Source: Nocardioidaceae bacterium (GTDB lineage: Bacteria > Actinomycetota > Actinomycetes > Propionibacteriales > Nocardioidaceae). From it: a stretch of 36,630 nucleotides of DNA. A model generated the notes under the pieces. The model was not told the DNA's origin, ran no database searches, and saw only the letters and a program-made list of their open reading frames with translations. The stretch lies in assembly GCA_025966335.1 (NCBI GenBank), contig JAICRS010000002.1, forward strand, positions 1 to 36,630. Reading direction: 5' to 3'. A program made the translations under genes and the position numbers. Shown piece after piece: positions 1 through 36,630 of the stretch (its first letter is position 1; every line of letters starts with the position of its first letter).

Positions 1-1
1 G

Positions 2-97
2 GCGGTGACCGAGTCGCTGGGTCGGCGCGAGGTGAAGGGCAAGGCCGAGCCGCTGGAGGTGTACCGGGGGGTGGCGCTCCAGTCGGAGGCGGTGTGA
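2..97 (+). CDS. C-terminal end of a probable class III adenylate/guanylate cyclase (5' truncated by window)
   Basis: Frame 2 reads AVTESLGRREVKGKAEPLEVYRGVALQSEAV*, typical of the end of a class III cyclase domain (xVKGKAEPxxVYR). Confidence 0.55.
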   Translation, partial: AVTESLGRREVKGKAEPLEVYRGVALQSEAV

Positions 98-433
98 GTT
101 CAGCATGCAAGGGCTGAACCCTGGCGTCGCGGGGCCGCGCGACCGTTGGGCCGTTGCAGTTCAGCCTGTGAGTGCTGAATGGGGACGGCTCAGCGCCTTT
201 GGCCTCGTGCTCGTGCTGGTGGTGCTTCGGCCGCGGTGGTGTGCGTTCAGCATGTAGGTGCTGACCCAAGAGAGACCATGGCGGTCGCGGGGAGAGCGAT
301 TGTTGGGCGTTGGAGTTTCAGCCTGTGAGTGCTGAACGAGGACGGCCAGTGTCTTGGCCTCGCGCTCGCGCGGATGGTGCTCCTGCCGGGGGCGGCCGGA
401 GGCCGATCCGAGTTCAGCTCGTGAGCGCTGAAC
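98..433. repeat. Array of five 22-nt inverted repeats GTTCAGC-N8-GCTGAAC (98-119, 159-180, 245-266, 316-337, 412-433) in diverged tandem units of about 150 bp
   Basis: Read directly: GTTCAGCATGCAAGGGCTGAAC, GTTCAGCCTGTGAGTGCTGAAT, GTTCAGCATGTAGGTGCTGACC, TTTCAGCCTGTGAGTGCTGAAC, GTTCAGCTCGTGAGCGCTGAAC; the intervening spacers also align pairwise. Confidence 0.9.
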
Positions 434-521
434 TGAGAAAGGCCCGGCAAGAGAAGTCGTCACGTTTATTGCGCTCGGTCCCGTCTCGTCATCCAGAAGT
501 GTCGGACGACTTAAGTACGCT

Positions 522-537
522 TCGAACATACGTTCGA
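522..537. promoter_or_regulatory. LexA (SOS) box TCGAACATACGTTCGA
   Basis: Perfect match to the actinobacterial SOS box TCGAAC-N4-GTTCGA, 17 bp upstream of the ATG at 555. Confidence 0.88.
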
Positions 538-554
538 GACTATGGAGGTTGCGA

Positions 555-2072
555 ATGAAGACCGATACCGAGTTGGTTGCGGCGGATCTGAGCACTCTGT
601 CCAATCACGACCTGCTCGCCGGAGGGCTGGACGACGAGCTGAGGATGAACTTCTATGCCGCCCAGCGGCTCGCCCGGCTGGAGGAATACAGACGCAGGAT
701 GGAGGCCGATGTCAAGGCGCGCAAGGCGGCCGAGCCGCACTTCACGATGACGCCGATCCGGGAGACGGTGGTCGAAGCCGGTGAGCTGTGGGGACTGAGC
801 GAGGGCCGGGTCCGCGGCAGCCTGAGCACCTCTCGGACCCTGCAGGAACACTTTCTCGGGATCTGGCAGCTCTTCCGCACCGGTGCGCTCGACCCCTACA
901 AGGCATCGTTGATCGCCGACACCGCCAAGTTCAGCCTGGATCGACCGGCTGAGTTCGCCCGGTTCGCCGAGCGGCTCACGGCCTGGTTGATCAGACGCAT
1001 CCCCGATCATGATCCGTCACGGCCACGGTTGGTGAACTGCACGGTGAAGCAGCTGCGGAACAAGTTGAACTACGAGGTCAAGAAGCTCAAGTCGCGAAAG
1101 GACGAGAAGCGGTTCAAGCAGGCCTTCGCCGACCGTAAGGCTCAGGCCACTCTCGGAGACGACGGCATCGGGTGGCTGAACATCGGGAACACAGTGACGG
1201 ACGTCCAGCTCGCCGACCACCGGCTCACCCTGATCGCCAAGGCGCTACGCGCCCAAGGTGACGAGCGCACGATCGAACAGCTCCGTGCTGACCTGGCGAT
1301 CGACCTGATCGCCGGTCGGGTGGCGGTCGATGCCACCAACGCCGAGCTCGAGGACGAGGAACGCGAGGGTGAAGGCGCGTCGACCGGTGAGGGTGCCAAA
1401 GCGTCGGTCCGACGGCTCCCGACGTTGAACTATGCCAGGCCCATCCTCGCGGTGACCGTTCCGATCCAGACGCTGATGGGCATCTCCGACCACCCCGGCA
1501 TGCTCTCCGGCGGCACGACGATCCCGGCCTCGCTGGCCCGCAGAATCGCAGCCGACGAGGACTCCACCTGGTTCCGGATGCTGACCGACGAGCGGAACCA
1601 GTGCGTCGAGCTCTCGACGAAGTCCTATCGGCCCACCAAGGAGATCTGGCGCGATGTGGTGCTGCGGTACGGGACCTGCTATCGACGCAACTGTGATCGC
1701 GCGGCCACCGGTTGCGAGCTGGACCACGTGGAGGAGTTCCCCGCCGGGCCCACCTCGAACGAGAACCTCGAGCCCGCCTGCAAGCCCGACCACACGGCCA
1801 AGCACGCTCCGGGGTTCGGAGTCGAGAAGAACGATGACGGGACCGTGACCCTGCACACCAGGGCCGGGTTCAGCCACCGGGTGCAGCCGACCGAACAGCC
1901 CGCCACCACGAACTGGCCAGACCTGCGGTCCTGGGAGAGTCAGTACACGGCGACTGAGATCGTCGACGCCATCGCCTACCTCGCCGTCCGGGACGAGGCC
2001 ATGAACGACGGCCCCAGCTGCTACCTCGCCGAGGAAGACCGTTGGTTCCTCGATCACCCGTACGCCGCATGA
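555..2072 (+). CDS. DUF222 domain / HNH endonuclease (13E12 repeat family-like)
   Basis: HNH motif CYRRNCDRAATGCELDHVEEFPAGPTSNENLEPACKPDHTAKH; GGAGG RBS at 544-548 favours ATG at 555 over the TTG at 549. Confidence 0.88.
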   Translation: MKTDTELVAADLSTLSNHDLLAGGLDDELRMNFYAAQRLARLEEYRRRMEADVKARKAAEPHFTMTPIRETVVEAGELWGLSEGRVRGSLSTSRTLQEHFLGIWQLFRTGALDPYKASLIADTAKFSLDRPAEFARFAERLTAWLIRRIPDHDPSRPRLVNCTVKQLRNKLNYEVKKLKSRKDEKRFKQAFADRKAQATLGDDGIGWLNIGNTVTDVQLADHRLTLIAKALRAQGDERTIEQLRADLAIDLIAGRVAVDATNAELEDEEREGEGASTGEGAKASVRRLPTLNYARPILAVTVPIQTLMGISDHPGMLSGGTTIPASLARRIAADEDSTWFRMLTDERNQCVELSTKSYRPTKEIWRDVVLRYGTCYRRNCDRAATGCELDHVEEFPAGPTSNENLEPACKPDHTAKHAPGFGVEKNDDGTVTLHTRAGFSHRVQPTEQPATTNWPDLRSWESQYTATEIVDAIAYLAVRDEAMNDGPSCYLAEEDRWFLDHPYAA

Positions 2073-2094
2073 GTTCAGCACCTCAGCTCTGAAC
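2073..2094. repeat. Sixth copy of the 22-nt hairpin, GTTCAGCACCTCAGCTCTGAAC, directly after the HNH stop codon
   Basis: Same 7-8-7 geometry with one arm mismatch; preceded by TGA as is the copy at 98. Confidence 0.85.
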
Positions 2095-2256
2095 CGCGGC
2101 GGGGGATCATCACCGCGGTCCTGCGCCAGGCGCCAGGATTCGTCCACAACCCTGCAGCGTGCCGCTCCTGACACAGGACGGAGGACAGGCACCGCCATAC
2201 GCCGGCAGACCTCCTAATGTCCGAGGAAAGTACCGGCGACAGCAAGGGACCTCAAC

Positions 2257-2562
2257 ATGCGCGTACTCGTCATCGGACTCGTCGCGATGCTCATGTTCAT
2301 CGGTGGCGCGGCGTTCGCTCGTTCCGGCTGGACTCCTCCGGACGGCACCATCACCGCGGTCAGCGGGTCGCGGGCACATGGCTTTCACGTGGAGTACCAC
2401 GGCCAACCCGACGCGTGGCTGCCCACGCGCTCCGAGTCGATTGCCGAGTGCGGTGAGTACGACCGCCGAATGAGGCAGGTGCGCTGCATCGTTCAGGTCC
2501 GGACCTGGTATCACGACCTCGGCGACATGAAACGGGCGCTGCGGCTGGCCCGAGACGGCTAG
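2257..2562 (+). CDS. Small hypothetical exported/membrane-anchored protein (101 aa)
   Basis: ORF with N-terminal hydrophobic segment MRVLVIGLVAMLMFIGGAAFA. Confidence 0.6.
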   Translation: MRVLVIGLVAMLMFIGGAAFARSGWTPPDGTITAVSGSRAHGFHVEYHGQPDAWLPTRSESIAECGEYDRRMRQVRCIVQVRTWYHDLGDMKRALRLARDG

Positions 2563-2569
2563 CCCGGCC

Positions 2570-3085
2570 TCAACAGGACTGATGCGTGCTGTGCGCCGCT
2601 GCTGGAGCTGCTGGGCACTCGGCCGTTCCCGGCGCGAGATCCGGGTGGATCGGGCCCGGCCGGTTCTTCAGCGAACCTCCCTGGACTCCACGACGCACGG
2701 CCACCATCTCGGCGGCGATCGACAGCGCGATCTCCGCCGGGCTGTTCGCGCCGATGTCCAGGCCGACGGGCGTGTGCACCCGAGCCAGCTGGTCCTCGGT
2801 CACGCCATGGGCGAGCATCCACTCGCGCCGCCGATCTTGGGTCTTCCGCGAGCCCATCGCGCCGATGTACGACGTGCCGCTTTCCAGCGCGGCTGCGACC
2901 GCGGGACCGTCGACGTCGTCATGGTGGCTGAGCACCACCACCGAGTCGACGGCAGGAAGAGAGGCCACGGTGTCCTCGAGCGTGTCCACCACGGTCGGGG
3001 CCCAGCCGAGCGTGTCGGCGATCGACGTCAACGCGTCGGCCACCTCACCGCCGCCGACGATCAGCAGCGACTGCTCCCGGGTCAT
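2570..3085 (-). CDS. XdhC/CoxI family protein (Rossmann domain)
   Basis: MTREQSLLIVGGGEVADALTSIADTLGW...VVVLSHHDDVDGPAVAAALESGTSYIGAMGSRKTQDRR, XdhC C-terminal domain-like; start chosen at the internal ATG. Confidence 0.8.
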   Translation of the reverse strand: MTREQSLLIVGGGEVADALTSIADTLGWAPTVVDTLEDTVASLPAVDSVVVLSHHDDVDGPAVAAALESGTSYIGAMGSRKTQDRRREWMLAHGVTEDQLARVHTPVGLDIGANSPAEIALSIAAEMVAVRRGVQGGSLKNRPGPIHPDLAPGTAECPAAPAAAHSTHQSC

Positions 3086-3111
3086 GGTGCCCATCCTAGA
3101 TCTGCCGGTCC

Positions 3112-4260
3112 TCAGGCCTGTAGCTCGCGGACGACGGAGTCGACGACCGCCACCAGGTTGCCGCCCGACTCCTCGGCCACCTTTCGCTGCCGCTGGTAGG
3201 AAGCACCGCATCTCGGGATGTCCGCGACCGAGGCGAGGTCATCGGTGCATCGGAGCCGGCCCGCCACCGGAGCGAGCCGTTCGAGCAGGTCGTCGAGGTC
3301 GTCGGTCACCAGCCGCTCGTTCCCGGCGGCGTCGAGGATGATCTCGGCGTCGAGACCGTAGCGCGCCGCCCGCCACTTGTTCTCCTGGACGTGCCAGGGC
3401 GGCATCGTCGGCAACGTCTCGCCCGCCGCGAGCCGCTCGTCGAGATCGACCACCAGACAGTGGATGAGCGCGACCAGGGCCCTCAGCTCCCGCAGCGTCG
3501 ACACCCCGTCGCACACGCGCACCTCGACCGTGCCCAGCCGCGGCGACGGCCGGACGTCCCAGCGCAGCTCGGTCAGGTCCTCGATGACGCCGGTCTTCTC
3601 CTGGCCCTCGACGAACGCCTCGAACTCCTCCCACCGCTCGAACTGGAACGGCAGGCCGGCGGTCGGCAGCTGCTGGAACATCATCGCCCGGTTGCTTGCG
3701 TAGCCGGTGTCCGTCCCGGACCAGATCGGCGAGGACGCGGAGAGTGCCTGCAGGTGCGGGAACTGGTTGAGCAGCGAGGAGATGATCGGCAGCACCCGTT
3801 CGCGATGCTGCACCCCGACGTGCACGTGCACTCCCCAGATGAGCATCTGTCGGCCCCACCACTGGGTGCGTGCGATCAGTTCCTCGTAGCGGTGCCCCGG
3901 CGTCAGCTGCTGCAGCGACCACTGCGCGAACGGGTGCGTGCCACCGCCGTAGAGGTCAACGCCCAGCTCGTCGGCCGCGGCACAGACCACCTCCATGGTC
4001 TGGCAGAGGTCGCCCATCGCCTCGTCCACGGTCTCGCAGATGCCGGTGACCAGCTCCACGGTGTTCCGCAACAGCTCCTTGTGCAGCCGGGACTCGTCGC
4101 GCTCGGCGCCCGTCTGCTGGTGCACCTTGTCGAAGAGGTCGGCAGCCGTGTTCGACAGGTCGCGCGTGGTCTTGTCGACCAGCGCGAACTCCCATTCCAC
4201 ACCCAGCGTGGGACGTGGCGACCCGAGAAATTCGATGCCCACGTCTCGATGGAACCACAT
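3112..4260 (-). CDS. Glutamate-cysteine ligase family 2 / YbdK-like carboxylate-amine ligase
   Basis: PTLGVEWEFALVDKTTRDLSN... HVHVGV ... ASSPIWSGTDTGYASNR; start at ATG MWFHRDVGIEF. Confidence 0.85.
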   Translation of the reverse strand: MWFHRDVGIEFLGSPRPTLGVEWEFALVDKTTRDLSNTAADLFDKVHQQTGAERDESRLHKELLRNTVELVTGICETVDEAMGDLCQTMEVVCAAADELGVDLYGGGTHPFAQWSLQQLTPGHRYEELIARTQWWGRQMLIWGVHVHVGVQHRERVLPIISSLLNQFPHLQALSASSPIWSGTDTGYASNRAMMFQQLPTAGLPFQFERWEEFEAFVEGQEKTGVIEDLTELRWDVRPSPRLGTVEVRVCDGVSTLRELRALVALIHCLVVDLDERLAAGETLPTMPPWHVQENKWRAARYGLDAEIILDAAGNERLVTDDLDDLLERLAPVAGRLRCTDDLASVADIPRCGASYQRQRKVAEESGGNLVAVVDSVVRELQA

Positions 4261-4264
4261 CGGG

Positions 4265-4921
4265 CTAGCCGTCGTACGGCACCTCGACCTGCCAGCGTTC
4301 CTCCGGCACCGTGGCCGCCCGATGGAGCGCCTCGGCGACGAGATCGGGGGAGAACCGGGTGTCCGGATCCAGCGTTCCACGCACGGTCAGCGTCATCGCG
4401 CGGATCCCGTCGGGAGCCAGGGTGGCGTCGACGCTGTGGACCAGGTTGCGCAGTGCGGCCTTCTGTACGCCGAGCGACGCGGCCTCGTTCCAGGGATGAT
4501 CGGCGGCGACGCTGCCGGTCACCGTGATCCTGGCACCGGCGCCCATGAATGGTCGGGCCGCCTGCACCGACGTCAACAAGGCTGCAGCACCGAGCCGGAC
4601 GTCGTCGAGCAGCTCATCGGGGGTCAGCTCGAGCGGGTCCTTCTGCCGGAACACGCTGGGGTTGAAGTGGAGTACGTCGAGGTGACCGGTGTGTCCACCG
4701 AACCGGGTGATCGCCTCGGACAGCGCGGCGTCGTCGGTGATGTCGACGGCACTCCACCCGGTCGTGATCCCGGCCTGCTGCAGATGCCTGCCGAGGACCT
4801 CCAGCTTCTCCTCAGACCGGGCAATGAGGGCCACGTCGTACCCCGCACTCCCGAACCGGCGCGCGATCGAGGCACCCAGACCCGGTCCGGCGCCGACCAC
4901 GACGATGACGGGATTGCTCAT
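4265..4921 (-). CDS. Short-chain dehydrogenase/reductase
   Basis: VVGAGPGLGASIARRFGSAGYDVALIARS N-terminal Rossmann motif. Confidence 0.8.
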   Translation of the reverse strand: MSNPVIVVVGAGPGLGASIARRFGSAGYDVALIARSEEKLEVLGRHLQQAGITTGWSAVDITDDAALSEAITRFGGHTGHLDVLHFNPSVFRQKDPLELTPDELLDDVRLGAAALLTSVQAARPFMGAGARITVTGSVAADHPWNEAASLGVQKAALRNLVHSVDATLAPDGIRAMTLTVRGTLDPDTRFSPDLVAEALHRAATVPEERWQVEVPYDG

Positions 4922-4948
4922 GGCGCCGAGACTAGCGGCCGGGCGGGA

Positions 4949-5125
4949 TCAGCCGATCAGCTCGCTGCGCTCCGGGCGGTCGTCGGTGGCTGCGGCCAGG
5001 CGGACGAGGACTCGCTTGATGTCGGTCACCACGTCGGCCTCGTCATGGCCGAACGAGTTGAGGTAGGCGCGCATCGCGTTGCGGACCAGAGCGAGCTCAC
5101 TCTCGCTGAGATGGATCGTCTTCAT
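4949..5125 (-). CDS. Small hypothetical protein (58 aa)
   Basis: Below the ORF-track cutoff; translates as MKTIHLSESELALVRNAMRAYLNSFGHDEADVVTDIKRVLVRLAAATDDRPERSELIG*. Confidence 0.65.
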   Translation of the reverse strand: MKTIHLSESELALVRNAMRAYLNSFGHDEADVVTDIKRVLVRLAAATDDRPERSELIG

Positions 5126-5216
5126 GAGTTCAGCGTAGGTCGGACCGGGGTCCCGTGACAGAGGTCAGAGGTCATCTGTGGACGACGATCGGCGGTCGGA
5201 TGAGAAGGTGTCCGAC

Positions 5217-5723
5217 GTGACCCGGATCAGCCCACTCTCGGAAGCCGACCGCGACGAGCTCCTCGCCTTCGAGACCGACAACCGTGCCTACTTCGCCCGG
5301 TCCGTCCCGGACCGCGGCGACGCCTACTTCACCGCCTTCGACGAGCGACTCGAGCACCTCCTCGTCCTGCAGGAGGCCGGCACCGACCTGTTCTTCGTGG
5401 TGCGCGACGAGGCCGGAGCCGTCGTCGGACGGGTGAACCTGATGGACATCGAGAACGGTTCGGCGGAGCTGGGCTACCGGATCGCCGAGACCGCTGCGGG
5501 AAGGGGCCACGCTCGCGCCGCGCTGAGGCTCATCCTCACTGAGGCGGCACGGGCCGGGGTCCAGGTGGTCCGGGCGAAGACCACGGCGGACAACGTCGCC
5601 TCACAGCGGGTGCTCGAGTGCTGCGGTTTCCACCGGGTGTCTGGCGAACCGGCGCAGGTCGAGGGGCACGGCGGCCGGCTCCAGGAGGCCGTGCACTACG
5701 AACGGCGCCTCGCAGGTCAGTAG
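5217..5723 (+). CDS. GNAT family N-acetyltransferase (RimJ/RimL type)
   Basis: [59 protein letters not shown] start at 5217 (5178 also possible). Confidence 0.85.
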
Positions 5724-7717
5724 CTCTCCCGGATCGACCGCACCCACGCCGACTTCAGCCCGAACAGGCTACGCAGGTAGTCGGCCTTGCCGGTGATGGT
5801 CCTGCTCTCGCCGGTGCTCGCCGTCGCCTTGACGGACCGGATCGCCCCGCCGTCGTACCGCCCGCTGATCGAGATCTTGTGGATGTCCTCGAGGTCGAAC
5901 AGGGACGCCATCGCGGACTGCCACCGGACCGTGGTCCAGGACCGGTTCGGGTTCTCGCTCGTCAACGACCACGGGTCGTCGACCGCGCGCAGGTAGGGCA
6001 CGGTGGCCGACCACACGTCCTCGGAGTTCAGCGTGTGCCCGCCCGACGAGGAGTAGTAGAAGGTCCCGGCCAGCTCGCCGTCGTAGGTGAGCACCTGTCC
6101 GTCGGTGCTGTTGACCGCGCTCACCCAGCGCTTGCCGTAGTGGCCGTCGTTGCCCTCGCTCTCCTTGCCCCAGCCGACGTAGGCCTGGTGGACCACGGAG
6201 TCGCGCAGGTTGCAGTCGCAGTCGGGCTTGAACCCGGCGCCGGTCCGCAGCGCGTACGTGCGGGCGATGATCGCCTGTGCCCGGAGCGCCTCGAGGTCCC
6301 ACGAGGACGGCATCTCTGCCACGCCGCGCAGGTACTCCGACTGGAGCCGCATCCTTACCACCGCGTTGAGCAGCCGGGTGTCGTGCTTGTGGATGACCAG
6401 CTCGCCGTGGCGGTACTCGCGGTTGTTGCCGAGCCGGACGACGGCCGGATCACCGGCGAGGTGTCGGGTGCCGCTCCAACGGATCCTGATCCGGTTGCCG
6501 CGCAGCGTGCTGACCTCGCCGGAGGCGTCGACCACGCGGGCCCGCACAGCTCGGTTGCCGCGGGTGAGCTGCACCCGTCCGGAGGGCTCCGACTCACTCG
6601 TCGTGTCGCGCAGCACCGCCCGCTCGACGCACCCGTGGCGGCGGATGGCGCAGATCTCCATCGCCGCCTCGCCGGTGAGTGCGCGCGGCCGGGCGGTGAT
6701 CCGGGCCGCGTGGTAGCGGACGTTGACCCCGACCAGCCGGCTGTCGTCGGCGCGCCCGAGCTCGGTGCCCCGGTAGTAGTGGCCGAGGATGTCGCTGACG
6801 CTCCGGCCGGCCTCGGCCATCGCCATCGCGCCGTACTGCGACAGGCCCACCCCGTGTCCCCAGCCCGAGCCGCGGAACGTGAACGACCGGGCGGGCGGGT
6901 GCGCGAAGGGCGCCGGCGGTGTCTCGGTGGCCGTGGTGGACCGGCGGGTGTGCGCGACGGCGCTGATTCGCACCGGATCCGAACCGCGGGTGACCACGCG
7001 GATCGTGCCGCTGTCGGCCGGCCGGACCCGGATCCGGATCCGCCTGTGCGCGTTCGCCGGGTAACTGCCGAGGTCGACCCGCCGGATCCGGTCCCGGCCG
7101 ATGTAGACGTCGACCACGCCGTACGCCGGCCCGGTCGCTGCGACCAGCCGGACCGTGGAGGTGTCCTTGGCGTACCGCAGGAGCAGCTTCGCCCGGTGGC
7201 GGCTCGTCTCGAGGGCGACGTTGCGGTAGAGGCTCTGGTCACGGACCGTGCGCCATCGGCGGACCCGGTCCAGGGCGGCGACGCGGGCCGGTCGGGAGAT
7301 CGTGCCGAAGCTCGAGATCGCGGTCACCGCATGGCGCATGCCGTCGGGCGCACCCACGGCGCGTACCCCGAACTGGCGGGTGCGGCCGGCGCCGACGAAC
7401 ACCGTCGTCCGGTTCCGGTCGACCGTCTTCAGCAGCTTCCACTCCCGAGGCAGACGGTGGTCGTAACGGGCGCCCTTGACGAACACCTGGTAGGACTCGG
7501 CGCCGCGCACGGTGGACCAGGCCAGCCGCTGGAACGGCGTGGACTGGAAGTGGCGGACCCGTTCGACGTCCGGCTTCGCGCCGAGCTCGGCGGCACCGGC
7601 CGGGGCGACCGCCAGCCCGAGCGCGACGACGGTGCTGGTGAGTGCGGCGACTGCGCACCTCAGGACGTGGTGCTTGGTCAAGAACACGAGCTTCCCCGGA
7701 GTAGACGACGCCCGCAC
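5717..7717 (-). CDS. SpoIID/LytB domain-containing secreted protein
   Basis: [40 protein letters not shown] and [29 protein letters not shown] are SpoIID-type signatures; N-terminal signal sequence. Confidence 0.9.
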
Positions 7718-7797
7718 CTGTGACAGGAGAGGGTGTTGTGGTCATCGAGGCTAGTTGAAGTTCCGTCCCGCGGCTACCGGGCCGCTACATTCGGCGG

Positions 7798-8463
7798 ATG
7801 CGCGTGACCCAGGCACTGTCTGCGGACGGTGCGGAGCTCGAGACTCTTGCGGCCGCGCTTGACGACGACCGGTCGGGCCGGAGGTGGATGGTCGGTGTGG
7901 CCGGCGCGCCGGGGTCGGGCAAGTCGGCGTTCTGCCGGGCGCTGCTCGAAGTCCTCGGGCCGGGTGCGGTCGGTGTGCCCATGGACGGGTTCCACCTGGC
8001 CGATGCCACGCTCGCGGAGCTCGGCCTCCTCGGTCGCAAGGGTGCTCCCGAGACGTTCGATGCGTGGGGCTATGCGGCCCTCCTCGAGCGCGTGCGGACG
8101 GGCCCGGCGTACGCCGTGTATGCGCCTGGGTTCGAACGCAGCCTGGAGCAGCCGATCGCCGGAGCGATCACGGTTGCCCCGGACGACCGGGTGGTCCTCA
8201 CCGAGGGGAACTACCTGCTGCTGGACCGGCCGGAGTGGCGGGCGGTGCGCCAGGAGCTCGACGAGGTCTGGTTCGTGCAGACCGACGAGGCGCTGCGCCG
8301 ACAGCGGCTGCTGGCCCGCCACGTCGAGTTCGGCAAGAGCGAGGGCGAGGCACGCGCGTGGGTCGAGCGCGTCGACGAGCCGAACGCCCGGCTGGTCGAG
8401 GCGACCAGGACGCGCGCGGACCGGGTGATCGACCTCAGCGCCTGGCGCTCAGCCGCGGTCTAG
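7798..8463 (+). CDS. P-loop nucleoside/nucleotide kinase family protein (uridine kinase-like)
   Basis: Walker A GAPGSGKS, MDGFHLAD, FDAWGYAALL. Confidence 0.8.
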   Translation: MRVTQALSADGAELETLAAALDDDRSGRRWMVGVAGAPGSGKSAFCRALLEVLGPGAVGVPMDGFHLADATLAELGLLGRKGAPETFDAWGYAALLERVRTGPAYAVYAPGFERSLEQPIAGAITVAPDDRVVLTEGNYLLLDRPEWRAVRQELDEVWFVQTDEALRRQRLLARHVEFGKSEGEARAWVERVDEPNARLVEATRTRADRVIDLSAWRSAAV

Positions 8464-8957
8464 AGCCAGTAGGTGTCGTGGCGCAGGCAGAAGTCGGCGA
8501 ACTCGTCCTCGTCCGGCTGCCAGCGACCGGCCGCCATCTCGGCCAGCCCCTCGAAGTAGCCCTCGCGCGGGGCGCCGGGTGTGAAGAGCAGCAACATCGA
8601 GGCGGGTGCGCCGGACTCGTTGCGGAACCCGTGGATCCCGCCCTCGGGAATGAACAAGAAGTCACCCGGTTCGGCGTCGACCCACTGGTTGCCGTTGTAG
8701 AGCCGTACCGTCCCCGACAGGACGAAGAACGACTCGGTGATCGTGCGGTGAAAGTGTGGTCCCGGCCCGGACGGCGCGGCCCCCATGTCCCAGTGGTACA
8801 GCCCGAACTGGTGGCCGGTCATCGCGCCCGTCGCCAGGTAGTGGGCGCGCACGCCACCGGCGGAGGCGTAGGTGATGTCCGGGGGCGTGTCGGCGGGGCG
8901 GAAGGTGCCGCTCGCCTCGCCGGTGTCACCGTGGTAGCGCGGCTCGGGGTAGGACAT
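8460..8957 (-). CDS. Cupin domain protein
   Basis: GPHFHRTITESFFVLSGTVRLYNGNQWVDAEPGDFLFIPEGGIHGFRNES. Confidence 0.85.
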   Translation of the reverse strand: MSYPEPRYHGDTGEASGTFRPADTPPDITYASAGGVRAHYLATGAMTGHQFGLYHWDMGAAPSGPGPHFHRTITESFFVLSGTVRLYNGNQWVDAEPGDFLFIPEGGIHGFRNESGAPASMLLLFTPGAPREGYFEGLAEMAAGRWQPDEDEFADFCLRHDTYWL

Positions 8958-8989
8958 GGACAGGAACCTACGCCCGGCTGCGCCACCCG

Positions 8990-10390
8990 TCAGTAGCCGC
9001 GCGGCTTCCGCGGTGTGTAGAGCCAGACTCGGAACAGCCGGTCGAGCTGCTCACCGGAGAGCTCCTCGGCCAGCCGCTTGAACTGCGGCGTGGTCCCGGA
9101 ACCGTGCTCGTTGCGCCGTGCCCACGCCCGCAGGATCCGGAAGAAGTCGCGACCGCCGACCTCCATCCGGAGCGCGTGCAGCGTCATCGCGCCGCGCAGG
9201 TAGATCGCCTGGTGGAACAGCCGCCGCGGCACGCCGGGATCGCCGGGCGTGACCCGCCACAGGTGGTTCTTCGGACCGTAGACCTCGTAGAAGAAGTCGA
9301 ACATCTCCTGCTCGACATGACGCTTCCTCCCGGACACCTTCGCCTGCCAGAGCCACTCGGCGTACGACGCGAAGCCCTCGTTGAGCCAGATGTCGCTCCA
9401 GTCGCGCGGCGTCACCGAGTTGCCGAACCACTGGTGCGCGAGCTCGTGCACCATCAGCCACGCCGGCGCGTCGTGCGGGTAGACCGGGCGGCCCTGGGTC
9501 TCCAGGGCGTAGCCGACGTCGATGTTGTCGATGATCATCCCGGAGGACGCGAACGGGTAGCGCCCGAACCGCTTCTCCAGGAACCGCATCACCTTGGGCA
9601 GGTTGCGTCGCTCCCGCTTCGCCCGGCCGGCCTTGACGTCGACGAAGGAGATCAGCGGGACGCCGGACGCGGTGGTGTCGCGGAACATCCGGTACCTGCC
9701 GATGGAGACGGTGGCGAGGTAGGCGGCCATCGGTCGGGTCTCGCGCCAGTGCCAGGTGGTCCGCCGCGGTCCGCGGTCGCGGCCGATCAGCAGTCCGTTC
9801 GAGGCCGCCTTGAGCCGGTTGGGCACGTCGACGGAGATGTCGTACGTCGCCTTGTCGCGCGGTGTGTTGTTCACCGGGAACCAGGTCATCGCGCCGTTCG
9901 GCTCGGACAGCACCGTTGCCCCGTCCGGGGTGGCGATCCAGCCCTCGCCGCCGAGGCCCCCGCCGCTCAGGGCCCGGGGACGGCCGGCGTACTCGACGAC
10001 GACCGTGAACGCCTCACCGGCAGGCAGGGCCTCCGGAAGGGACACGGTCGCCTCGGCGCGGTCGCGGACATGCTCGGCGGGTACCCCGTCGACAGCGACC
10101 CTGGTGATAACGAGCCCGCGCAGCTCCAGGTTGAACGAGGTCAGGTCCTGCTTGGCCACCGCATGCACCGCCGTGGTGGCCACGATCCGCTCGTTCCGCG
10201 GCCGGTAGCTGAGGTCGATGTCGTAGTGGGTGACGTCGTACCCGCCGTTGCCCATCGAGGGGAACAGTGAGTCACCGGACCGGCTCGAACCGGCCGTCGC
10301 CTCCATCGCGTTCGTCGGCAGCATCGTCGCAGCAAGGCCGGCGCTGAGCGTGGTGGCGGTGAGGGCACGCAGCAGGGTGCGTCTGGTCAC
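8990..10390 (-). CDS. M1 family metallopeptidase, secreted (possible Tat-type signal)
   Basis: HELAHQWFGN zinc motif and downstream NEGFASYAEWLW; VTRRTLLRAL leader. Confidence 0.88.
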   Translation of the reverse strand: MTRRTLLRALTATTLSAGLAATMLPTNAMEATAGSSRSGDSLFPSMGNGGYDVTHYDIDLSYRPRNERIVATTAVHAVAKQDLTSFNLELRGLVITRVAVDGVPAEHVRDRAEATVSLPEALPAGEAFTVVVEYAGRPRALSGGGLGGEGWIATPDGATVLSEPNGAMTWFPVNNTPRDKATYDISVDVPNRLKAASNGLLIGRDRGPRRTTWHWRETRPMAAYLATVSIGRYRMFRDTTASGVPLISFVDVKAGRAKRERRNLPKVMRFLEKRFGRYPFASSGMIIDNIDVGYALETQGRPVYPHDAPAWLMVHELAHQWFGNSVTPRDWSDIWLNEGFASYAEWLWQAKVSGRKRHVEQEMFDFFYEVYGPKNHLWRVTPGDPGVPRRLFHQAIYLRGAMTLHALRMEVGGRDFFRILRAWARRNEHGSGTTPQFKRLAEELSGEQLDRLFRVWLYTPRKPRGY

Positions 10391-10479
10391 GGTTTGGTTC
10401 TCCCCGAGAAGTAAAATGTGTCGCCACATCCTAGGGCCGCGCGCGAGTCCGTCTTGCCCGAACAGGCAACGTCACACGG

Positions 10480-11475
10480 TCAGCGGACCTCGATCAGCTG
10501 CTCACGGGCGGGGACGAGCTCGCCGATCACCGGGTGACCGGGAAGCTCGCCGGCGACGAGCAGGCCGCCGGAGGTCTGCGCGTCGGCGAGCAGGAGCAGC
10601 TCGTCGTCGGAGACCGTGGACCGCACGTGAGGGCGGACCCAGTCCAGGTTGCGGCGGCTGCCGCCGGGGACGTACCCCGCGGCCAGGGACGGCCGGGCGG
10701 CGTCGAGGTAGGGCACCGCCGCGGCGTCGATGACAGCACCGACGCCACTGGCCCGGGCCAGCTTGAGCAGGTGGCCGAGCAGTCCGAAGCCGGTGACGTC
10801 GGTGGCACAGCACACACCGGCCTCGAGGGCCGCGCGGGACGCGTCCCGGTTCAGCGTGGTCATCACCTCGACCGCCTCGGGGAAGACCTCCCCGGTCGCC
10901 TTGTGCCGGTTGTTGAGGATCCCGAGACCGAGCGGCTTGGTCAGCGTGAGCGGGGTCCCGGCGACGGCGGCGTCGTTGCGGAGCAGCCGTGCCGGGTCGC
11001 CGATGCCGGTGACCGCGAGGCCGTACTTCGGTTCGGGGTCGTCGATGCTGTGTCCGCCGGCCAGGTGCGCGCCGGCCTGGGCGCAGACGTCGGCACCGCC
11101 GCGCAGCACCTGGGCGGCGAGCTCGAACGGGATCCGGTCGCGCGGCCAGGCGAGCAGGTTCACCGCGACCACCGGCGTGCCGCCCATGGCGTAGACGTCG
11201 GAGAGCGCGTTGGCGGCGGCGATCCGGCCCCAGTCGTAGGCGTCGTCGACGACCGGGGTGAAGAAGTCGGCGGTCGCGATCACCGCCCGGTCCTTGTCGA
11301 TCCGGACCGCAGCGGCGTCGTCGCCGTTGTCCAAGCCGACCAGCAGGTCACCGCCCTCACGGCTGGTCGGCAGGTCGGCCAGGACCCGTTCCAGCTCGCC
11401 GGGCGGAACCTTGCAGGCACAGCCGCCCCCGGCGGCGTACTGGGTCAAGCGCACGGCAGAGTCGATGGTGGTCAT
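10480..11475 (-). CDS. selD: Selenide, water dikinase (Cys form)
   Basis: AAGGGCACKVPPGEL, VIATADFFTPVVDDAYDWGRIAAANALSDVYAMGG; active-site codon TGT. Confidence 0.93.
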   Translation of the reverse strand: MTTIDSAVRLTQYAAGGGCACKVPPGELERVLADLPTSREGGDLLVGLDNGDDAAAVRIDKDRAVIATADFFTPVVDDAYDWGRIAAANALSDVYAMGGTPVVAVNLLAWPRDRIPFELAAQVLRGGADVCAQAGAHLAGGHSIDDPEPKYGLAVTGIGDPARLLRNDAAVAGTPLTLTKPLGLGILNNRHKATGEVFPEAVEVMTTLNRDASRAALEAGVCCATDVTGFGLLGHLLKLARASGVGAVIDAAAVPYLDAARPSLAAGYVPGGSRRNLDWVRPHVRSTVSDDELLLLADAQTSGGLLVAGELPGHPVIGELVPAREQLIEVR

Positions 11476-11503
11476 GGTCTCAACGTAGCCCTAGAGTGTC
11501 CGC

Positions 11504-11598
11504 GGAGGCGTTTCTCGTCTGGTGACGGGCGCGGTCCTCAAAACCGTAGTGACCGAGTATCTCGGTCAGGCGGGTTCGATTCCCGTCCGCCTCCGCCA
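11504..11598 (+). tRNA. selC: tRNA-Sec (anticodon TCA at 11538-11540)
   Basis: GGAGGCG...CGCCTCCGCCA acceptor, 6-bp D stem CTCGTC/GACGGG with 4-nt loop, CCTCAAA anticodon loop, long variable arm GACCGAGTATCTCGGTC, TTCGATT T loop, encoded CCA. Confidence 0.95.
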
Positions 11599-11611
11599 AC
11601 AGTCATGTGCG

Positions 11612-13090
11612 CTACTGCCAGCCGGGTCGAATCACGACGAAGTCGTTCCAGGCGATGCAGCCGGCAAGCTCGCCCGCCACGAGGGTTCCACCCCAGACGG
11701 GGTGGGCCGCGGACTCCTGCTCGGCTTTGAGCGTGGTGTTCGACCCTGAGTTGTCGCCGATGTAGGCGCCATAGTTCTGCAGGGTTCGCGCGATCACCAA
11801 GGCCTCCGGGGAGCACGATCGTGCGGCAAGGTCGATAGTCGGGCTGATCGCGACGCGGGTGCCCTCAGCGCCGAAACCGGACTTGTCGGACTCCGAGCCG
11901 ACCATGGGGTGGACGTGTCCGGCCGCGGAGTCGGTCTCGACGAGGAACATCTCGAGCACGTGCTGCAGGTCGGTGCCGGTCGCCTTCGCGTGGTCCATCA
12001 AGTCCTTGCGGATCATCATCGAGTCCGGGATCACTCCACGGGACCGGTGGTTCTGGGAGCTGTTCGACAGCGGGTTGCGCCTGTCCAGGCCGTTCGAGTC
12101 GTGCCGGAACGCGCCGAAGCTCGACACGTTGATCACGTTGCCGGTGCCCTGCGCGGCGTTCGCAGCCCACACCGAGATGCCGGTGCAGCGGTCGACCACC
12201 ACGAACGGAGAGTCATTGGTTCCGGTGAAGCGGGAGCCCAGGTCCGCGGCCGCGTGGAACCCGGTCGTCTTCAGTGCTGCCCACGTCGACGGCGCGCTGC
12301 CCGTCACGGTGCCGATCTTCCAGACCGGGTCGCTGCAGTCGGCCAGGTCGTAGACCATGCCCCACCTGTTGCTGCCGACGCCGCGGATGATCGGGTAGGC
12401 GGTCGTCTGCTCGGGGTGCGTCGCCATGAAGCTGCGGAACTGTGTCGTGAGCGCCTCGTCGATCGGCGCGCCGGTCAGCTCGGACTGCAAGAACGACGAC
12501 TCGCCGTACGCGACGAACGGTGCACTGACGAGCGCCGGCGTCGCCGTCGGGGACGGCGTGGCCGTCGACGTCGGCGTGGGCGTCGGGGTCGGGGTCGGGG
12601 TCGGCGTGGGAGTTGGTGTCGGGCTCGGCGTCACGCTGGCAGTGGCAGTGGGCGTGGGCGTGGGCGTGGGTGTGGGAGTGGGTGTGGGAGTGGGCGTCGC
12701 GGTCGAGGCGGCGACAGCGTTGCACCAGGCCCCGAAGCCCGACGAGTTGATCGCCCGCACCTGGAAGGTGAGCGGTGACGTCCCCTTGATCGTGCCGGTC
12801 CAGTCATAGGCCCGGACCAGGTTCTCGGTCTGCTTGTTGACCGAGCTCAGCGTCACAACCGGCGACGACTGGCCCTTCACCTTGATCGCGTAACGCCAGA
12901 TCGGAGCGCCGCCGTCCGAGAGCGGGCGGGTCCAGGTGATGCGGTAGTCGTCCGGAGTGCCGGTGATCAGCGTCGCTGCACACGAACCGGGGGCTCCGGG
13001 CGGTACGGCTGCGACAGCGGTGCCGGCATAGGTGGCCGTAGCCAGGAGGATGGCGGCGAGCATGGCGAAAAGCGTGCGGGCGCGAGGCAT
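11612..13090 (-). CDS. Secreted protein with Fn3-like N-terminal domain, Thr-Pro repeat linker and unknown C-terminal domain
   Basis: Signal peptide, [22 protein letters not shown] Fn3-like segment, (TP)n linker, C-terminal domain with no family I recognise. Confidence 0.8.
12540..12710. repeat. Low-complexity hexamer-type repeat encoding the Thr-Pro linker
   Basis: GTGGGC/GTCGGG-type units on + strand, TPTPTP on - strand. Confidence 0.85.
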
Positions 13091-13138
13091 GGGGGATTCC
13101 TTGGACGGGCGGAGGCTGAGAGGATCGGCGGGGCCGGG

Positions 13139-13225
13139 GGTTGCCCACCGGGGGCTGTAGCCCGCAAAGGCTACGTCGCCGCGCCGTGTCTTCGCAGGCG
13201 ATCGGAAAGAGCCGGCGGGTCAACC
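13139..13225 (-). ncRNA. Candidate structured 5' leader of the 11612-13090 gene (class not identified)
   Basis: Minus strand folds by eye as outer stem GGUUGaCCCGCCGG/CCGGUGGGCAACC (13 bp, one A bulge) closing a junction with hairpin GUAGCC-UUUGCG-GGCUAC and a second stem UCGCC/GGCGA; ends 48 nt before the ATG. Confidence 0.5.
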
Positions 13226-13539
13226 GAGCGGACGTAACGTACGTCCTCGCTGGAGATGGGGCGGGGATGAGGTCGCACCCGGGGATTGCCTGGATACCTC
13301 TGAACCGGAGTCCCCGCTGCACACCGGTACGGCTGGTGGTTTTCTCGAAGCCGTGCCACCAGCATGCACCTGCATCCGCGAGAACGGCATGCCCCGGTGA
13401 ACCCATTTCTCGACGGCTGACTGGACGGGGAGAGCCTAGTCAGTGACCGTCGCGGTACGTCGCTGCCTAGGATGGGCAGCCACAGGAACATTCCGGGTGT
13501 CCCACACCGGAACCGAGTCCAGCCCCGGAAGGACGTGCC

Positions 13540-14841
13540 TTGGAGGACCGGCGCCGGTCGACACCGCGCACCGACAGTGTGCTCGCCGAGCCCTCGGTCC
13601 GCGAGGCCGTGCTCCGGCTGGGACCCGGCATCGTGAAGCAGACCGTGGTGGCCGTGCTGGACCGGTGCCGCGCCGGCGAGCTCACGCCCGCGGACGTGGT
13701 GCCGCTCGTGCTCGCGTCCCTGCCGGAGGGCGCCTCGTCGTTGCGGCGCGTCGTCAATGCGACCGGCGTGGTGGTGCACACCAACCTCGGGCGGGCGCCG
13801 CTGTCCGACGCGGCGGTGGATGCGATGACCGTCGCCGCGGGCGCGACCGACGTGGAGCTGGACCTCGCGACCGGCCGACGGGACAAGCGTGGCCGCGGGA
13901 CGCTGGCCGCCCTGGCCGCTGCGGTGCCCGACGCCGGCGACGTGCACGTGGTCAACAACGGCGCCGCCGCGCTGGCCCTGGTCACCCGTGTGCTCGCGGC
14001 CGGCCGCAACGTGGTGGTCGCCCGCGGCGAGATGGTCGAGATCGGGGACGGTTTCCGGATCCCCGAGCTGGTCGAGTCGATGGGCGCGACGCTGCGCGAG
14101 GTGGGCACCACCAACCGGGTCCGCCTGGCCGACTACGAGGACGCGGTCGATCACGACACCGGGTTTGTGCTGAAGGTGCACCCCTCGAACTTCGTCGTCT
14201 CCGGGTTCACGTCCACGGTCTCGATCGCCGAGGTAGCGACCCTGCCGGTGCCGGTGGTCGCCGACATCGGCTCGGGGCTGCTCGCCCCGCACCCCCGGCT
14301 TCCGGACGAACCGAGCGCCGCGACGAGTCTGCGCTCGGGCGCTGCGCTGGTTACCGCGTCCGGTGACAAGCTCCTCGGCGGACCGCAGTGCGGGCTGCTG
14401 CTCGGTGAGGCCTCGCTGGTGGCGTCGCTGCGCCGGCACCCGTTCGCCCGCGCCCTGCGGGTCGACAAGCTGACCCTGGCGGCGCTGGAGGCGACGCTGA
14501 CCGGACCGACACCACCGGTGCCCGCGGCCCTCGCCGGCGACCACGAGGACCTGATGCGTCGCGCCCGCCAGATCTGCGTCGAGCTCGGCGGGGCGGTGCC
14601 GGCCGAGGCCGTGCCCTCGTCGGCAGCGGTCGGGGGAGGCGGGGCCCCCGGCGTCGTCCTGCCCAGTGCCGCGGTGGCGCTGCCCTCGGAGCTGGCCGAG
14701 CCGCTCCGGGCCGGACAGCCCGCCGTCGTCGGGCACGTGGAGCGCGGTCGGCTGCTGCTGGACCTGATCGCGGTGCCGGCCGGGGCCGACGCGGCCGTCG
14801 TCGAGGCGGTACGCCGGGCCGCGAAGACGACCCAGGGCTGA
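13540..14841 (+). CDS. selA: L-seryl-tRNA(Sec) selenium transferase
   Basis: VVNATGVVVHTNLGRAPLS, SGDKLLGGPQCGLLLG PLP-lysine region; followed by selB. Confidence 0.95.
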   Translation: MEDRRRSTPRTDSVLAEPSVREAVLRLGPGIVKQTVVAVLDRCRAGELTPADVVPLVLASLPEGASSLRRVVNATGVVVHTNLGRAPLSDAAVDAMTVAAGATDVELDLATGRRDKRGRGTLAALAAAVPDAGDVHVVNNGAAALALVTRVLAAGRNVVVARGEMVEIGDGFRIPELVESMGATLREVGTTNRVRLADYEDAVDHDTGFVLKVHPSNFVVSGFTSTVSIAEVATLPVPVVADIGSGLLAPHPRLPDEPSAATSLRSGAALVTASGDKLLGGPQCGLLLGEASLVASLRRHPFARALRVDKLTLAALEATLTGPTPPVPAALAGDHEDLMRRARQICVELGGAVPAEAVPSSAAVGGGGAPGVVLPSAAVALPSELAEPLRAGQPAVVGHVERGRLLLDLIAVPAGADAAVVEAVRRAAKTTQG

Positions 14842-14843
14842 CC

Positions 14844-16721
14844 GTGCACGTGATTGCCACCGCCGGCCACGTCGACCACGGCAAGTCCACCCTGGTCCGG
14901 GCCTTGACCGGCACCGACCCGGACCGGCTCGAGGAGGAGCGGCGGCGCGGCCTCTCCATCCAGCTCGGCTACTGCTGGACCGGCCTGCCCGAGGTGGGTC
15001 AGGTGGCCTTCGTCGACGTGCCCGGCCACGAACGGTTCGTCGCCACCATGCTGTCCGGGATCGGCTCGGTCCCGGCGGTCCTGTTCGTCGTGGCGGCCGA
15101 CGACCCCTGGATGCCGCAGGCGGCCGAGCACCTTGCCGCCTTGGACGCGCTCGGGGTGTCCCGCGGCGTCCTGGCCGTCACCCGTTCCGATCTCGCGGAC
15201 CCCGCGCCCGCGCTGGCCCGGGCCCGCGCGGAGCTGGCCCGGACCTCGCTGCGCGACGCACCCGCGGTCGCCGTCAGCGGGCACACCGGAACCGGGCTCG
15301 AGGAGCTGCGCGGCCACCTCGTCGAGCTGGTCCGGTCGTTGCCGGCGCCCGATCCGGCGGCGGACGTGCGGCTGTGGCTGGACCGCTCGTTCCACGTCAA
15401 CGGCGCCGGCACCGTGGTGACCGGGACCTTACCGGCCGGACGGATCTCGGTGGGGGACACGCTCGAGGTCGGGGCCCCGGGGACGGGGGCGGTCCGGGTG
15501 CGGGGCGTCCAGGCCCTCGGCGAACCGGTCGAGTCGGCCGTCGGCGTGGCCCGGGTGGCGCTGAACCTGACCGGTCCGGGCGTCGAGTCCTTGGACCGCG
15601 ACGGTGTCCTGGTCGCGCCGGACGCGTGGCGGTTCACCGACGTGGTCGACGTGCGGCTTGCCGCCGGGGCCGGTCCGAGCGGCCCGGGTCGGCGTACGGC
15701 CGGGAATTCTGCACGTCTCAACGGCGAAAACTCCGCGCCTCAACGGGGAAAAGGGCGCGTCTCAACGGGAGTGCCGGGGGAGGGGTTGCTGCACATCGGC
15801 GCGACCGCGGTGGGTGTCCGGTGCCGGCCGCTGGACCGGGGACATGCCCGGCTCACCCTGGAACGGCCGCTGCCGCTGAGGATCGGGGACCGGGCGCTGC
15901 TGCGCGACCCGGGCAACCGCGCGGTGTGGGGGCTGACCGTGCTGGACCCGGCGCCCGCGCCGCTGCGAAGACGCGGAGCCGCCACGGCACTGGCCTGCGA
16001 CCTTGCCGGGCTCGACGGCACTCCGACGCTGGACCGCGAGCTCGCCCGGCGTGGACAGGTGCAGCTCTCGACGCTGTCCCGGCTCGGGGTGGACGTCCGC
16101 GACGCCGACCGCGCCGGCGTGGTCGCGGGGGACTGGCTGCTCAGCCCCGCGCACGCCGAGGAGCTGCGCGGGCGGTTGACCGAGCTGGTCACCGTGCACG
16201 ACCGCGAGCACCCGATGGAGCACGGGATCCCGGTGGCCGCCGTGGCCCAGAGCCTCGGCCTGCCGACCCGCGACCTCGTGGCTCCGCTGGTCTCCGGGCA
16301 GCTCCGAGTGGTCGACGGGCGGGTCACTGGCGGACGCGCCGCCGTACTCCCCGACGGGCTGGAACGGGCACTCGCCGCGCTGGAGGACGACCTGGCCGGC
16401 GCGCCGTTCGCCGCACCCCCTGCTGCCGGGCTGCGCGCGCTGCGCCTGGACACCCGCGCGGTCGCCGCGGCCGCGCGGGCCGGCCGGCTGCTGCGCGTGG
16501 CCGACGGCATCGTGCTGCTGCCCGGTGCCGACGAGCTCGCGGTGACCTGGCTCGAGGAGCTGCCGCAGCCGTTCACCACCAGCCAGGCCAGGGTCCGGCT
16601 CGGCACCAGCCGCCGGGTGGTGCTGCCGCTGCTGGACCACCTCGACCGGAGCGGGCGGACCCGCCGGCTGCCGGACGACCGGCGCACGCTGCTGCCGCGC
16701 ACGGAGGGTGTTGGCCGGTAG
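14844..16721 (+). CDS. selB: Selenocysteine-specific translation elongation factor
   Basis: MHVIATAGHVDHGKSTLVRALTGTDPDRLEEERRRGLSIQLGY..., DVPGHERF, C-terminal winged-helix region. Confidence 0.95.
   Translation: MHVIATAGHVDHGKSTLVRALTGTDPDRLEEERRRGLSIQLGYCWTGLPEVGQVAFVDVPGHERFVATMLSGIGSVPAVLFVVAADDPWMPQAAEHLAALDALGVSRGVLAVTRSDLADPAPALARARAELARTSLRDAPAVAVSGHTGTGLEELRGHLVELVRSLPAPDPAADVRLWLDRSFHVNGAGTVVTGTLPAGRISVGDTLEVGAPGTGAVRVRGVQALGEPVESAVGVARVALNLTGPGVESLDRDGVLVAPDAWRFTDVVDVRLAAGAGPSGPGRRTAGNSARLNGENSAPQRGKGRVSTGVPGEGLLHIGATAVGVRCRPLDRGHARLTLERPLPLRIGDRALLRDPGNRAVWGLTVLDPAPAPLRRRGAATALACDLAGLDGTPTLDRELARRGQVQLSTLSRLGVDVRDADRAGVVAGDWLLSPAHAEELRGRLTELVTVHDREHPMEHGIPVAAVAQSLGLPTRDLVAPLVSGQLRVVDGRVTGGRAAVLPDGLERALAALEDDLAGAPFAAPPAAGLRALRLDTRAVAAAARAGRLLRVADGIVLLPGADELAVTWLEELPQPFTTSQARVRLGTSRRVVLPLLDHLDRSGRTRRLPDDRRTLLPRTEGVGR
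15705..15770 (+). repeat. Three tandem 22-bp repeats inside selB
   Basis: AATTCTGCACGTCTCAACGGCG / AAAACTCCGCGCCTCAACGGGG / AAAAGGGCGCGTCTCAACGGGA, contiguous. Confidence 0.88.
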
Positions 16722-16731
16722 CCTCCCGTCA

Positions 16732-17784
16732 GTGGACGAGACACTGATGGACCGGGTACGGCGTGCCGTCGAGGGGCTCACGCCCGGATACTTCGCGCTG
16801 GTGATGGCCAGCGGGATCATCTCGGTCGGCATGGAGCTGCGCGGCTTCAACCTCGTCTCCGACCTGCTCTTCGCCGTGTGCGCGGCGGCGTTCGTGATCC
16901 TGCTGCCGCTGACGCTGTGGCGGTTCCTCGCCTACCGGCACGCGGTGGTCGGCGACTTCACCGACCCCCGCCGCGGCTTCGGCTTCTTCACCTTCGTCGC
17001 CGGGACGAACGTGCTCGGCGTCCGGCTCAGCCTCGACGGCGCCTACACCGCGACCGCGGTGCTCCTCGCGCTGTCGGGGCTGACCTGGTTCGTGCTCGGG
17101 TACGTCGTGCCGTGGACCGCTGTGCTGGGTCGCGAGGAGCGCCCCGTGGTCGCCGCCGCCAACGGCAGCTGGTTCATCTGGGTCGTGGCCAGCCAGTCGG
17201 TCGCCACCGCCGCGGCGACCCTGGAACCGGTCTACGACACGGGGCGGCGCGAGCTCGCGCTGCTCGCGGTCACCTCCTGGTCGGTGGGGGTGTTCCTCTA
17301 CGTCGCGGCCGCGATCTTCGTGTCCCTGAGGCTGATGCTCTACGACCTGACACCGGAGGAGCTGAGCCCGCCGTACTGGGTGTCGATGGGTGCACTCGCG
17401 ATCACCGTGCTCGCCGGCGCCCGGATCGTCGAGATGGCCGACGCCCCGATGGTCGACGCCACCCGGGACCTGATCGCCGGTCTGGCGGTGATGTTCTGGG
17501 CGTGCGCGACCTGGTTGATCCCCGTGCTGTTCGCGGTCGGCTGGTGGCGGCACGTGAGCCGGCGGGTGCCGCTGATCTACGAGGCGACGTTGTGGAGCAT
17601 CATCTTCCCGCTCGGGATGTACGCGGTGGCGGGGATCTACCTCGGCGAGGCGAACGCGTTGCCGCTCGTCGAGATCATCGGAAGCGCCGAGCTGTGGGTG
17701 GCGTTCACCGCCTGGGTGCTGGTGTTCGTCGCGATGGCGGTGCACGTGTTCCGCACCGTGCTGCGGTCCGCACCGGCGCAGTAG
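16732..17784 (+). CDS. TehA/SLAC1 family (C4-dicarboxylate/tellurite resistance-type) transporter
   Basis: LTPGYFALVMASGIISVGMEL with multiple TM segments; GTG 16732 or ATG 16747 start. Confidence 0.8.
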   Translation: MDETLMDRVRRAVEGLTPGYFALVMASGIISVGMELRGFNLVSDLLFAVCAAAFVILLPLTLWRFLAYRHAVVGDFTDPRRGFGFFTFVAGTNVLGVRLSLDGAYTATAVLLALSGLTWFVLGYVVPWTAVLGREERPVVAAANGSWFIWVVASQSVATAAATLEPVYDTGRRELALLAVTSWSVGVFLYVAAAIFVSLRLMLYDLTPEELSPPYWVSMGALAITVLAGARIVEMADAPMVDATRDLIAGLAVMFWACATWLIPVLFAVGWWRHVSRRVPLIYEATLWSIIFPLGMYAVAGIYLGEANALPLVEIIGSAELWVAFTAWVLVFVAMAVHVFRTVLRSAPAQ

Positions 17785-18050
17785 CCCCGGGGATGGCCTC
17801 GCGGTCCCGTCGTGCTCCCGGCGCAGTTCGCGCCCTGTGTGCGTAACGCAGGGCCTGGACCGGGTCGTCCCGCCCGGACGGGACCGCGTGCCGTGGTTCG
17901 GTTTCAACCTACCCCGGAGGCTTTGTTTCCGCCTCTGTTGATTTCTCAACGATGGGTTACTTCGGACCGAAATGGCTATGAGCGTCCGTAAATGGTTTTC
18001 GGGTGCCCGCGACGTGACCGGTTGGTCCCCGCTCGGGGGGACTCGACACA

Positions 18051-19373
18051 ATGGGCCGGGTGAGTGAGACCCGGGAGATCTACAAGACCCTCGACCTGGC
18101 CCTGAGGGTCGGTGAGGTGCTGCTGTCGTCAGGCGCGGGGGCCGCCGACGTGGCGGCGACGATGCTCTCGGTCGCGCGCGCCACCGGCCTGCGCGGGGTC
18201 GACGTCGACGTGACGTTCACGGCGCTGTCGATGAGCCACCAACCGAGCTACGACGAGCCGGCGATGATCCAGACCCGCAACGTCAAGCAGCGCGACATCG
18301 ACTACGAGGACCTCACCAACGTCGACATCATCATCACCGAGCTGATCCGCGGCGACATCGACCGGGACCAGGCCCGCAGCAGGCTCGCGCAGATCGTGTC
18401 CTCCGGCCACCGGCTGCCCCGGTGGGCCTCCACCCTCGGCTGGGGCTACATGGGGATGGGCGTGGGCCTGCTGGTCGGCGGCGACTGGATCGTGGTGCTG
18501 ATCGCGTTCGCCGCGGCGATCGGGATCGTCCTGCTCCAGCGGTGGATGTCGCTCCGCCGGCTGCCCTCGTTCTACCAGCAGGTCGCCGGCGGGCTGCTCG
18601 CCACGCTGCTGGCCACGGGAGTGGCCGCCACCGAGGTGCCGGTCGACCCCTCTCTGGCGGTCACCGCCTCCATCATCATGCTGCTGGCCGGCATCGGGTT
18701 CATGGGCGCGGTGCAGGACGCGCTCACCGGCTACTACATCACCGCCGGCGCCCGGCTGCTCGAGGTGATGCTGGCGACCGCCGGGATCATCGCGGGGGTC
18801 AGCGGCGGGCTGACGGTCGCCCAGATGATGGACGTGCCGATCGCCCTGGACCCGGGCGCCGCCGGCTTCTCGGACCTGCCGCTGGTCACCTTCGGCGCGG
18901 CGCTGTGCGCGGGTGCGTTCGCGTTCGCGTCGTACGCCCCCTACCGCAGCCTGCTCCCGATCGCGCTGATCGGCGGACTGGGCCAGGTGGTCTCCTACCT
19001 GATGGACGTGCAGGGGTTCGGCCGGGCCTGGTCGGCGGCGCTGGCCGCGATCGCGATCGGCGTGGTGAGCTACGCGGTCGCCGGCCGGGTCCGGGTGCCG
19101 CCGCTGGTGGTCGTCGTCTCCGCGATCGTTCCGCTGCTGCCCGGCCTGTCGATCTACCGTGCGCTCTCGGAGATGGCCGCCGGCGACACCGCCGGCATCC
19201 TGTCGATGGCGACGGCCGCGGCGATCGCGATCGCGCTCGCCTCCGGTGTGATCCTCGGGGAGTACATCGCGCAGCCGTTGAAGCGGGAGGTGCGGCGCCT
19301 CGAGGACCGGCTGTCCGGACCGCGACTGGTCGGGCCGCTGCGCGCCCGCGCGGTGAAGCGGGCAAAGGTGTGA
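18051..19373 (+). CDS. Threonine/serine exporter (ThrE/YjjP-like) family protein
   Basis: LSSGAGAADVAATMLSVARATGLRGVDVDVTFTALSMSH plus multi-TM C-terminal half. Confidence 0.85.
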   Translation: MGRVSETREIYKTLDLALRVGEVLLSSGAGAADVAATMLSVARATGLRGVDVDVTFTALSMSHQPSYDEPAMIQTRNVKQRDIDYEDLTNVDIIITELIRGDIDRDQARSRLAQIVSSGHRLPRWASTLGWGYMGMGVGLLVGGDWIVVLIAFAAAIGIVLLQRWMSLRRLPSFYQQVAGGLLATLLATGVAATEVPVDPSLAVTASIIMLLAGIGFMGAVQDALTGYYITAGARLLEVMLATAGIIAGVSGGLTVAQMMDVPIALDPGAAGFSDLPLVTFGAALCAGAFAFASYAPYRSLLPIALIGGLGQVVSYLMDVQGFGRAWSAALAAIAIGVVSYAVAGRVRVPPLVVVVSAIVPLLPGLSIYRALSEMAAGDTAGILSMATAAAIAIALASGVILGEYIAQPLKREVRRLEDRLSGPRLVGPLRARAVKRAKV

Positions 19374-19386
19374 CCCGCTCGTCCGC

Positions 19387-19911
19387 TCAGGGGATGTGAC
19401 GCAGCGGCCACTGCTCGCCGGTGCCGCTGTCGATCAGGGCGGCCCGTTCCACCGTGCCGACCAGCGGCAGCACGTCGTACACGGCCGACGCGAGCTGGGG
19501 GAGCTGCTCGAGCTTGATCCGCGGCGCGATCGTGCAGTGCGGCACCCACACGCCGGGTCGGTAGTGCTGGTGCAGGTCCGCGCCGGTCGACTCGACCGCC
19601 TCGACGACGCGTTCCTGCCGGGCGGCGATGTCGCTGGTCACCGCGGGCACCAGCCAGGACCGGCTGCGCCGGAACATCCCGAGCGCGTCGAAGTGCAGGT
19701 TCATCGGGCCCTCGTCGGGCAGCAGGTCGGTCGCCTCCATTACCGCGGCCACGTCGAACGTGCGCAGCACCGCGTAGGACAGGTGCGGCACGTGCCGGCC
19801 GTGGGTGTGGCTGAGCAGGGTGGGCACACCGGTGTCCTCCAGCCGCCGCCAGATCTCCCGGATGGCGTGCTCGGTGCGGGCGTCGAAAAGCAGGCAGACC
19901 GCGAGCGCCAT
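19387..19911 (-). CDS. 2'-5' RNA ligase family-like protein
   Basis: HVPHLSYAVL and WVPHCTIAPRI give the two HxS/T motifs of the 2H phosphoesterase fold. Confidence 0.78.
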   Translation of the reverse strand: MALAVCLLFDARTEHAIREIWRRLEDTGVPTLLSHTHGRHVPHLSYAVLRTFDVAAVMEATDLLPDEGPMNLHFDALGMFRRSRSWLVPAVTSDIAARQERVVEAVESTGADLHQHYRPGVWVPHCTIAPRIKLEQLPQLASAVYDVLPLVGTVERAALIDSGTGEQWPLRHIP

Positions 19912-19918
19912 CGGCGGG

Positions 19919-20194
19919 TCAGCCGCGGACCCGGAACTCGGACGTGCCCTGGTCCTCGGTCCCGGTGACGTCGACCCGTTCCACCACGGCCCGCGTCGGT
20001 CCGTCGTGTGCCCACTTCAGCAGCGTCTCGACGGCGTCGGACGGCCCTTCGAACAGCGCGCGCACCGTGCCGTCCGGCGCGTTCTCGATCCATCCGGTCA
20101 CGCCGTAGTGCTCGGCCTCGCGCCGGCAGCCGTCGCGGAAGAAGACACCCTGGACCTGGCCGTGCACGGTCACCAGGCGGGAAACGCGGTTCAT
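19919..20194 (-). CDS. acyP: Acylphosphatase
   Basis: VHGQVQGVFFRDGCRREAEHYGVTGWIENAPDGTVRALFEGP. Confidence 0.9.
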   Translation of the reverse strand: MNRVSRLVTVHGQVQGVFFRDGCRREAEHYGVTGWIENAPDGTVRALFEGPSDAVETLLKWAHDGPTRAVVERVDVTGTEDQGTSEFRVRG

Positions 20195-20199
20195 GTCGG

Positions 20200-20730
20200 T
20201 CACGGTGTCATCATGGCGGCTTCGAGCTGCTCGAGCCAATGCGCCCCGGTGCGTCCGTCGTACGGCGGGGTCCGGTTCTCCACCGCCAGCCGCACCTCGT
20301 CGCACGACGCCAGCGCCGTCTGGATCACCTGACCGGGGTAGCCGAAGCGGACCCGGTGGTCGGCGAACTCGTCCTCGTCATCGACCCACACCCGACCGGT
20401 GCGGCCGCGGACCACGTCGAGGTCGAGGTCGACCAGGTGCACCGTCCCGTCCGCCCAGGCCGGCGGTGTGGTGATGTCGACGTAGACCTCCACCCACCCG
20501 CTCGGCGGCGGGCTGGTCGGCTGGTAGAAGCTGGCGGCGAACGCCTTGTGCTCGGGCACCAGCACCACGAAAGCAACCTCGAGGGAGAAGGCGACGCCCG
20601 GCCGCGACATCGGCGTCCCGGCCGGAACGCCGAGCCAGACACCGTGCTCGTCCGAGCCGAGCCGCAGCGCGTCGTACTCGTAGTGCGGGCGGCCGCCCCA
20701 CTTGCTGAACACCACGCGTACGCCATCCAC
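20200..20730 (-). CDS. DUF402 domain protein
   Basis: VYVDITTPPAWADGTVHLVDLDLDVVRGRTGRVWVDDEDEFADH. Confidence 0.8.
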   Translation of the reverse strand: MDGVRVVFSKWGGRPHYEYDALRLGSDEHGVWLGVPAGTPMSRPGVAFSLEVAFVVLVPEHKAFAASFYQPTSPPPSGWVEVYVDITTPPAWADGTVHLVDLDLDVVRGRTGRVWVDDEDEFADHRVRFGYPGQVIQTALASCDEVRLAVENRTPPYDGRTGAHWLEQLEAAMMTP

Positions 20731-20767
20731 CCGCGCAGTCTAGGGACCCCGCCGACACAATGGACGG

Positions 20768-22072
20768 ATGGACGAGATCGAGCGCGCGCTGGACACACTC
20801 GACGAGGAGACCGCGACCACGGCGCGTCCGGTCGTCGAGTCGCTGCTGGGCCACGACGACACGCGGGTGCCGCTGGCCACGCTGACCCAGTCCGACGTGC
20901 AGCACTTCCTGTGGCAGACCCTCCCGACGCGCTGGATGACCGAGGACCGCGAACACCACGAGATCGCCTGGGCTCTGGGGGATTTCCTCCAGGCCGCCGG
21001 CCTCGACCGGTACGCCGAGATCTGCCGCGACCCGCGCACCCACACGATCCTGTCCGCGTGGCACGAGGAGCCCGAGAAGGGCGCGGCCGCGGCGTACGCC
21101 GCCGCACAGGACTCCGGGCTGGTGCCGCCGGACACCGACGCACTCGCCTTCGGCGAGGTGATGGGCGGTGACGAGGCGCGGATCCACGCCGACGTCACCC
21201 GGCTCCTCGAGCGGTCGATCGGCGAGGGCACCCTCGACCCGTCCGCTCGCGGCTTCCGGGCCCGGGTCGGCCGGCTCGTCGAATCGCACCTGACCGCACC
21301 GAGCACGTCGTACGGCGGGCGCAGTCCGGTGGCGGTCGTGCACGAGGAACGGATGGGCATGTGGGTGCACCAGCTGGCGCGCGGCCGGCAGCGGCCGTGG
21401 ACCTCCGTCGTGCCGCTGGTCGTCGACCCCGTGCCGCTGCCCGAGGGCGTGGAGCTGTCCGTGGCGCCGGCGGTCGCGGTGCTCGAGGCGGTCGGCGAGG
21501 GGGTCACGCTGACCAGCGCCGGCTACCTGCCCGCGAAGCTGGCCGTCGCCCTCGACGACCGGTTCGGCTGGAGCGACCAGATGCTCGGGGCCCGGCCACG
21601 CAGCGAGAGCGACCTGCCGCGGCTGATGTTCCTCGACGAGCACCTGCGCGACACGCGACTACTGACCCGGCGGGCGAAACGGCTGACCGTCTCGGCGGAG
21701 GGCAGACGGTGCCTGGCCGACCCGGCCCGGCTGTGGTCGGTGCTGACCACGGCCGCTCCGCGGCAGAAGGGGTTCGAGGCCGACGCGCTCGCGGTCGGGG
21801 CCGCGGTGCTGCTGACCAGCGAGTCGGTGGGCCGCGAGGAGCTCGACGGCGAGGTCGCCGCGGTGCTGGCCAACAAGTGGCGGGCCGCGGACGGGACGAC
21901 TGTCACCGCCGAGGACGTGTCCGCGATCGGCGTCGAGTGGTACCGGCGCGGCCGCTCGCTGGGCTGGTGGGAGGAGGGCCGTCGCTGGTCCCGGCTCGAG
22001 CTGACACCGGTCGGCCAGGCCGCCGCGGCCAACCTGTTCCGCTCCGTCGCCACCCGGCCGATGCAGCGGTAG
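20768..22072 (+). CDS. Uncharacterised 434-aa actinobacterial protein
   Basis: Long ORF with clear start and terminator; no recognised motif. Confidence 0.75.
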   Translation: MDEIERALDTLDEETATTARPVVESLLGHDDTRVPLATLTQSDVQHFLWQTLPTRWMTEDREHHEIAWALGDFLQAAGLDRYAEICRDPRTHTILSAWHEEPEKGAAAAYAAAQDSGLVPPDTDALAFGEVMGGDEARIHADVTRLLERSIGEGTLDPSARGFRARVGRLVESHLTAPSTSYGGRSPVAVVHEERMGMWVHQLARGRQRPWTSVVPLVVDPVPLPEGVELSVAPAVAVLEAVGEGVTLTSAGYLPAKLAVALDDRFGWSDQMLGARPRSESDLPRLMFLDEHLRDTRLLTRRAKRLTVSAEGRRCLADPARLWSVLTTAAPRQKGFEADALAVGAAVLLTSESVGREELDGEVAAVLANKWRAADGTTVTAEDVSAIGVEWYRRGRSLGWWEEGRRWSRLELTPVGQAAAANLFRSVATRPMQR

Positions 22073-22083
22073 GTCCTGAATGC

Positions 22084-22117
22084 ACGGACGCCGCCCTGTG
22101 AACAGGGCGGCGTCCGT
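22084..22117. terminator. Bidirectional hairpin between convergent genes
   Basis: ACGGACGCCGCCCTG-TGAA-CAGGGCGGCGTCCGT, perfect 15-bp stem. Confidence 0.88.
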
Positions 22118-22133
22118 GGTTCCTCGTGTGCGA

Positions 22134-22715
22134 CTACATCCGCTGCTGGGTGTCGTCCTTGACGTGCTGCGCCGAGGACTGACCCTCGGACTGCACGTTG
22201 TGGGCCGACTCCTGGGCGCTGGACTTGACCTGCTGCGCTGCCTGTCCGGCCTGTTCCTTGAGGTCCTGGCCCATCTGCTGCCCGGCCGCCTTCGCCTCGT
22301 CCATCACGGGCTGGCCGTGCTCCTTGGCCTGGTCGACCAGGTGCTGCGCGGCCTGTGCCTCGGCCCGGCTGGCCGGGAACAACGACGAGATCAGCACGCC
22401 GGTGCCGAAGGCGATCAGGCCTGCGGCGAGCGGGTTGCCCTCGGTCTTCTGCCCCACGGCGCCGACTGCCTGGTGCGCCGTGCCGGACACGGAGTCCGCG
22501 GCGCTGCTGCCGGAGGCGGAGGCACTGTGCTTCGCGTCGTGCGCGGAGCCCATCACCTTCTCCTTCATGGAGTGCAGCTTGTTCCGGGTCGCCTGCTTGC
22601 GACGCTCGATGACCTGGTGCGGGCTGACCCGCTCGTGCAACGCGTCGAGGTCGCGCGACAGGTCACGTCGGGTGTGCTCGATGTCGGTGGTCAGCTCTTC
22701 TGTGCTTTGGCCCAT
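22134..22715 (-). CDS. DUF3618 family protein
   Basis: STEELTTDIEHTRRDLSRDLDALHERVSPHQVIERR. Confidence 0.82.
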   Translation of the reverse strand: MGQSTEELTTDIEHTRRDLSRDLDALHERVSPHQVIERRKQATRNKLHSMKEKVMGSAHDAKHSASASGSSAADSVSGTAHQAVGAVGQKTEGNPLAAGLIAFGTGVLISSLFPASRAEAQAAQHLVDQAKEHGQPVMDEAKAAGQQMGQDLKEQAGQAAQQVKSSAQESAHNVQSEGQSSAQHVKDDTQQRM

Positions 22716-23128
22716 TGGACATCCTCCTTCAGGGTCCGCTGTGTGGTCTCCAGCTTCGGGTCGACCTGCTTGAGCTCCTTGCGGCCGCGAGCGGCGAGCA
22801 CCGCGGCGATGATGCCCCAGACCGCGGTCATGATCAGCGCGGCCAGCTCGAGCGGCATCCAGTTGTCGAGCAGGAACACGAGCGTGAAGGTGAGGAAAAG
22901 CAGTGCCATGTGGCCTGCGACGCCGGCTCCACCCAGCATCCCGGCGCCCTTGCCGGCCTTGGTGGCCTCCTGCTTCATCTCCACCTTCGCCAGGTCCATC
23001 TCCTGACGGACCAGGGCGCTCACGTCCTTGGCGATGTCGCCAACGATGTCTCCCATCGACCTGCCATCGGCCGTGGTGTGCGTGGTCGGCGTGCCGCCGG
23101 TTCCGGTCGGTGCGTTGTAGGTGGTCAC
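22691..23128 (-). CDS. Phage holin family-like (Holin-X/actinobacterial) membrane protein
   Basis: MGDIVGDIAKDVSALVRQEMDLAKVEMKQEATKAGKGAGMLGGAGVAGHMALLF. Confidence 0.78.
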   Translation of the reverse strand: MTTYNAPTGTGGTPTTHTTADGRSMGDIVGDIAKDVSALVRQEMDLAKVEMKQEATKAGKGAGMLGGAGVAGHMALLFLTFTLVFLLDNWMPLELAALIMTAVWGIIAAVLAARGRKELKQVDPKLETTQRTLKEDVQWAKAQKS

Positions 23129-23832
23129 ATCGGCCCCCTGCGGATCGGGCCGTCCGGGTCGACCGGCGCCCCGGTTGCTGCCTCGGGAGAGACGCCGCTG
23201 ACGCCGGCCGGGTAGGCGGGATCGTCGGCGGGGTAGCCGATGCCTGCGGTCGGCTGGCCGGTCGCAGTGCCGCGCGGGTCGTCGTACACGGAGGTTTGCG
23301 GGCCGCCGCTGCTCTGGCCGTTGTTGCTCTGGGCGTCCCGGGCTCCGCGGGTCAGCCGGCCGGCTGCCACGCCTGCGGCCACAGCGCCGAGCAGGAACAT
23401 GCCGGGCTTGCGCCGGGCAAAGCCGCGCACATCGTCGAGCAGGTCGCTCGGCTCACGGCCGTCGAGGTGCGAGCTGAGGTCGCGGGTCTTGCCCGCCACC
23501 TGGCGCGCGACATCGGTGGCCATGCCACTGCGGCCGCCCTGCGACGCCATCTGCTCGAGGTCGTCGCTGAAGGTCCGCAAGGTGTTCACCAGCCGGTCCC
23601 GCTGGGTGCGCGACTGCTCGTCGACCTGGGTCCTCGCCTCGTCGAGAAGGTGGTGGGCCTGCGCCTTGGCCTCGCCCGCGACGTTCTGGGCCTCGTTCTT
23701 GGCGACATCCGCGACGCGCCGCGTCTCGTCTGCGGCGGTACCGGCGGCCTGCTTGGCCTGCTCCTTCCTGTCGGAGCCTGCTTCGCTCCCGGTGGAGGGC
23801 GGCGGACTTCCGCTGTAGTTCGGTGTCGTCAT
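23125..23832 (-). CDS. Ala/Gln-rich hypothetical envelope/stress-type protein
   Basis: Coiled-coil rich ORF, 4-bp overlap with the holin-like gene; start MTTPNYSGSPPP. Confidence 0.7.
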   Translation of the reverse strand: MTTPNYSGSPPPSTGSEAGSDRKEQAKQAAGTAADETRRVADVAKNEAQNVAGEAKAQAHHLLDEARTQVDEQSRTQRDRLVNTLRTFSDDLEQMASQGGRSGMATDVARQVAGKTRDLSSHLDGREPSDLLDDVRGFARRKPGMFLLGAVAAGVAAGRLTRGARDAQSNNGQSSGGPQTSVYDDPRGTATGQPTAGIGYPADDPAYPAGVSGVSPEAATGAPVDPDGPIRRGPM

Positions 23833-23934
23833 TGTTTCCTCCAAGACGTGGGTTGTTGACTCGTTCTTGTCATGACGGGGGTTGACTTGTTTTGTCGTAC
23901 CCGCCGACCCCGGGGGCATGCGCCTCGATCGGGC

Positions 23935-24939
23935 TCAGCGACTGGTCCGCTGCTGCCGAAGCTCGCCGTCCTCGGGCTCTTCGTCCGGCAGCGTGTCGGC
24001 CTTGATCGCGCCGCGGCGGCCAAGCGGTTCGGGATCGCCGGTGGTGGTGTCCTTCACGGTCTGCTGCTCGGACTCCGCGTTGATCTCGGCGCCGAGGAGC
24101 ACGACGAACCCGGTGATCCACAACCACAGCATCAGGACCGCCACCCCGGCCAGCGCGCCGTACGTCTTGCCGTAGCTGCCGAAGTTGTCGACGTAGAGCG
24201 AGAACCCGAGACTGGCGATCAGCCAGATCACGGTGGCCACCGCTGCGCCGACCGAGACCCAGCTGAACTGCGGCGCGTTGCGGGCCGGGGCGAACCGGTA
24301 GAGCACGGCGAGCGCGACGACCACGGCGAGCACGAGTCCGACCCAGCGCCCGACCTCGAGCAGCACCCGGAGGGCGCCGTTGGGGACGAACTGGTCGAGC
24401 AGGACAGGGGTCACCGCGATCAGACCGACCGCGACGGCGGCGAACAGGATCGCGCCCAGCGTGAACCCGAGGGCGAGCAGCTTCCGCTTCACGAAGCCCC
24501 GGGTCTCCTCCTCGTCGTAGGCAACGTTGACCGCGGTGATCATGTTGGTCACGCCGCCCGAGGCGGTCCAGAGGGCTAGGGCCAGCGCGATGATCAGGCC
24601 CAGGCCGAGCGACTGCTGGGGCGTGGAGATGATCGCGTCCATCTGGGTGGTGATCAGCGACGCGGCGTCCTTCGGCAGGGCCTGCGTCAGCTGCTCGGCC
24701 TGCCGCGCCACCGTCTGCCGGTCGGCGACCAGCCCGTAGACGGTCACCGCCGCGATCATCATCGGGAACAGGGACAGGAAGGAGAAGAAGGCCACACCGG
24801 CGGCCAGCAGCGGGACCTGGTCGGTCTTGGACTCCGCCCAAGCCCGCTTGGAGACCTGCCACCAGCCGCGCTTCGGGATGTCCCTGGGCCGGTTGGCGTC
24901 GGCTCCCGGATAGTCCTTCTCGAGACCATGTTTCGACAT
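23935..24939 (-). CDS. YihY/BrkB family membrane protein
   Basis: LLAAGVAFFSFLSLFPMMIAAVTVYGL, LWTASGGVTNMITAVNVAYDEEETRGFVKRK. Confidence 0.88.
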   Translation of the reverse strand: MSKHGLEKDYPGADANRPRDIPKRGWWQVSKRAWAESKTDQVPLLAAGVAFFSFLSLFPMMIAAVTVYGLVADRQTVARQAEQLTQALPKDAASLITTQMDAIISTPQQSLGLGLIIALALALWTASGGVTNMITAVNVAYDEEETRGFVKRKLLALGFTLGAILFAAVAVGLIAVTPVLLDQFVPNGALRVLLEVGRWVGLVLAVVVALAVLYRFAPARNAPQFSWVSVGAAVATVIWLIASLGFSLYVDNFGSYGKTYGALAGVAVLMLWLWITGFVVLLGAEINAESEQQTVKDTTTGDPEPLGRRGAIKADTLPDEEPEDGELRQQRTSR

Positions 24940-24968
24940 GCCGGGGCCGTACCCGATGGTGCGACCGA

Positions 24969-25796
24969 CTAACGCGTCATGACCCGTGCGGCCGCCTTCG
25001 CGACGATGCCCTGATAGCGCGGGCCGACCAGCCGGACGAGCGCGTCGAGCGCCTTGGCGTCGGCGCCGACCACGATCCGCGGCTTGTTCGCGAGGATGCC
25101 GTCGACGATCACCTGTGCCGCGGTCTCCGCGCTGGTCCTCGCCAGCTTCGTGTCGAACAGCCGGGCCACCGTGGCCTGGTCGTGGGAAGCGGTGGTACGG
25201 GCGTTGCGGGCGATCGCGGTCTTGATCCCACCGGGGTGCACGCAGGAGACCTGCACCGGGTGACCTGCGACCAGCATCTCCTGGCGCACCGCCTCGGTGA
25301 AGCCGCGCACGCCGAACTTCGCGGCGTTGTAGGCGCTCTGCCCCGGCATCCCCATCAGCCCGAACAGGCTGGAGATGTTGACCAGGTGCCCGTCCCCGGA
25401 CTCGATCAGATGAGGGAGGAACTCCTTGGTGCCCTGCACGACGCCCCAGAAGTTGATGCCCATCACCCACTCGAACTGCTCGTAGGACGTCTCCTCGAAG
25501 TCGCCGTGCAGGGCGACGCCGGCATTGTTGACGACCACGTTGACCCGACCGAGCTCCTCCTTGACCGAGGCGGCGTAGGAGGCCATCGCCACGCGGTCGC
25601 TGACGTCGAGCTTGTCGGTGCGGACCTCGCGGGCCATCCGGGTCCGCGCCCGCTCTGCGGTCTCCATCAGGCCGACCTCGTCGATGTCGGACAGCGCGAG
25701 CAGGGCTCCCCGGGTGGCGGCGTTCAGGGCGAGCTCACGACCGATGCCGGAGCCGGCCCCGGTGATCACGACTACCTTGCCGTCCAGGGTCTTCAT
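24969..25796 (-). CDS. Short-chain dehydrogenase/reductase
   Basis: VVVITGAGSGIGRELALNAA, NNAG, YNAAKFG. Confidence 0.88.
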   Translation of the reverse strand: MKTLDGKVVVITGAGSGIGRELALNAATRGALLALSDIDEVGLMETAERARTRMAREVRTDKLDVSDRVAMASYAASVKEELGRVNVVVNNAGVALHGDFEETSYEQFEWVMGINFWGVVQGTKEFLPHLIESGDGHLVNISSLFGLMGMPGQSAYNAAKFGVRGFTEAVRQEMLVAGHPVQVSCVHPGGIKTAIARNARTTASHDQATVARLFDTKLARTSAETAAQVIVDGILANKPRIVVGADAKALDALVRLVGPRYQGIVAKAAARVMTR

Positions 25797-27331
25797 GCGG
25801 TCTGCTCCACTCTGTCTGCGTCTCTGTCTGCGTCGGGGCGGGCCGGGTTGGCGCGGGCGGTGGTGAGGTACTTGTCCCGGTCGAACGTCGAGAGCAGCCG
25901 GCGGAACGTGAAGGTCGTCCGCGGCCACAGGGTGGTGTTGCGGCCGTGTGCGTCGAGGTACCAGCTCGAGCACCCACCCTTGTTCCAGACCGTGCGGCGC
26001 AGGCGCCGCTGCAGGTCGTCGTTCCACGCGCGTTGCGCGTCCGGGCGGGGCTCGACGGTGGCCGTGTCCGTGTCCCGCATGGACCTGAGCGCATCGAGGA
26101 TGTAGGCGAGCTGGGACTCGATGATGAACACCATGCTCGAGTGGCCCAGACCGGTGTTCGGTCCGACGATCTGGAACAGGTTCGGGAACCCGTTGATCGT
26201 GGTGCCCTTGTAGGCGGCCATCCCGTTGCCGGCCCAGTGCCTGGCCAGGCTCTGCCCGTCCCGGCCGACGATGTGCTCGGCGATCGGCTGCTCGGTGGTG
26301 TAGAAGCCGGTGGCCACGATGATCGCGTCGACCTCGCGCTCGACGCCGTCCCGGGTCACCACCGCGCCCGCGGTGACCTTGACGATCGGGTCGGTGACCA
26401 GGTCGACGTCGTCGCGGGCCAGGGCCGGGTACCAGTCGTTGGAGATCAGGATCCGCTTGCAGCCGATCTCGAAGGTCGGTGTGACCTGCTCCCGCAGCCG
26501 CGGGTCGGTGATGGCCTTCTCGATGTTGGCCAGGGCCAGCTTCTTCGCCGGTGCGGCGAGCCTGGGGCTCACCGTGAACCCGGGGACGAACGTCTCCCGG
26601 CCCCAGTAGATCCCCGTGCGGTAGAGCTTTTGCAGTCCGGGCAGGTGCTTGAAGCCGAACCGCTCGAGCGCGGTGTAGGCCCGGTCGCGCCGTGGCATCA
26701 CCCAGGGCGCGGTCCGCTGGTAGACGTCGAGGTGGGCGACCTGGTCGGCGACCTCCGGGACGATCTGGATCGCGGACGCGCCGGTGCCGATCACCGCCAC
26801 CCGCTTGCCGGCCAGGTCGTAGTCGTGGTTCCACCGGGCGGAGTGGAAGATCTCGCCCAGGAAGGAGTCGATGCCGTCGATGTCGGGCATCCGCGGCTCC
26901 GACAGCCCGCCCGAGGCCGTGACCAGCACGTCGGCGGTCACCGGTCCTCGCGAGGTCTCCACCCGCCACACCTGCTCGTCCCGGTCCCAGCGTGCGGCGT
27001 CGAAGCTGGTGCCGAACCGGAACCGGTCGAGCACGCCCGCCTCGGCGGCGACCCGGCGCAGGTAGGCCTGGATCTCCGGCTGGGGGGAGAAGGACCGCGA
27101 CCAGGTCGGGTTGGGCGCGAACGAGAACGAGTAGAGCTGGGACGGCACATCGCAGGCCGCACCCGGGTAGGTGTTGTCCCGCCAGGTGCCGCCCACGTCT
27201 TCGCCGCGCTCGAGGACCAGGAAGTCCTTCTCGCCGCGTTCGGTGAGCTTGATCGCCATGCCCAGACCGCCGAAGCCGGCGCCCACGACGAGGGTGCTGA
27301 CGTGGGTCGGGAGAGTGGTGGTCGTGTCCAT
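25793..27331 (-). CDS. Flavin-containing / Baeyer-Villiger-type monooxygenase
   Basis: VVGAGFGGLGMAIKL, second Rossmann VIGTGASAIQ, and FHSARWNHD, close to the BVMO/FMO fingerprint. Confidence 0.85.
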   Translation of the reverse strand: MDTTTTLPTHVSTLVVGAGFGGLGMAIKLTERGEKDFLVLERGEDVGGTWRDNTYPGAACDVPSQLYSFSFAPNPTWSRSFSPQPEIQAYLRRVAAEAGVLDRFRFGTSFDAARWDRDEQVWRVETSRGPVTADVLVTASGGLSEPRMPDIDGIDSFLGEIFHSARWNHDYDLAGKRVAVIGTGASAIQIVPEVADQVAHLDVYQRTAPWVMPRRDRAYTALERFGFKHLPGLQKLYRTGIYWGRETFVPGFTVSPRLAAPAKKLALANIEKAITDPRLREQVTPTFEIGCKRILISNDWYPALARDDVDLVTDPIVKVTAGAVVTRDGVEREVDAIIVATGFYTTEQPIAEHIVGRDGQSLARHWAGNGMAAYKGTTINGFPNLFQIVGPNTGLGHSSMVFIIESQLAYILDALRSMRDTDTATVEPRPDAQRAWNDDLQRRLRRTVWNKGGCSSWYLDAHGRNTTLWPRTTFTFRRLLSTFDRDKYLTTARANPARPDADRDADRVEQTA

Positions 27332-27350
27332 GGCGGAAACATACCGGCGG

Positions 27351-27369
27351 TATTGAACGATCGTCAATA
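27351..27369. promoter_or_regulatory. Candidate TetR operator in the divergent promoter
   Basis: TATTGA-ACGATCG-TCAATA inverted repeat, with a second dyad TGAA-ACTAG-TTCA just downstream. Confidence 0.5.
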
Positions 27370-27404
27370 GCGGTATTGAAACTAGTTCAGTAGAGTCCGG
27401 GGAC

Positions 27405-28001
27405 ATGAGCACCAGGATCCGGCTGAGCCCGGAGGCACGACGCGAGCAGCTGCTCGACCTGGGCGTGCAGATGCTGGCCACCCGCAGCGTCGAGGAGCTG
27501 TCGATCGAGCTGCTCGCCGAGGAGGCCGGGATCTCGCGCGGGCTGATGTACCACTACTTCCGCAGCAAGCACGAGTTCCACACCGCCGTCGTACGCCGGG
27601 CGGCCGACGAGGTCATCCGGGTCACCGCGCCGCGCGACGAAGGCGGGCCGCTGGAACGGCTGGCCGGGTCGCTGGAGGCGTACGTCGACTACGTGGCGGC
27701 CAACTATGCGGGTTACACCTCCCTGGTCCGCGGCGCGGCCAGCGGTGACGACGCGATGCGGCAGATCTACGACGAGACCCGGGCCGCGCTGACCGACCGG
27801 ATCTTCGACACCGCCGGGCCGACCGGTCTCGCCGAGTTCGGGGTGACCGACACGCCGGCCGTCCGGCTGCTGGTGCGAGGGTGGAGCGCGATGACCGAGG
27901 ACGTCGTCATGGCGTGGGTGCGTGACCCGCGCGGCGTACCCAAGCAGGAGCTGCTGATGCTGCTCGCCGCGGCCCTCCCCGCCGTCCTCTCCGCCACCTG
28001 A
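27405..28001 (+). CDS. TetR/AcrR family transcriptional regulator
   Basis: REQLLDLGVQMLATRSVEELSIELLAEEAGISRGLMYHYFRSKHEF. Confidence 0.9.
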   Translation: MSTRIRLSPEARREQLLDLGVQMLATRSVEELSIELLAEEAGISRGLMYHYFRSKHEFHTAVVRRAADEVIRVTAPRDEGGPLERLAGSLEAYVDYVAANYAGYTSLVRGAASGDDAMRQIYDETRAALTDRIFDTAGPTGLAEFGVTDTPAVRLLVRGWSAMTEDVVMAWVRDPRGVPKQELLMLLAAALPAVLSAT

Positions 28002-28072
28002 CCGACAAGTCGGTGCATGACGCGGCGCGAGCGGGGGAACCCGTCCGCTGACGACGACGACAGGAGATCGCG

Positions 28073-29041
28073 ATGCGGTTCGGCTACTTCCTCTCGTGCG
28101 AGGAGTTCACCCCCCAGCAGCTCGTGGAACAGGCACGGCTCGCCGAGGAGGCCGGGTTCGACGCACTGTGGATCAGCGACCACTACCACCCCTGGAACGA
28201 CAACCAGGGCGAGAGCCCGTTCGTGTGGTCGATGATCGGCGCGATCTCGCAGGCCTGCAGCCTCCCGGTGACCACGGCGGTCACCTGTCCGACCGTCCGG
28301 ATCCATCCGGCGGTGATCGCGCAGGCCGCCGCGACCTCGGCAGTGCTGCTCGACGGGAAGTTCATCCTCGGCATCGGCTCCGGGGAGGCCCTGAACGAGC
28401 ACATCCTCGGAGACGCATGGCCCACGGCCGACGTACGGCTGGCGATGCTGGAGGAGGCGGTGACCGTGATCCGCGCGCTGTGGACGGGGGAGACGGTCAC
28501 CCACAGCGGGCCCTTCTACACCGTCGACACCGCGCGGATCTACACATTGCCCGACCAGCCGCCGCCGATCTACGTCTCCGGGTTCGGGCCGAAGGCGACC
28601 GAGCTGGCCGCCGAGATCGGTGACGGCTACATCAACACCGCGCCCTCCCAGGAGCTGGTGTCGCAGTTCAAGGAGGGCTCGGGCGGCAAGCCGGCGCAGG
28701 CCGGGTTCAAGGTGTGCTGGGCGGGCACCGAGGACGAAGGCGCGGACATCGCACACCGGCTGTGGGCCAACGCCGGCGTCCCCGGTGAGCTCGCCCAGGT
28801 GCTGCCCAGCCCCCACCACTTCGAGCAGGTCTCCACGCTGGTCACCAAGGAGATGACCCGTGACTCGGCGGTCTGCGGCCCGGACGTCGAACGGCACGTG
28901 GACGCGTTCGCGCCGTACGTCGACGCGGGCTACGACGAGGTCTACGTGTCGAACATGGGGCCGAACTACCAGCAGATGCTGCAGGCGTACGGCGAAAAGG
29001 TGCTGCCCGCGCTGCGCAGCTCCAACGGCAGCGGAGCCTGA
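28073..29041 (+). CDS. F420-dependent LLM-class oxidoreductase (TIGR03557-like)
   Basis: MRFGYFLSCEEFTPQQLVEQARLAEEAGFDALWISDHYHPWNDNQGESPFVWS. Confidence 0.85.
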   Translation: MRFGYFLSCEEFTPQQLVEQARLAEEAGFDALWISDHYHPWNDNQGESPFVWSMIGAISQACSLPVTTAVTCPTVRIHPAVIAQAAATSAVLLDGKFILGIGSGEALNEHILGDAWPTADVRLAMLEEAVTVIRALWTGETVTHSGPFYTVDTARIYTLPDQPPPIYVSGFGPKATELAAEIGDGYINTAPSQELVSQFKEGSGGKPAQAGFKVCWAGTEDEGADIAHRLWANAGVPGELAQVLPSPHHFEQVSTLVTKEMTRDSAVCGPDVERHVDAFAPYVDAGYDEVYVSNMGPNYQQMLQAYGEKVLPALRSSNGSGA

Positions 29042-29050
29042 CCCGGGAAC

Positions 29051-29482
29051 TCAGACGGGTGCGCCGACCTGGTCGCCGGCCACCGTGATCACCGGACAGG
29101 AGCAGATCCGTGACAGGTCCTCTGCGAGGTCACGATGGCGCCCGGTGCCGGGCTGCCCGATCACCACGAGCTGCGCGTCGCGACCGGCGCGGGCCAATGT
29201 GCGCGCCACCGGGCCGTCCGGTGTGGAGACCACGACCGGGACCCGGCTGTCGAGGTCACCGAGGACCTCCACCACCCACGACTGGGTGCGGTAGCGCGCG
29301 TCACGCCGGGCCCGGTCCAGGTCGCGTTCCAGAGCCAGGTCGCTCCGGCCGGTGACGTCGAAGGCGTGCACCACGACCACGCAGGCACCGGTGCGACTGG
29401 CTTCCGCGACCGCCCAGCGCAGCGCGGCGGTCGCTGCCGGGGTGTGGTCGCCGCCCACGACGATGCGGTCCATGGTGGTCAT
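29051..29482 (-). CDS. Universal stress protein (single domain)
   Basis: MDRIVVGGDHTPAATAALRWAVAEASRTGACVVVVHAF. Confidence 0.85.
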   Translation of the reverse strand: MTTMDRIVVGGDHTPAATAALRWAVAEASRTGACVVVVHAFDVTGRSDLALERDLDRARRDARYRTQSWVVEVLGDLDSRVPVVVSTPDGPVARTLARAGRDAQLVVIGQPGTGRHRDLAEDLSRICSCPVITVAGDQVGAPV

Positions 29483-29546
29483 TGCTGTTCCTTTCGGTCA
29501 CGGTGTCCTGCTTATCCAGGATCTGTGATGTGAGCGCCGGGGATAA

Positions 29547-29582
29547 GGGCGCAACGGACCCAGCCGGAGGGACCTAAGACCC
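29547..29582. promoter_or_regulatory. Candidate pair of DevR/DosR-type boxes, 22 bp apart
   Basis: GGGCGCAACGGACC (29547-29560, weak) and GGGACCTAAGACCC (29569-29582, strong) between divergent USP and PNPOx genes. Confidence 0.55.
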
Positions 29583-29634
29583 GTGCAGTGACGTACGTCT
29601 CGTCGCAGCATGGAGGTGTCAACGAGGAGGAGCC

Positions 29635-30075
29635 ATGAATGATCCCGTGGAACTGACGGTCGAGGAATGCCTGGAGCTGCTGCACGGTGGCGTGGTCGGA
29701 CGCGTGGCGATGTGCACGCCGATGGGGCCGCGCATCGTGCCGCTGAACTATGCGATGTACGGCGACGCGATCATCATCCGGACCACGCCGTACAGCGAGC
29801 TCGGCACCTACGGATGGAAGACCGACCTCGCCTTCGAGATCGACCACCTCGACTACGAGAAGCACCAGGGCTGGAGCGTCGTCGCGATCGGCCACTCGGA
29901 GCTGGTCGAGGACCGCGACGAGCTGCGCGAGATCCAGGCGGGCTGGGATCCGACTCCATGGGCGGGCGGCCGCCGGCACCTCTACCTGCGACTGCGCTGG
30001 CGGGACCTGACCGGTCGCCGGATCGGCGGGGACTGGACCCATGACTCGATGATGCCGTTCCGCCGGGCGCTGTGA
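29635..30075 (+). CDS. Pyridoxamine 5'-phosphate oxidase-fold flavoprotein
   Basis: LLHGGVVGRVAMCTPMGPRIVPLNYAMYGDAIIIRTTPYSELG ... VAFEIDH-type motif. Confidence 0.85.
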   Translation: MNDPVELTVEECLELLHGGVVGRVAMCTPMGPRIVPLNYAMYGDAIIIRTTPYSELGTYGWKTDLAFEIDHLDYEKHQGWSVVAIGHSELVEDRDELREIQAGWDPTPWAGGRRHLYLRLRWRDLTGRRIGGDWTHDSMMPFRRAL

Positions 30076-30120
30076 GCGGCACGCCGAACCTGACGGCGCG
30101 GCGTTTGTAGGGTGTGCGGT

Positions 30121-31725
30121 GTGGACACTGGCACCGGCCCCGACCTCGACACCGGCGACGGGCTCGACCTGCCCCGCAACGCGCGGGCGCTGCTCGACGC
30201 GGTCGTCGCGATCAGCTCCGACCTCGACATGCACACCGTGCTCAACCGGATCGTCACCTCGGCGTGCGAGATCACCGGTGCGAGGTACGGCGCGCTCGGT
30301 GTGCTCGGGAACAGCGGCGGGCTGATCGACTTCATCACCTTCGGGCTGACCGAGGACGAGCACCGGGCGATCGGCGACCTGCCGCGCGGGCACGGGATCC
30401 TGGGACTGCTGATCGACCACCCGCAGCCGCTGCGGCTCAAGCATCTGAAGGAGCACCCGAAGTCGTTCGGGTTCCCGCCGCACCACCCGCCGATGGAGCG
30501 GTTCCTCGGCGTCCCGGTGCGGATCCGCGGGACCGTGTTCGGCAACCTCTACCTGACCGAGAAGGCCGACGGCCAGGACTTCACCGAGCAGGACGAGAAG
30601 CTGGTCGAGGTGCTCGCCACCGCCGCCGGCTTCGTGATCGAGAACGCCCGCGACTACGCACAGAGCGAGCGGCGGCGGCAGTGGCTCGAGGCATCGGCGC
30701 ACATCACCGACGCGCTGCAGCCGCCGGTGCGGGTCGACGACGCCCTGCGCCAGATCGCGATCAGCGCCCGACGGGTCTCCGGCGCCTCCGCGGTCGCGGT
30801 GGTGCAGCGCCGTGGCGAGCGAGACCACGAGATCTCTGCCCGCGACGGTTCGAAGGCCGGTGAGGTCGACGGCATCGTCGCGGCCCTCGAGGAGCACATC
30901 CAGCGGGCCGAGAGCGCGGCCGACGTCGTGGTCGTCCCTCAGGGCAGTGAGCGCACCGTCGTACTCGTGCCGCTGCGTGCGCACCTGGCCGGCAACGGTG
31001 TCCTGCTGGTCGCTCTCGACGGCGGACGGGGATCCTTGGAGGCGGAGGAGGCGGAGCTCCTGGCGTCGTTCGCGGACCAGGCGTCGCTCGCCCTGGACCG
31101 GGCGCAGGCGATCTCCGACCGCCAGGAGCTGATGCTGATCTCGGACCGGGACCGGATCGCCCGGGACCTGCACGACCTGGTGATCCAGCGGTTGTTCGCC
31201 ACCGGCCTACAGCTGCAGGGCGCCCGACGGATCGCGGTCAGCGACGAGGTCCGGGAGCGGCTCGACAGCGCGGTCGCCGACCTCGACGTCACGATCCGCG
31301 ACATCCGGTCCACGATCTTCGAGCTGCAGCACTCGCACGAGCTGTCGCTGCGCGCGGACGTGCGCGGGGTGGCCAAGGAGTACGTCCCGGTGCTCGGGTT
31401 CACCCCGATGGTGCGTACCTCCGGTCCGATCGACACGGCGGTCCCGCACCGGGTGGGCGAACAGCTGCTCGCGGTGCTGCGCGAGGCGCTGTCCAACGTG
31501 GCGCGGCACTCCGAGGCGGACGCAGCCGTCGTGGAGGTGGAGGCCACCGACGAGCGGGTCCTCCTGCGGGTGACCGACAACGGCAAGGGCCTGCCTGCCG
31601 ACCGGCACGAGAGCGGCCTGCGCAACGTGCGGCGCCGGGCCATCGAGCACGGCGGTGCCGTGCGGCTGCTACCGGAGGAACCGCACGGCACCATCCTGGA
31701 ATGGGCGGTGCCCATCTCCGGCTGA
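30121..31725 (+). CDS. GAF-domain sensor histidine kinase, DevS/DosS-like
   Basis: GAF segment SFGFPPHHPPMERFLGVPVRIRGTVFGNLYLTEKADG; DRDRIARDLHDLVIQRLFATGLQLQG H-box; HATPase region. Confidence 0.9.
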   Translation: MDTGTGPDLDTGDGLDLPRNARALLDAVVAISSDLDMHTVLNRIVTSACEITGARYGALGVLGNSGGLIDFITFGLTEDEHRAIGDLPRGHGILGLLIDHPQPLRLKHLKEHPKSFGFPPHHPPMERFLGVPVRIRGTVFGNLYLTEKADGQDFTEQDEKLVEVLATAAGFVIENARDYAQSERRRQWLEASAHITDALQPPVRVDDALRQIAISARRVSGASAVAVVQRRGERDHEISARDGSKAGEVDGIVAALEEHIQRAESAADVVVVPQGSERTVVLVPLRAHLAGNGVLLVALDGGRGSLEAEEAELLASFADQASLALDRAQAISDRQELMLISDRDRIARDLHDLVIQRLFATGLQLQGARRIAVSDEVRERLDSAVADLDVTIRDIRSTIFELQHSHELSLRADVRGVAKEYVPVLGFTPMVRTSGPIDTAVPHRVGEQLLAVLREALSNVARHSEADAAVVEVEATDERVLLRVTDNGKGLPADRHESGLRNVRRRAIEHGGAVRLLPEEPHGTILEWAVPISG

Positions 31726-32319
31726 CCCGCCGGGTTCGGTGCCGAGCGTCACCGAGATGACCCCGGCCACCGAGCCGGCGACCACCTCGGCGACCCGCCA
31801 CTGGGCCGGGTCGGCCAGGCTGGTCAGGCTGACGACACCCTCGGTGACCTCGACCTCGCACTCCACTCCTGCGCTGCGCAGGAACTCGTCCACCTCGGCC
31901 TCGATCTGCTCGTCCGCGCGGGCGAGCACCCGGACGACGTCGCTGCGGCTGACCACCCCGACGACCCGGCCCTGTTCGAGGACCGGCAGGCTCTTCACCG
32001 CCGTGGAGGTCATCAGGTCGACCGCGTCGCTGAGGTCGGTGTCGGCGCAGACGGCCAGAGAGAGCGTGGTCATCACCTGTCCGACGGTGCGCGGCTGGTC
32101 GGACGGCTGGGCCGGCGGCAGCATGTGGGCCCGGGTGTCCTTGCGGACGAGGTCGCGCAGCAGGTCCGCCTCGCTGACGATGCCGACGACCTGTCCCTGC
32201 GCATCGGTGACCGGAAGCGAGGTCACCCGATAGCGGTCCAGCAGCCGCAGTGCGTTCTTGACCGTGGTGCCGGCGTCGACGGTGATGGCCGGTGAGGTCA
32301 TCACATCCTTGACGATCAT
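31669..32319 (-). CDS. CBS-domain pair protein with C-terminal BON-like region
   Basis: VKDVMTSPAITVDAGTTVKNALRLLDRYRVTSLPVTDAQGQVVGIVSEADLLR. Confidence 0.88.
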   Translation of the reverse strand: MIVKDVMTSPAITVDAGTTVKNALRLLDRYRVTSLPVTDAQGQVVGIVSEADLLRDLVRKDTRAHMLPPAQPSDQPRTVGQVMTTLSLAVCADTDLSDAVDLMTSTAVKSLPVLEQGRVVGVVSRSDVVRVLARADEQIEAEVDEFLRSAGVECEVEVTEGVVSLTSLADPAQWRVAEVVAGSVAGVISVTLGTEPGGSAGDGHRPFQDGAVRFLR

Positions 32320-32326
32320 CGTCGTC

Positions 32327-32770
32327 TCACCTTCCTGTTCTGGGTGAGGGCGACCGGTGTTGCCGGTCCGCCCGGGCGAGGGGCACCAGCAGCGCCAGCG
32401 CAGGGATGCACCAGAGCCAGATGCCGAAACCGAAGAGCATGAGCGCCAGGTGGAAGCCGATCACGCCGACCCACCCCAGGCGTGCCCAGCCGCCGCCGAC
32501 TAGCAGCGCGGTCCCGAGGAGGGTCTCGCCGAGCGCCAGTGCCAGTCCCCACATCCGGGGGTCGGCCATGAAGATCTCGTTCCAACCGGTGCGCACGAAC
32601 GAGAAGTAGGCGGCGTCCGCGAACGATCGGTAGACGTCCGGGTCGGCGGCGACGATGCCGACGTGGACACCGCCCATCGAGAGGTAGAACCCACCCACGA
32701 GCCGGCGTGCCAGACCCGCGCCCGTGCGGGGACGGCCGGTGGTCATCGTGGGAACCGGTTGAGTCGTCAT
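32327..32770 (-). CDS. Small multi-TM membrane protein
   Basis: MTTQPVPTMTTGRPRTGAGLARRLVGGFYLSMGGVHVGIVAADPDVY..., hydrophobic C-terminal half. Confidence 0.75.
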   Translation of the reverse strand: MTTQPVPTMTTGRPRTGAGLARRLVGGFYLSMGGVHVGIVAADPDVYRSFADAAYFSFVRTGWNEIFMADPRMWGLALALGETLLGTALLVGGGWARLGWVGVIGFHLALMLFGFGIWLWCIPALALLVPLARADRQHRSPSPRTGR

Positions 32771-32806
32771 GTCGATCGCCTCCGAGCCTTCTTGCTTGAG
32801 CGGGGC

Positions 32807-32860
32807 TGCCGTGCGGCTCGGGGGGAACCGCACGGCAGCCGCTCGGAGAGGAGAGCGGCT
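32807..32860. promoter_or_regulatory. Two adjacent intergenic hairpins
   Basis: TGCCGTGCGG-N11-CCGCACGGCA (32807-32837) and AGCCGCTC-N8-GAGCGGCT (32837-32860), within the minus-strand operon. Confidence 0.7.
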
Positions 32861-32892
32861 GAGACTCTCCCTCCTTCCCCACCCACAGGGAG

Positions 32893-33804
32893 TCAGCTGC
32901 CCTTTGTGGGGACGACCATGACCGGGCACTCCGCGTAGTGGAGCACCGCTCGGGTCACCGACCCGAAGGTGAACCCGCCCAGCTTGCCGTCGGTGTGGCG
33001 ACCGAGGACGACGAGCTGGGCCTGTTCCGCCGCATCGAGCACGGCCATGGCGGGGTGACTGTGCGAGTGCACAGCCTTGACCTCGACGTCCGCGAACCGC
33101 TCCCTCCAGACGTCGAGAACCTTGTCGAAATCCTGGTGTGCGTCCCGCTCCCACTGGGCAGCTGCGCCGGCGAGCGCGGCGGCGTCCCACGAGTAGACGG
33201 TCGGCGTCTCCCAGCCGTGCACGGCGAGCAGTGGAACACCCAGCCGATGCGCCCGGGTGAACGCGAGATGGATCGGCAGGTGGTGCGGCCGGTACGGGTC
33301 GATGCCGAGCACGATCGGAGCGCCGACGCGGGCCATCTGCCGCCAGTCGTCGGGCACGATCGTCACCGGCACGTTCGCCCGGCCGGCGACCGCGATCGAG
33401 GTGGACCCGACGATCACCCGGGCGAAGCCACCCAGACCGCGCTTGCCGACCACGAGCATCCGCGCGTCGCGGCTGCGGTCGAGGAGCACGTCGACCGGGG
33501 AGCCGGTCACCACCTCGGTGCCGACCACCTGCTCGGCCACGACGTGGCGCACCTCGTGCCGAAGGTCGGCGAGCATGTCCTGCGCCGCCTCCTCCTGGCT
33601 ACGGATGGAGAAGTGGGGAGTGGGCAGCAGGTGGTCCTCGGTCGCGGTGACCAGGACGACCTGGCAGCCGGTGACCGCGGCCTCGCTCGCCGCCCAGGCG
33701 ACGGCGCTGCGGTTGTGCTCAGATCCGTCGACCGCGACGACGATCGGTCGGTAGGCGTCTGCCCATTCGCCGGTCGTCGCCGCGGTCTGTGCTTCGAGTG
33801 TCAT
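32893..33804 (-). CDS. Universal stress protein (tandem USP domains)
   Basis: PIVVAVDGSEHNRSAVAWAASEA; MLVVGKRGLGGFARVIVGSTSIAVAGRANVPVTIV; second C-terminal USP half. Confidence 0.9.
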   Translation of the reverse strand: MTLEAQTAATTGEWADAYRPIVVAVDGSEHNRSAVAWAASEAAVTGCQVVLVTATEDHLLPTPHFSIRSQEEAAQDMLADLRHEVRHVVAEQVVGTEVVTGSPVDVLLDRSRDARMLVVGKRGLGGFARVIVGSTSIAVAGRANVPVTIVPDDWRQMARVGAPIVLGIDPYRPHHLPIHLAFTRAHRLGVPLLAVHGWETPTVYSWDAAALAGAAAQWERDAHQDFDKVLDVWRERFADVEVKAVHSHSHPAMAVLDAAEQAQLVVLGRHTDGKLGGFTFGSVTRAVLHYAECPVMVVPTKGS

Positions 33805-33819
33805 CGAAGGATTCCTTGG

Positions 33820-34410
33820 TTACCGGAGGAACCCGTACCGGCGGACGAGGTGGGTCTTGGCCCAGGCCTTGCCGGCACCCCAGGTGTCGCCCGCGAGGGT
33901 GAGCGCCAGGACGACAAGGGTGATCGCGCCGATCAGGTGGTCGTCGAAGACCGGGTTGTTCTCGGGGACCATCACCGCGGCGTACATCATCAGGTAGAGC
34001 GCTGCGCCCGCCACGGCGGCGAACCGCATCCCGATACCGAGGGTGAGCGTGGTGCCGATCGCGAGCAGGCCCAGCATGAACAGCCAGTCGATGACCGCGT
34101 AGCCGGCGAGGCCGTTGAAGAAGCCTGCGAACGGGCTGTCCGGGTTGACGCCGAAGGCGAGGAAGCCCTCGGTGGGGCTGCCGCCGTTGATCCAGGCCGC
34201 GTCACCGAAGCGGTCCAGGTTGCCCTCCTGGTCGTAGCCGGTGTGGAAGCCGAGCGCCAGCAGCTTGTCGAAGAAGGCCCACAGGAAGGTCAGGCCGAAC
34301 GCGATCCGCAGAACGGCGAGTGCCTTGCGGGCGGCCGCGCTCTTCACGACCTCGTCCTCGCGGACGACGTCGGCGAAGTCGAGCTCCGGGTGACGGTGGA
34401 TGGTGGTCAT
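33820..34410 (-). CDS. DoxX-like membrane protein
   Basis: VLRIAFGLTFLWAFFDKLLALGFHTGYD..., four TM segments. Confidence 0.8.
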   Translation of the reverse strand: MTTIHRHPELDFADVVREDEVVKSAAARKALAVLRIAFGLTFLWAFFDKLLALGFHTGYDQEGNLDRFGDAAWINGGSPTEGFLAFGVNPDSPFAGFFNGLAGYAVIDWLFMLGLLAIGTTLTLGIGMRFAAVAGAALYLMMYAAVMVPENNPVFDDHLIGAITLVVLALTLAGDTWGAGKAWAKTHLVRRYGFLR

Positions 34411-34496
34411 TGTTCTCGTGCCTCCCCTTTTCGGGAATCCTGGCGGGTGTTGCTCTCTGACACCTCAAGGATCTCCGGGGAGAACGGCCGGCAAGA

Positions 34497-34532
34497 GTGC
34501 CGAGCGGCACCACCTGAAGGGCCGATGGTCCC
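34497..34532. promoter_or_regulatory. Candidate pair of DevR/DosR-type boxes, 22 bp apart, upstream of the DoxX-USP operon
   Basis: GTGCC-GAGC-GGCAC (34497-34510) and GGGCC-GATG-GTCCC (34519-34532). Confidence 0.55.
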
Positions 34533-34551
34533 GCGCCGCCGCGGGACCATC
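34524..34551 (-). terminator. Terminator hairpin after the response regulator gene
   Basis: GATGGTCCCGCG-CCGC-CGCGGGACCATC, perfect 12-bp stem 5 bp past the stop. Confidence 0.8.
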
Positions 34552-34556
34552 TGCGC

Positions 34557-35198
34557 TCAGCGCATCAGCTTGGAGGCGAGCACGGCGGCCTGGGTGCGCC
34601 GCTCGAGGCCGAGCTTCGACAGGATGCTCGACACGTAGTTCTTGACCGTCTTCTCGGCCAGGAAGAGCCGCTCGCCGATCTGCCGGTTGGTGAGCCCCTC
34701 GGCGATCAGGGCAAGGATCTTGCGCTCCTGCTCGGTCAGCGACGCGAGCTCAGGCTGCTCCTCGGGTCCCCGGCGGACCCGCTCGAGCACCTTGGCGGTC
34801 AGCGCGGGGTCCAGCAGGGACTGGCCGGCGGCGACCCGGCGTACGACGTCGATCAGGTCGTTGCCGCCGATCTGCTTGAGGACGTAGCCCGCGGCACCGG
34901 CGAGGATCGCGGCGAACAGTGCCTCGTCGTCGTCGTAGCTGGTGAGGATCAGCGCCTTGATCGTCGGGTCGATCGAGCGCACCTCGCGGCACACGTCGAT
35001 CCCGCTGCCGTCGGGCAGTCGACCGTCGAGGACCGCGACGTCGGGCCGCAGCGCGGGGATCCGGGCGATCGCCTCACGGACGGAGCCGGACTCACCGACG
35101 ATCTCGATGTCCCCCTCGCTCTCGAGCAGGTCGTGCAGCCCGCGGCGGACCACCTCGTGGTCGTCGAGCAGGAATACCCGGATCGGCTTCGTGTCCAT
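34557..35198 (-). CDS. NarL/LuxR-type response regulator, DevR/DosR-like
   Basis: [21 protein letters not shown]... [26 protein letters not shown]... [52 protein letters not shown]. Confidence 0.92.
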
Positions 35199-35259
35199 CC
35201 TCTGTTTCTACCGGCTGCCGGGTCGGTTTGCACGCCAGCCACCCGGTCGGGTGCCGTTT

Positions 35260-35297
35260 TCGGGACGGAGGTCCCGAGCCACCGAGCCGTTCGCCCC
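35260..35297. promoter_or_regulatory. Candidate pair of DevR/DosR-type boxes in the divergent regulator/USP promoter
   Basis: TCGGGAC-GGAG-GTCCCGA (35260-35277, perfect dyad) and GAGCC-GTTC-GCCCC (35284-35297), 22 bp apart. Confidence 0.65.
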
Positions 35298-35332
35298 TGC
35301 TGGCACCAACCCCGCGGGGCGACCGTGGGGAC

Positions 35333-36247
35333 ATGGACATGTCGGTGGTGCACGATTCGGTGGTGGTCGGCGTCGACGGGTCACCGGCCAGTGCCGCGGC
35401 GTTGAGCTGGGCGGTGCGGTACGCCGCCGTGGAGTCGCGTGCGCTGACCGTCGTCCACGCCTGCGGCTTTCCCGGGGCGATGCCCGACTTCGAGGACATC
35501 ATCGCCTCGGAGCGCGGACTCCGGTCGGTGGGCCGCACGATCGCCGCAGAGGCCGAGTGCGACGCACGGGTGCTCGAGCCGCTGGTCGCGGTGCGGACGG
35601 TGGTAGTGATGGGCAACGCAGCACCCGTGCTGGTCGAGGCATCGGAGACGGCGGCCCTGGTCGTGGTCGGGGCGCGAGGACGGGGAGCCCTGGCGAGCAT
35701 GTTGCTCGGCTCGGTCAGCAGCCAGGTCACCCGGGAGGCACAGTGCCCGGTGGTCGTCGTGCGCGCACCGGCCGGGCGGGCCGGCGTACCCGATGCCGAC
35801 GCCTCGTCCGAGGCCGGCCGGCGGCCGGTCGTGGTCGGTGTGGACGGGACCGCAGCATCGTCAGCAGCGGTGGAGTTCGCGTTCCACCGGGCGGCGATGG
35901 AACGGCTGCCGCTGACGGTCCTGCACGCGAACTGGGACCTGCGCACCCGCGTGTCGACGGTCGCCGACGTGATGTCGTACGCCGAACGCGTCAACCTCGA
36001 CGAGGAGCAGGAGCTGCTCGTCGCAGAGACGGTGGCCGGGCTGTGCGAGCGGTATCCCGACGTCGCCGTCACCGAGCGGTACCGGCGCGGCGAGCCGGTG
36101 CGCCAGCTGGTCGAAGCTTCCCGCGAGGCGTCCTTGGTGGTGGTCGGCTCGCGGGGTCGCCGGTTGCTGAGCAGGGCGCTGTCCGGCTCGGTGAGCCGGG
36201 CGGTCGCCGAGCGGGCCGCGTGCCCGGTAGCGGTGGCGCGCCCCTGA
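35333..36247 (+). CDS. Universal stress protein (tandem USP domains)
   Basis: [59 protein letters not shown]. Confidence 0.9.
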
Positions 36248-36263
36248 CGCAGCCGGACATGAC

Positions 36264-36292
36264 GCCGGCCCGGTCACAGTGACCGGGCCGGC
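36264..36292. terminator. Bidirectional hairpin between convergent genes
   Basis: GCCGGCCCGGTCA-CAG-TGACCGGGCCGGC, perfect 13-bp stem. Confidence 0.85.
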
Positions 36293-36311
36293 GGCATGCA
36301 TGGTGCGTGTG

Positions 36312-36458
36312 TCAGGTAAAGATACTCACGCCGCCAGGCCCGATGAGCAGGCCGACGATGATCAGCACGATGCCCATCAGGACACCGCCCCGGACCAGGG
36401 TCACGATGCCCCAGATCACCAGGATCACGGCGAGGATCCACAAAATGGTCGCTAGCAT
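36312..36458 (-). CDS. 48-aa hydrophobic small membrane protein
   Basis: MLATILWILAVILVIWGIVTLVRGGVLMGIVLIIVGLLIGPGGVSIFT*; strong AAGGAGG RBS; below ORF-track cutoff. Confidence 0.85.
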   Translation of the reverse strand: MLATILWILAVILVIWGIVTLVRGGVLMGIVLIIVGLLIGPGGVSIFT

Positions 36459-36570
36459 GATTTCCCTCCTTGTTCGAAGGAAGATTGCCCACTGTGTCGG
36501 GCCGTCAAACGTGCGGTGACACTAAATGTTGCTGCGGTCAGTCCGAAGAGCGGACGTTAGGGTTCCGGTC

Positions 36571-36630
36571 GTGGTCTACACGAGCCGGTATCCGTTCTTC
36601 TACGTCACCGTGGACATCGTCATCCTCACC
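36571..36630 (+). CDS. 5' end of a probable NUDIX hydrolase (3' truncated by window)
   Basis: VVYTSRYPFFYVTVDIVILT, N-terminus typical of NUDIX proteins. Confidence 0.45.
   Translation, partial: MVYTSRYPFFYVTVDIVILT

Follow-up and report, generated by a model that had tools for sequence, protein, structure and literature searches.

A DUF222-HNH nuclease gene between palindromes

The window (the whole 36,630-nucleotide stretch of DNA analysed) is an entire contig (C94) of a 371-contig, 3.03-Mb assembly that is 78% complete. The relatives of this genome are Nocardioidaceae, with N. jiangsuensis WL0053 (genome G003) as a sampled genus mate. Gene calls were made by a simple composition rule. Following a cyclase-like gene that is cut by the contig edge, the window carries an array of palindromes, a LexA (SOS) box and a nuclease gene with a further palindrome at its stop codon (Table 1).

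The sequence-only reading had called the gene DUF222/HNH, and both domains were indeed found, though just under their Pfam cut-offs: DUF222 (PF02720) scored 23.9 bits against a cut-off of 24.4 (E 3e-5; 24.5 bits in a frame search), and HNH (PF01844) fell slightly short at E 1.5e-3. The order, DUF222 then HNH, is that of 13E12-type proteins, and the HNH residues C372, C377, D387-H388, N401, C406 and H410 are invariant across the 8 homologues compared. DUF222-HNH (13E12) proteins are common and multicopy in actinobacteria, including Mycobacterium tuberculosis. The genome containing the window has four DUF222 genes, including one fragment, and lacks a close HNH paralogue of the window gene. The predicted structure of the protein has a pLDDT of 64 overall, with a poor HNH part, and a PDB fold search with it returned no useful match; searches of Rfam and of a defence library gave no significant match and no match, respectively. 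A phage, plasmid or viral origin was considered and rejected, as distant HNH matches were confined to four unannotated phage contigs and plasmids and viral contigs gave none.

Table 1. Features of the palindrome-flanked nuclease locus, in window coordinates.
Feature	Position	Strand	Remarks
Palindrome 1	98..119	-	Exact 7-8-7; abuts TGA (95-97) of cyclase-like gene; strand by homology to palindrome 3, less certain
Palindrome 2	159..180	-	One mismatch; minus-strand reading TTCAGCAC
Palindrome 3	245..266	-	One mismatch
Palindrome 4	316..337	-	One mismatch
Palindrome 5	412..433	-	Exact; begins third repeat unit; strand by homology, less certain
Imperfect tandem duplication	70..391		Two-palindrome unit of ~150 bp; 70-236 aligns with 218-391 at 75% identity (E about 2e-25)
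LexA (SOS) box	523..536		CGAACATACGTTCG; 18 nt 5' of start codon; CGAAC-N4-GTTCG form
DUF222/HNH nuclease gene	555..2072	+	ATG at 555 preceded by GGAGG; HNH motif about 1677-1793 (Cys/His/Asn residues conserved)
Internal palindrome	1938..1959	+	GTCAGT-N8-ACTGAG; 10/12, core 1939-1958; codons 459-465 (numbered from 564)
Palindrome 6	2073..2094	+	One mismatch; abuts HNH stop codon; orientation opposite to upstream array

Six copies of GTTCAGC-N8-GCTGAAC had been described around the gene. All six lie where they had been placed and their gap of 8 nt is invariant, but only the copies at 98 and 412 are exact (2 exact copies in the window versus 0 in 100 dinucleotide shuffles), the other four having one mismatch each. 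The earlier statement that the motif occurs nowhere else in the window holds for copies with 11-12/12 arm matches but overlooked the 10/12 copy within the nuclease gene. The five upstream palindromes belong to a ~150-bp unit repeated imperfectly in tandem about 2.3 times; they reflect a local duplication with a third unit begun, not five separate arrivals.

As the sequence-only reading had it, both outermost copies adjoin a TGA (95-97 and 2070-2072). Elsewhere in the genome, other copies lie 7-70 nt 3' of genes, and the predicted RNA folding energies of the palindromes run from -4 to -10 kcal/mol, features that would fit RNA hairpins serving as terminators or 3'-end stabilisers. We consider such a function highly improbable. 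The palindromes carry no U-run and received no terminator call (the GC stem plus T-run of an intrinsic terminator is missing), the palindrome at the rplI locus (C116) is followed by a distinct, strong GC hairpin that has a short T tail, and termination would account neither for five copies in series upstream of a gene nor for one conserved in coding sequence.

A LexA box upstream of the gene

The proposed SOS box was borne out: CGAACATACGTTCG stands in promoter position, and 0.02 such boxes are expected by chance in the window. Exact LexA boxes are also found 5' of five homologues (L169, L171, L187, L190 and L205), which come from N. jiangsuensis, UBA4001, two Pseudonocardia and Helcobacillus. 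The best reading of the box is that the DUF222-HNH gene is under LexA control, from which induction is predicted. The LexA link of 13E12 genes is not new here: HNH-bearing 13E12 genes have been discussed alongside the M. tuberculosis LexA regulon (PMC4181829).

A palindrome family dispersed in one genome

The 8-nt gap is a true constraint. A search of the own genome for TTCAGC-N(2-20)-GCTGAA gave 19 matches, 14 of them with a gap of 8 (P about 1e-19), where about 0.3 matches are expected per gap size and a reversed-pattern control gave 3 matches. Twelve of the 14 gap-8 sites are intergenic and two fall in coding sequence (C101 and C366), an intergenic share far above chance for a mostly coding genome with an assumed intergenic fraction of 10-20%. 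Once oriented, the sites have the consensus RTTCAGCAC-N6-GCTGAAY. With the last arm pair relaxed to C:G or T:A, the genome holds 17 TTCAGY-N8-RCTGAA sites in 3.0 Mb, about 14 of them non-coding. Other sampled genomes of the family mostly have 0 or 1 TTCAGC gap-8 match, with any match at all in 62 of 299; the outliers are the own genome (14 matches) and G289 (11). The dispersed family thus described rests on one incomplete genome.

The sequence-only reading had proposed testing for enrichment of the hairpins beside DUF222/HNH genes. The genome-wide check did not find it: about 10 intergenic sites occupy 9 loci with no DUF222 gene nearby, and the other three DUF222 genes of the genome lack palindromes, the window gene alone carrying them. 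Among 40 homologous DUF222/HNH loci from named genomes, none showed a GTTCAGC hairpin or an array of one hairpin.

One explanation is that these are ordinary REP-like intergenic repeats of the lineage, which came to lie beside the HNH gene by chance and were duplicated in place; the internal site in its relatives would be a coincidence or some other constrained element. The independent copies mostly lie far from any DUF222 gene and have only the 22-28-nt palindrome in common with the window, and five of the six window copies derive from one tandem duplication. A distinct REP-like family in G289, GTGAGG-GTTCAGCGG-N4-CCGCTGAAC-CTCAC (L161-L165), is likewise dispersed; its members are often paired about 70-115 nt apart and adjoin none of the nine DUF222 genes of that genome.

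Other repeats were seen in the own genome. Dispersed loci C32/C274 and C273/C78 have further repeats in common, pairwise. C32 (L028:760-1130) and C274 (L024:2480-2620) carry GGTCACGGTGACCGG palindrome arrays with conserved spacers beside two dispersed GTTCAGC hairpins and share about 130 bp. Another intergenic repeat, with GTTGAGACGTGGAA-type units, links C130 (L025:2140-2350) and C170 (L084:2210-2370) at 76-85% over 80-135 bp.

A palindrome conserved inside the nuclease gene

A related palindrome, TTTCAGT-CCGCAGCG-ACTGAAC, lies 5' of the N. ungokensis homologue L167, two bases past the stop of the preceding gene and roughly 100 nt ahead of the L167 start. The Y/R relaxation was adopted after this site was seen, and the internal sites were found later. 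In 564 kb scanned with it, mostly DUF222/HNH loci and control loci, there were four perfect non-window matches, every one at a gene from the clade of the window nuclease. Besides the L167 upstream site, these are perfect TTCAGT-N8-ACTGAA palindromes inside the 3' end of the genes L167 (N. ungokensis), L168 (N. marmorisolisilvae) and L177. L166 matches the palindrome at 11/12 positions and the window gene at 10/12; in all five genes it occupies the same codons, and its arms covary as C:G or T:A. All five group in a single clade (support 1.00). At the genome level, TTCAGY-N8-RCTGAA occurs five times in 4.6 Mb of N. ungokensis, with two of the sites at L167, three times in N. marmorisolisilvae, with one within the nuclease gene, and once in the L177 genome, within the nuclease gene. 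A post hoc calculation gives a probability of about 7e-4 that an unrelated site would fall within 200 nt of one or the other N. ungokensis gene.

The internal site is conserved at the DNA level, against codon bias, through selection on DNA or RNA. The peptide over it is (I/V/F/S)-Q-F/Y-S/T-A-T-E, and the palindrome requires the rare codons ATT or TTT, ACT and GAA; ACT is present at the site in 5/5 genes, although just 10 of 143 threonine codons in these genes are ACT. When codons were resampled synonymously, the palindrome recurred at P about 6e-4 for three genes individually, 0.025 for L166 and 0.0065 for the window gene. These tests cover five genes, which are not fully independent because L166, the intact N. 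ungokensis homologue, and L167 are close paralogues. In a codon-conservation scan blind to the palindrome, the internal site was the top seven-codon window (16.2 against a mean of 3.4, sd 2.0; +6.5 sd), and the top four columns of the gene were 464, 465, 459 and 463. Codon identity in the remaining conserved columns was at chance level (32 vs 31.8 columns). Given no excess codon sharing elsewhere and a top window precisely at the palindrome, protein constraint is not the explanation, and selection on DNA or RNA is. Ordinary REP-like repeats would leave unexplained both this conservation and the restriction of all four perfect non-window matches to one nuclease clade, and we regard that account as somewhat doubtful.

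The palindromes might instead be operators through which a repressor, perhaps the DUF222 protein, regulates the gene besides LexA. A fixed-spacing dyad fits a dimer, the window array lies 5' of the SOS box and start codon, and the N. ungokensis upstream copy is similarly placed. This is nevertheless unlikely, as sites also occur past the stop codon, near the coding 3' end and, elsewhere, between convergent genes.

Flanking copies are missing at L166 and L168, and the internal site alone is therefore general in the clade. L167, which carries two palindromes, is probably a pseudogene: an in-frame TGA interrupts its HNH domain (L167:4111).

The sequence-only reading had suggested that the hairpins could be recognition sites or end sequences for the nuclease, by analogy with REP/RAYT pairs. 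The internal site in three other Nocardioides-type genomes and the upstream copy in N. ungokensis speak for that association, but the lack of palindromes at other DUF222 genes does not. It had also held that hairpins scattered independently of DUF222/HNH genes would count against it; such scatter is largely what the own genome holds, but the link to the nuclease clade survives via the internal site.

No sign of a mobile unit

The suggestion that a mobile module occupies a TGA-GTTCAGC junction found neither an empty site nor transposon anatomy. Comparison of empty and occupied loci yielded no clean pair, and the TGA-GTTCAGC sequence is therefore without support as an insertion junction. N. jiangsuensis gives no clean empty site; there the genes surrounding the small downstream gene stand in a reshuffled order. 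A different DUF222-like gene of that genome (L115:6893-8878) lies in apparently the same neighbourhood, from XdhC-like to glutamate-cysteine-ligase-like genes.

A transposon or IS was rejected, with no terminal inverted repeats, target duplication, empty site or extra copies of the whole unit found. A larger mobile unit was likewise rejected: 86-470 is single-copy, and dispersed loci mostly share the palindrome alone.

Elsewhere, the Propionibacteriales MAG Dino_bin33 contains at least 8 DUF222/HNH copies that are 75-92% identical (L172-L176, L178, L189 and L191), some with a nearly identical 286-bp flanking segment, inverted. The arrangement of these copies suggests recent multiplication beside an insertion element.

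A candidate nuclease-site pair

We tentatively favour, at a probability of roughly 0.4, a LexA-repressed DUF222-HNH nuclease with its own site family, TTCAGY-N8-RCTGAA, in a REP/RAYT-like organisation built on an unrelated enzyme; binding and cutting are inferred. DNA damage would lead to synthesis of the nuclease, a dimer of which may bind the two half-sites and nick or cut at or near the site. Repair or template switching could then copy the small site to new places and duplicate it locally. The result would be a REP/RAYT-like pair with an HNH nuclease in place of the Y1 transposase.

The conservation of the internal site, its restriction to one clade, the placing of two of the five N. ungokensis sites at a nuclease gene and the SOS boxes of homologues favour this nuclease-site pairing. 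Against it stand the dispersed copies, which are not near other DUF222 genes, the missing flanking copies at L166 and L168, and the likely pseudogene status of the two-site N. ungokensis copy; it would also be strange for a double-strand cutter to carry an intact cognate site in its own gene. The broader proposal, an SOS-inducible DUF222-HNH REP-like system that recognises TTCAGY-N8-RCTGAA, keeps a copy in its own gene and disperses palindromes through actinobacterial genomes, seems to us fairly unlikely.

The literature searched names no established substrate for DUF222-HNH (13E12) proteins. A candidate DNA site inside the gene, kept against codon bias, makes a 13E12 substrate directly testable with a 22-bp oligonucleotide.

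Comparison with known systems

The window gene resembles 13E12 (PF02720 + PF01844; REP13E12 of mycobacteria) in domain order, HNH residues, actinobacterial paralogy and the LexA box, but represents a divergent subfamily, just under the Pfam cut-off, with companion palindromes that were not found at the other DUF222 loci tested. As with HNH homing endonucleases, a nuclease gene is tied to a specific DNA site; unlike them, it has no intron or intein, no empty allele was seen, and the site is intact in and beside the window gene.

RAYT genes have been described with a flanking pair of inverted REPs, often directly past the stop codon (PMC2817692). The present locus is not a member of the REP/RAYT family, because the Y1/HUH transposase (PF01797) is missing, with no match in the own genome (78% complete) and positive controls detected, and because copy number is low, about 16-17 copies here against >100 there. 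It further differs in having an HNH rather than an HUH nuclease, palindromes without a GTAG head, and a site also within the nuclease coding sequence. The orientation of palindrome pairs varies, with inverted flanks in the window, a direct upstream/internal pair in N. ungokensis and none flanking L166 and L168. The likeness lies in a dispersed family of small, largely intergenic palindromes, a gene set, in the window, between oppositely oriented copies with one abutting its stop codon, a tandem (BIME-like) array, and arms that vary while their complementarity stays. If the proposed pairing is true, a second, unrelated type of enzyme would stand at the origin of REP elements.
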